Below are positions 1-64,000 of a DNA stretch of 64,000 bases, in pieces (the first letter of the stretch is position 1; each line of letters opens with the position of its first letter). The notes under the pieces were generated by a model. It made no database searches. It saw only the letters and a list, made by a program, of their open reading frames with translations, and was not told where the DNA came from. Position numbers and translations under genes: made by a program. This DNA comes from Siphonodentalium dalli (lineage: Eukaryota; Mollusca; Scaphopoda; Gadilida; Siphonodentaliidae). Location of the stretch: NCBI GenBank assembly GCA_032622095.1, contig CP136061.1, positions 20,586,991 through 20,650,990 of the forward strand, read 5' to 3'.

Positions 1-577
1 TTGCATAAAAAAGTATTTGAGTCACGTTAAAATTCTAGATGTACTTGTCATTATGATTGTAAACTCTCATCTGTAGATGCAACAACGGAACATCTTTGTG
101 GTTATGATGTCATATAAAAATCGCACTGCTTATATACTGTATGTAGTCGGTACATGAAAGTGATTATCTATCACACGTTCTGAAGCCATCTCACCCTCTG
201 AAGTGGGAGGTGTGATTAGTCGACTGGTTACTGTGTAAACAACCTGCTTCTATTGTTTTGATAGGATAAAAACGGGGACAATAACGGCTAAGGGTTTCCC
301 AAACTCCAGAGATAGTGAGATGAACTCAGAGAATAAGAGAAACTTTAATATCAATAATATGAAAACAGTTCATTTTTGTTATTTATGAATTCGTTGGTTC
401 GTCGTTCAAATCAACTAGTGTGATATTCCGCCTATTATCTTTGCTAACAAACGTGCCTAAAGTAATCTAAATGTCGAAATTGATGGACATAACTCTGAAA
501 TATATCATAATATGAACTTAACAAATTAATATATCAATATATATTAACTTATTTACAACTTTAATACAAATGTAACA
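1..577. other. AT-rich intergenic sequence, no feature recognised
   Basis: No open frame, splice-like exon or clear repeat is visible here. It lies downstream of gene 1 on the minus strand. Confidence 0.5.
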
Positions 578-662
578 CCCGGGCCAACTCGCCCCTGAAA
601 GCTGGGCCAGCTCGCCCCAAAAACTGCCTGGGGCGAGTGGGCCCTGGGGCGAGTGGGCCCGG
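578..662. repeat. GC-rich inverted repeat
   Basis: The words GGGCCAACTCGCCCC and GGGGCGAGTGGGCCC face each other across a short spacer, with a second inner copy of each arm. The patch is far richer in GC than its surroundings. It looks like a small foldback element or the relic of one; no family is recognised. Confidence 0.5.
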
Positions 663-1582
663 ATCCATTATTTTAACCTACTTTTTACCTAGTGTTTTAA
701 TTTCTTTTTTGTAATATAAATCCTAAACCTGATTCTGCTATCTCACCGTCATCTCTTTTATGAACACACGCTATCTCCATTCTGCACAGACGCGCACTGG
801 ATATAATACCCGAAAAGGGTGTATCCAGTCGCACTCGCAGTACACACAGATAAGATTAGATCGATAGTATTATTATATCGAATTTAGGCGACACACATTT
901 TAAACCTGGCTTGCATCATTGAATTAGCATTTGGATGTAACAGCTGAACTGCTATTATGTGTCTATGGTTGTACTTTTAACACTTTTGACTAGATAACAA
1001 TCTATTGGTTTCTTTACCTTTCCTTATTTTTGAAAACTTTACACGCCTAATTTTATGCAAAGTTAAAACCGGAAGTTCACAATAAACTTTTCGGAGAAGT
1101 CTAAAGTGTGAGACGTCAGTTTGGAATTCTGAAACAATATCATGTGCATGTTTTGAACAGATGACGCTGTTCCCACAGTAAATAACATTAAAATATTTTG
1201 GTAACATTGAGATTATGCACAACAATAACTTAATTTTACATAGAACTGGATATCTTGGTATGACACCACACATGTCAAGTAGTTAAAATTGCACCAAAGA
1301 TGGCGTCCAAAATGGTAATCGTATTGCGCAACAAACTCAGACCCAGTATTTTTAGAGGGATATTGACTTGATGCCATCACTCATAGAATTTAAATTCCAT
1401 GAAAAATCAAGGTGTAATAAGTGCCATATAATATTTGAGATTAAATACATGTGTGATGTTGTTGCATTCATGAAATTGAAGTATAAGGTTTCATGCGCGG
1501 AAGGGTAATTGCTTCACCCAGATGCTCTAAAATCGAAATAATTATGGGGTACCAGTAATATTCTCATCAGTTGCCTATATTA
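663..1582. other. Intergenic sequence, nothing supported
   Basis: A 98-codon minus-strand frame at 977-1273 has no recognisable domain or splice context and is treated as chance. Nothing else stands out. Confidence 0.45.
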
Positions 1583-1612
1583 CCCCCCCCCCCCCACACA
1601 CACACACACACC
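1583..1612. repeat. Poly-C plus (CA)n microsatellite
   Basis: A run of about 13 C followed by about 8 CA dinucleotides. Confidence 0.8.
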
Positions 1613-1835
1613 ATTTAACACTCCAAAAAACAGCATTTTGCCCCGGAGCTCCCATTGAGCTATTGTGGCTCTCATGCAGTCTTCAGATGGCCATGCCTGT
1701 CTCATGGTAGGGCTATCTTTATACCATTTGCATAATCGCTAACTCAACTAAAGTATGACTCTATATGTTAGCCATATCTGTATCTGTATAATGTTAGGTG
1801 TAGAAGCCTTAGTTTGACTGTAGGTCCACTGTTGA

Positions 1836-2075
1836 ATAACAGGGATAACCCAACTTGGGCATATATTGGGCCATATTCACATTTTTTTCTTCATATCATC
1901 TTTGAAATGTAAAATTCATATTCATGACAGGAAGCAGGACCACCCGATCCAGGGATAACCCGACTTCGGCATATATTGGGTCAGGTTGTCAAATTTTTGT
2001 ATTTAATATTTTTTGTCGTATTCACATTTTTTTCTTTATATCATCTTCGAAATGTAAAATTCATATTTTAAAACA
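1836..2075. repeat. Imperfect direct repeat, two copies
   Basis: The phrase CAGGGATAACCCAACTTGGG followed by a TATATTGGG block and then a T-rich block ending AAATGTAAAATTCATATT occurs at about 1840-1925. It recurs with mismatches and an insertion at about 1951-2070. It is probably a local duplication. Confidence 0.6.
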
Positions 2076-2114
2076 TTAATAATTTACTTAATATCAAAAT
2101 CAATTCCAAATCAC

Positions 2115-2528
2115 ATGCACAGACAGGTAAGTCATTTTGTTCTGCTTTGTCTTCGTTATAGCAGTCATTGTTTTGTCAATGGTATCGGCATGTACTGTGA
2201 TATGGATAGCGATGGCTGTGAGGTCGATACGACGATTGGACACCGAGACAACTATCCGAAAATTAACATTCTGTTCTTTTTCATATTCATGTGCATGTTG
2301 TATTCTATAAAACTTACCATATATGTTATATCTATATTGTTATTATTGTTGAATGACATTGACAACGTCACTAAAACGTTATACAATATTCCATTCCATT
2401 GCAGACTTATGTATCGCAACTACAAGTATCTATCATCATGTGGTCTCATATTTATCCTGGTTATCCAGGGTCCCATTCCTGTTATGATATCATATTACAT
2501 CTTAACGGACATAGCCGTTACTCTGTAA
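2115..2528 (+). other. 137-codon open frame, doubtful
   Basis: This is an uninterrupted frame in AT-rich DNA. The predicted product is rich in I, L, Y and F with two hydrophobic stretches (roughly residues 50-80 and 105-135). No domain is recognised, codon use looks random, and the frame begins next to a repeat. It could be a chance frame or a relic of something; I would not call it a gene. Confidence 0.12.
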
Positions 2529-3439
2529 CTACTAGAAGGATACACCGGTTGTCATGAAAATTGGTATATGTAACATCATGTTGACTTATTTCTTCTCTCC
2601 CATCTCCCAAGCAAAGAAGGGCATAAAACAGGAAATTTCTGAGAGATAATCACCAAAATAACATATTTAATAAATATATATAAACAGATTAAACAACAAC
2701 TGATAATAAATATGTAACAAACCTTTGGTGAATATTCAGGCATACAAAATAATACTGTATTTCTCAGACACATTCATTCCTCAACCAAAAAATATGTCCT
2801 GACAAATAGATTTTAAAATTAAAAAAAAATTAAAAAAGAATCTGTATCCAAAGAATTTGGGGAGGAAAATCAAAAAAAGAAAAACATAAAGTTGCTATTG
2901 ATTGATCGTTTTCTCCCTCTATCTGTTGCAAATCATGTTCACATACCATACTTCTTTCTTGTTTGTAATATTTAAATGTAATTGGTGTCCAATAAATATT
3001 ATCTCAATGAAAATGCTCGATACATATTATAATTTAAACAATAATTTACAAAGGTAGATCATGAATGAAACAGCAAAATATAAGTTAGGTACTACGAAAA
3101 TTATCATGGGAGGTATAGCCACCTCCAGCAAGGTATATTCCGTGAAATAAATATGTTCTCACAAATACTCAAGTATTAAAATGACCCAGACAATTCCTTC
3201 ATTTGAGTTGATGATAGAACCAATTTCCTTGATTTTGCAGAATCAACCTTATTGGCAATCAACCCAATTTTGACTAATATCTATTAGACCAGATTCAGGA
3301 ATGGATTGGCAAGGAGATAAACAACATTCCTTCAACTTCAGTATTCCATTGTTAACTGAAGCTGGTATGGTAAGAAACATGGTCAGACAGATCTAAGCAT
3401 TGTCTAGTTTAAAAGATGCTTAACTTTAAAATACTTTTG

Positions 3440-3704
3440 TTAACCCGCGCAATACTAAATACTCATTGACAAGTGGTTCCCTTATGAAATGTTCAGATAA
3501 TAAGTTCAACAAACGATCATTTGTTGAACTTATTATCTGAACATTTCCTTCCAATGAATATGAAACCTTCTTCCCTTGTTTAGCTTTTCATCATACTGGC
3601 ATCTGCTTTTACTACCCAAACAACCCTCCTAATGAATAATAGATTATTTCAGTTTATAATTTTATAACTGAGTGGGCGAATCCATTTAGTATAGAAAGGG
3701 TTAA
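3440..3704. mobile_element. TTAA-bounded MITE, family 3
   Basis: It starts TTAACCCG and ends GAAAGGGTTAA. It contains an inverted repeat (GTTCAGATAATAAGTTCAAC facing its complement) at about 3494-3545 and the family-3 word GGCGAATCCATTTAGTATAG. The same layout recurs at 36,807-37,054 and elsewhere in this window. TTAA at both borders with CCCTTT-like ends fits a non-autonomous piggyBac-type element (inference). Confidence 0.7.
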
Positions 3705-3774
3705 TGTAAATATGATCATCAGTTTGATTTTGAACTTGAATGTGGCCATTACTAGCATGACTATCACAAACCTG

Positions 3775-4126
3775 AGTTTAGTGTGCCTGTCATTTGCATA
3801 GCGGGCTAGCATCACTAAATTCACCCTCAGAACCTCATTCTGCATTGCCTCATCTGCTATGGAGACATAGACTCAGATTGAAGTTCCCAAATTGTGAATA
3901 TTGTGATGTACACCCATTGGCAGACGATTATGCAATGTGTCATCTGCCAATTTGGGGATATAGAGAAATTTGATAATAAAAAATCCTTCCAGAGAAAATG
4001 AGATGTAAGCAGAATGAGGTCACCAGAGGGTGATTTTAGTGATGCTAGCCTGCTATGTCGGATATCATCACTAAATTCACCCTCTGGGAACCTCATTCTG
4101 CAAATGACAGGCTCACTAAACTCAGC
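3775..4126. mobile_element. MITE family 4, degenerate copy
   Basis: It has GTGTGCCTGTCATTTGCA at one side and CTGCAAATGACAGGCTCAC at the other. Between them are AATTCACCCTCTGGGAACCT-type blocks and a foldback at 4009-4100. Confidence 0.6.
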
Positions 4127-4295
4127 ATTTGTCAGACACTGTTATCACTTGAATATCTCCTGCATGTTTACGCACAAGTCAAAAACATTTCCCAACATTC
4201 AAAGTGAATGTTGATATTCAGCTGGTAGACTGTCATAGTAAATGTTGTTGATGAATTCAAGTTGTTTCCTCCTGAAACTGTGATAAACGTATGTG

Positions 4296-4748
4296 CAAGC
4301 CTGCAAATAGTGTGTCTGTCATTTGCAGAATGAGGTCCCCAGAGGGTGAATTTAGTGACGCTATCCCGCATGGCAGGCTAGCATCACCAAATTCACCCTC
4401 TGGGAACCTCATTCTGCTAAAGCCTTAACTGCTATTGAAGACCTAGGGTCATATTGGAAGTTTCCCAGTTGAAATTGGTGATGTTCACCCATTTGTCACC
4501 TCGAATATGCATTTTATCTTCTGCAAATTAGGGGATATAGACACTTCCCAGAAGGGAAAAAGTTAATAAAATCAATTTAATAATTTGAGACTATAGATAC
4601 TTCCCAGATTGAGAAGATGATGTCTAATCAGAATGAGTTCGCCAGAAGGTGAATTTGGTGATGTTAACCCAGTGCGGGACAGCATCAGTAAATTCACCCT
4701 CTGGGGACCTCATTCTGCAAATGACAGACACACTATTTGCAGGTATGC
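4296..4748. mobile_element. MITE family 4
   Basis: The terminal inverted repeats read CAAGCCTGCAAATAGTGTGT on the left and its complement on the right. Two internal palindromes (4328-4418 and 4632-4720) are built from AATGAGGTCCCCAGAGGGTG and its complement. The right end lies about 55 bp downstream of the stop codon of gene 1, so it may be transcribed as part of its 3' UTR. Confidence 0.75.
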
Positions 4749-4802
4749 ATCTGTGATGTTATCCAGGGTAATGCTGTTTGTGAGTTGACAATTCTCTCAG
4801 CC

Positions 4803-4932
4803 TTATGAAATATACCAGTTCCATTTGTCATTTTCTTCATCATCATCACTTGGCTCATCAACAGCACCTTGTGAGAACTCAGACAGTACAGCAGGTAAGC
4901 CCCGCATTGAATTTACCTTCCGCCATATTCTC
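4803..4932 (-). CDS. Gene 1 coding exon 7 (terminal)
   Basis: The acceptor TTTTGTCTTTTCAG precedes G-AGA-ATA-TGG. The 130-nt coding part encodes residues 467-508, with an acidic cluster SDDDEEND and the end KWNWYIS followed by TAA. The leading single base completes the split Lys codon from exon 6. The exon is too short and too spliced to show as a minus-strand frame by itself. Confidence 0.75.
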
Positions 4933-7900
4933 CTGAAAAGACAAAATCATCCGTTTATTTCAATTGTAAGTCATTCCATGGTCACTGTTAGAGAAATTCT
5001 CATTTACATGATTGCTATGACTAATCGGCCATGATAAGGTGGTGTTTTCATTTTATTTTTGAATTTTATTTTCTCTTGGTCTCAAGTTAACCTCTGACAT
5101 AGCTATCCCTTGTAAGTTGTAATGTAATCGACTGTTATATGATGGCTGTACAATATTCAAGATGGTGCACTTTATTTAACCCTTTGCCAACTGGATACTA
5201 GCTGATGAGTAGTTACTCGATTAGCTATTTGTTGAACATATTTATGAACACCCCTACAAATGAATGAATGGGAATACAGGGAGAAACATCATGGGTATTT
5301 TTTCTGCCTATTGTCTGCCCATAATGTATAGCAAGAGGATCAGCAAATAAGTTTATCATCTTCTTAAATGTAGTGATCTACTTTATGTTGTACATGTATG
5401 AGTATACATGTACATAATAGTCACTTTTCACACATTACACTTGATCCAGCCCCATACAACTGGAATGTTAGGGTTCATGTATTTTGCACACTAATGGCCA
5501 ATATGGATGGAATGTTGGTAAAATACATGTATAACAAAAATATTTGTAAAAAAAAATTATTTACAAAATCAATAAAATGAAAACCGTTGGGGGCGTTTGA
5601 AGAGGGTCGGGCATGTTACCAAAACACAGGTCCATCAAGTTTTTTTTGGGCCTTAGTATTTATGACGTGGGCAAATAGGAGTGAAGCTTAGAGCGAAATA
5701 GATCGTTTTTTTAAATATATTTTAAACTGGCATTCTACTAATGGTTTTAGTGTGAAAAAACATCCCAAAATCACAATGACATCTTTTAGGCAGGTTGGCG
5801 TCCCTGATTACCTACGCAATTTGCATATATAATTATGTCACCTACCTAATAAAACTACATTGACCTAATAAAGTGACATTGACGTAATAAATGTAACGTT
5901 TATTTGGATGGCTTTATGTAGACAATAGAGGTAGTAAGCGGTGAATAAATATTATTTTTAAGGCATGTGCTCTATCAAACTTGTTATCTCAGTATATGAT
6001 AACGTTTATGACATTTGAGAAACTTTCATATAATGAGACACCTATATATAACACTAAGTTTAATAGTTAAACAAAATCTATGGATGGTGTGAATTTTCCA
6101 CGTGGCTACGATTCAGACCAGGGCTTATCCCTTTAACCCTTTACCCAACAGAAGGGCCCCTGTGCCAATGCATTCTCTTATATATAAGAGAATGCATTGG
6201 CTTTAATGCATTACAAATTATAAAATTGTTAAAGAATGTAAGAAAAAAATGGTAAAAAGTGTCAAAAAAAGTTTTTTTTTAGGCCAATGCATTCTCTTAT
6301 ATATGCGAGGCGACCTATGGTCGACTCGCATATATAAGAGAATGCATTGGCCACAGGGCATAACTGTAACTATCACAATGTGGTCAAGGAGCCGGTTCCA
6401 ATGATATCCATATGTGTATGGTTCTATTGAGACAGACCGAAGATATTTTAGGCTGTTGAAGCTTTATTTGGCCGGTTTTGGCCGGTTTGTTGGGTAAAGG
6501 GTTAACCAGTCATGATCTAAAAGACAATCATAAAATAGTAAACCATTTCTATACTAATATTTTGTTGACAAGTAGTTCCTATAGGAAATGTTCAGATAAT
6601 AAGTTCAACAAACTGGAGCTCCATGGTTAGCAGGGGTCAATTTAAACCCTTTACCCAACAGAAGGGCCCTGTGCTTTACCCAACAGAAGGGCCCTGTGCC
6701 AATGCATTCTCTTATATATGCGAGTCGACCATAGGTCGCCTCGCATATATAAGAGAATGCATTGGTTTAACACATTAAAAATTATAAAATTGTTAAAGAT
6801 TGTAAGAAAAAATGGTAAAAAGTGTTAAAAAAAGATTTTTTTTAGGCCAATGCATTCTCTTATATATGCGAGGCGACCTATGGTCGACTCGCATATATAA
6901 GAGAATGCATTGGCACAGGGTATAACTGTAACTATCACAATGTGGTCAAGGAGCCGGTTCCAATGATATCCATATTTGTATGGTTCTATTGAGACAGACC
7001 GAAGATATTTTAGGCTGTTGAAGCTTTATTTGGCCGGTTTTGGCCGGTTTGTTGGGTAAAGGGTTAATGTTTTAAATTTGTATATCATTATGCAGTACTT
7101 CATAGATTTAGAATAGTATTCCCTACCAATACATGTTTTTTCATTGTAAATTGTTTAGTAGAAATTGGAAATCGGGCCCGGGTGGTTAGTGCATCGGACT
7201 TGCCTTCCCTGTCAACGCAGCAAGATGAGTTAGCAGCCCACCGCTGGTCTAATGTGAATTTCATGCAGCAGTGGCAAGGCCAAATTGATTTACGTTTAAT
7301 TGTCTTATGTTAATATTTCGTACCAAGTGTGACCCTTGAGCAAGGTCGCTTCTATGGTGTCTGTTTTGCACCGCCCATGCATTGAAAAGGGTACCTAATT
7401 ATGAGCAGTGAAAGATATTGTCTGTATGCTAACCGCATTGTCGCTGGGAGCAGTATATGGTTATTGAGTGTTCAGGCTCATCAGGGTAATGTAAAAAATG
7501 GATCGATTATTAAATGACCATTGGTCGTTTGTTGAACTTAATATCTGAACATTTGTCATCAATGAATATGAATCATTCACCCCTTGTATTATCTGTTTTT
7601 CTATCTGTTGTCTGATTTTATTATCTGAATACTACTCTAAATGAATAGACCATTCCAATGAAGACTTTTATAACTGAATGGGAGAATCCATTCGGTATAG
7701 AAAGGGTTAATTAATATAAATTGGTCTCACTTGGAATCCCTTTCGCTGGTGTCTGCATCCTGTATTGCCTCCTTCAGGTCCGTCTCCATTTCTCTGATGC
7801 TGCCCTCAAAATATTCATTCTGCTTCAATAGTTTCTGCACCTCAATCTATCAATGAGAAAGTAAGAATGTGATAAAAGACAATTGACAGCTCTCCGTTAT

Positions 7901-10900
7901 AATATGTGATCCTAAATTTCATCCAGTGCCTTTCAATTGTTAATATGATATGTTAAGAGTTCATGTATTTTTCAATTGATGCTCAATACGTATGGACATG
8001 TCGGGGGGGGTTGAAAAAAAATTACAGGATACAAGGACCGGGTGGGTGGGTGTCCCCCGAGCCCGAATGCAGATTTGTTCTGATGTCATGCAATTTTTTT
8101 CCAAAATCATTTCTAAGACAAATTACAGCTTCAAAATGAATTGAAACAATCAGATTCATATAGTAGTGCATGCTATAGCCTTATACAAGTGAGGGGGGGC
8201 TCTATATTTTAATTTTTTGTCCACAATTTCTCCCTTTAAAAGTTGAAACCATGGGGTGGGTCCGGTTTTGGTCGAGGAAAAAAAATCCATTCTCATCTTT
8301 TCTCATAGTTTATCATGGCTTTTTTAACTTATTATACATAGAGGATACCTGCGTGTTTTGAGTGAATACCGGAAGTATCTCATGAGTGGTCACAGTGAGA
8401 TACTGGAATCATCACGAGTGGCCTTTAGGCCACGAGTGATGATTCCAGTATCTCACTGTGACCACGAATGAGGTAATTCCGGTATTCACTCAAAACACGA
8501 AGGTTTTCTTTGTATTATATGCTGTTATATGCGCTATTTACTAAAATAGATCGAGGAATTAATTCAAAATCGAACTGATTCCGATTCACATCGGCAATAC
8601 AATTTTTTCCACCCAGGTCTGGGACACCCACCCCCAAAATTGATGAAATCTTGTAAATTCTACTAAATAATGTGTTTTGGCAGGGTAAGGGTCTCTCATT
8701 GTGTCTGCACCGGAACTGAGAGAACGCTGATCAAGTACACCCACAAAAAATAAACAAACAAAGCACATGGCTGAAAAATATGCCAACAAAACCAGTGACA
8801 AAACCTTTAAAAACCCAAATATTTATGGTTATAAAGGTAAAATACCCACTTTAACAGGATAGTTGTGTCCCTTATTAGCAATAGGTTAAAATATGTACAT
8901 GTGTAAAGTAAAAACACAATCAATTTGATTAAATAAACAGTACAGTTCCAGTCCTCTCCATGTGGGAAATCACTGGTGAGCAATGAGGAGCTCTCCTTAA
9001 AATCATTCTAGGCGAGTAGCTCTCCTACAAAATGTTGAGGCGAATAGTATCCCAGCAGGAGATGCCGAAGGCATCTCCCAAAGGCCTGAGGGGGGAGAGT
9101 ACGGGAGGGGGTCAGGGGGCCTCCACCGGAAAATATTGAAAATTAGATGCTCTGAGATTGAATCTGGAGCCTTTTAGTGCTCCAATCAATGAACAACACG
9201 TTATTATGTGACTTAAGTCACTTTAGTCACTGTAGTCATGTATCGACATCGACCATGTACTTCGACCACTTGGTCACTGTATTTATTGTTTATTCAATAT
9301 CTTGACTGATATCATTAATATAAACAAATGAGGCCAATGGTTTTTCGGCTTTTTGACAGCTGGCCACATTGCTAATAGTACACAAGCAAGTAAGTTGGTA
9401 TATTTGAAATAAAGTTATCTGATATATTACGCACATTTGTAGCATGTTTATTCTGAGTTATCGACAGTATTTTATTGAACCACGTGGTCTCTCTGTTTGT
9501 TGTGCAGAAACTTACAGTCCCGGGTGGGGTGTCCCAGACCTGGGTGAAAAAAAACTTACGCTCCCAGGTGGCGGGTCCCCAAAACTGAAAAACACAAAAT
9601 TTCCACCTTGTATCTGTAATTTTTTTCCTGACCCCCCCCTGGACATGTTGGTAAAAACATACCGGTATCAAACAAAAATATAAAATTAAAAGATAAAAAA
9701 TTCCAAAAAAACATTTCTCACTTTTTATGTCATAATATCAGAAATTGAAAAAATATGTCCAATGCGGGCCATTTATTTCAATGTGGCGGTGGTTGAAAAA
9801 CAAATATTTAATTTTGGATAGCATTATGACTTCTTGATTTGGACTAAATCAGTCCAGAATATTTGATAGATTAGACAATGAAGAAGAAGATGGAAGATGG
9901 ACTTTATATCACCAAAACATAGCGCATAATCCCCATAAATACAGATTTCCAATCCCAAAAAGTTGGATCAAAATTGCAAAAGGGAACACACATTGAACCA
10001 TAACTTATATACAACAAATTATAATTAACTACAATTGTTTTCACCAAAATATAAACTACATCATTTTCCAAACTTCACTAACTGCATGTTTTGAAATTCA
10101 CTGACATCATTTGAATATAGTTTACAAATATACTAAATAAAGGTTCAAACCAGGCACATCCATTTAACCCTTTCATGACAGGAGCTTCCTGTGCCAATGC
10201 ATTCTCTTATATATGTGAGTCGACCATAGGTCGCCTCGCATATATAAGAGAATGAATTTGCCTAACAAATTTTATATTATTTTTTATAATTGTCAAAAAA
10301 CGGATGAAAACAAATTTATAAAATATTGTTAAAGAATGTAAGAAATAATGATAAAAAATGATAAAATTTTTAAAGAATGTAAGAAAAATGATAAAAATTT
10401 ATAAAAAATGATAAAAAAAATGATAAAAAATGATAAAATTGTTAAAGAATGTAAGAAAAAATGACACAAAATGATAAAATTGTTAAAGAATCTAAAATAT
10501 GGACAATGGACAACACACACCATCATTCTTATATATTAATTAATTGCAGTGACTGCCGATGACGAAATCGTTTTCGTTAGTTTATCGCCGATAAAATCGT
10601 CCCGATTCGAGTAGTAAATACTTATAATTTAGCGTAGTTCAGACTATGTTTTCTATGGCGTGGTGCGGTCGATTTGCTAGATATTTTCGGTGATGTTAGT
10701 AGAATGCTACATTCCTCCAGTTGGCATAGCACCTGAATACTAACTTATCAGTTTCACACACCCGAACAAGTACATAATATGTCTTTAAAGAATGTAAGAA
10801 AAAATGATAAAAATTGTTAAAGAATGTAAGAAAAACTGATAAAAGATTGTTAGGCCAATGCATTCTCTTATATATGGTCGACTCGCATATATAAGAGAAT

Positions 10901-13900
10901 GCATTGATACAGGGTCTTTAATGTTGCACCAGCACAGCTCCCATCATGAAAGGGTTAACTTACCTCTGTTTCTTTGATACATTGCTCGAGGTGAGTGCAC
11001 ACAGTAAGAGGAACATACTCCTCTCGTAAGTTTGACCTCAATTCATTCAGAGTGTCAAGCTTTTCAAGAATAGCTGCCTTAGTATGCTCAATCTCATCTG
11101 CTAGTTCCACTGGAGGTTCGTTTGAATATGATGTGGACACAATATGTGGCATTTCAACTGGAATAAATCAAAGCAATTGAAGATACAGTATCTTCACACG
11201 ACCAAAGCTACAAATTACATTTCCCATATGAATTGCAGAAGTCTAAAATAATAGGTCTGAACCAAGAAGTCATTTGAAAATGCAAATATTGTTAGATACT
11301 TTTCTATCAATTTTACTCGTATATATAGTGTCACAAAAATAAATAACTTATCAGAGATGAGCTATCATCCGGTGCATACCCCTAGTGTGGGCATACCTAT
11401 AATCTATCATCCGGTGCATACCCCTAGTGTGGGCATACCTATAATCTATGACTAAGATAATCAGGCAGATGGAACCAAAAATCAGAATTTTCAGATAAAC
11501 AAAGATGAATAACTCTAGAACAAAAAACCTATGTGCCAATGCATGAATTTTTTTTTTTAAAAGGGGGGGGGGGGGTTATAATAAGAATTGCTTAATACTT
11601 ACATTACCTAGATATCATTCACTTTTGCATTTATAAACTGTTGGACTATACCGGTAGATGTCATATTCAGGTGGTGAAATACCTTTTGAGATCATTAGAG
11701 CACTCAATATTCCCAGTAATAAAAATTACAAATGGAAATTACCCCCAAAAGATCACCAAAAATCTTTACTTACTACCTCTAAAAATTAGATTGAGACTTT
11801 AATTAAAGACATGTTATAAACTTATTTCAGTGATCAATCTGATAAGTGAGTACTCAGACACCTTGTCCTTTCCCGCTGAAAAAATGTAGCATTCAACTAA
11901 TATTACCGAAAATTGTAGCCATGACGATCGTACTATGTTATAAAATACAACATCTGAACTCCGAACAAATGTATAAACACCTTAATTTGGGATGAATTTT
12001 CACAGATAAACGAACAGCAATGATTCTGTGATATAGAGTTGCTGCATCTAATTCATATATAAGAATGGTGTTGCATGCTACTAATTATGATATAACATTG
12101 ATGAAAATATTTTTGTGTTCCCATTTGATCACCGGGTCAGTTGATTATTTCACATCATAAAAATCATTATTTAATATCATAAAATCCACACTTATTGCAT
12201 AAATCGTCATTTTTCACACAAACCTGTTTGGTCTGATGAGTTTGTTAGGTCTTCTTTTTCTTCCTGAACCAGTCTCCGAAGCCTGTAAGTATAGATTAAA
12301 AAAATAATCTAACCAGTCTCCGAAGCCTGTAAGTTTAGATTAAAAAAATAATTTAACCAGTCTCCCTAGCCTGTAAGTTTAAATTAAAAAAATAATTTAA
12401 CCAGTCTCCGAAGCCTGTAAGTTTAGATTCAAAACAAAATTTAACCAGTCTCCCTAGCCTGTAAGTTTAGATTTGAAACAAATGTTTATTGGCACTATAG
12501 TCTCCGAAGGCTGTAAGTCTGGATTACAATTTTTATTTTATTGGCATTATCATCTCCGAAGCCTGTAAGGTTAGATTTAAAACAAAAATTTATTGGCACT
12601 GTAGGTTCCGAAGCCTGTAAGGTTACCGGTAGATTTAAAACAAAAATTTATTGGCATTATAGTTTCCGATGCATGTAAGGTTAGACTTAAAACAAAAATT
12701 TATTGGCACTGTAGGTTTCCGAAGCATGTAAGGTTAGATTTAAAAAAAAAATTATTGGCACTGTAGGTTCCGAAGCCTGTAAGGTTAGATTTAAAAAAAA
12801 ATTTTATTGGCATTATAGTTTCCAAAGCATGTAAGGTTAGATTTAAAACCAAAATTTATTGGCATTATAGTTTCCGAAGAATGTACGGTTAAATTTAAAA
12901 CAAAAATTTATTGGCACTCTAGGTTCCGAAGCCTGTAAGGTTAGATTTAAAAACAAAAATTTACATAATTTAATAAGAGGTATCTCAAAACATACATAGG
13001 CAGAATATGTCCGCACAAATTTGTCGATATAGTGCTGAAAATACGTTTTGTTCAATAATTTTGAGATTGTTTCATTTGTGTCAATTCAAATCAGCGGTTG
13101 TGTAAAAATTGCACATGTAGACCATGGGAAGAACATCTACAGCTGTCGTCGCTCTGAAAGATAGATCACTTTGGTGACTAAAACAAAGAGAAAGAAGTGC
13201 AAGCCAGAAGGCGACTAATTAAATGAAAAATTATATTTTTAGTTTATATTAATTTAATTATATGTATGAGATTTTGTGGAGGTACTCTCTCTCAGTATGA
13301 GTGAATCAGAGTGATCATTGCTTCAATGTGAGTGAACAAATCCATGTGATAAAACTAATTGAAAAACTAATTCTGCTATGATATGGATGGCTGAATGTTG
13401 AAATGTTTCCCTGGATAAAATAAAAACAAGAGGTGGCATCAGAGATGCTGTGTCTCGTTTTCGGTGGCTTACCGCCGGTGGCTACCACCAATTGGTGTGC
13501 ATCAGTATCGGTAGACTAATTAATAGGTAAAATCGAAAAATGACTAATTAAGGGCCATAACTCTATAAAATTTTATCAGGCCAGGCTGGTTTTCGAACTC
13601 GTCCGAAATATTCTTGGCAAGTACGTCTATTCCAAATTTTAAACAAATCGGAGGACATTTGTTGAAGTTATCGCGCTAACGAGCTAAAAATTCACGAAAA
13701 ATGACTAATTAAGGGCCATAACTCTATCAAATTTTATTGGGCCAGGCTGGTTTTCGAACTCGTCCAGGATATTATTGGAAGACACTTATATACGAAATTT
13801 TAGTTGAATCGGATGACGTTTGTTGAAGTTATCGCGCTAACGAGCTCAAAATTCGTACAAAATGACTACTTAAGGACCATAACTCTATCAAATTTTATCG

Positions 13901-16900
13901 GACCGGGCCGGTTTTCTAACTCATCCGAGGTATTCTTGGGAGACACCTATATATCAAAATTTCAATCAAATAGGATGATGTTTGTTAAATTATCGCGCTA
14001 ACGAGCTGAAAATTTGTGGAAAAAATGACTAATTAAGGGCCATAACTCTATCAAATTTTATCGGACCTGGCCGGTTTTCGAACTCGACCAACATATTCTT
14101 GGGAGACACCTATATACCAAATTTCAATCAAATCGGATAACGTTTGTTGAAGTTATCGTGCTAACGAGCTGAAAATTCGTGAAAAATGACTAATTAAGGG
14201 CCATAACTCTATCAAATTTTATCGGACCAGGCCGGTTTTCGAACTCGTCCGAGATATTCTTGGGAGACACCTATATACCAAATTTCAATCAAATCGGATA
14301 TCGTTTGTTGAAGTTCGCGCTAACGAGCTGAAAATTCGTGAAAAATGACTAATTAAGGGCCATAACTCTATCAAATTTTAATGGATCAGGCCGGTTTTCG
14401 AACTCGTCCGAGATATTCTTGGGAGACACCTATATCCCAAATTTCAATCGAATCAGATAACGTTTGTTGAAGTTATTGCGCTAACGAGCCTAAAATCAGT
14501 GAAAAATGGCAAAGGGCCATAACTCTGTAATAAATGTGCGGACAAACCCGATTTTTTTGTCTGCAGCTTACGTGCATGGATATGTACTCACACACCAATA
14601 AACACACCGTCAATAAACGGTTGAGTTATAAGCAAAACAGGCCACCCGCCCGCCCGCCCGTCCGCCGCCCCTCATCAAACTATAAGTCGAGTTTTGGAAA
14701 AAAACTCGACTAATAAAAAGAAATAGAGTTGATTTTATCTATTCTTTTTTTCTTCTTCATAAATCAACTAAATTTCATTATTTTATAAATTTTTTATTTT
14801 AACATTGAGCCATCTATATAATGGCGGATCAAGTTTTTCAATCAGTAAATTTATCACATATCAGCTGCATGACTGGTCTTATAATGGGGAAAATTAGAGG
14901 TAAATAAAAGTTAATATCTGTTGATGACGAACAAATTCAATAAATTCAATATGACTTGCTAATGACTTGCACATGAGATAGAATCACTGACATTATATCT
15001 ACCTCTCATTTTCTTCAAGTTTATCAATGGCTTCATTCTCCAGAATGCGCACTCTCTGTTGTGCATGATAAAGCTCCTTAGGTTTCGATGTTCCTAATGA
15101 AGACATCTGCTCCACCTGGTTCTGCAGGAGATTGTGCTGCGACTTCTGATTATCCAGCATCTTCGCAATGTGACTGTCATACTCAGTCTGAAATTTTATT
15201 ATAATATTCTGAAGAAAATAGAATGTCTTCAAATAGGTGAGCCGTTTAACATTAGTTTACATGGACTGATTCTTTTAATATTATTGATGCCCAGAGTTCG
15301 CGCTGGACCAGAAAATAGAAGGGCGAAATCTTGGGCCATTCTCAATATTTTTGGGCCTTTTGAATATTTCTATTTTTTTAAATTTATATTTCAGGAATTC
15401 AAATCTAAGTAACAATAAAAACAATTGGGTGTAATTTATTGAAATAACTTGTTATTACGCAAGATATCTATTATAATTATAATGTAAGCAGCGGTGACTC
15501 ACAACTATTTGAAACAACATGTGCTCGTATTGTTTACTGATCTGCTGTGTAATAGGATATGTAAACCATTGTCTGTAGAAGAAAAATCTGGGGCTATTTT
15601 TCAGACCATTTGTAAATTTTCAGGCAAATAACCCAAATGGCCTCCGGCAGTGTGAACACTGTTGATGCCCAAGCCAATCTGACACTACATTAGTCAAAAC
15701 CAATTGCAAGTAAATGAAAAAATACATGCAAACTACATCAATCGTAATACATATACATAAGAAATACTCCTCAAGAATTAATGTGATAAGAATAAGTATA
15801 AATGAATATAATTAATAACACCCAAAAAGTGTGTGGAGAGGTTAATCACACATAAATTGTGATGTAATGGTTCCACATCAACCCCTCATACAACTAAGAC
15901 CATCTGTGTTCATAATGCAGCCCAATGACTGTACTTTTTGGAAAAATCACTTAACCCTTTACCCAACAAAACGGCCAAAACCAGCCAAATAAAGCTTCAA
16001 CAGCCTAAAATATCTTCGGTCTGTCTCAATAGAACCATACAAATATGGATATCATTGGAACCGGCTCCTTGACCACATTATGATAGTTACAGTTATGCCC
16101 TGTGCCAATGCATTCTCTTATATATGCGAGTTGACCATAGGTCGCCTCGCATATATAAGAGAATGCATTGGCCATTTACCATTTTTTCTTACATTCTTTA
16201 ACAATTTTATAATTTTTAATGTGTTAAGCCAATGCATTCTCTTATATATGCGAGGCGACCTATGGTCGACTCGCATATATAAGAGAATGCATTGGCACAG
16301 GGCCCTTCTGTTGGGTAAAGGGTTAAATGATAACATCTAATTTGACCCTTCCATGACTGGTACTTCCATGTGCCAATGCATTCTATATATTTATTGATGT
16401 TCGCCAACGTGTGCATAGTGCACGGCCGGTAACGAGTTAACGAAGTTGTCCAGTTTGTTTTGGTCATTCAAACTGGGTCAATACTGCGCCGTCTGAACGA
16501 TGTTCAAGGCAATCATAATGATGAGCTCGTGTGAGCTAATTCACACGACTGATTTTGCATTGGTTAAACTCGCTTGACACGGTGGTCAAGCTTCACTCAA
16601 CTCTTGAAGTTTTGTGTTGTATCCCCCCCCCACCCACCCCATGATTGGGAGATGATTATAACAATTGTAACAATATAATATTCATCATTTCATGTCTTAT
16701 TGGTTATATGACTGATCATCTGTGAACGATATTTATCGCTACACTTCACGTTTGTCCATTAAAGTTTACTTTTAACATCATGCATTCGTTGTAGTTATTC
16801 CATAAATACTTTATGTTCGTTCGAGCTGCAAGCGAGTTAGAACATAACTTATATATGTGAGTCTCCATTAGCAAGCCTCGCAGGCCTAACAATATTTCCT

Positions 16901-19766
16901 TGACCCTGTACGCCAGTGCATTCTCACATATATATGCGAGGCTCCCTATAGACTTGCAAACATAAGAAAATGCACTGGCACAGGATTTTTAATGCTGCAC
17001 CAGCGCAGCTTCCATCATGAAAGGGTTAATTCAACTAGTTAGCACTTCTTACAGGGGCATCTCAGAAAAGTTAAAACCATCTTTAACTCTCTTGGTTCAT
17101 CGTCATCAAAATTATCCACGAATAGGTCTGTAATGTCCATGGACAAAACATACTAACTGAAATCCAAAGAATTGTAAACAATCTGAATGTTGAGGTTGTG
17201 TTGTTCTCACCTTGATACACTTTAGTATATACCCAAATGTAGGAGTTTCTTGTATAACATCTTCCAAACTGTTGCTGAAGATTTGAAGCTTGTGGAAGTT
17301 TGGACCCATTCCACTCAACTGAGCATGTTGCAGATCCTGAAAAATATTCTTTAAATTTCACAATTTATTTGATATGTTTTGACACACACAAAATTTGAAC
17401 GCTTGAAAAACTTGCAATTGCAATTAAGTTAATATATAAATGTACTATTTCATTTTCCTGAACATTTATATTTGGCGGATTTCCTGTCTTACAAAAGTCA
17501 GAAAGGCTATCTGTTTCACTATTTTTAGGTTACATTATTTTTGTTATTATTTATGTGACATAACCACTAACAAATAGGTGTGAATCAACTATTCATAAAG
17601 ATCGAGATTCCACTCTGAACTCCTCAATGGAGTGTTCCACATTGCTTTAACCAATTTCATGATGGGAGCTGCGCTGATGCAGCATTAAAGATCATGTGCC
17701 AGTGCATTCTCTTATATATGGGAGTCTCCCAAAGGGATCCTCACATATATAAGAGAATGCACTGGCTTACAAGGGCAAGGTAAATATTGTTAGGCAAATG
17801 CATTGGCACAGGGTTTTCACAAAATTTCAGGAAGCTCGAGTATTGGAAGGATTAAAAAAAGTGATCAAGGTATTCCAACTAACATATGGTAGTTTTGGTA
17901 CTTCGGTAAAAATATTTAAAAACTTCAAAATAAAAATAATCCCTTGATTACTGAACTTCAACATACAATATCACTTTAATTATTAGAATGAATATGTCTG
18001 AATTAACCATTTATCATCAGGCATCAACCACACACACCTATTTGAACTTCTAATATTATTTTAGCTCACCATAGTTTAACCCTTCCATGATGGGAGCTTC
18101 CTGAAATTTTGCGAAAACCCTGTGCCAATGCATTCTCTTATATATGCGAGTCTCCAATAGGGAACCTCGCATATATAAGAGAATGCATTGGCCTAACAAT
18201 ATATACCTTGACCTTGTAAGCCAGTGCATTCTCTTATATATGTGAGGCTCCCTATGAGAGACTGGCATATATAAGAGAATGCACTGGCACAGGATATTTA
18301 ATGCTACACAAGCGCAGCTCCCGTAATGAAAGGGTTAAAAAGGGATCACAGTATTCTCATTAACATAGTTTTGGTACTTTGGTAAAATATTTAAAAACAT
18401 CAGAATAAAACTAATCTCTTGAATACTGAACTACAACATACAATATCACTTTAATTTTTAGAATGAATATGTCTGAAATAACCATTTCTCATCAGGCATG
18501 ATCCACATCAACCACACACACCTGTTTGAACTTCTAATATTATTTTAGCTCACCATAGTAGGATGGTATCACCATATTCACCCTCTGGGAACCTCATTCT
18601 GCTTCTACTTATAGGCCTCAACTTCTATGGGAGACCTAGGATCAGATTGAAGTTCTCCAGTTGAAGTTTGTGATGTTCACCAGCTTCACCTATTAGAAAC
18701 CTTGATTATGCATTTTATCTTCTGCAAATTAGGGGATTTTGACACTTCTCAGAAGGGAAAAAGTAACTAAAAACAATGTTAATTTGAGACTATAGATACT
18801 TCCCAGAAGATGAGGCCTAAGCAGAATAGGGTCCCCAGGGGGTGAATTTGGTGATGCTAGCCCACTGTGTGGGATAGCATTACTAAATTCACCCTCTGGG
18901 GAACCCATTCTGCAAACTATTTGCAGGCTTGGTGTCGTATGTGTAATACACATACGACACCAAGCCTGCAAATAGTTTGCAGAATGGGTTCCCCAGATAA
19001 ATGTAGAAGCAGCTGAATTGAAAACAATTGGATATATACCTGATTGAGCCTTTCTTCAAGGTGTTTCACAGCCTTCTCCCCAGACAACACGTTTTGTTCA
19101 GAACATTCTTGTTTCCTCAACACATCATATTCAAATTCTTTCATTTTCTTGAACTGATCGGCTTTAGTGACTCCAACATCATAAGTCGGCTGGTACGAAT
19201 GCCTCAGCTTGAGCATGTGCAGATTTGAGGCAAGAGAGTTATCTAACATGTCTTCGGATTCAACATCTTTTAACACTGACCGAGACGTTGGCAGTAAAAG
19301 TTCGTTCATATTCATCTCCTCAATGAGAATATTATCCTGAACTTTACTATAGAGTGATTTGGCGGACGACGAGTAAGCTTGTCGTTCCTTTGATTGTTTC
19401 TTTTTAAATTTTGCATTACTTGATGGACTAGATCTGCTTGGTGCTTTCTTTTTTAATTTTCCATTTGGAACTGCAGCTGTGGTCCCCATACTGAACTGAA
19501 ATAATGCTTCATGCATATGTGAATCAGAACCAGATGGTAATTTTTCAGTTGATTCCATGCTCCCTTTTTGTTTCACACATTGTGTTGGTTGGAGTGATGA
19601 TTTCCATGGCTTTCTGGTGGAAGCAGAGTTTGATTGATGAATGTATGTCTCATTCAAGTGTCCCCCAGCAAAGTCATGAATATCTTTCTTATGAACATTT
19701 TCAATGTTGTCAAGAATATTGGAAAGTTGTCTTGATGATGTAAACTTATATGCCATTGTGTATTTC
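4803..19766 (-). CDS. Gene 1: coiled-coil protein with TSNAXIP1-N-like region, C6orf118-like (7 coding exons)
   Basis: Assembled gene. Joining the exons 19756-19040, 17336-17211, 15187-15003, 12282-12224, 11157-10964, 7846-7731 and 4932-4803 gives 1,527 nt and 508 aa. All introns are GT-AG and every phase matches. Residues 100-125 are Lys/Ser-rich and low in complexity. From about residue 205 the protein is charged and helical. At residues 258-292 it carries the pattern F-x-x-x-L-x-x-V-I-x-x-x-P-T-F-G-x-I-L-x-x-I-K-T-E-Y-D, which is how I recall the TSNAXIP1 N-terminal domain family (TSNAXIP1, C6orf118). Coiled coil continues to about residue 465, and the C-terminus is acidic (DDDEE) and ends in WNWYIS. 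Vertebrate C6orf118 is of similar size, so it is my first choice; TSNAXIP1 itself is the alternative. These proteins are testis/cilium-associated and their molecular role is unclear. Identity rests on memory, not on a search. The start ATG lies 10 nt inside an exon whose acceptor is TTTTTTCAG, so a 5' UTR exon must lie upstream. Confidence 0.65.
5040..6132. other. Gene 1 intron 6, distal part
   Basis: This is intron sequence (the intron spans 4,933-7,730). A degenerate family-3 element end (TTTAACCCTTTGCC, with GTTGAACATATTTATGAAC) is visible near 5177-5300. No exon is supported. Confidence 0.4.
6133..6505. mobile_element. TTAA-bounded MITE, family 1
   Basis: TTAACCCTTTACCCAACA at the left faces TGTTGGGTAAAGGGTTAA at the right, with TTAA at both edges. 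The interior holds two hairpins built from CCAATGCATTCTCTTATATA and its complement. A conserved tail includes GGAGCCGGTTCCAATGATAT and TTTGGCCGGTTTTGGCCGG. The left hairpin here has lost most of its loop. Confidence 0.85.
6642..7067. mobile_element. TTAA-bounded MITE, family 1
   Basis: It has the same ends and tail as the copy at 6133, and both hairpins are intact. The first 45 bp include a short direct duplication (CAGAAGGGCCCTGTGC twice). It is nested inside a split family-3 element. Confidence 0.85.
7165..7480 (+). repeat. SINE-like sequence with a tRNA-type A box
   Basis: GGGTGGTTAGTGCATCGG at about 7178 resembles the tRNA D-arm/A-box region used as a pol III promoter. No good B box (GGTTCRANTCC) follows at the expected distance, so this is not a functional tRNA. 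It could be a tRNA-derived SINE or a chance match. Confidence 0.3.
7731..7846 (-). CDS. Gene 1 coding exon 6
   Basis: The acceptor TTTCTCATTGATAG precedes ATT-GAG-GTG-CAG. The 116-nt exon encodes residues 428-465 plus two bases of a Lys codon: a charged helical stretch running from IEVQKLLKQNEYFEG to SERDS. The donor is AA|GTGAGA. Phase in is 0 and phase out is 2, matching the terminal exon. Confidence 0.75.
7980..8345. other. Intron 5 of gene 1, homopolymer-rich
   Basis: G-rich and T-rich runs such as GGGTGGGTGGGTGTCCCCCG occur here, with related stretches near 8600 and 9520. Probably old repeat debris; no exon is seen. Confidence 0.35.
8352..8500. repeat. Long inverted repeat (foldback), about 74-bp arms
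   Basis: The left arm begins CGTGTTTTGAGTGAATACCG and the right arm ends CGGTATTCACTCAAAACACG. The centre is GGCCTTTAGGCC. The arms pair along almost their whole length. It is probably a foldback MITE within intron 5 of gene 1. Confidence 0.8.
8501..10163. other. Intron 5 of gene 1, repeat debris
   Basis: It includes degenerate copies of a GGTGTCCCAGACCTGGGTG motif in both orientations (about 8605 and 9520). Small open frames here (for example 9372-9671 minus and 9444-9683 plus) overlap each other across this motif and are not genes. Confidence 0.35.
10164..10958. mobile_element. TTAA-bounded MITE, family 2, enlarged, abutting a splice donor
   Basis: It starts TTAACCCTTTCATGACAGGA and ends CATCATGAAAGGGTTAA. 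A hairpin module of the CCAATGCATTCTCTTATATA type lies near each end. The centre is expanded by AAAATGATAAAA-type simple repeats and an unrelated block (about 10,540-10,780). The right TTAA (10,955-10,958) is at intron positions +6 to +9 of gene 1 exon 5. Confidence 0.75.
10964..11157 (-). CDS. Gene 1 coding exon 5
   Basis: The acceptor TTGATTCCAG precedes TT-GAA-ATG-CCA. The 194-nt exon encodes residues 363-427, a Glu/Leu-rich helical segment (for example ELADEIEHTKAAILEKL). The donor GAG|GTAAGTTAA runs straight into a family-2 MITE. Phases are 1 in and 0 out. Confidence 0.78.
11362..11445. repeat. 42-bp direct repeat, two copies
   Basis: CTATCATCCGGTGCATACCC followed by CTAGTGTGGGCATACCTATA occurs twice head to tail without change. 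Confidence 0.9.
11446..12223. other. Intron 4 of gene 1
   Basis: AT-rich, with a T8/G10 homopolymer junction near 11,552-11,575. No feature is recognised beyond that. Confidence 0.4.
12224..12282 (-). CDS. Gene 1 coding exon 4 (59 nt)
   Basis: It reads G-CTT-CGG-AGA-CTG-GTT-CAG and encodes LRRLVQEEKEDLTNSSDQT (residues 344-362). It is flanked by the acceptor ACTTACAG and the donor G|GTTTGTG. The first base completes the Arg codon begun in exon 3 and the last base completes a Val with exon 5. Its first 16 bases and its acceptor are repeated many times upstream in intron 3. Confidence 0.75.
12267..12950 (-). repeat. Tandem array carrying copies of the exon-4 splice acceptor
   Basis: Units of about 44 bp (first five) and then about 52 bp each contain, on the minus strand, an A/T-rich run, then CTTACAG and GCTTCGGA. 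That is the 3' splice site and first bases of exon 4. The copy nearest the exon is the exon itself. About 13 further copies follow, progressively diverged (TTCCGAAGCCTG, TTTCCGATGCATG, and so on). All lie in intron 3, upstream of the real acceptor in the direction of transcription. Confidence 0.85.
13055..13529. other. Intron 3 of gene 1, nothing recognised
   Basis: AT-rich sequence without a supported exon or repeat. Confidence 0.35.
13530..14545. repeat. Tandem array of about 160-bp units, 6 copies plus a partial
   Basis: Each unit starts near AAAAATGACTAATTAAGGGC and includes CATAACTCTATC, GGCCGGTTTTCGAACTCGTC, TTGGGAGACACCTATATACC and GTTATCGCGCTAACGAGCT. Copies differ by point changes. 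A tail follows with CCGCCCGCCCGTCC and a closing AGTCGAGTTTTGG / AAAACTCGACT inverted pair (to about 14,715). This kind of repeat is common in bivalve and gastropod DNA as I know it. Confidence 0.85.
15003..15187 (-). CDS. Gene 1 coding exon 3
   Basis: The acceptor AATAAAATTTCAG precedes ACT-GAG-TAT-GAC. The 185-nt exon encodes residues 282-342 plus two bases of Arg343: it completes the I-K-T-E-Y-D motif and continues with a Gln/Glu-rich coiled coil (VEQMSSLGTS, then ILENEAIDKLEENE). The donor is AG|GTAGAT. Confidence 0.8.
15240..15950. other. Intron 2 of gene 1
   Basis: No repeat or exon is recognised. The plus-strand frame 15,134-15,412 only overlaps exon 3 on the other strand. Confidence 0.4.
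15951..16326. mobile_element. TTAA-bounded MITE, family 1 (reverse orientation)
   Basis: It starts TTAACCCTTTACCCAACA, with the CCGGCTCCTTGACCACATTA block, two hairpins, and the end TTGGGTAAAGGGTTAA. Small open frames on both strands here are hairpin translations, not genes. Confidence 0.85.
16341..17029. mobile_element. TTAA MITE family 2, interrupted
   Basis: The left end TTTGACCCTTCCATGACTGG is degenerate (TTGA instead of TTAA). The right end is CATCATGAAAGGGTTAA. The hairpins are partly lost. About 500 bp of unrelated sequence (about 16,390-16,890, with a C9 run) separate the halves. Confidence 0.5.
17211..17336 (-). CDS. Gene 1 coding exon 2
   Basis: The acceptor ATATTTTTCAG precedes GAT-CTG-CAA. 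The 126-nt exon encodes residues 240-281 and carries the most diagnostic part of the protein, LEDVIQETPTFGYILKCIK. The donor is AAG|GTGAGA. Both phases are 0. Confidence 0.82.
17646..17856. mobile_element. TTAA MITE family 2, degenerate copy
   Basis: TTTAACCAATTTCATGATGG at the left and GAAGCTCGAGTATTGGAAGG at the right flank one clear hairpin (17,699-17,765). The second hairpin is lost. Confidence 0.6.
18076..18338. mobile_element. TTAA-bounded MITE, family 2
   Basis: TTAACCCTTCCATGATGGGA faces CCGTAATGAAAGGGTTAA. Two hairpins are present: the first with a CCAATGCATTCTC stem, the second with CCAGTGCATTCTC. A good reference copy of the family. Confidence 0.85.
18565..18996. mobile_element. 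MITE family 4 with a perfect 50-bp-arm palindrome at its edge
   Basis: It contains the family blocks TTCACCCTCTGGGAACCTCA and GAGACTATAGATACTTCCCA and a palindrome at 18,816-18,912. From 18,896 to 18,996 the sequence CTGGGGAACCCATTCTGCAA and the 30 bases after it are mirrored exactly by the complement, with one base at the centre. Confidence 0.7.
19040..19766 (-). CDS. Gene 1 coding exon 1 (with start codon)
   Basis: The acceptor CTTTTTTCAG lies at 19,767-19,776 and is followed by 10 nt and the ATG at 19,756. Coding part 717 nt, 239 codons, phase 0 at the donor CAG|GTATAT. The encoded N-terminus (MAYKFTSSRQLSNILDNIEN) is followed by a Ser/Lys-rich middle and a helical end (FEYDVLRKQECSEQNVLSGE). 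The frame continues about 40 codons into the intron, but the splice donor and the phase fit with exon 2 show the true end. Confidence 0.82.
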
Positions 19767-19776
19767 CTGAAAAAAG

Positions 19777-20580
19777 TAATTGAACAAACTGGTCAGTACA
19801 TATTACACAAGAATGCTTTTGAAGAGTAACATACCAGCATACTAATTACTATAGTATATTACAATATAGACAAGGAGTTCTGAACTGAATCTACTTCATT
19901 ATTCCATGCAGAAATTGCCTCGGGATTGGAAATGTAGCATATTACTGAGTAATGTAGGTTCCACTTCCGAGAGATCGGTCAGTGCATGAGCTGACCATAT
20001 GAGTTGAAATATGTGAATACCCAAAGATGCTTGTGCATTTGGCCATGTACAATTATTAAAGGAGTCACTTATACTGTGGAACTTGTTGAGTTCACTGTTC
20101 AGTCGCTCATCGCTTCTCACACTGAACTTCTAACCAATATGTATTGTCAGCTATTACACGTCATACATGTACAAACTAACCAGCCATCCCGGTTCTCGAT
20201 TTTCATGAAGGACACGCCGATGATTCAATATGGACACTGTGATCCCAGTGACCATGAAATTCTGAATTTATTCGGTTTATGCGATTTTCCGACTCAAAAA
20301 TCAAATCATTGTAATGTACCCATCGGACATCCATGGGTATTCCCTCAGCGGGATTGACAGCATTTTCTCTCCGGGCCTGTTTTCATTGCAAAGACAATGA
20401 TAGGCCTATACATGTATGCAATGTATCGTTCTCATCTATAGCGCATTCATCAATAGTATCGTATCTCCCAGATTGTAGGAAATACCCACAGCAGAAAAGG
20501 ATATACCGGTATGACCACTGATTAAGACCAGTCCTCAAGACCATGGCAATAAGCAATGCCATGTGGAATCTAACAGGCCA
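19777..20580. promoter_or_regulatory. Region upstream of gene 1: probable 5' UTR intron, promoter position unknown
   Basis: Because exon 1 begins at a splice acceptor, at least one non-coding exon and the promoter must lie at higher coordinates. I see no decisive TATA/initiator or CpG signal. The plus-strand frame of 117 codons at 20,004-20,357 is not supported by any motif. Confidence 0.25.
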
Positions 20581-23500
20581 CAGCTAGGCTTGTCACGATT
20601 ATTTGATTAATCGACTAACCTTCGACAGGTGTGGTAGTGGATGGTTATTTACTTTCGCCCGAAGGGGAGGGGGGGCAGATATGATTGTGTATGTAAGCAG
20701 GACTATGTACCAATGCCATGCCTGTAAGGCCATAATTAAAAAAGTATGTGTTTGTCCTCGCCCCGACCGACTCGATTTTAACGCCCGACTTGAAATTCTT
20801 TTGTTCAGATCGCAAAAAAAAATCCAAAAAAAAATCTTTTTTTTTCAGTAGTGGTATTGTCTGAGAAGCTCATTTTCGGTCAGAAACTCCAGCAACTGTG
20901 ACTGAACAGCATAATTATTTATTGTTCTTGTTGTGTTTTTCCAACTATTAGTTTTTAAATTGTTATCAAATTAATCCCTGACTATTTATTAATATTGATA
21001 TCCTCCGCCTGCACCATGGAGGGGAGGGAACCTTAGTATGCCATTCCACCTTGCAAAAAAAAAAAAAATCCCTACCTACCTTCCCACCTGAAATTTTTTG
21101 GGTAGGGGTGTGGACAAACAAACAATTTATTAATTTTGGCCTAAGTAACAGCTAGTTAACAGTGTATGTAGTGCAATTTACCAATTTACCACCCTGCATG
21201 GGGTCGATATAATTTTTTTTAATTAGGATAGCATTTTGCAGTACTGGGTAGATTATGTGTACCATTCCCTACCAATATATGTTTTTTCATTGTAAATTGG
21301 ATGCGAATCAAGTTAAATCAAGCCCTAGCTGTCACTCGACAGCCTGTTCTCTCATCAGACTCACCATTTCCGACATGGCTTCCTTTGCCTTTGATGTCAT
21401 GCCGAGATTTGCTTTACTTCATGCAATTTTGCACAGTTACTTTCATGGCATGTATGCAGTTTGCAGACACATCAGGCTCATTGGCAATTCTGGATAGTAT
21501 TTAATAGTATGTGCATGTGTAAACTACATCGGGATGAATGAGAGTGTGAGTATTCCCCTTAAAACACTGACAGTTTATAACTGTGTTCAGAGTGGATGTA
21601 AAGTAGTCATTGTAATTTTGCATTTATCACTTGTTTACCTGGATGTAATTTAGGGTGCATATATGAACGAACAAACGACTAACCATGGGACATTTTTCCT
21701 AATTTCGAGGGCTGTAAGACTGTCCGGTCTCAGTCTGAAAATATATTTGGTGACAGATTATCCCTTGAAGTTGAAGCTTTCAACTAAATTTAATTCTCTA
21801 TTATCGCAAAGATAATACACTGGCAACTTTTACACTAATTAATAACTAATTATTATGCTTCGAAGATTTGATTCGGTGTCGATATCAGCGATCAGATTCG
21901 GGATCGATACCGAATCGGTTCTCCGATTCGTATATTATCTAATCGGCCTATTCTTTCCCATTTATGGTGACAAACAACTGAATTGTTTATTTATAGAGCT
22001 CAATTGATGGAGAAATTGCCGCAATGTACCATGTTTTCACGTTTGGAGGTCTCACTGGCCCTGCATCAAGATCTGCCAGCGAACCAGTCAATATGCGTTC
22101 CACAGTGAGAAGCATAGCAAAGGGAGGCAACTGTATGCTGTAATTTAGAGTTTCATCTAGACCAATTACGCGATTACGTCCAATCGCAGTCCGTCGCCAT
22201 TTCGCAGATATCAGTAAATGTAAAACTGGTGGATTTTTGGAAAATTTTGGGGTACAGTATAGTGTATAACATATTGTGATTATAATCACTATATATACAG
22301 GTCAAAAGTCAAGACCTCAACGGTCTATATAGTATATAATTTTATATAGGTTGTGTTAACTTGCCAATTAGGTGTTTTGTTTTAACACCCCCCCCCCCCC
22401 CCACACTGTTAATATCCAACGATCCACCTATATTAACATGTTACGAGGGTCCCTAAGATCACATAAATACATGCTGACTGACAAGCAAGCCAGGTTTGAT
22501 TAAATTCAGGGATAAAACGCACATGATTATTATATAGAGTTACCTCCGTCGAACGGAATGCATTATTACAAGTAGACATCCGGGTACTGATACAGTGAGC
22601 CATGCACATTGATATGCCTGCCATTGTTTGTGATACAGCACACATCAGTCCTGAAATCCTTGAAATACAGTCATAGACAATGGCGACTATCAAATTAATA
22701 AACCCTATTTATATATGTTTGTAGAGTAGTCAAGTAGTGTATCTTCAGTAGTACCATTCATTTTATAGAAGGTTTCAAGGTCTGTGCTTACTGCTCAGAT
22801 GACGTACATGTCACGTGTTATACTAAGTGATATATAGTTTTGATTTTCGTTGAACATAAAGTTGAGAACGATGTCGGTCGCCAAACGTTTGACTGTGAAC
22901 TTTGTCTTGGTTCTTTGTTTCATATTCGAAAACATCTCAGCTTTTATGACAAATAAGAGAACAATAATTAGAATGATATCCGATAGTCAGCTATGATTTT
23001 TAACCGTCCAGTGCTTGTCCCGATTCTATTCCAATTTGATGTCATTGTTGACATCGGACACCCGATTCTATTCGGTTGCCGAATTTCCAATTCACAGGGC
23101 CCTACTGAGAGGCCAGTACGATACTCGATAGCCTACCTCTCGGCTACAAGTACCATGCACCTTCCTAAAAAAAATGGTTAAATGTTTTTGTAGATATTGC
23201 AGTGCAGGCGTGTACATGGGTCATCTATTAATGTCAGCACCCGATCGGACAGAGTACTGCACCCATGACAATTCTGTATCTGTATCTCAGTATCTGTAGT
23301 GCCTAGTGCCAGTAGTGAAGTAGTGCAGTAGTGGCCTAGTGGGTACAGTGCAGTAACCAATTCTGGTTTTAGGCGCACTGGGATTTGAACAACATATACA
23401 GGTCTGGACAAATGTTGTAATGCAGGTAGTTGACATTTTTGCATTCGGATGTAGCGCTTGTTCTATCCATCAAATTTTTTTTAAGGACGACCATCTTGAA

Positions 23501-24344
23501 TTAGGGGCGCCGCCATCTTGAATTTGAGGGGCCGCCATCTTAAAACTTCATTGCAATTAAATGAAAACTACAAAATGTTACTTTTCACATAGCTAACATA
23601 ACAGTATTCATTGTGTTAAGATATTACATGGTTTATACTTTAAACAATAATCATTTAATAGTTAAATCATAAATGTTGCCGATCTGACTCGGGTTGCTAT
23701 GCAATCGGAAAATGACGAAAATTACGTAAAGCTGCACATTTTCGTTTGCCACATCACGAAAACAACATGACTCATCTTGTAAATGTCTAAAATGTTTGTC
23801 ATATCAGTAAATAAACTTTTCTTTAGTTTATTAAATTAGTAAAAGCACGTTCACGTAAACTGTTAGTTTACGTCATATGTTGTATCCAAAGCGACGTCAT
23901 ATTGGCACGTGCATTTCCCTGCGAAAGTTATTGACACTTTGACAGCGACATAGCACACAAAGCAGGCATAATGTTGGCACGGTTGGCATTTGGTTTGGTT
24001 GTGTTGACGTTGTTTCATAATGCATGTCTCCGAGTAATCAAACTGATCAAATCCCAACCTATAAAATCACTATAGGATTTGTAGTAAATTGTACAGGTAC
24101 AAATAAAAACATGTTCTTGGAAATTGAATGTTCTTCCTTACTTATATTCTAATGATTTGGGTTGTGATTTGAAACAAACAAACAACCCAAATTATGAGGG
24201 GGGGGGAGGGGGCAAACCCAAGTTCTCACTCATGACATAAGAACTAATATTTCATCCAAATTGAGAATGGGCATATGGGCCAGTCGAAAAGATGGCCCCG
24301 GGAAGCCACGAATATGGGAGGCCAAATTCACTTTTATTAATAAT
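20581..24344. other. Intergenic sequence with scattered simple repeats
   Basis: It contains a C14 run near 22,387-22,402, A-runs near 20,815 and 21,055, and a segment CCCTACCAATATATGTTTTT at about 21,270 that also occurs at about 7120, so a dispersed repeat is present. GCCGCCATCTTGAATTTG-type words near 23,500 resemble those in the 42-kb array. No gene is supported. Confidence 0.4.
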
Positions 24345-24594
24345 TGAGCTGAAGCGCAATTCAATTGCGCTGAAGCGCAATTCATAATTAATTGCGCTGA
24401 AGCGCAATTGAATTGCGCTGAAGCGCAATTAATTTTTCATATATGGCTAAACCCCCCAGTTAATTAATGAATAAATCCAATAGAAAAATAATTGCGCTTC
24501 AGCGCAATTATTTTCCCAAATAAAACAGAAGGTATCGGTATGAATAAATCCAATAGAAAAATAATAGCGCTTCAGCGCAATTATTTTCCCAACT
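24345..24594. repeat. Clustered self-complementary ATTGCGCTGAAGCGCAAT motif
   Basis: ATTGCGCTGAAGCGCAAT and variants occur at least five times in about 250 bp, in a form that reads nearly the same on both strands, between two larger inverted copies that share AATAAATCCAATAGAAAAAT. Confidence 0.75.
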
Positions 24595-25199
24595 AAAACA
24601 GAAGGTACTGGTATTGCGAGTCACCCTGAAGTATACAGAATATAATGCTATCGCATGTATAATTTTTATTTGAGTGCAGGACAAAATGTCAGGTACCAGA
24701 TGAGTGGTGCCTGACATTTGAAAATGGCACCTGACATATTATTTCTCTGTATGCTATTGCCCAAACTTACTAGTAATAGTCTATCATCCGATTTACATGG
24801 AAAAAATCTTGTTTGCTGGTACTTCTGTATTATCAGTGCTATCTTCTGTAATTTTTGTGTGAACAGAACTGAAGAAATCTGTCAATTATTTTGACATGAC
24901 AACAATACCGGAATTTCAAAAACCTACATCGTACAACAGAAACCGAAACGAAATGCAGAAGTATGACACTGCCTGTTATTAGTCTCACGATCCACTGTGA
25001 AGAATGGAGAAAAATACTACACCTATGGCTGATAAACACAAGTTTTACGCAACAAAATTCATTTGATAAGATTTTCAGACAATGCCACGACATTAACCCC
25101 GATCGAAAAAATCTAATACCTTCCGCCATATTCCGGTGCTAGTTTTTAGAACAACTGTTTTTCCAGATATTATTTTTAACGCCGGGGAAACCCAGCACC

Positions 25200-25558
25200 C
25201 AGTCCTTCCCAGGAGACGGGAGTGATTGCTCTCGCACCCGTATGCACTCGTAATTTTCAATTCACGGGTGCTAAAATTCGCACCCGTTCTTCTTCACAAA
25301 ATACTAATGGAGACTGTAATTGTTGGTTCAATATTGAACTATTTTAAGGTTTATTTAGATGCTTTACCATCTCAGTGCAACTATGGCATATTAAAGTGTA
25401 ACTAGACATAGGTCTATTCCACAATGACTTTTTGTTTGAGCAAAAAACCCAACTTACATGTACAATTATGGTATCGTATGGGTGCCATATTACACCCGTC
25501 TTCTGCATTACGGGAGCAAATAAATGCTCTCGGTGTGTTTTCCTCATGGGAAGGACTG
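25200..25558. mobile_element. TIR element, ends CAGTCC/GGACTG
   Basis: CAGTCCTTCCCA at the left faces TGGGAAGGACTG at the right. The 6 bp on each outer side are identical (AGCACC), which fits a target-site duplication. A related copy lies at 43,668-43,996. No transposase is present, so it is non-autonomous. Confidence 0.7.
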
Positions 25559-25769
25559 AGCACCCACACAGAAAAATAATTTCGATTAGTGCCGGTATTC
25601 TTGCAAAAAGAAGTCGCCCAACGCGACAATAAAGGCTACCCAAACAACCACATATAGAAACTGTTCAAATATAACAGATGATCATCACAACCAGCGTATT
25701 CAGATTTGCGTCGGGAAATAATAATGCCAATATTATGTACAGTACAGTGCTTAGCCAATGCAATTTTCG

Positions 25770-26560
25770 TACAGGACAAAACAGAAGGTACAGGTATTGC
25801 AAGTCACCCCGACTAATACAGAAGGTAATGCTATTGCGAAACTCCACGATTTATAGAGAACATAAAGAATAAAACAGAAGGAAATGCTATCGTGAATTGC
25901 CCTGATCACTAATACATAAGGCAATGGCAATGCCATCAGGAGCCGCCCCGATTCATACAGATGTTAATGGTATCATGAGTCACCCTGACTAAAACAGAAA
26001 GTATATACCGGTATCGCAAGTTACCCCGACTAATACAGAAGGTAATGCTATCGCGAGTCGCCCTGATTAAAACAACATAATGCTATTGCAAGTCGCCATG
26101 ACACTGATTAATCAATCCTATCGAGAGTAGCCCAAACAAATAATGAAGATAATCCAAAAGTGAATCACCCCGACTAATACAGAAGATAATGCTATCGCGA
26201 GTCGGCCCAACTAAAACAGAAGATAATGCTATTACGAGTAGCCCCGACTAAAACAGAAGCTAATTCTATTGCGAGTCTTCACGATTAATAGAGAATGTAA
26301 TGCTATCACGAGTAGCACTGACTAAAACAGAAGGAAATATGCTATTGTGAGTCGATCCCCCTGATTAATACAGAAGGCATGCTATCACGAGTCGGCCCGA
26401 TTCATACAGATTATAATGCTATCATGAGTTGCCCCGACTAAAACAGAAGGTACCGGTGTCGCAATTACCCCGACTAATACATAAGGTAATGCTATCGAGA
26501 GTCACACCGACCAAAACAGAAGGAAATGTTTTGTGAGTCGCCCTGAAGGGAACGCTATTA
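25770..26560. repeat. Degenerate tandem array, about 40-bp unit
   Basis: A unit like ACTAAAACAGAAGGTAATGC followed by TATCGCGAGTCGCCCCG repeats roughly 18-20 times with heavy drift. Isolated related copies lie at 24,520-24,640. Confidence 0.8.
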
Positions 26561-26779
26561 TGTGGTGCGGCAGGGGAAAATTAGTCTCCTTGCCTTTATT
26601 CCTTCTGCATGTGACTGAAGACTTCTAAAGAATTTTCTGAGATGTGGTTTTAAACGAATATAAAATGACTCAGTCCATAAATCATTTGATATTATCCTCT
26701 CAGCCCTTAATGTAAAAGGTAGGGGTGCTCTCATGATTGTTTACTGTCTTTAGCGATAGTTTATTATAACTGAAGTAAA

Positions 26780-26966
26780 ATAGTGGACCGGACCGGAGAG
26801 TACCGGACCGGCGGCAAAAAGCGGTCCGGTCCGGTCCAGTGACACCCGGTCCGGACCAGGGTCCACCCCTGGACCGCGGACCGGACCGGTCCAAAACTGT
26901 CCGGTCCGCATCACGAGTAGTGCAGGTCGTGACTGTGTAGGTCGTGACTGTGTAGGTCGTGACTGC
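26780..26966. repeat. CCGGACCGG-rich inverted block and 16-bp direct repeat
   Basis: From 26,783 to 26,912 the words GGACCGG and CCGGTCC alternate in both orientations. Then GTCGTGACTGTGTAG repeats about three times to 26,966. The open frames read through it are compositional. Confidence 0.7.
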
Positions 26967-27265
26967 ACGGTCGTCGTTTTTTACATGGATTTCAATGCCA
27001 AAATCTCGATAACTTTGTTTTCTGTGAGAAGTTGTCGGGACGGAAGTTCAGTTGTCCTGTTTCAGTTTCACAACTTTCACTTTCAGACTCAGTGTAAGAA
27101 ACTTTTGTCATTTCCCATTTCGGAACAAATTCCCTTCACTCACCAAATAATGGTTTATATCTGTGTCAAATATATTATTCTACGTGTCCGTAGATTGTTC
27201 GCATTTCATCTTAATTTTACTCGAAATATTCGACTTCTGCCGACATTTTGTTTTCTTAATTTCCA

Positions 27266-27290
27266 TGAGCGACAAGGGAGGTAAATCGGG
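27266..27290 (+). other. Possible first coding exon, unproven
   Basis: ATGAGCGACAAGGGAGGTAA begins a nine-codon stretch (MSDKGGKSG) ending at a strong donor-like GGT|GTAAGTAT. A possible terminal exon downstream (acceptor TTCATTTTTAG at about 27,750, then 24 codons to a stop at about 27,823) does not match in phase, so an intermediate exon would be needed. Pure splice-pattern reading. Confidence 0.15.
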
Positions 27291-27839
27291 TGTAAGTATA
27301 TACTCCGGCACAAAATATGTGTCCGGTCAGGTCCGATCTTTATATGAAGTTCTGTGAGTTCTACTTGTGGGGAAGGGGCTCAGACCGAGAAGCCTCCGAA
27401 TCATTGTATTTTTGGCTCCATCTGAGTTATTTCTAGACCAATGCTCTTATTATTTAGGGATGCCATTTATAAATTTGATTGAAACCTACATTTATTTATT
27501 TTTTGGGGACTTAATTATATGTCCAGTATCAGTGGTATACAGTACTGTATTGAAGTCTATAGTGCATACATGCATATAAACTTGAGATCATATGAGATAC
27601 ACATGAGACCAAAATCACATTTAATAGCAACTGCTTGCTCAAAAGAATTAATTTACTTGAAGAGAATTGTATCAACAGAAATTTGAATTTAATAAAAGCA
27701 AAAAATTAATTAATTATTCATAACAGAAATTATTTTGTTTTTCATTTTTAGGAAAAAAATAATTCAGAAGATTGGATGTGAGATAGTGAAAATTCCTGAT
27801 ATCCAAAATGATAAATTTGCTTAACATAATAACAACCCA

Positions 27840-29113
27840 AAGACTGATAACTGTATCGCCCTCAGTATGATAACTGTATCGCCCTATATATGATAACTGT
27901 ATCGCCCTATATATGATAACTGTATCGCCCTATATATGATAACTGTATCGCCCTATATATGATAACTGTATCGCCCTATATATGATAACTGTATTCCCCT
28001 ATATATGATAACTGTATCGCCCTATATATGATAACTGTATCGCCCTATATATGATAACTGTATCGCCCTATATATGATAACTGTATCGCCCTATATATGA
28101 TAACTGTATCGCCCTATATATGATAACTGTATCGCCCTATATATGATAACTGTATCGCCCTATATATGATAACTGTATCGCCCTATATATGATAACTGTA
28201 TCGCCCTATATATGATAACTGTATCGCCCTATATATGATAACTGTATCGCCATATATATGATAACTGTATCGCCCTATATATGATAACTGTATCTCCCTA
28301 TATATGATAACTGTATCGCCCTATATATGATAACTGTATCGCCCTATATATGATAACTGTATCGCCCTATATATGATAACTGTATCGCCCTATATATGAT
28401 AACTGTATCGCCCTATATATGATAACTGTATCGCCCTATATATTATAACTGTATCGCCATATATATGATAACTGTATCGCCCTATATATGATAACTGTAT
28501 CGCCCTATATATGATAACTGTATCGCCCTATATATGATAACTGTATCGCCCTATATATGATAACTGTATCGCCCTATATATGATAACTGTATCGCCCTAT
28601 ATATGATAACTGTATCGCCCTATATATTATAACTGTATCGCCATATATATGATAACTGTATCGCCCTATATATGATAACTGTATCGCCCTATATATGATA
28701 ACTGTATCGCCCTATATATGATAACTGTATCGCCCTATATATGATAACTGTATCGCCCTATATATATGATAACTGTATCGCCCTATATATGATAACTGTA
28801 TCGCCCTATATATATACTGATAACTGTATCGCCCTATATATGTACACAGACTGATAACTGTATCGCCCTATATATGTACACAGACTGATAACTGTATCGC
28901 CCTATATATGTACATTGAGACTGATAACAGTATCGCCCTATATATATACTGATAACTGTATCGCCCTATATATATACTGATAACTGTATCGCCCTATATA
29001 TATACTGATAACTGTATCGCCCTATATATATACTGATAACTGTATCGCCCTATATATGTACTGATAACTGTATCGCCCTATATATGTACAAAGACTGATA
29101 ACTGTATTGCCCT
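27840..29113. repeat. 23-bp satellite array, about 55 copies
   Basis: The unit is CCCTATATATGATAACTGTA plus TCG. The first 950 bp are nearly identical copies. Toward the right the unit lengthens, with TATATACTG or TGTACACAGAC inserted between copies. Confidence 0.97.
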
Positions 29114-29159
29114 ATATACATTGAGGTAAAGGAGGTTGAGATCATATTACAAGATTTCA

Positions 29160-29520
29160 AACAAATTTTGTCTGGTGACTCAGAAACCGGCGGATGTTAT
29201 AACATCACAAAGGGGCCTTTGCAATATCTAAGATCTAAAAGTGATATATAAAGTAGCATCTGTCTGGACCGATTTCAAACCAAATTTGGTGTGATGACTT
29301 GGGGTACCCTCGCGGATGTTATAATGGCGTTAGTTTTTAATAGGGACGCTGCATTAATTTAGTTAGTAATCTTTTTAACCAGATTAGTAATCTGTATAAA
29401 CATATTAGGCATCATCTGTTTAAACAGATTACTAACTAAAACAAAAGGTCGACCGACCACAGTGTCCCCCGACAACGTGGCAAGTCAATGCCGCTTTGTT
29501 AAAGAAATTAAAAAAAAATG
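29160..29520. repeat. Dispersed repeat related to 34.0-34.2 kb
   Basis: ACCAAATTTGGTGTGATGAC, then GGGGTACCCTCGCGGATGTT, recurs at about 34,070-34,130. An imperfect inverted pair of GTTAGTAATCTGTTTA type lies at 29,368-29,440. Confidence 0.5.
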
Positions 29521-29669
29521 TTGAAATGTTCTAAGTCGAAAGGGTTAATAATTCCGTAAAACGATATTTTTTTCGTCATCTATATACATGTTGCACATCT
29601 CCAATATGTGGGTAACAATACTCTGAAGTTTCAAATATCTACGATCAAAACTGTAGGAGGAGTAAACTA

Positions 29670-30420
29670 TTGATTACACCATGAAGGTACCCCTAATACA
29701 GAAAATTATAAAAAATGTTTTTCAAAGTCGAAAGGCCCATAACTCTGGGAAAAATGATTGGATCAAACTCAAATTCGAACTTGACCTGTATTTTGAAATG
29801 AAAGACCCACAAAAAAAACAGAATTTCCAATTAAACAATCCAAACTTGAGTTATCATCCGGAAACCAAAGAAAAAACAAGAACAATTGAATTTTCTAAGT
29901 CAAAAAGCCCATAACTCTGAGAAAAATCATCGGATCAAACTTGACCTGTATTTTGATATCAATGACTCACAAAAAACGGAATTTTCAATTGAACAGTCCA
30001 AACTTGAGTTGTCATCCGGAAACCAATGAAAAAAGAAGTAAAACTGAATGTTCTAAGTCGAATAAAGTCCATAGTTCTAGGAAATATCATCGGATTAAAT
30101 TCAAATTCGAACTCAACCTGTATCTTGATATGACTGATCCACATAAAAACGGCATTTGCAATTAAAGGATCCAAACTTGAGATATCATCCGGAAACCGAA
30201 AAAGTGAGAAATTTTCTAAGTGAAAAGAAAGTTGAAAAAAGGGAAATAACTCCATAAAAGAACATCGGATCAAACCCAGAATTGCAGAGCACCTACATAC
30301 CAAGTTTCAATCAAATCGGATGATCATTACTGGAGTTATAACTCCGGACGGACGGGTGCACTGACGGACGGGGCTGACTACAATAGTCCCCCAAAAATAA
30401 TTTTTTCGGGGGACAATGAT
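29670..30420. repeat. Degenerate tandem repeat with CATAACTCTG, hairpin end
   Basis: Several units contain CCCATAACTCTGGGAAAAAT, CAAATTCGAACTTGACCTGT and TTGAGTTATCATCCGGAAAC. The block ends in CGGACGGACGGG and the closing pair TAGTCCCCC/GGGGGAC. It is related to the block at 61.5-62.85 kb. Three short open frames here are readings of the repeat. Confidence 0.75.
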
Positions 30421-30752
30421 GTAGCAGCTCTACGCTATGGTAATTTTGATCCACATTCTAAACAAAAAATATTAAAAAAATATTTAAATTTTTTTAATTA
30501 TTCTTAAACACTTTTGTGGCTGTGGAATTCCTGTTAAGAGGAATTTAATTCTTCATAACAGAAATTGGACTAATAAAACATGAGTTGTGTTTTCAGCTTT
30601 AATTTTGATGCATAAATGGTCATATGGCTAATTATTCCTCATTGATAAAACATTGAAAGCCAATTCTCAAAGGGGCGTGAAACCACCATGCACAGCCAAA
30701 CCACTTCAATCTGCCCGGGCACCTTATTAAAGGACCATGCATACAAAATATG

Positions 30753-33193
30753 AGACTAGCTGGTGGACCCGACTTCGTCCGGGCTGTTTCCCCTCTGCTT
30801 TTCGGCGAATTGCGCGATTTGACCTTGAATTGACCATTTTGAAGGTCAAGGTCAGTTCGGGGTAGCGATTTGACCCGTCCAAAACACTCCCCGGACAAAA
30901 GAACCCGTCGAAATCCGTCCGGTTTTACCCGATTTGACCTTGAATTGACCATTTTGAAGGTCAAGGTCAGGTCGGCACGATTCGATCCGTCCAAAACACT
31001 CCTCGGACAATAGTAACCCTAGGTATCAAATTTAGTCGAAATCCCGTCAAAATTCGCGATTTGACCTTGAATTGACAATTTTGAAGGTCAAGGTCAGGTC
31101 GGGGTAACGATTTGACCCGTCCAATACACTCCCCGAATAAAAGTACCCTAGGTATCAAATTTCGTCGAAATCCGTACGTTTTACCCGATTTGACCTTGAA
31201 TTGACCTTTTTGAAGGTCAAGGTCAGGTCGGGGTCACAATTTGACCCATCCAAAACACTCCCTGGACAAAGTAACCCTAGGTATCAAATTTCGTCAAAAT
31301 CCGTCTGGCAGTTTTCCCGGCCATAGCTAACACACACACACACAGACGGACAGAAGTCCCAAAATATATATTAGACTAGCAGGTGGACCCGACTTCGTCC
31401 GGGCTGTTTCCCCTCTGCTTTTCGGCGAATTGCGCGATTTGACCTTGAATTGTCCATTGTGAAGGTCAAGGTCAGGTGGGGGTCACGATTTGACCCGTCC
31501 AAAACACTGCCCGGACAAAAGTACCCGACAAAAGTACCCGTCGAAATCCATCCGGTTTTACCCGATTTGACCTCGAATTGATCATTTTGAATTTCATGGT
31601 CAGGTCGGGGTCACGACTCGACCCGTCCAATCACTCAGTAGACAAAAGTAACCCCACGTATCAAATTTCGTCGAAATCCCATCAAAATTCGCGATTTGAC
31701 CTTGAAATGACCCGATTTCAAGGTCAAGGTCACGTCGCACAGGCAAATTAACAGGCCCATGCCACTACACGGCCGAAAGTACCGCCACATACCAAGTTTC
31801 ATCGAAATCGGTTCGGTCGTTTTCGAGTCCATCACAGACACACAGACAGACAGATCTTCCAAAATATATAATAGACTAGCCGATGAGTCCGACGTTGTCC
31901 GGGCTATTCAAAAACCAAATTTCAAGTCGATAGCTCCACCCGTTTCCGAGATCTGGTCTGCGCGAAGCTGGCGTCGCACGGGCTCGGCGACCCGATAAAA
32001 TTCGTATCCGGGGCAAGATACATTCACATACCAAATTTCAAGTCGATAGCTCCACCCGTTTCCGAGATCTCGTCTGCGCATGCGCGAAGCGGGCGCCGCA
32101 CGGGGTCGCCAATACGACAACGTCCACCGCCTGGTCAAACTACACACACGTACCAAGTTTCGTCCCGATCGGTTGAGAATCGTAGATTTGTATAAATGAC
32201 AGACATACAGACAGACAAACATACAGAGGTCTTCAAAATATATATGAGACTAGCAGGTTAGCCCGCCACTGGCGTGGTTGGTCAGAAACATGACATTTTT
32301 TTTAATTATTTAATTGTTTTTTTGTTTTTTTTTAAATTTAATTGAATTTTTAATTGAATTTTTTTTTTTTCAATGAGTTAATTGTGCCTTTTTCTGGCGG
32401 AAAAATTGACCCGATGAAATCCCCCCCTTCCTAGGAACGACAGACAACGCATTCTTTGTTTTTGAATGAGTTAATTCATGGTACCCGTCCTAAACTTCCC
32501 CGTTCCTAGGAACGACAGACATTTTAATCAAGAGAAATTATGATACCCGTCCATAAAAGAGGTATGATTTTTTTTAACCTGCCCGTGGCCATTGAGCAGC
32601 CCCTGACAGAGGTTGTCCACCCTTACGAGATGGTCAGTAGTCCCCGCAAAGAGCGGACAGTCAATTAACCCCCGCCGTGAACCCCATCACCAACGCAACG
32701 TAATTTTGTTTGGTATCATGTGTTGCGTTCTAAAAATAGGTCGATTACAGTGGATTCGTTCATGACGAAATATGAGTGCGACAGAGAATATTGTTTGATC
32801 TAAAACAACTCGAACGAATGGCAGTCTAGCTATTCACAAAAGACATCCAATAAATCTCTCTGCATAGGAAACCACTCAAAAGTATTGTTCCCGTATATCT
32901 CTCTGCAGATGCTAAATTTCGAGCGATAACATTGAATTGTAAACAAACGCTCTTTTATAGCGATGCGTCAAAAACAAACGCTCATTAAATTATCACTTGA
33001 TTAACCACCGCAGTGCCGTTTTTTGTGTGATTGGGAGTGGAGAATGAGTGGTCAAAGCTTGTCCAAAATGCGACGTGGACGATCCCCGTGAGTTTTACAC
33101 TTATATACGAAATTTGAGCTCGATGGGTGCAGTCGTTTTTTATTCTATAAAGTACACACATATATATATACGGAAGTCTCAAAATATATAGTA
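30753..33193 (+). repeat. Chain of four related head-to-tail elements (AGACTAGC ... CAAAATATATA)
   Basis: Unit boundaries are at about 30,753, 31,373, 31,873 and 32,247, ending at 33,193. Each unit starts GACTAGC and ends with a run like CAGACAGACAG then TCCAAAATATATA. The first two share GACCCGACTTCGTCCGGGCT and many copies of TTGAAGGTCAAGGTCAGGTC. The third shares only the ends and the CCGGGCTATT start. The fourth keeps the ends alone. Probably short retroelements or MITEs each inserted at the tail of the last. Confidence 0.65.
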
Positions 33194-33242
33194 TAGATTA
33201 ATCAGGCCTGTCCTGTTTGATGACACATAATATTATTTCCAA

Positions 33243-33458
33243 GTCTCAATGAATAATTTGTCAATTCCCCTAGCAATGCATGTCTCCCAAGTCTCAATGA
33301 ATCATTTGTCAATTCACCTAGCAATGCATGTCTCCCAAGTCTCAATGAATAATTTGTCAATTCTCCTAGCTCTGTATGTCTCCCAAGTCTCAAAGAATAA
33401 TTTGTCAATTCTCCTAGCTCTGTATGTCTCCCAAGTTTCAAAGAATAATTTGTCAAAG
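33243..33458. repeat. 48-bp tandem repeat, about 4.5 copies
   Basis: The unit is TCTCAATGAATAATTTGTCA followed by ATTCCCCTAGCAATGCATGT and CTCCCAAG. Later copies change to CTCTGTATG. Multiple-of-three length makes frames on both strands look open. Confidence 0.9.
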
Positions 33459-33934
33459 TGTATTTGGTGTAGAATGGGTTAATCTTCCAGAGTCTGAACA
33501 ATAACACCATCATCAAATTAACCCCACTGTAAATAGTATAAATAAGAAATTTGATGTTTACAGTTGAAATTCTTGGAAATACTTCATTCTGTTCTGTGAC
33601 AAAATTTCAGACAAAATTTATTAGGATATTTTAGCTATGTGCCCAGGTCTACTCAAATTGGTGGTCGCTGTATAGGTATTCCGACAATCGCCTGATTGGC
33701 TTCATCCTTTACCCTTAAATGTTGTGATTGGCCGACACTGATGTAATATGCTTCTTGGAAGTAATGGGATTCCCTGCTGTTTAGGTGACTCTGGAACACG
33801 CAGCTGTATTGTCCAATCATACTGCTCCAACATGTAAGAATCCCACACATTCAAGAAACCTTCATACCAAATATGAATTCAGGCTGCTAGCTAGCTGATT
33901 TTTCAGATAAATTTTGTTATTTCAGTGAATATGT

Positions 33935-34000
33935 AAGAGGGAAAAGCGATAAATCCAATATCAGAGGGTGGTGATAAGAGATTTATAGCTTTTCCCTCTT
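33935..34000. repeat. Short inverted repeat
   Basis: AGAGGGAAAAGCGATAAATC faces GATTTATAGCTTTTCCCTCT across about 23 bp. Confidence 0.7.
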
Positions 34001-34009
34001 TGAATCTAC

Positions 34010-34655
34010 ATATATAAATGAGTATGTTCTGTCTGCATGTCAGTGATTTTTCTCCCAGACCCAGGCCGATTTCAACCAAATTTGGTGTGGTGACTCAGGG
34101 TACCCTGGCAGATGTTAATATTATAACGGCGTTATAAGTTTTTCAAAATTTTGATTTAAAAAAAAAGAGGTTCTTCAGTTTTAATACTAATAATAACAAG
34201 CAGTTGCAGATGGCGGTATCCCCCGCCGAATTGTGCAGTTGGGGAAGTGATTCTCAATAATGTTTGCGTTCTCAGTATGGACTAAACAAGAGGTGGGATT
34301 TTGTCAAAAAGCCCCTGGCTTGCGATCTCATTTTAGGTACTGGTCATGGGAACTCATATACCAAATATCTTTGAAATCCATTGAGATTTGTTGAAATGAG
34401 CCCTGTGACATCGTCTATTTGCTATTTGGTAAATTCGACAAAAATAATAACCAAAGTCCAATAACTCCGGTAAAAATATCCGACCGGACCTGGCTTGCGA
34501 ACTCATTCTATATAATGTCAGGTGAACTCATATACCAAAAATCTTTGAAATCCGTAGACATTTGTTCAAGTTATGACTCTTACAAATTCGGTACGGTCGG
34601 ATGGAACCCATTCCTATATCCCCCGCAAATTTTCAATTTGGCGGGGGGATAATAA
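34010..34655. repeat. Dispersed repeat ending in a CCCCCGC/GCGGGGG hairpin
   Basis: Two similar halves contain CCAATAACTCCGG or a related block, TGGCTTGCGAACTCATT and CTCATATACCAAAAATCTTT. It ends TATCCCCCGCAAATTTTCAA, then TTTGGCGGGGGGATA. Same class as the 29.7- and 61.5-kb blocks. Confidence 0.55.
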
Positions 34656-34796
34656 TTAATCATTGCATTTATATAGCGCATTACAGTAAATTAGTTTCAA
34701 TCAACTTTACATGAATATTACCGCGGCCATACATTCTTCACCTCCATCAGATTGTTCTACTCGGACAATTTAGTAAGTGGAGCCAATTTGGACACA

Positions 34797-35345
34797 ACAT
34801 ATATCACTCCATTCAACAGATATCACTCCATTCAGATATCACTCCATTCAACAGATATCACTCCATTCAACAGATATCACTCCATTCAACAGATATCACT
34901 CCATTCAACAGATATCACTCCATTCAACAGATATCACTCCATTCAACAGATATCACTCCATTCAACAGATATCACTCCATTCAACAGATATCACTCCATT
35001 CAACAGATATCACTCCATTCAACAGATATCACTCCATTCAACAGATATCACTCCATTCAACAGATATCACTCCATTCAACAGATATCACTCCATTCAACA
35101 GATATCACTCCATTCAACAGATATCACTCCATTCAACAGATATCACTCCATTCAACAGATATCACTCCATTCAACAGATATCACTCCATTCAACAGATAT
35201 CACTCCATTCAACAGATATCACTCCATTCAACAGATATCACTCCATTCAACAGATATCACTCCATTCAACAGATATCACTCCATTCAACAGATATCACTC
35301 CATTCAACAGATATCACTCCATTCAACAGATATCACTCCATTCAA
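34797..35345. repeat. 19-bp satellite array, about 29 copies
   Basis: The unit ATATCACTCCATTCAACAG is almost perfectly conserved; one early unit lacks three bases. It yields two overlapping plus-strand frames of about 200 codons with a 19-residue period, an effect of the repeat and not a gene. Confidence 0.98.
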
Positions 35346-36806
35346 TTTTGTAATGGAGAGTCTTTGGTGACCTAACTAAAACGACATCATCTTGAATTTA
35401 TTCAGTTTTTATTTAACAAAACAAAACTATGACTTAATATTAACAAAATGGATGATTGCGATGATAACATGAAACAATTGGACATAAACAAAGGTATGAC
35501 AAACAAGTACATAGTCGATAATAGCCCAGTAAATTTAAAGTATGTGAGATCAGTGTAAATTTATAAGATATAGCAATTCTTGTGTTACGGTGGGAACAAT
35601 CTTCAATGGAAAACAGCTATGTTCCCTGAACGCTTTATTTCTTTTGCATGTATGTGCCTACAATGTTTGTGTGAGTTATAAAGCTCTTCCACACAGTATG
35701 CTCTGCACATGATCCTTGTGAATCGTGTTAATCCACTAAATTAGAACACATAGGGCACAATAAGAGCATGCAGATGGCGAACAAACCAAACGAATGTGTT
35801 AGCGATGCAGCTGTCAGATTTAGATACATGCTCTAAGTTAGCGGCGACGTCCACTTCAAATGGTGCAGTTCACAAGCGAATGGTTAAGTGATTTTGTCAT
35901 TCGCATTGACGTTAAATTACAAACATATTAGATATAAGAAGCACTCATTCAAGTCAAACAGGAATTGGGCAAAAGAAAAAAATATTTGTGGTTTGGGTTT
36001 CCCTACCGACCCTATTTTAAACACCCTATAATTTCATTGTTTCAAGAAAATCTATTGAACTTTTTCGCAAAAAAATTCATAAAACACAAAAAACACATTT
36101 AAGCATTTAGAATAGGTTGATTTTTTAGTAAAAGTTGGGTGCAATATTAAAATTTATCACATAATTAACCCACAAGACCAGCTTCATAATTATTGGTAAG
36201 ACACACGTGTAATATTAGCTCATGCAATGACGTCACGCTATTATTTAAATGACTTGCGATCGCTGAAGTTTTTATTGTTGTTTTCGATGAATACTTAACG
36301 TTGCTTCGCATTTATTTGATCATGTGATAAAAGGTATCTCAAACTCTACTAAATTCTATTTGAGCCTCGGTAAACCTCGGCTCAAATCGAATTTAGTGAA
36401 CTCGGTTGATAAATTCCGTATAAAATAGAAACTCATGTGAGATCCTCTATTTATACAAAAATAATCAAAAGTAGTTTTATGTCAATTTTGGAGAGTAAAA
36501 TACGCACATGAAAAGTAATAAGCATATGTCAAAATGAAAAAAAAAAAAAAAAAAAAATCAGGCTTATCTACCGACCCTATTTTTTTGTCGGGTTGTAACC
36601 CAAACCAAATTTTCTTTGGCCTTATGAGATTTTACACAATAGATGAGTCACGGAATTCCACGGAAGATGCAAAATTCACAAATGCCATGCAAATCATTCA
36701 CATCGCAAGCCGTCAGGAAAGACCTTTATGCTGATAAATAATAGAGTAGTTAGAATGCTAAAGTTGGGAACTTCAAACTGAGGATTTAACCAAGTTTTAG
36801 GCCAAG
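35346..36806. other. Intergenic sequence, no gene seen
   Basis: It contains an A-run (36,539-36,557) and CCTACCGACCCTATTTT twice (about 36,003 and 36,566). A short inverted pair AAATTCTATTTGAGCCTCGG / CTCGGCTCAAATCGAATTTA occurs near 36,350-36,400. Confidence 0.4.
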
Positions 36807-37054
36807 TTAACCCTTTCTTTACTAAATACTCATTGATGAGTAGTTGTCCCTTTGGAAATGTTCAGATAATAAGTTCAACAAACAACTACTTATTATCTGA
36901 ACATTTTCCACCAATGAATATGAATCCTTCTGCACTTTCTATTGTCTGTCGTCTGCTCACATTTTCTTAACATCCCTCCAGATGAATAATTGACCATTCC
37001 AATGTATACTTTTATAGCTGGGTAGGAGAATTCACTTAGTAATGAAAGGGTTAA
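36807..37054. mobile_element. TTAA-bounded MITE, family 3 (reference copy)
   Basis: TTAACCCTTTCTTTACTAAA faces ACTTAGTAATGAAAGGGTTAA across 248 bp, with TTAA on both borders. An internal hairpin pairs GTTCAGATAATAAGTTCAAC-type arms. Confidence 0.85.
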
Positions 37055-37178
37055 CCTTTTAGTTCTGAATATTCAATTATAAAGAATACATTTGAATGGT
37101 GTATATTTTATTTATTAGATATTCAGAGCATGTGTGTTCAGATGACAGAGAGAGAAATGCCACATGGATACCCATTCA

Positions 37179-38293
37179 TTAACCCTTTCTTTACTAAATG
37201 GAATCTCCCATTCAGTTATCGGTGCTGTGAAATCGTGGATGTTGGCTAATAAACTAAAATTAAATAGTGACAAAACTGAAGTAATGTGGGTGTCTAAGTC
37301 GTCATACATAGAAAAGGTGGGCATAGATGTTATGACTATTGATGGTAACCAAGTTTATTTCTCAGATAGCGCGAAGAACCTTGGTGTATTTTTGGATAGA
37401 TCACTCTCTATGACATCACATATATGGAAGGCAATATAAATTGAACTTCGAAAACTGGGTCAAATGAGGAAATACATAAACACTGATCAGCTAAAAACAC
37501 TTGCTTCATCTCTGATTCTCAGTCGACTTGACTATTGCAACTCTCTTTTGACTGGTATACCATCTATCCAAATTACCAGACTTCAGCGTCTGCAACACAC
37601 TGCTGCAAGGATAGTTCTGTGTCATAAAAGATCTGACGACATAGATGAAATGTTGCAAGAATTACATTGGCTACCTGTGACAGATAGGATTATTTATAAA
37701 CTTGTTACATATGCATATCAAGCAATCCATGACTCAAAAGCTCTTCCAGCATACTTCAGTGATATCCTTGTTCCGTATGTCCCATACTGATCACTTCGTT
37801 CAGAGGACAAACTTCTTTTGACACCATCTGGTGCTAATTTGATCACGGTTGGCTACCGATCTTTCAAAGTAACATGCGCAAATGCATGGAATCCTCTGCC
37901 ATTGAACATAAAAGAGTCACCATCTCTTGACGACTTTAAAAAGTCATTGAAAACTTACTTGTTTGCGCGGCGTTTCAGAAAATGACTTTGATATTGTGTA
38001 TATTTATATTTCATGTTTATGTTTATTGGGGATAAGCGCTATACAAATATTATTATTATAAAGCTATAAAATGGAATGGTCTATTATTCATTTGAAGGGA
38101 TGTTAAGGATATACAAGCAGACATCAGCCAGATGAAAAAAAGATAACACAAGGGCAGAAGAATTCTTATTCATTCGTGGGAAATGTTCAGATGATAAGTT
38201 CAACAAACAACCTAAGGTCGTTTGTTGAACTTATTATCTGAACATTTCCTAAGAGAACTAATAATCAAAGAGTATTTAGTATAGAAAGGGCAA
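37179..38293. mobile_element. TTAA MITE family 3 interrupted by a LINE fragment
   Basis: The left piece (37,179-37,219) is TTAACCCTTTCTTTACTAAA followed by the family end. The right piece (38,061-38,293) resumes with AAGCTATAAAATGGAATGGT and ends TATAGAAAGGGCAAA, a decayed border. Together they match a reversed family-3 element. Confidence 0.75.
37220..38060 (+). pseudogene. 5'-truncated L2/CR1-type LINE, reverse transcriptase C-terminal region
   Basis: The conceptual frame runs from about 37,220 to 37,984 with internal stops at 37,437 and 37,787. Recognisable pieces in order are KSWMLANKLKLNSDKTE (end of the RT domain), then FLDRSLSMTSHI, then LSRLDYCNSLLTGIP, then LQRLQHTAARIVL, ELHWLPVTDRI and a final SLDDFKKSLKTYLF. 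These belong to the C-terminal part of CR1/L2-like non-LTR elements. No endonuclease or catalytic YXDD part is present. The 3' end GCGCTATACAAATATTATTA is typical of such elements. It is dead, and inserted into a family-3 MITE. Confidence 0.85.
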
Positions 38294-38420
38294 ATGATTG
38301 AATAGGATTCAAAGAACTTCTTATCAGTGGGAATCCAGTCATCAGTAATAATCTCAGTTTCAAATTTATTCACAAATTAATATTATGGACATATTCATAA
38401 CTTCATGTTTGCAACATCAA

Positions 38421-38849
38421 CAAGCCTGCAAATAGTGTGTCTGTCATTTGAGGTCCCCAGAGGGTGAATTTAGTGATGCTATCCTGCATGGTGGGCTAGC
38501 ATCACCAAATTCACTCTCTGGAAATCTCATACTGCTTAGGCCTCAACTGCTATGGGAGACCTAGGATCAGATTGAATTTCCCCAGTTGATGTTCACCCAT
38601 TAGTCACCTCGGATATGCAATTTATCTGCTGCAAATTAGGGGATATAGAAACTTCCCAGAAGGGAAAAGGTAACTAAAAACTATTTTAATTTGAAACTAT
38701 AAATACTTCCCAAAAGATGAGGTATAAGCAGAATGAGGTCCACATAGGGTGAATTTGGTTATGCTAGCCCACTGTGCGAGATAGCATCACTAAATTCACC
38801 CTCTGGGGACCTCATTCTTCAAATGACAGACACACTATTTGCAGGCTTG
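38421..38849. mobile_element. MITE family 4
   Basis: CAAGCCTGCAAATAGTGTGT faces ACACACTATTTGCAGGCTTG. There are two internal palindromes at 38,450-38,535 and 38,745-38,820 and family blocks GAGACCTAGGATCAGATTGA and CTTCCCAGAAGGGAAAAGG. Confidence 0.8.
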
Positions 38850-39067
38850 AACATGAAATAGTAGACAAGGGCAATGGATAGTGGATCTTCTCCCTGCAGA
38901 AACTTGATATTCTTTATTGTCTTCTAACGTAATATGTTTAAGAATTTATGGGGAAACCCAACGTTAAAAAAAATAGGAAGATCGATCAGCAGATAATGCT
39001 TAAATAAACAAGAAAACATTTTCTAACTGAACTAATAAGATGATCACAGATGTATGAATCACAGATA

Positions 39068-39331
39068 AATAACACTTTCATGATGGGAGCCGTGCTGGTG
39101 CAGCATTAAAGATCATGTACCAGTGCATTCTCTTATATAAGTGAGACTCCCATAGGGAGCCTCACATATATAAGAGAATGCACTGGCTTACAAGGTCAAG
39201 GTAAATATTTTTAGGCCAATGTATTTTCTTTTATATGAGAGGCTCCCTATGGGAGACTCGCATATATAAGACAATGCATTGGAACATGGTTTTCGCAACA
39301 CTTCAGGAAGCTCCAGTCATGGAAGGGTTAA
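39068..39331. mobile_element. TTAA MITE family 2
   Basis: AACACTTTCATGATGGGAGC at the left is slightly decayed. The right end CAGTCATGGAAGGGTTAA shares its TTAA with the next family-1 element. Two hairpins are present, CCAGTGCATTCTC and a mutated CCAATGTATTTTC type. Confidence 0.75.
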
Positions 39332-39717
39332 CCCTTTACCCAACAAACCGGCCAAAACCGGCCAAATAAAGCTTCAACAGCCTAAAATATCTTCGGTCTG
39401 TCTCAATAGAACCATACACATATGGATATCATTGGAACCGGCTCCTTGACCACATTGTGATAGTTACAGTTATGCCCTGTGCCAATGCATTCTCTTATAT
39501 ATGCGAGTCGACCATAGGTCGCCTCGCATATATAAGAGAATGCATTGGCCTAAAAAAAAAAAAAAATTAACACTTTTTCTTACATTCTTTAACAATTTTA
39601 TAATTTTGAATGTGTTAAGCCAATGCATTCTCTTATATATGCGAGGCGACCTATGGTCGACTCGCATATATAAGAGAATGCATTGGCACAGGGCCCTTCT
39701 GTTGGGTAAAGGGTTAA
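39328..39717. mobile_element. TTAA-bounded MITE, family 1 (copy A)
   Basis: TTAACCCTTTACCCAACAAA to GTTGGGTAAAGGGTTAA, with two intact hairpins. It lies directly downstream of terminal-exon copy A, 20 bp past its stop codon. Confidence 0.88.
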
Positions 39718-39736
39718 AAGACTACAAAAATGCTGA

Positions 39737-39907
39737 TCAAGGGCTAACAACATCTTTTAGCATAGGATGTGTAACTGGCCAGTCCTTTGGGTTACAGTCT
39801 GTAGCCGCTAATTCTTCATTGCTTGGCTGATGTTGGAGATGTATCGGCATTTTGCTTCCTGATATATTGAGGAGCTTCAATTCCAATGGTCCTAACTTAA
39901 GATAATC
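39737..39907 (-). CDS. CCDC83: CCDC83 terminal coding exon, copy A (distal)
   Basis: The acceptor CTATTTCCAG precedes GAT-TAT-CTT. The 171-nt exon reads 56 residues to TGA, including DYLKLGPLELKLL, SKMPIHLQ and a final LKDVVSP. These match the CCDC83 C-terminal motifs that I recall as DY-x-x-LGPL, KMPIH and KDVRSP. It differs from copy B by two amino acids (N-E-E versus N-D-E; A-A-T versus A-A-R) and several silent changes. It may be an alternative last exon or an unused duplicate. Confidence 0.8.
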   Translation of the reverse strand, partial: DYLKLGPLELKLLNISGSKMPIHLQHQPSNEELAATDCNPKDWPVTHPMLKDVVSP

Positions 39908-42900
39908 CTGGAAATAGTAATATAAATCCTCACATTTTTATTGCTTTGTGGATTTTTTTTCTATAAAAGTCATCATATTAACCCTTTACCCAACAAACCG
40001 GCTAAAACAGGCCAAATAAAGCTTCAACAGCCTAAAATATCTTCGATCTGTCTCAATAGAACCATACAAATATGGATATCATTGGAACCGGCTCCTTGAC
40101 CACATTGTGATAGTTACAGTTATGCCCTGTGCCAATGCATTCTCTTATATATGCGAGTCGACCATAGGTCGCCTCGCATATATAAGAGAATGCATTGGCC
40201 TAAAAAAAATAAAAAATTTAACACTTTTTCTTACATTCTTTAACAATTTTATAATTTTGAATGTGTTAAGCCAATGCATTCTCTTATATATGCGAGGCGA
40301 CCTATGGTCGACTCGCATATATAAGAGAATGCATTGGCACAGGGCCCTTCTGTTGGGTAAAGGGTTAAAAGACTACAAAAATGCTGATCAAGGGCTAACA
40401 ACATCTTTTAACATAGGATGTGTAACTGGCCAGTCCTTTGGGTTACAATCTCTAGCTGCTAATTCGTCATTGCTTGGCTGATGTTGGAGATGTATCGGCA
40501 TTTTGCTTCCTGATATATTGAGGAGCTTCAATTCCAATGGTCCTAACTTAAGATAATCCTGCAAATAGTAATATAAATCCTCACATTTTTATTGCTTTGT
40601 GGATTTTTTTTCTATAAAAGTCACCGTATTAACCCTTTACCCAACAAACCGGCCAAAACCGGCCAAATAAAGCTTCAACAGCCTAAAATATCTTCGGTCT
40701 GTCTCAATAGAACCATACAAATATGGATATCATTGGAACCGGCTCCTTGACCACATTGTGATAGTTACAGTTATACCCTGTGCCAATGCATTATCTTATA
40801 TATGCGAGTCGACCATAGGTCGCCTCGCATATATAAGAGAATGCATTGGCCTAAAAAAAATCTTTTTTTAACACTTTTTACCATTTTTTCTTACATTCTT
40901 TAACAATTTTATAATTTTTAATGTGTTAAGCCAATGCATTCTCTTATATATGCGAGGCGACCTATGGTCGACTCGCATATATAAGAGAATGCATTGGCAC
41001 AGGGCCGTTCTGTTGGGTAAAGGGTTAATATATTAGATCCCAAACCTGTGTGACTAATCGCTCTTTGAATGTTTTGAGATCATATGCTACAACCATGAAC
41101 TTGGTTAGGTTAGTCCACTAGCTCAGAACACACGCAGTGAAAATATAATACCTGTCTTTGTTGAATCTGTTGATTTGAATATTACATTAATCATGTATGA
41201 AATTTGTTTTAAATGGGCTGGGTTCGGCTAACCACTAACTTGGAAGAAAATTGTCTCTGTTCATCTACAAACTTCTCCCACAGGGAAGTGAACTCCATAA
41301 AAATTTAACTCAGAGGAACTGTGAGAGTCAAGGCTTTTATTGACAAATAATGCCTCCAAAGAAGAAAAAATGATAGTTGATCCTAATTTTATGAACTGTT
41401 TAGTTTTATGTGGCTATCTTACATCACTTAACTTCTCGCTAATGACGTGGAGACTGGAGAGAGAAGTTGCATGTCCATAATACATTTCTCTAAGCTGGGG
41501 GATGAAACTGAATTTGATTCTCATATGATGAATTTCTGTTCTAAGATATAGATTCTTATGATTGTATCATTGCAAGTGCCAGCCTAGTCTGGCCTAGATT
41601 CAATAAAGAAGAATAGAATAAACGATCATAATTCTGTGTTAACAATTCACTGAACTCACATCAAAGTCCTCATCATCAAAGTCCAATGAATTGTCCATCA
41701 GATCTTCCTCTTCATCATCATCATCGAATTCTAAAACAGATGATAGGATCCAGTTAGTTATAGGAACATCATATGGTTCAAGAATTTTTTTTTTTTTAAT
41801 ATTATAAAGTTATTATACAATATGTTGTGTACAGTATGTGTTTTTCTTGTACGAGTCCAGGTTGTGGTGAAAAGTCAGTGTCGAGTCCAATATGACTTTT
41901 CACCACAACCTGGACGAGTACAAGAAAAACTCATACTGTACACAACATTGTATAATGACATTTTTATTATCCATCTGCATGTTTATCCAAATTTTGGGAA
42001 TACATTTTGGCTTTTCACCACAACCTGGACGAGTACAAGAAAAACTCATACTATACACAACATTGTATAATGACATTTTGATTATCCATCTGTATGTTTA
42101 TCCAAATTTTGGGAATAAATTTATTTGTAAAGTTTGAGCTATTGCCATGGCTTGGTATCCGTCGTCTGTGTGTGTGTGTGTGTGCGTGTGTGGTTCGTCA
42201 ACAATTTCCTTTAGCACAGGCTACAGTTCGTACCTTTGGTCCGATTATTATGAAATTTGTCATGGATGTTGACATTGACATGTAGATGGGAACGAGTCAT
42301 TTTGGGGTCATTCGGAAAAAAAACATGGCCGCCATTGGCCATCTTGGATTTCAAAATTCAATCCATTAGCACGGGCTACAGGCCGTACTATTCGTCTTAT
42401 TGTCATGAAATTTTGACATGTAGATGGGAACGAGTTTTTTTTGGGTTATTTGGCCAAAAAACATGGCCGCCGACAGCCATCTTCGATTTTACTCTTTGTA
42501 TGACTAAATTCTTTAGCACGGGCTACAGCTAGGTCGTACCTTTAGTCTGATCATCATAACATTTGTCGTGGATGTTAACAATGACATGTAAATGGGAATG
42601 AGTCATTTTGGGGTCATTCGGCCCAAAAACATGGCCGCCAGCAGCCATCTTGGATTTTACACTATGACTAAATCCTTTAGCACGGGCTACAGGTCGTACC
42701 TTTAGTCTGATCATCATAAAATTTGTCATGAATGTTAATAATGACATATAGATGGGAACGAGTCATTTTGGGGTCAATCGGCCATAAAACATGGCAACCA
42801 GCAGCCATCTTGGATTTTACTCTTTGTATGACTAAATCCTTTAGCACGGGCTACAGGTCATACCTTTAGTGTGATCATCATGAAATTTTTCATGGCTGTT

Positions 42901-45900
42901 GAAATGGAATATAGATGGGTAAGAGTCATTTTGGGGTCATTCGGACAAAAAACATCGCCGCCAGCAGCCATCTTGGATTTTACTCTTTGTATGACTAAAT
43001 CCTTTAAGCTACAGGTTGTACCTTTAGTTTGATAATCTTAAAATTTGTCATGGATGTTAATAATGACATGTAGATGGGAACGAGTCATTTTGGGGTCATC
43101 GGCCAAAAAACATGGCCGCCAGCTGCCATCTTGGATTTTACTCTGTGTATGACTAAATCCTTTACTGCTCATTTTTACACTCCTTTTTAATCTCTCTATT
43201 CATTGCTCATCACAAAAAAATTACCTTCTTTACAAAGTTGAGCTACAGTGTCATTGACACTTTCATTTGTGGTTATTTTTGGTATTTGTCGGCAATTAAT
43301 TCTCCTTAAAGCTGTATTTCGATCATCAGAAAGCATGATTTGGAACAGTGAAACATCTGCTAAATCCACCAGTGTTGCGCGCTCATCACAATTTCACCGA
43401 TTCATTTCGCAATAGAGTTAATTCATGACGTCACAGAGTCCCGATAAAAAAGTGATATTGCACACTTGGGAGTCGAATATGACATTCGGGAGTCCAATAT
43501 TACTTTTTCCCGAATTATCACGTGACGGCTTTTGCCCAATCAGAAATAGTGTTAGTTATGGGATGGATAATATTAACACATTCACTGCTGACTACAAATT
43601 ATCTGGTACCTTTTGCATGTAACTGAATGGGTATCGGTAGTGAACGTGTTAAAATATTTTAAACCAGTCCTTGAGCTGGGAGTGATTGCTCTTGCATCCG
43701 TACACAATTGCAATTTAAATTAACGGGTGCTAAAGTCACTCGTCACTCTTTATCAAAATGCGTATGGTGACTTTAATCGTTGATTCAATATTGAACTGTT
43801 TGAAGGTTTATTAAAGCCTTTCCCATCTCAATTCAATTAATATTATGGGCATGTGAAAATGTAACTGGACATAGGTCTATCCCACAATGACATTTTGTTT
43901 GAGAAAAAACAAACTTATGATTATATGGGTGCAATTACACCCGTCTTCTAAAATGTGGGAGCAAATAAGTGCTCTCAATGTGTTTTCCTCATGGGATGTA
44001 CAGAACCATATACAATACCTCCTGACAAATTCATTTAATAGTTTCATCTAACATGTTATACCTTAGGTATTTCGGTGGATCACAGATATGATGATAAACA
44101 GATAAAACTGAATATAATCTGCCTTAAAACTTATCATCTTTTTATCATAGTGGAAGTAACTCTGATGAATTTCATGGTTTAGAATACAACAAGTCCTCAG
44201 AAAACAGAAGTGGTAATTGAATGAAGAGGTTCAGTCTGGATATAATAGACCAGACACTGAACATGTTCACATTTTATCTGCATATAATCCTCACCTTCGC
44301 TTTCGTGTTGGGTGGTCAGAGCACCAGTGACGGAGAAATATGTTTCAGCCATTGCCTGCATTGTTGCACTTTGTGGCCTTTCTGAAATCATATGGAGAAT
44401 ATATAAATATTTAACCCTTTCATGACTGGAGCATCCTGAAATTTTGCGAATACGTTATGGCAATGCATTCTCTTATTTATGCCAGTCTCCCATAGGAAGC
44501 CTTGCATATATAAGATAATTAATGCATTGGCCTATAAATATTTACCTTGACCTTGTAAGCCAGTGCATTCTCTTATATATGCAAGGCTCCCTATGGGAGA
44601 TTCACATATATAAGAAAATGCACTGGCACATGATCATTTAATGCTGCACCAGCGTAGCTCCCACCATGAAAGGGTTAATTAATATATAAGAAGCTAAGGC
44701 TAGTTCCTTCAACTCAATTTTCTTTCTTAACATCATGTGATGTGTGTAATCTGGGTGGCAGTGTTGTCTGAGAAGTCTAGTTTTCAGTGAAATATCTTTG
44801 CCATTTTCTAGAGACTAATCAGGGACCAGCCTAGAGGTCTCAAATTTTGTTATTAGGGAGAAGTGGACTGTTATTAGGGAGAAGTTAACTGTTATTAGGG
44901 AGAAGTGGACTGTTATTAGGGAGAAGTGGACTGTTATTAGGGAGAAGTGGACTGTTATTAGGGAGAAGTGGACTGTTATTTGGGAGAAGTTAACTGTTAT
45001 TAGGGAGAAGTTAACTGTTATTATGGAGAAGTTAACTGTTATTAGGGAGAAGTTAACTGTTATTATGGAGAAGTTAACTGTTATTATGGAGAAGTTAACT
45101 GTTATTAGGGAGAAGTGGACTGTTATTAGGGAGAAGTTAACTGTTATTAGGGAGAAGTTAACTGTTATTATGGAGAAGTTAACTGTTATTAGGGAGAAGT
45201 GGACTGTTATTAGGGAGAAGTGGACTGTTATTAGGGAGAAGTTAACTGTTATTAGGGAGAAGTTAACTGTTATTAGGGAGAAGTTAACTGTTATTAGGGA
45301 GAAGTGGACTGTTATTAGGGAGAAGTTAACTGTTATTAGGGAGAAGTGGACTGTTATTAGGGAGAAGTGGACTGTTATTAGGGAGAAGTGGACTGTTATT
45401 AGGGAGAAGTTAACTGTTATTAGGGAGAAGTTAACTGTTATTAGGGAGAAGTTAACTGTTATTAGGGAGAAGTGGACTGTTATTATGGAGAAGTGGACTG
45501 TTATTAGGGAGAAGTTAACTGTTATTAGGGAGAAGTTAACTGTTATTAGGGAGAAGTTAACTGTTATTATGGAGAAGTTAACTGTTATTATGGAGAAGTT
45601 AACTGTTATTATGGAGAAGTGGACTGTTATTATGGAGAAGTTAACTGTTATTAGGGAGAAATGGACTGTTATTAGGGAGAAGTGGACTGTTATTAGGGAG
45701 AAGTTAACTGTTATTAGGGAGAAGTTAACTGTTATCAGGGAGAAGTTAACTGTTATTAGGGAGAAGTGGACTGTTATTAGGGAGAAGTTAACTGTTATTA
45801 GGGAGAAGTGGACTGTTATTAGGGAGAAGTGGACTGTTATTAGGGAGAAGTTAACTGTTATTAGGGAGAAGTGGACTGTTATTAGGGAGAAGTGGACTGT

Positions 45901-48900
45901 TATTAGGGAGAAGTGGACTGTTATTAGGGAGAAGTGGACTGTTATTAGGGAGAAGTGGACTGTTACCAGGGAGAAGTGGACTGTTATTAGGGAGAAGTTA
46001 ACTGTTATTAGGGAGAAGTGGACTGTTATTAGGGAGAAGTGGACTGTTATTAGGGAGAAGTGGACTGTTATTAGGGAGAAGTGGACTGTTATTAGGGAGA
46101 AGTTAACTGTTATTAGGGAGAAGTGGACTGTTATTAGGGAGAAGTGGACTGTTATTAGGGAGAAGTGGACTGTTATTAGGGAGAAGTGGACTGTTATTAG
46201 GGAGAAGTGGACTGTTATTAGGGAGAAGTGGACTGTTACCAGGGAGAAGTGGACTGTTATTTGGGAGAAGTTAACTGTTATTAGGGAGAAGTTAACTGTT
46301 ATTAGGGAGAAGTGGACTGTTATTAGGGAGAAGTTAACTGTTATTATGGAGAAGTTAACTGTTATTAGGGAGAAGTTAACTGTTATTAGGGAGAAGTTAA
46401 CTGTTATTATGGAGAAGTTAACTGTTATTATGGAGAAGTTAACTGTTATTAGGGAGAAGTGGACTGTTATTAGGGAGAAGTTAACTGTTATTAGGGAGAA
46501 GTTAACTGTTATTAGGGAGAAGTTAACTGTTATTAGGGAGAAGTGGACTGTTATTAGGGAGAAGTTAACTGTTATTAGGGAGAAGTGGACTGTTATTAGG
46601 GAGAAGTGGACTGTTATTAGGGAGAAGTTAACTGTTATTAGGGAGAAGTGGACTGTTATTAGGGAGAAGTGGACTGTTATTAGGGAGAAGTGGACTGTTA
46701 TTAGGGAGAAGTGGACTGTTATTAGGGAGAAGTGGACTGTTATTTGGGAGAAGTTAACTGTTATTAGGGAGAAGTTAACTGTTATTATGGAGAAGTTAAC
46801 TGTTATTAGGGAGAAGTGGACTGTTATTAGGGAGAAGTTAACTGTCATTAGGGAGAAGTTAACTGTTATTATGGAGAAGTGGACTGTTATTAGGGAGAAG
46901 TTAACTGTTATTAGGGAGAAGTTAACTGTTATTATGGAGAAGTGGACTGTTATTAGGGAGAAGTTAACTGTTATTAGGGAGAAGTTAACTGTTATTATGG
47001 AGAAGTGGACTGTTATTAGGGAGAAGTTAACTGTTATTAGGGAGAAGTTAACTGTTATTATGGAGAAGTTAACTGTTATTATGGAGAAGTTAACTGTTAT
47101 TAGGGAGAAGTGGACTGTTATTAGGGAGAAGTTAACTGTCATTAGGGAGAAGTTAACTGTTATGAGTGAATTTCAATTTACACCTCAACATCACCCTTCT
47201 ATGATTCAATAAGTATTATGCAACACAAAAGCCAATTTATAAAACCATTATAGTGAGTAAGAACACCACTATTCAATAAATATACTTTGAACATGTTATT
47301 GGGACATATGCATAATGGAATGGGAAAGAAGTCACTTCTCCCTGGGACAAAACTAGGGAGATGTGGCACATTTTAGGGAAAATACGTCTCCCAAGTCGCC
47401 CTCTAGGCTGGTCCCTGAAGACTGATATGGCAACATTTCAAGTTCTTATATGAATATTGATAGTGTATCTCTTCTGGGCCACAATTACAACAACATAATT
47501 TTGATAAAACCTGATTTCAAGACTACAAATGGCTTTTTGTGAAAAAAAAACGGACAAGAAAGATTGAGTAAATTATTTGTCTATAAAATAAAGTTTTGGT
47601 TCTCAGGCTCCGCCGCATTGAATAAAAAGGGCCGCATTAGGCCTTTTTATTGCAATGTCTGATGTTATGACAAAAAAACTTACGAAAAAATAAATTTGAA
47701 AAAGAATTTTTTTTTTTTTTGGGGGATTTTATCAACATGTCCATAGCAGATAGTGTGCATTGAGCTCTAACATGTAATGTGTTAAAAAGTGACTTGCAGG
47801 CTTACAGCATGAAGTAGATGACTACAATTAAGAAAATGATTAGCTGATCCTCATGCTCTTCTTACGATTAGTCATTGTGAACAACTTACACTAATTGTAA
47901 CTTTATACAATTGAAAGGCACAGGACTAAATTCAGGATCACATATTAGAATGGGGAGGTATCAGTTTTTAGACAACAATAACAGTATACAGTTGTCGCCC
48001 GTTGTCGAGGGAGACATTGAGATTTGTCACCCGCTCGAGAACGGACATTCCGTTCTCGAGCGGGTGACAAATCTCAATGTCTCCCGAGAAGAAGGGCAAC
48101 AACTGTTTTGTTATCCGATTATACCACAGAAAATATCCTTGCCATCCACACGCGCGATGTTGCACTGAGTCATGAGTGCTTTCTTTCCCGATTATGTATA
48201 TTTTCAGTAACTACTTATCGTCCCATAGGATTTCTGTTCCATAAACGATAGTCAAGCTTTTAAGCGTTTGATAATCCGCGTTTATTTACGATCATTTTGG
48301 TGGTCAAATCGTCAATATCAGTCAATGCAATGTAAACCAATAAGCCATATAGGTATGTTCTCGTCTTCTGCAAGGCATATTCTATGTCGTCTTGTGCGCG
48401 CAATTTACTCGCGATGTTAATTTCATAACGGTCTTCCCCGAAAGCTATTGGGAAGTTGTCAATTTCATTAATGTACATTCATATGTGTCGGTGCTCATGG
48501 CGATCCTCACATAAAATACTTCTATGATCACATTGCAGACATCGCGGAAGATAAGAGTACAGTACCATTCATTCGCGACAAACGTATGTATTACGTTGTC
48601 TACCAGCGAACATGTATAACCAACCAACCTAAAGGGATCCTCTCTTTCAATATTGCATCATAATGTCGACATGAACACATTGAATCACCGAGATGTTGCG
48701 ATGTAAAAAGTAAATAATAACGCTTGTCCGATAAAAGTATCAACTAAAAAAATTTGAGAATATTAGTGTTCACTAAATATATGCAAATTAGCAAACACCA
48801 CAACTGGTGTGTTTTGCGAATCCGTGGGGTATATAAGATCTATGATTTTTTTGTACGTTGTAGTGATGCGAAGTAGATGAGTTACTGCAGTGTGTGTTTG

Positions 48901-51900
48901 GGGATATTCTTGCAATATAACATCAGGCGGGCGACAAAAACAATGTCTCCCAGGTCAGCGGGCGACAGTGTGATTTGTCGCCCGGCACGTGACAGCACAT
49001 GGGCCAATCAGAAGGGTGGAAAATAGGGAGGAGGGTAACAATAGTTAATGTCAGGGGCATTATATATTGTTAGGTAATCCCAGTCATACACTGGTAGTAC
49101 AATGTCATTTTTATATAAGACTAAATGAGTTTATATGCATAACAGTTCTCTCTACCTTTCTTGTTATTACTAGACAGAGGAAGGTATCTTTGTCCATGCT
49201 TACCATGCGCAGAAAAAAATTAAAAATAAAAATAAAACCCTCCCTCCCTTATTGATTTGAAAAAAAAATTGCCCGAGAACCAAAAACTATTTTTTTTTGG
49301 CCTAAAGTTGTTTATTTCTCATGTAAACGAGCATTGGTGGCAAAATCGAAATGACTTTGGTCTTGATGGAGGGTGTTAACAAGAGAGAGAATTCTCTCTT
49401 TTGCTTTGATCTTAAATTAATTCGTTATTAAAATGTTCTATATCGGCATACCCTGCAGCCTGCATTTATTGGAGAATTGTTTTGAAAATTTACAGGCATG
49501 TTTAGGATCACCTCTAGATGGGAGCTATTGAATTTGAACAATTTTCAATGAAAAACATGGCCACTGGCAGCCATCTTGGATTTTACTCTTTGCATGACTA
49601 AATTCTTTGGCACACCCGACAGACCACATCTCTAATCCGATCATCACAAAACTTCATATGGATCTTCAGGGTGACCACTAGATGGGAGCCATCAAATATT
49701 TCTGAATTAAAAAAAACATGGCTGCCAGTGGCCATCTTGGATTTCAAATTTGAATCCATCGGCAAACCCCGCACACCGCATTTATTGGAGAATTCTTTTG
49801 AAAATTTACAGGCATGTTTAGGATGGGAGCAATCAAAACAATTTTTGAAAAACATGGCCGCCATTTGGATTTTACTCTTTGCATGATAATATCCTTCGGC
49901 GCACTTTACAGATGACATCCCTCAACTGATCATCACCAGACTTCATATGGAAATAGATTGGAGCCGTAATTTTTTTCAAAATTTTGTTGAAAAACATGGC
50001 CGACTGTGGCCATCTTGAATTATATTTTATATATATCTCTTCATGTTCACATCTAGTATTACTTAGACATTTAACTTTCTGCATTACTAATCGCTCTATT
50101 GACTGTAACACAAGAAATTATCCCCTCTCCAATTTGAGCTACAGTGTCATTGACACTTTCATTAATATAGGCTACATGTTTACAAGCTTTATTACACACC
50201 TATTGCAATCTATTGGTTGATTACATTACTTCAGCAAGCGTGGTAATTGCACCCAAATGCACTAGAGCAATCTTGTAGCTTGCATAATGTAAATGGCATG
50301 CATGAAAATCCAACTGGTACTAAAATGATGAGTTAACCTCGCATTGAGTTGAGTAGATAACTAACTACATGTAGCATGGAAACCAAACATAAATAATTGT
50401 TTGATAACAAAGAATATTGACGGCTGGTGTGTAATAAATAGAAAACTACACATACATGTGAAAGAGGTGAAATTTATTGCACCCGTTTGTTATGCCACAA
50501 GTTACAACTTGATTCTGATGGCTCTTGTTGTAACATTGCACCACAAATAACTCGTGTGATAATGTTCACCATTTTCACATGCTGTACGGTTCTGTCTATT
50601 TATAGCACTGACCCTTAAAGCAGGGTTTCCGCTACTACGGCAGGCCGACCGTCAAGCGGCCTCATTCCCCTCCCCAATAATGACCCGGCGAGCTCAATTC
50701 CATTTTCCCGGGAATGGGGCCACCAACACTGGATGATTAACAGGTGCACTTGATGCCTAAATGATATGTAATCAGTTGCACGGGCAATCAATGAACAGTT
50801 GTCTACACAGTCCTCTATCTTAATGATTTTTCGGCATTATAAGTCAAAGACAAACCAATCGTCACATCAAAGGGACCGTTGCCGACAAAGAAAACTGCCC
50901 ACGCACTCGGTTCCCGTGACGAGGAGTAATCTGCTTGATTCCTTTCCACAGTGTATCAAACTCCTTCAGATGACAAGCATAATTCCAGCAGGCACCTCTT
51001 CAATGGAGAGGCTGTTCAGTTTAATGAACATAAAGTCGGACACACAAACTCGCCTCAAGTCAAAATTGCTGGAGGGACTTATGAGAATTTCAAGACGCAT
51101 TTCGTCTGACGGGAAGTTTCGAGATGCTGAATGGGACATCATTTATATTGATAAGTTTAAGAGCTTAACTGATCGGAAGATTGATCTCTAAAAAAAAATG
51201 TTGTCAGTGAACTGTTGTAGTTTCAGATTAACAGACTGTAACCGATTACAAGTTTGGTTAATTTTCATTTTTGATGTGGGGCGAACATGAATCACAGTAT
51301 TTGATGAAAAATAGTTTAGTTCTTCTCAGGAATATTCCATACCGCCATGCATGGCTACATATACCAACTCAAATTGCAAGGCAGAGTTCAGTCCCCTGCT
51401 ATGCTGGCCTGATCGCTGCCATCACAAACACAAAATGTGAAGAAATCACTATTTGTTTTTATTTTTGTCAGTTATAATTCATTCTGCATTATTCTTAGAA
51501 ACTGTCCAAGGATTTTCATTTATGAATTGCTAGATCAAGCCAGAATGAATTGTAACTGACAAAACACTTAAAATAAAACAAATGTTAGATTTAATTACGA
51601 AAATGCCCGTGGTGACCGCGGTCAAACCAGCGTCGAGGGGACTCTAATCTTGGTTACCAACTATGCTTCAGAATATCGGTACGAAAAACAGGCATTACGA
51701 AATCCTGTTCGCATTCTGATATCCTTGACCTTTGATACGGTTTGCCGCTGAACAGTGATGATGGAAATACTAAATAAATAACTAATTAACTTGATGTCAA
51801 AGAAACATGCGCTGTTTCAATTTACTTTATGCATGTAGCTTCAATGTTCCTACTTCATGTCTTAGGTGCAAGGAAATGATATTTAAAAAAATATAATATA

Positions 51901-54900
51901 TATTTCCTTAAAGAAAGCCTGAACACTGAACTATATGGATAGATGTCCTGCGTTTGTAAAACCATAGTAGAAAAGGGGTTAACTTTTTGTGTGTGGTCGC
52001 CTACGGTACCTCGCGGTCTTGCTCGGATTAGTCACGCATGCGCAGTCCCAATATAACCGACTGAATCCGCCAGTTTATTTTCAACTCAATCAGGAGATTG
52101 GCGAGTTGCGGGGTTGGGAATGGCACCGCCATGGGAGGGCCCTATGATAGTTCAGTGTTCAGGCTTTCTTTAAGGAAATATATATTATATTTTTAAAAAT
52201 ATCATATTTCCGCTAAAGGAAGCCGTTCACACTGAACTATATGGATTAGAATGCAAGCCCAGGAGGAGGCACGAGCAATAAAGTTAATAGCCAAATTTTG
52301 GAGGGAATGCACTCTTCTAAAACAGATTGTACCTAAATATGAACTCTTTAATGAATCTGTTATGATTAGGTACATGAAATAACTCATATAATTAGAGTGC
52401 TATATTGCCCAAACATGTACCTCCCCCCCCCTTGTTTTTGGAAGCAACATCCCAGGTGGTGCCATTCAATTCAGAATTGCGAGCGAACCGAGCAATTCTC
52501 TGTTCTTCATCCGTCAGTTCTAAGAATCCAGCCGATTTTGAGATTCGAGGAGACTAACTCCCTCTCCGCCTTAGCGACATAACGACCTGCACTGGAGGAG
52601 GCCCACTCCAAAGATGGCAAGACAACCAACATTAAGAGTTTAACTAACTGCTGTTCACCAATGCAAATGGCAGATAACCTGATGCCCAATCTATGGTACA
52701 GGTATCAAATGGAGAGCCCACCAGCCCCAATGGGTTATACAACTATAAGCGAGTCAAGCCATTGGATCAGAGGGAGCCCCCACCATCGCATGCTGCAGGT
52801 GGTCATGCCCAAGCTAATATCCTGGCCAAGCTGGAGGGTGGGGAGAGGTCATTTTTCTCCGATCCCTTCACGGAGGAGTGGCAGGCAAGGCCGTGTCGTT
52901 AATTCGATCGTGACCAGGGGGACTCGGCGCTTTACCTCATGGGTACGGCCCCTGCCCTACGCTTAAGCTGCCTAAGGCCATCCAGCCGGTGTCGATACGT
53001 ACGCACTCGATTATTTGGCAGCTTTAGCGCCCAGAACCGCTAGCGTCTGGTGGGGGCCAAATGGCCTGGAGGTCCCAAGTACCCCTGCAGCTCCACCAGA
53101 CGTATCCCCACGAATTGGTTGAACCAACGAATTGATACGTCACCGGAGGAGCATGAACTGGTCCTGCCCTTAGAACAGTTATCACACGTTCACATGTCCC
53201 TGAGGTACCTATGTATCACAATATACACATTGCGTATATATATATATAAAATGATATAATAAATATATCCGGGGGATATACATATTAAGTTTTCCTCATG
53301 AGATCATGTCAGAAGGCCCTTCCAAAGCTGCGCCCATCAATCTAATGGGCGGAGCCAGATCACAGCTCCCTGTCATGATCCAACGTATCACTAAATATAG
53401 ATATACAACCCCACAGAGAACATGTCTCATGTCTCTGAGGTACCTATGTATCACCGTTTCACAAGATATCATTGCAGAAACCCGGTGACACAAATCTTTC
53501 GCATATATAGATATATCAAATGATATAATAGATATATCATGGTGATATATAAGTCATCATGAGATCATGTCAGAAGACCCTACTAAAGCTGCGCCCAACA
53601 ATCCAATGGTCGGAGCCAGAGCAGAGATCCCTGGCACAATCCAATGTATCATTAAAGATATATATATAGCCCCTCAGAGAACATGGCCGAACACCGCAGG
53701 TGACCAGAGCATCCAATGAGAAAGCAAACCGCTACTCTCAGGTGCCAAAACAATAGTGTCGGTACGAGTATTAATTTCGGAGAAATTTCCCAACGAGCAC
53801 CATCCTTTGGAATGGAGACAGACAGCAAAATGTGCAATCACAAGTATTATGTTCAGCCTAAATCCACACACATCACTATTATTAGGCCATCACGACCACT
53901 AGGCACCTGAGAGCAGTCCGCGTTCCCAGCGGAATACCCACCGCGATCCGATTCGAAGAAATGAAGGTGCGCCTTCTACAACCGAAATCAGTTCAAATGA
54001 TGTAAAATGTAGTCAGATGATGAACACAGGTAAATTTTCACGGTCACCATACGGAATATTCAGGTCTGAGCCTCTGCCCCCCAAACATGCAGCAGAACGA
54101 CCTAGGTGTGTGATAGGTCGGTTAGTGTGAAGCATGCAGCAAACTAGGGGAAGACCCGCTCTAAAAATGGCTCCCCTAGGAAGGAAAGGAATGAAATTAT
54201 CATCCTCCTAGTAAAGGATACACATCCCTTTATAATGTTGTTTTATTTTAATTTGAAGAGCCAAGATAGAGAGGAACTCCCCCGACCTAAGTGGTCCCGC
54301 TTATGGCATGTTTAAGGAAGAGAGGACAGCATAGACCGAAATGCACAGTTGGCAGCATGGCTTCAGGCCCTTATGATCGGGCATCTGTGCCATGGGGATG
54401 GGATGCCACTCGAACGGGGTGGTCCCCTGCCTGCGTCTTAGGAAAGGTCGGTAATGCTGGTCAATGAGCTTCCTCGAAAGCTTAGCTGGACAACGCAAAC
54501 GTCTTTGCCTGTTTTATTGTCTATGTGCCAGATAATCAAATTGATATGGGCAATAGAAGTATGAAGAGCCATGCTGATGGCCTCTTGTCGGAAAGGCTAT
54601 TGGCAGTGGTCGTGGGACACATGGCAATATAAATGCTTTCCATGTAAATATGCTTCATTCGTGTGTGAAGTATATTCGCCATATCAACGGTATGAAAGGT
54701 CGGGACACGTATATATTTTAAAATTCATTGAGACTCCAACTAGTCCATGAATACCTTCAAAATACCTACCATGCCCTTTATGAACAATACATGCTGTATT
54801 GGATGTACAGCCTGTTCTTGTACCAAGCTCACATTTGATATGGTTACTTGTCATAAATAATGTCTCCCCCCACCTTCCTCGTCTTGGAATACCACTGCTA

Positions 54901-57900
54901 TTATATCGTTATTCATTGGGGAACGTCATCCAGGCCACGGTCGCCAGTTATTGCCAGTGGGCCAGTTACCTGGAGGGGTCAAGTCACCACGACTCTAAAT
55001 ACCTGTCAGGCTGGAATCATTCACATAATTGAATCAAGAAGGGGAAAGGTTGTTCAAACCAAAGTATCTTCAAATAAATTTTTAGATAGTGAAACCATGA
55101 GTAAACACCGTCAGAGTGACGATAAGCCTCTTGCCTTACTCTAGAGAATGCAAACCGGAGCACCCATGATTTGTAATTTTGTGTCCCAATTAGAGCCATA
55201 TCCAGAATCGTAGTAATCCAGCCCCCCCCCCCCCCCCCCCCCGCTTCTTTTCGGTAAACCTACACAGGAAGGAAAGCAATTATGTTTGTATTCCGGAAGG
55301 AGACACCATTTTGTCGAGATACAACCCAGCAATTTTGAAAGGATGGGTTAATTTTTGGATACAAATCAGAATAACTAAAATCTGGAATTGAGACAATAGT
55401 GAAACTTTTAGTGTCATGCTTGCAATCATTAAATGCTAGCAGTTATAAATTTTGACAGTGAAGTTGAAGCACTGTACGAGAATCGAATCATGTACTCAAC
55501 AGAATTCTGACTCCTGTCAGATGTCAATCCCTGTCTGAAATTAATGACACTAACGAATCTTAGTACGACAACAGTCATTATTTTTCTGATATTGATAAAC
55601 TGTAGTCTGATAAATTCAAGCGTCGACCAACACATCTAAATCATAGGAGACATGTGTGACAGTATTAAAACAGAAAACACAAAGTATTTTGTGAAAGCAT
55701 GTTGTTTAGATGAGATCTAGCGACTCCAGTAGTGTTCTGTAACATGCACACACCTAGGTGTGTACATGTGCAGCGTAGTGCACCCACGACAACATACCTG
55801 AACAAGTGTTGTAATGGGGAAAATCAGCATTTGCATTCGGATTTTATTCAGTAATCTCAAATGGGACTTGTTAGCCTGACAAACTTGGTATCGGACCGAG
55901 TTCTGATTTCTGTCAGAATACCCTGACCAGGGTGCAATCCCCGGTCCGCTAGCACATGGCTGAGATTGTTACATTGAAGGTGATGCTCCGTTACAAGAAT
56001 CAAATCATGAACATAATTATAACACTTGTCCAATATCAATCTCTGTCAATTTATTAAAGTAATAATGACACTACTGTTTTTACATTGAATTGATAAACCC
56101 AGATGTAAATTGTAATCAACTTTTAAGTTCAAATGTGACCAACACATCTGGATCAGTTGTATTGAGCCATAAAACAACAAAGTATTATGAGAAAGAATGT
56201 AGTTCATAACATTATGATAATAGCGTCAGTAGCGATGGTAATTATTGCTAAATAAATGTCCACGCGTAAATAAATTCCCACGAAATTAGGAGACTTCCGG
56301 TAACAAACACGTGGCATTTTTTATATCTGACAAATTATATTATACCTTATAGATTCTATAATAATTACATAGATGAATTGTTCACAATAGTCTATGCGCC
56401 TCGTAAGGCCTTGAAATGGCGGCTGATTATGGCGAAATGTCGATTTTCAGATTCGAAAACACGGAACAATTGTATGTTTTGAAGCGAAACGGTCCGTGAA
56501 TTCGAAACAATAATTCTAAAAACTAACGCGTAGGCGACCAGTAATTATTGTATCGATAAATTGAATTTGTTGTCTAGTTGTTAAACGACAAATTCGGAAC
56601 AATACTCCCTTTAGACTTCTCTCTTTGGTAGCAGAAAATAAACTGGCGGATTCAGTCGGTTATATTGGGACTGCGCATGCGTGACTAATCCGAGCAAGAC
56701 CGCGAGGTACCGTAGGCGACCACACACAAAAAGTTAACCCCTTTTCTACTATGGTTTTACAAACGCAGGACATCTATCCATATAGTTCAGTGTGAACGGC
56801 TTCCTTTAGCGGAAATATGGCTACTTTTCACTGACAAACATCAAATTTTCTCCCGTCGCGTTGAATGTTTCCCCCCCCCAATACGGCCTCATGTATTTAC
56901 CCCTAGCGGAAACCCTGCTTAAAGTGATAGAGCGAACAGTTTTACTTACTTGAAACAGCATTACGTTGTGATGCTGTTGATGAAGTTTCATCAAACATTA
57001 CATCCTCCTTTGGAATGGATAGCTGTGCCAGGTCCATTTCTAATATTCCCGTTTCATCCAGGTTTTCATTGTCTTGGAACTGGGTCAGGAAGAAGTTTCT
57101 GGAAAAAAAGTAACCATGATAAGTCTAATTCATCTCAAGAAAACACAACAATAAAATAGCCTGGTTTATGAACATTTGGGTTGAAAAAAATAAATGGTGC
57201 TCAAGAGAAGTGACAATCCAATCCACTATATTACATGAGACATACATATTATATAAACAATATACTACTTACTGATAATTAGTACTTTTCTATGTGCCAT
57301 ACAATTATCTATGTGCCATACAACTTATCTATGGGCAGTCCAACTTATCTATGTGCAGTCCAACTTATCTATGTGCAGTCCAACTTATCTATGCAATCCA
57401 ACTTATCTATGTGCAGTCCAACTTATCTATGTGTGGTCCAACTTATCTATTTGCAGTCTAACTTATCTTTGTGCAGTCTAACTTATCTATGAGCGGTCCA
57501 ACTGATCTATGTGCAGTTCAACTTTAAAACTATGTGTGGTCCAAATTATCTATGTCCGGTCCAACTTATCTATGAGCAGTCCAACTTAAATATGTGCAGT
57601 CCAACTTATCTATATGCAGTCCAACTTATCTATTTTCAGGCTAACTTATCTATGCGCAATCCAACTTATCTACTAGTATGTGTGGTCCAACTTATCTATG
57701 TGCAGTCCAACTTATCTATGTGCAATCCAACTTATCAATGTGCAATCAAACATATCTACCGGTATGTGCAGTCCAACTTATCTATGTGAGGTCCAATTTA
57801 TGGAATTTTTGTATTGCCACTAGCAAATTTGGCAAGTGGCAGCGCTAACCCTGGTCTGGCTTTGTACAAATTCCCTAATCGTATTTTGCGGTATAACCCA

Positions 57901-60900
57901 TATTTGCTGGATATGGATTACAATGGAGTATCAGTGACAAGCACTCCATTTGTTCACAAACGTAAGCAGTTACTGAAAGACAGGTGTGCCTTAGTGTAAA
58001 CATCTTTATTTCCAAATCCAAACAAATATCATAATAAACATATGATACAGAAACTGTATACACCCGTCAGTAAGTCTAGGGGGCTCATGCACGTTTTTGC
58101 TCAAAAAGTGGGTACTGGGCTTACTCACGAGGCCCACACAACATTAAAGCAAGTGTATACTATTATACATGTGTATACAGTAAGCAAAATAGAAGTGTTA
58201 ATATGTGGAAATGAGGATCAGACAACAAGCCCGAGGGCTAAAATGAAGTTTTCCCAATAAGTGAGGGAGGGGTATAGTTCAGAAGGGAAGGGTTGGAAAT
58301 AATGTTTTTGGAGAATTGGAGATATATAACAGAATTTGAGTTAGGGGTGGAAAAAAAGGAAGAAGATAGTGTCAGGTATGGCAGGAGGCAGAGATAGAGA
58401 AAAGGAAGAAGATAGTGTCAGGTATGGCAGGAGGCCGAGATAGAGAAAAGAGAGAAGGGAAGGAGAAAATAGACGACGAGAGAGGCACAGATTAACCCTT
58501 TACCCAACAGAAGGGCCCTGTGCCAATGCATTCTCTTATATATGCGAGTCGACCATAGGTCGCCTCGCATATATAAGAGAATGCATTGGCTTAACACATT
58601 AAAAATTATAAAATTGTTAAAGAATGTAAGAAAAAATGGTAAAAAGTGTTAAAAACAGATTTTTTTTAGGCCAATGCATTCTCTTATATATGCGAGGCGA
58701 CCTATGGTCGACTCGCATATATAAGAGAATGCATTGGCACAGGGCATAACTGTAACTATCACAATGTGGTCAAGGAGCCGGTTCCAATGATATCCATATT
58801 TGTATGGTTTTATTGAGACAGACCGAAGATATTTTAGGCTGTTGAAGCTTTATTTGGCCGGTTTTGGCCGGTTTGTTGGGTAAAGGGTTAAGTCGTGAGA
58901 TGATGACAGAAGTGGGAAGTTTTCAATGACTGTGTTGTTGCATGATTAAAAATGATGCTCATATATAGTAATCGTCATAGCGTCAGGCACCATGAGAGGC
59001 GGTCAATCAAAACTACTGTTAACCGGCTACATCCACCAAAAAGTAAGTAAACACACAAACAGCAGGTGTGCCTTCTTCAAGCTGGAGCAATGTATATGGA
59101 TGCTCCATTGATGATATAGCCCAGTAAGTCAAATACATTCCTAACTGATAACTGTGATTGTAGGATTGCAGAACTTACCTGGACATTTTAAGGTCATCAA
59201 TCTTGCACTCAAATAATTGACTCATTATTCCAAGATTGTAATTTTCAAGTTCTTCCACTTTTTGTTTGATATCTTCACATTCTCTTTTATGAATTTCAAC
59301 TTCTCGGATCAGCCAATCATTGTCCAGAACTTCCTGTCTGCTGTTTTTGTCCAGCTGACCAATAGCCCTCTGGGAAATAAACATAATTTATATATAGCTT
59401 GAAGGTAATTTTAAAGTTATCAGGTAATACATACATTTACATAGGTGAGAGCTATGTCATACAACATCCATACATATACACATTTAACATGAGAAGACTT
59501 ATCAAAGTCAAAGAAATTTATCAGCTGTTTTCATGTACATGCATTAGCACAGAAGTGGGGAAAAAACTCTTTATTGTCACCATTGAACTTACCATATTCA
59601 GGAAAATATGAGGAAACACTCTGTATTGTTTCATGCACAAAGGACTCTGGGTTAAAACCAGGGATATGTTCAGAGCTGAAGTAAAACTTTTTCTATTGCT
59701 CAGTAGACACTTATAACTTTTCATTTCATTCACTATAAAATTAGAGAGAATGTCCAAAAATAAAGAGGAAAGATATACAAGCCTTGAAATAGGGTGTCTG
59801 TCATTTGCAGAATGAGGTCCCCAGAGGGTGAATTTAGTGATGCTACCCCGCATAGCGGGCTAGCATCACCAAATTCACCCTCTGGGGACCTCATTCTGCT
59901 TACACCTCAGCAGAATGAGGTTCCCAGAGGGTGAATTTGGTGATGCTAGCCCACTATGCAGGATAGCATCACTAAATTCACCCTCTGGGGACCTCATTCT
60001 GCAAATGACAGACACCCTATTTCAAGGCTTGAAGATATATATTTGCACTGTGCTCTACTCAACAGTTAAAGATGCATCATCCAAATAAAAGCTCCCAAAT
60101 TACTATTTCTAGGGCTTCAGGGGTAAAAAATATTTGGTTCGAGTTGAGGAACCCACCCACCAAAGCTCAGATTGATCAGATATAAATTTTTTAATTTGTT
60201 ATTTCCCGAGATATGTAATTTTTGGGGGCCTGGCCAAATTCGTCAAGCCGATAGTCTCAGACCAAATTGCGGATGAAGATGTATAACTCTAAAATCAGTG
60301 GATTTGGGTGTTAGATATTTCACAATTCGGCCAAATTTCATTCATGTTTTGGGCAATTTTATACTATAGTTGACTGTGGTTAGCATTATTTTTTGGCAAT
60401 TAATAGATTGATAACTGAAGCGGCATTTCCAAAAATGTTGTTGTTGGAATCTGATGATATGGGGACCATCGAATCGGATTGAGTATCTTTAACTTCCTCT
60501 TTTTTTTTAGGCATTGTTTTTTAGAGAATCAAGTATCTACCCATCAGTTAGTATTCAGTTATTATCATTTGGCAAAAGTAAATTTTGGGCCCTCACAGGC
60601 TGGCAGCCTCTGGAATTGATGGATGGCTTGAGAGTATATGTTACTAACCTCAGTAGCTATATGCTTCTGCTTGTCTAATGTGTTCTCTGTGTATGTTGTT
60701 ATTTCATACTTTGCCTTCTCCAAGGAGCTATTCAAATGACCTGAATAGAGAAAAATTATTTGTACACAAAAAAACTTAAATGGATGCTCCCATCCAGTAA
60801 TAAAAGTATATATTGGAATGGTTTATTAGTCATTTGGAGGGATGATCACGAAATATAAGCAGACGACACACATGCGAAATGATAATACAAGTGCAGAAGG

Positions 60901-63900
60901 ATTCATGATATTGTTAATTGGTGAATAATGTTCAGATCAATAAGTTGACCTTATTATCTGAACATTGCCTTTAATAGGAACGACTCATCAATGAGCAGCC
61001 CTGAGAATTAAAAGAAAAATGCCCAGGCAATATTTTTGCCTAGGTGGAAGACATCGGCTTAGGAAAAAACTTATTTTACCAAGGTAACTTTGCAACAAAT
61101 TTTTTTTATTTCTATTAAATCAATAATAACCTTACAATTCAGAAATCTTATTTTATTATGATTAGTTATCAGAACAATGACAGACAACATGCATAAATAT
61201 TATTATTTACTGTCATCTTAGTAGTTTGGGAAATCATTGTTTCCAGACCACTATTCTATAGGTATGTAAACCGCTCCTAAACAGTCTTAGCTTTAATGGC
61301 CTGAGTGCCATGGGTGCTATAATATATGTAAAGAAGAGTGAAAGGAAGTCTTTTAGCCAAAGGGGAATTCTCTGTTTCTAAAATGGTTATCTAATTCACT
61401 CCTAAATAATTTCCCACTCTAAAATAAAAAACACCAAGCTACGGTAGAAAGTATACTTGCCTATAGTAAAAATAACTAATTAGCTGAAATTTAGTAAAAA
61501 TAAAAGGCCCGTCCGGCCAGTGTCCCCCGAAAAAGTGGCTTCATTGGGGGCATCAGCTTTTCTGAAAAAAATAACAAGGACCCTAAATCCAAAGCAACCA
61601 GACAAAAATGGGTGGATCATACCCATATTAGAACTTGATCTGTATTTCGAGCTGATAAACTCATATACCAAATTTGATTCAGATATGATCACACAAACTA
61701 AAGTTATCATCCGGAAACCAGAAATTGACAGAATTCTAAGACGTAAAAGGGCCATAACTCTCACAAAAATGGGCATAGCAAACCCATATTCGAACCTGAC
61801 CTGTATTTTGGGCTGATAAACTACCATACTAAATTTCATTCAGATATGATCACACAAACTAAAGTTATCATCCGGAAACCATAAATTGACAGGATTCTAA
61901 GTTGAATAAAAGGTCGGTAGACCTCATGTCCGCCTCTATGTGTCGGCTTGATACGACCGTTGTTTGCACATAAAAACCTGTCTTTAGTGCTAGTAAACAT
62001 ACATACCAAATTTAAGTTCATTCAGTACACATTTACTTAAGTTATCATCCAGAAACCTCAAATTGGCAAAAATTCTAAGTAAAAAAGGGACATAACTCTG
62101 GTGAAAATTGGCGGGCGGAACCCGAATTCGAACTTGACCTGCGTTTTGCTGGGAGAAAGACACATTCCAAATTTGGTTTAACTCTACTAAAGTTATCATC
62201 CGGACACCAACTTTTGGGGTTTTACATGCATGTCGGGTCGTCGGACAAAAAAGGGCCATAACTCTCGCAATAATTATCGGATTAAACCGAAATTCGAACT
62301 TGAGCTGTATTTTTATATAAGTAATCCACAAAAAAAACAATCCAAAATCAAGTTATCATCCGAAAACCAAAAAACAAGAAAAACTGAATTTTCTATGTCG
62401 AAAAAGGGGCATAACTCTACCAAAAATGGTCGGGCAGAACCCAAGTTCGAACTTGGCCTGTGTTTTGCTGGGAGAAAGTAATATACCAAATTTGGTTTGA
62501 ATCCGATTAACTCTACTAAAGTCATCATCCGGAAACCAACTTTCAGGGGTTTTCTAAGTAAAAAAAAGGGGCATAACTCTGGTGAAAATTGGCGGACGGA
62601 ACCAGAATTCGAACATGACCTGTCTTTTCTGCTAGTAAACCCACAAACCAAATTTAATTTAATTTGGTTCACTCTAACTAAAGTTATCATTTTGATCTGA
62701 TGAATTCACCTATGAAATTTGCTTTTGATCTAATAACCGAAACTAAAGTTATCATCAGGAAACCATTTCCGGACGCACACACACGGTCGGACGGACACCG
62801 GCTATTTTAATAGTCCCCCGAAAAAAACATTTCGGGGGACAAAAATAGTATCACTTTTGGTTAGCAGTTTTGGAAAAGCCAATTTTAGGTACATTCGGAA
62901 GAACTAAAGCAGCCTCACAAATTATTTTGCGTTGCCTCCTTGGCAGCCTCACACTGATTTTGATAATGCAAGGCCTGATTACTCGTATGTGAAATTTGAG
63001 ACACAAAGAGTCGCATTAAAATGATAACATACCTGCCATTTCATTGAAGCTGTTCTGCATGTCTCGTAGTTCCTCTTCTAATAATACTATCTGTAACTTG
63101 TGCTCGTTTTGTCCTTTGTCGCTGTAGTTCAGCCAGTATTCTTTTTCTTTCTGCTCATCATCTATCTCTTCTTGTTTCTTTGCTATGTCTGATTTTATCT
63201 CTGTTGAATTAAAGTTGTTTCAAAATCACAATTTAATTAAACTGCTCTAACAATGCAAAACAAGCTACGGTATGCCAACCATACATATAATGTGCTGATA
63301 TACATGTAGGGTACAATGGAAAATTCATAAGAATTGACATATATGTAGCCGAGAAGTACCGAGTAATAGAAGTTATTTGGTTTGACTACAAACCAGTTTC
63401 AGGATAAAGCACTTCCTGAAAGTACCGACTGTGTGAAAGAAATCATTTGTTTTAAGCTTGAATAAATTCTACCTGGCAACCTCTGCTGCCATTGTGGTCG
63501 AAATTATAACACCATTCGCCTGCCCACAGGGTAAAAAAAATCATGTATTAATCAACTAATCGTAGTCTAATTTCACGGTATTGCTATCCCATGTGTTTCA
63601 GTTTTGAGCGAATTGACAGTTTATAGTTATGCCTCTTGAGTCGTATTGCCACGTCAAAATCAATGACCATGTGACAATCTTATTTTCCCAGAGAAAGTTC
63701 AAAGAGGAATAGAAAATAACATCAGTATCGGCCGTATTTATGGTAGTCATCAATAATTTAAAACGGTTTTACAATCACAATTGCCCAAATATCTTGTATA
63801 TTATTAAATATAAGTGTATGTCGAGTTATTGACACTTTGGTGATGCATGCAATGTCATGCATACTGAACATGGTCAATCATGATCATCGATGAATATTCT

Positions 63901-64000
63901 CTGAAGAGGCCTGTTCTAAATGGATTCTCCCAATCAGTCAAAAAAGTACACATTGGAATGGTCTAGTATTCATCTGAAGGGATGTTCAGGAAATATTAGC
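39737..64000 (-). CDS. CCDC83: Gene 2: CCDC83 orthologue, 3' part (8 exons seen plus a duplicated last exon; 5' end outside the window)
   Basis: Assembled gene. Joining 63200-63033, 60740-60649, 59369-59179, 57098-56950, 44381-44295, 43356-43225, 41730-41660 and 40558-40388 gives one frame of 352 codons, with GT-AG introns and consistent phases. Diagnostic pieces in order: EKEYW near the start, NDWLIREVEIHKRE, then ELENYNLGIMSQLFECK, DDLKMSR, an acidic DDDDEEED run, and the end DYLKLGPLEL with KMPIH and LKDVVSP. These follow the order and spacing of vertebrate CCDC83 (about 410 aa). The first 63-kb exon fits roughly residue 125 of that protein, so about a third of the protein lies to the right. 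CCDC83 is a testis-enriched coiled-coil protein without a known enzymatic role. Comparison is from memory. The 12.6-kb intron between 56,950 and 44,381 is filled with transposons. Confidence 0.85.
39978..40368. mobile_element. TTAA-bounded MITE, family 1 (copy B)
   Basis: Same structure as copy A, differing by a few bases. It lies 20 bp beyond the stop codon of terminal-exon copy B. Confidence 0.88.
40388..40558 (-). CDS. CCDC83: CCDC83 terminal coding exon, copy B (proximal)
   Basis: The acceptor TACTATTTGCAG precedes GAT-TAT-CTT. It reads 56 residues ending LKDVVSP and TGA. Phase 0 fits the exon at 41,730-41,660. It is first in the direction of transcription, so it is the default last exon; its stop is followed by a family-1 MITE that may belong to the 3' UTR. 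Confidence 0.85.
   Translation of the reverse strand, partial: DYLKLGPLELKLLNISGSKMPIHLQHQPSNDELAARDCNPKDWPVTHPMLKDVVSP
40629..41028. mobile_element. TTAA-bounded MITE, family 1 (copy C)
   Basis: TTAACCCTTTACCCAACAAA to TGTTGGGTAAAGGGTTAA, both hairpins present. Its middle keeps TTTTTACCATTTTTTCTTAC, as in the 58.5-kb copy and unlike copies A and B. Confidence 0.88.
41660..41730 (-). CDS. CCDC83: CCDC83 acidic exon (71 nt)
   Basis: The acceptor CATCTGTTTTAG precedes AA-TTC-GAT. It encodes FDDDDEEEDLMDN and SLDFDDEDFD. The donor is GAT|GTGAGT. Phase 1 in, 0 out. The vertebrate protein has a shorter acidic stretch just before the DY-x-x-LGPL motif. Confidence 0.8.
41817..42125. repeat. Inverted plus direct repeat around a CACCACAACCTGGACGAGTA block
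   Basis: The stretch 41,826-41,884 is answered by its complement at 41,896-41,948. The same block then recurs directly at 42,014-42,064 with the following TTGTATAATGACATTTT and TATCCATCTG. A foldback with a partial tandem copy. Confidence 0.8.
42163..42192. repeat. (TG)n microsatellite
   Basis: About 13 TG dinucleotides with one interruption. Confidence 0.85.
42200..43165. repeat. Tandem array of about 160-bp units, six copies
   Basis: Each unit has CTTTAGCACGGGCTACAGGT, TCTGATCATCATAAAATTTG, TAGATGGGAACGAGTCATTT and ACATGGCCGCCAGCAGCCAT followed by CTTGGATTTTACTC. It lies 60 bp downstream (minus strand) of a CCDC83 exon. A more diverged copy of array plus exon edge occurs at 49.4-50.2 kb. 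Confidence 0.9.
43225..43356 (-). CDS. CCDC83: CCDC83 exon (132 nt, symmetric phase 1-1)
   Basis: The acceptor GTGGATTTAGCAG precedes AT-GTT-TCA and the donor is GAAG|GTAATT. It encodes VSLFQIMLSDDRNTALRRIN and, further on, TTNESVNDTVAQLCKE. Its phases fit exactly between the exons at 44,381-44,295 and 41,730-41,660. Being a multiple of three in phase 1-1, it could be skipped without a frameshift. Sequence similarity to vertebrate CCDC83 is weak here, so it is less certain than its neighbours. Confidence 0.6.
43668..43996. mobile_element. TIR element related to 25,200-25,558
   Basis: CAGTCCTTGAGCTGGGAGTG at the left and TTTTCCTCATGGGATGTACA at the right. The body matches the other copy (GACATAGGTCTATCCCACAA, TTGATTCAATATTGAACTGT). 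The ends are more decayed. Confidence 0.7.
44295..44381 (-). CDS. CCDC83: CCDC83 exon (87 nt, symmetric phase 1-1)
   Basis: The acceptor ATATGATTTCAG precedes AA-AGG-CCA. It encodes RPQSATMQAMAETYFSVTG and ALTTQHESE. The donor is GAAG|GTGAGG. It starts 30 bp from a family-2 MITE. It is placed by phase and position; this middle region of the protein is poorly conserved. Confidence 0.7.
44411..44678. mobile_element. TTAA-bounded MITE, family 2
   Basis: TTAACCCTTTCATGACTGGA faces CCACCATGAAAGGGTTAA. Two hairpins, somewhat mutated. Confidence 0.82.
44820..47417. mobile_element. TIR transposon (hAT-like ends) carrying a minisatellite
   Basis: A perfect 17-bp inverted repeat, CAGGGACCAGCCTAGAG and CTCTAGGCTGGTCCCTG, brackets the array and about 250 bp of unique sequence on its right. 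CAGGG ends are usual for hAT elements. The flanks AGACTAAT and (A)AGACTGAT look like an imperfect 8-bp target duplication. No transposase is present. Confidence 0.75.
44852..47165. repeat. 21-bp minisatellite, about 110 copies
   Basis: The unit is GTTATTAGGGAGAAGTGGAC plus T, alternating with a GTTAAC form (GGAGAAGTTAACTGTTATTA). Minor variants are TTATGGAG, TTTGGGAG and TACCAGGG. The unit is seven codons long and lacks stops, so frames of 729 (plus) and 775 (minus) codons run through it. These are not genes. The two main variants alternate in runs of varying length, showing higher-order structure. Confidence 0.97.
47420..47985. other. CCDC83 intron, nothing recognised
   Basis: AT-rich intron sequence with a T14/G5 run near 47,708. 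No repeat partner was noticed. Confidence 0.4.
47988..48107. repeat. Foldback repeat with ACATTGAGATTTGTCACCCG arms
   Basis: GGGAGACATTGAGATTTGTC and the following CACCCGCTCGAGAACGGA are mirrored by their complement after the 4-base centre CATT. Outer arms (CAGTTGTCGCCC / GGGCAACAACTG) pair imperfectly. GCGACAAAAACAATGTCTCC near 48,930 is related. Confidence 0.8.
48110..49440. other. CCDC83 intron, no gene seen
   Basis: A second patch with GGGCGACAGTGTGATTTGTC (48,960) resembles the foldback at 48.0 kb. Short overlapping frames have no motif. Confidence 0.4.
49440..50030. repeat. Older copy of the 42-kb type array, about four units
   Basis: Units share AACATGGCCGCCA or AACATGGCTGCCAGTGGCC, then CATCTTGGATTTTACTCTTT, and CATGACTAAATTCTTTGGC. 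They are more diverged than the 42.2-43.2 kb array. Confidence 0.75.
50095..50165 (-). pseudogene. Relic of the 43,225-43,356 CCDC83 exon edge
   Basis: AATGAAAGTGTCAATGACAC and the next 10 bases match the exon exactly. The sequence after it matches the start of the intron at about 70% by eye. The donor is lost (GGGGAT in place of AGGTAA). It follows the older array as the true exon follows the younger one, so the pair was duplicated together. Confidence 0.6.
50170..50613. other. CCDC83 intron, nothing recognised
   Basis: AT-rich sequence between the exon relic and the hAT element. Confidence 0.4.
50799..51191 (+). pseudogene. hAT transposase, C-terminal dimerisation region remnant
   Basis: A 130-codon frame holds SIIPAGTSSMERLFSLMNIK and then TRLKSKLLEGLMRISRR. 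The pattern (hydrophobic-P-A-x-(T/S)-S-x-x-E-R-x-F-S, then K-x-x-x-R-x-x-L) is that of the hAT C-terminal dimerisation domain. The N-terminal zinc finger and the catalytic RNase H-like part are missing, so it is not functional. It may be translated from an upstream frame no longer present. Confidence 0.8.
51878..52204. mobile_element. 327-bp MITE with about 58-bp terminal inverted repeats
   Basis: ATGATATTTAAAAAAATATA and CCTTAAAGAAAGCCTGAACA on the left are mirrored at 52,145-52,204. Its middle (51,938-52,085) includes GTGTGGTCGCCTACGGTACC and GCATGCGCAGTCCCAATATA. Confidence 0.85.
52250..53190. other. Interior of the 4.6-kb element, GC-richer, coding-like but unrecognised
   Basis: This stretch is richer in GC than its surroundings and has overlapping plus frames (52,661-52,966 and 52,693-52,902) rich in P, S and R, plus a minus frame at 52,507-52,689. 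Frames are broken. It may be a decayed gene of the element. No domain is recognised. Confidence 0.3.
53191..53690. repeat. Tandem duplication, unit about 240-260 bp, two copies
   Basis: CTGAGGTACCTATGTATCAC starts both units (about 53,195 and 53,432). Both also contain ATGAGATCATGTCAGAAG, AAAGCTGCGCCCA and GGAGCCAGA. Confidence 0.85.
53691..56620. other. Interior of the nested element, no gene recognised
   Basis: Holds a C21 run (55,221-55,241). A pair of distantly similar stretches with AATCATGTACTCAACAGAATTC-type order lies at 55,480-55,650 and 56,000-56,160. Short frames are without motif. Confidence 0.35.
56950..57098 (-). CDS. CCDC83: CCDC83 exon (149 nt)
   Basis: The acceptor TTTTTTTCCAG precedes A-AAC-TTC-TTC. 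It encodes NFFLTQFQDNENLDETGILE and later LSIPKEDVMFDETSSTAS. The donor is TCA-A|GTAAGT. Phase 2 in, 1 out. It begins 25 bp inside the right edge of the composite hAT. The start RNFFLTQ matches the R-x-x-(Y/F)-LTQ that follows the conserved DLK-x-x-R of CCDC83. Confidence 0.85.
57290..57790. repeat. 20-bp tandem repeat, about 25 copies
   Basis: The unit is CTATGTGCAGTCCAACTTAT with drift and occasional indels (TACTAGTATG, TACCGGTATG). Plus frames through it (66 and 92 codons) are artefacts of the repeat. Confidence 0.95.
57800..58357. other. CCDC83 intron, nothing recognised
   Basis: No exon or repeat supported. Confidence 0.4.
58358..58450. repeat. Purine-rich direct repeat, two copies
   Basis: GGAAGAAGATAGTGTCAGGT then ATGGCAGGAGG and AGATAGAGAAAA occurs twice about 47 bp apart. 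Confidence 0.85.
58492..58891. mobile_element. TTAA-bounded MITE, family 1
   Basis: TTAACCCTTTACCCAACAGA faces GTTTGTTGGGTAAAGGGTTAA. Both hairpins are intact. It is among the best-preserved copies. Confidence 0.88.
59179..59369 (-). CDS. CCDC83: CCDC83 exon (191 nt), most conserved part
   Basis: The acceptor TTTATTTCCCAG precedes AGG-GCT-ATT. It encodes RAIGQLDKNSRQEVLDNDWL, IREVEIHKRECEDI, then ELENYNLGIMSQLFECKIDD and LKMS. The N-D-W-L-x-x-E-V-x-I-H pattern and the D-L-K-x-x-R end are the clearest CCDC83 signatures in the window. The donor is AG|GTAAGT. Phase 0 in, 2 out. Confidence 0.92.
59778..60031. mobile_element. MITE family 4, compact copy
   Basis: CAAGCCTTGAAATAGGGTGT faces ACACCCTATTTCAAGGCTTG. 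Two palindromes lie back to back (59,808-59,895 and 59,908-60,003) with the usual central block missing. The whole 254-bp element is close to one large inverted repeat. Confidence 0.88.
60032..60640. other. CCDC83 intron, nothing recognised
   Basis: No repeat partner or exon noticed. Confidence 0.4.
60649..60740 (-). CDS. CCDC83: CCDC83 exon (92 nt)
   Basis: The acceptor TTTTTCTCTATTCAG precedes GT-CAT-TTG. It encodes HLNSSLEKAKYEITTYTENT and LDKQKHIATE, a coiled-coil piece that fits between the EKEYW exon and the NDWL exon. The donor is GAG|GTTAGT. Phase 1 in, 0 out. Confidence 0.85.
60779..61005. mobile_element. TTAA MITE family 3, degenerate copy
   Basis: TATTGGAATGGTTTATTAGT, GCAGAAGGATTCATGATATT and a shortened TTCAGATCAATAAGTTGACC / TTATTATCTGAACATT hairpin follow the family order in reverse. 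The TTAA ends are eroded. Confidence 0.6.
61040..61495. other. CCDC83 intron, nothing recognised
   Basis: AT-rich, no feature seen. Confidence 0.4.
61500..62850. repeat. Degenerate tandem repeat with GGGCCATAACTCT, hairpin ends
   Basis: About seven units of some 150-180 bp contain AAAAGGGCCATAACTCTCGC, CGAACTTGACCTGT and AAAGTTATCATCCGGAAACC. The block starts near AGTGTCCCCCGAAAAAG and closes with AGTCCCCCGAAAAAAACATT / TTCGGGGGAC. CGGACGGACACCGG precedes the end. Open frames on both strands (up to 125 codons) follow the repeat. Confidence 0.8.
63033..63200 (-). CDS. CCDC83: CCDC83 exon (168 nt), first one inside the window
   Basis: The acceptor TTTAATTCAACAG precedes AG-ATA-AAA. It encodes IKSDIAKKQEEIDDEQKEKE, YWLNYSDKGQNEHK and LEEELRDMQNSFNEMA. 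EKEYW matches a landmark in the CCDC83 coiled coil. The donor is GCAG|GTATGT. Phase 1 in, 1 out. The previous exon lies beyond the window edge. Confidence 0.87.
63210..63914. other. CCDC83 intron, nothing recognised
   Basis: No exon or repeat supported up to the family-3 element at the edge. Confidence 0.4.
63915..64000. mobile_element. TTAA MITE family 3, cut by the window edge
   Basis: AATGGATTCTCCCAATCAGT, TACACATTGGAATGGTCTAG and ATCTGAAGGGATGTTCAGGA match the reversed family-3 order. The rest is outside. Confidence 0.6.

Follow-up and report, generated by a model that had tools for sequence, protein, structure and literature searches.

Thirteen degenerate copies of an acceptor and exon start precede exon 4 of a TSNAXIP1-like gene: an unusually long case of a rare repeat kind

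The third intron of a TSNAXIP1-like gene ends in a real repeat array, in which the acceptor and the start of exon 4 recur in 13 degenerate tandem copies upstream of the genuine ones, as read on the minus strand. The array has a single location within the 64-kb stretch of DNA analyzed here (the window), and exhibits the structural features of the “mirages” described in amphioxus. It is thus an unusually long member of a rare class of repeats that has been described before. Most likely it is a recurrently expanding and neutral mirage. The fuller account, which is held with good confidence, is that the array was born by duplication of an exon boundary, grew in two layers, is nearly neutral and leaves its last copy in use. 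Tandem duplication of the boundary between intron 3 and exon 4 would have founded a minisatellite, which may then have been lengthened and partly homogenized via slippage or unequal exchange. The repeats themselves would be non-coding and probably close to neutral.

The TSNAXIP1 family comprises proteins of the sperm or cilium type. In the model of the host gene (Table 1), the seven exons join as a single open frame of 508 codons, read on the minus strand, and each of the six introns has a GT donor and an AG acceptor. Exon 3 ends at 15003 in this open model, in agreement with the donor position proposed in the initial annotation. The first 427 residues match the whole 111-position profile of TSNAXIP1_N (PF15739) at 62.9 bits, above the Pfam cut-off of 27, and the gene is thus TSNAXIP1-like. 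The frame of exon 1, searched alone against Pfam, gave no match, and domain-edge Pfam scans of the gene's tails gave a few further matches, all sub-threshold. A search of the first 427 residues against solved structures returned two matches at chance level (E 0.93 and 0.98). Pfam also returned NYD-SP28 below its threshold (15.4 bits vs 22.1).

Table 1. Coordinates of the host gene, the array before exon 4 and associated elements within the window
Feature	Position	Strand	Description
Host gene (gene 1)	4803..19756	-	seven coding exons; 508 aa; TSNAXIP1_N domain
Coding exons of gene 1	19756-19040, 17336-17211, 15187-15003, 12282-12224, 11157-10964, 7846-7731, 4932-4803	-	
Exon 4	12224..12282	-	59 nt, begins GCTTCGGAGACTGGTTCAGG; real acceptor at upstream edge
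Intron 3	12283..15002	-	2720 nt; array at its 3' end
Proximal block (c10-c13)	12283..12458	-	four 44-bp units, 84-93% alike, exon copied through +16 (GGTT)
First exon base, c10 to c13	12458, 12414, 12370, 12326	-	real site at 12282
Distal block (c01-c09)	12459..12932	-	nine units, 51-58 bp
First exon base, c01 to c09	12932, 12880, 12828, 12776, 12725, 12672, 12614, 12562, 12510	-	
Stretch before first copy	12933..12963	-	intron side, TAAATTTTTGTTTTTAAATCTAACCTTACAG
Palindromic MITE-like element variants	6140-6920, 10200-10910, 16100-16310, 17690-17800, 18120-18300		identified by eye

The count of about 13 copies before exon 4 which was initially noted stands, since 13 upstream copies can be placed by position; further motif matches at 12760, 12708 and 12598, which are CCTACAG within units, were left out of the copy count. 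From the distal end towards the exon, the copies are spaced by 52, 52, 52, 51, 53, 58, 52, 52, 52, 44, 44, 44 and 44 bp. The range of 44 to 53 bp originally given for the units therefore holds for 12 spacings and fails for one, the 58-bp unit, which contains a 6-bp insert. Two blocks were recognized by TRF, one at 12267-12473 (period 44, 4.7 copies, 92% matches) and one at 12456-12963 (period 52, 9.6 copies, 81% matches).

The rarity of the repeated motif outside the array is reflected in several counts. With up to 3 mismatches allowed, the 15-mer CTTACAGGCTTCGGA occurs 14 times in the 740-bp array stretch, the real copy included, as against a mean of 0.006 and a maximum of 1 in 1000 first-order Markov resamples of this stretch, and twice in the remaining window, both strands together. 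The heptamer CTTACAG is found 10 times on the sense strand of 12224-12963 (real copy included) vs 5 times on both strands of the remaining window, and the 10-mer CTTACAGGCT nine times in the array stretch (real copy included) vs none in the remaining window. Within 3 kb, the exon 4 acceptor has 12 near copies (up to 6 mismatches in 24), while the gene's remaining 11 internal splice sites have none at the same threshold. It is highly improbable that the array belongs to a dispersed satellite, or to a transposon-borne repeat, of which a copy landed at exon 4: tandem arrays are indeed plentiful in the window (48 TRF rows, some of them overlapping), yet when a 44-bp and a 52-bp unit were compared by BLAST with the remainder of the 64 kb, no match exceeded 19 bp (best E 0.11). 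Comparison of an array unit with viral contigs, which is a weak test, gave no match. Two repeat patterns, one sought in viral contigs and one in genome contigs, were likewise without a hit, and neither GGGCCATAACTC nor its reverse complement was found in a text search of the literature.

The array has two layers, a distal family of about 52 bp and a proximal family of 44 bp. The proximal units c10-c13 contain GAGACTGGTT, which equals the exon through base +16, with c10 and c12 deviating from the exon at CTAGGG. This hexamer is common to c10 and c12, and CTTCGG to c11 and c13, an alternation which hints that a pair of units may have been duplicated together. The distal units c01-c09 share approximately the first 12 exon bases, followed by a ATAGTGCCAA-like stretch which is absent from the exon; in the 52-bp units, the 10 bp after the shared bases are not recognizable as exon. 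The units c01-c07 are 77-94% alike, with the exception of c05 vs c06 (71%), and c08 is the most diverged of the distal units, at 55-73% to the others of its layer. Identity between the proximal and distal blocks is 49-67%. In a FastTree tree of the units, c10-c13 form a group with a support of 0.88, as do c10 and c12 (0.91), the support of the remaining nodes being 0.33 to 0.98. The stretch which precedes the first copy, TAAATTTTTGTTTTTAAATCTAACCTTACAG, closely resembles, with one T more, the intron end in which most of the distal units finish, and the array thus starts within the intron end.

The initial remark that the exon-proximal copies are closest to the real one is borne out: identity to the real site (-28 to +16, ungapped) is 0.95, 0.89, 0.89 and 0.77 for the nearest four copies, and 0.55-0.75 for the remaining nine. 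Nearness and identity are correlated (Spearman 0.64, p 0.019), the copies not being independent of one another. Growth of the array would have proceeded in at least two layers, of which the proximal family is probably the younger; its identity through exon base +16 suggests that the exon edge served as the template for a further round of copying.

Within one sequence, array and exon stand in a symmetrical relation, and the 52-bp units hold sequence that the exon lacks. Both points accord with an opposite order of events, in which exon 4 took its acceptor and opening bases from an intron minisatellite, the exon edge being derived by intron sliding. This order is unlikely, as the conserved domain is completed, by a few bits, by the first codons of exon 4, and an open frame is kept solely by the copy joined to the exon. 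The TSNAXIP1_N score is 64.0 bits (profile 1-108) for a protein ended at the end of exon 3, 67.4 bits (profile 1-111) when LRRLV is added, 67.1 bits with all of exon 4, and 62.9 bits (profile 1-108) when exon 5 is joined instead of exon 4. The exon 4 residues therefore carry the match to the last profile position. Among eight tails placed after exon 3, the scores are 67.3 bits for LRR and LRA, 66.0 for LKE, 65.6 for LAR, 65.3 for ARR, 65.1 for GST, 64.4 for AAA and 63.4 for EEE. The profile thus favors L and then R at the first two codons of exon 4, by a few bits, and since LRA equals LRR, the third residue is not probed by the domain score. Together, the domain-completing codons and the open frame of the last copy are modest evidence which favors the exon as the parent and the array as secondary. 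Amplification of an exon edge into a minisatellite, as first proposed, is the best reading in view of the open exon 4, the completed domain and the lack of a second array in the 64 kb.

Minisatellite-like tandem duplications of an intron-exon boundary have been described as mirages in the amphioxus globin genes BflGb6 and BflGb9 and in Adh3 (PMC3087553). In BflGb6, the unit consists of the 3' end of an intron and the 5' part of the next exon, measures 150-160 bp and numbers 6 copies on one haplotype and 3 on another (PMC3087553). The array before exon 4 is likewise built from an intron 3' end and the start of the next exon, although it has 13 units of 44-58 bp and lies in a different gene. Splice signals are kept in many, not all, of the amphioxus units, which evolve in concert within a cluster (PMC3087553); here too they are kept in part of the units, with AG in 9 of 13, and the division into two sub-families would accord with concerted evolution. 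The lancelet PGBD5 gene also contains imperfect tandem repeats that overlap splice sites, yet these have a 108-bp repeat, are described as a triplication and belong to a different gene (PMC3902484). More loosely related are the internal tandem repeats of human genes, which change the structure of genes and can give rise to introns (PMC2812944). In potato, an intron is reported to have been gained through tandem duplication (PMC4974935). Earthworm metallothionein genes, in which intronic minisatellites occur and one clone has fourth-exon duplications absent from the transcript, were considered as a parallel and set aside, as the available text of that report (PMC12783039) does not describe repeated splice boundaries.

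In the portions of the literature available to the search, repeated acceptors or mirages were found in amphioxus and lancelet and nowhere else, although further cases may exist. Multiplication of a gene's splice site by a minisatellite, as here, is reportedly the subject of a 1995 paper in NAR, the site there being a donor rather than an acceptor. If the host is not a lancelet, exon-edge minisatellites of the mirage kind would not be confined to cephalochordates. Such a wider range, if true, would bear on how frequently introns are lengthened or originate by local tandem duplication.

The choice among the repeated acceptors was considered with an approximate weight matrix. On this matrix, the six acceptors of the gene range from -4.43 to 5.76, and the real exon 4 acceptor scores 4.43, ranking third among the 132 AG sites in intron 3 and exon 4. 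It is outscored by two sites in the part of the intron outside the array, at 13410 and 13177, and the matrix alone is therefore no predictor of splicing. The AG is kept in 9 of the 13 upstream copies, which score -0.47 to 3.15 (ranks 5-26) on the approximate matrix; copies 2, 3, 5 and 6 have AT and are not canonical acceptors. It had been claimed at the outset that each copy is a possible decoy. For the nine AG copies, a decoy role is a reasonable, if unproven, idea; as a statement about every copy the claim is too strong, given the four that lack AG and, on the same approximate scale, the higher score of the real acceptor than of all nine.

Over -28 to +16, two bases set the real site apart from its nearest decoy, one at -9 (T for A), which gives the real site an extra pyrimidine, and one further up. 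A row of near-identical 3' splice sites before one exon, with a decoy so close to the real site, thus offers a ready test of acceptor choice by the spliceosome. GAA-type hexamers are frequent in exon enhancers; all nine of those tested occur once in exon 4 and none in the array, although the list was picked after the exon had been seen. A yUnAy motif lies at -14 before the real site and before copies 12 and 13, and at -42 before copy 1; apart from the latter, no yUnAy branch site was found at the usual distance for any copy. The branch site was therefore rejected as a discriminator, since two of the decoys have the -14 motif as well. Hiding of the decoys by RNA folding was also rejected, as in 20 of 20 comparisons with shuffled sequences the sense strand (740 nt) did not fold any better (z 3.37). 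The last copy would be expected to serve as the acceptor in use, presumably the exclusive one, since no other acceptor in the array is as strong locally, and since this copy alone leads directly into the true exon body, which bears a purine-rich run (CAGGAAGAAAAAGAAGA, immediately beyond the repeated portion).

When exon 3 is joined in the gene model to each of the upstream starts, all 13 junctions lead to a premature stop, 10-103 nt past the junction and 28 nt in for the three nearest copies; skipping of exon 4 gives a stop at once. Any use of a decoy would thus end in a premature stop, which raises the notion of a splicing rheostat, whereby the decoys compete, divert some transcripts to premature-stop isoforms and allow copy number to set the output of the gene. 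This notion is quite unlikely. It draws on the AG retained in nine copies, of which eight score 1.47-3.15, within the range of the gene's acceptors, and the ninth -0.47 (approximate matrix), as well as on the premature stop reached from every copy. The loss of AG in four copies speaks against it, stops are expected by chance in AT-rich repeats, and regular splicing is reportedly undisturbed by the amphioxus mirages, the Adh3 data and RT-PCR suggesting normal splicing according to the authors (PMC3087553). A more elaborate proposal is very unlikely: a copy-number-dependent rheostat, made of nearly functional acceptors that each end in a stop and differing in length between individuals, would tune the amount of a protein of the sperm or cilium type, while repeats would have arisen recurrently at the exon edge, in at least two generations.

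The array can also be read on the plus strand, where 13 donor-like GTAAG[TG] sites (real copy included) are found in 12224-12963, vs none on the minus strand. That it functions there as a row of donors is scarcely credible: these sites arise because ACTTACAG is merely the reverse complement of CTGTAAGT, and the gene with the conserved domain lies on the minus strand (genes of the plus strand having been considered via the list of open reading frames).

Additional repeats and elements occur in the window. Intron 3 contains a second, unrelated tandem array at 13535-14526, with a 161-bp unit in 6.2 copies (87% matches, TRF), which includes GGGCCATAACTCTATCAAATTTTAT. Variants of a palindromic element, e.g. 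CCAATGCATTCTCTTATATATGCGAG...CTCGCATATATAAGAGAATGCATTGG, are present in the introns of gene 1 and appear MITE-like by eye (Table 1). At 27843-29118, a 23-bp satellite, TGATAACTGTATCGCCCTATATA, exceeds 40 copies and grades into a 28-bp variant. Reading frames resembling pieces of a non-LTR reverse transcriptase, as judged by eye from the list of open reading frames, lie at 37146-37790. At 44848-47163, a 21-bp unit forms a 2.3-kb array of 110 copies, through which each strand has a stop-to-stop open frame (785 and 797 codons).
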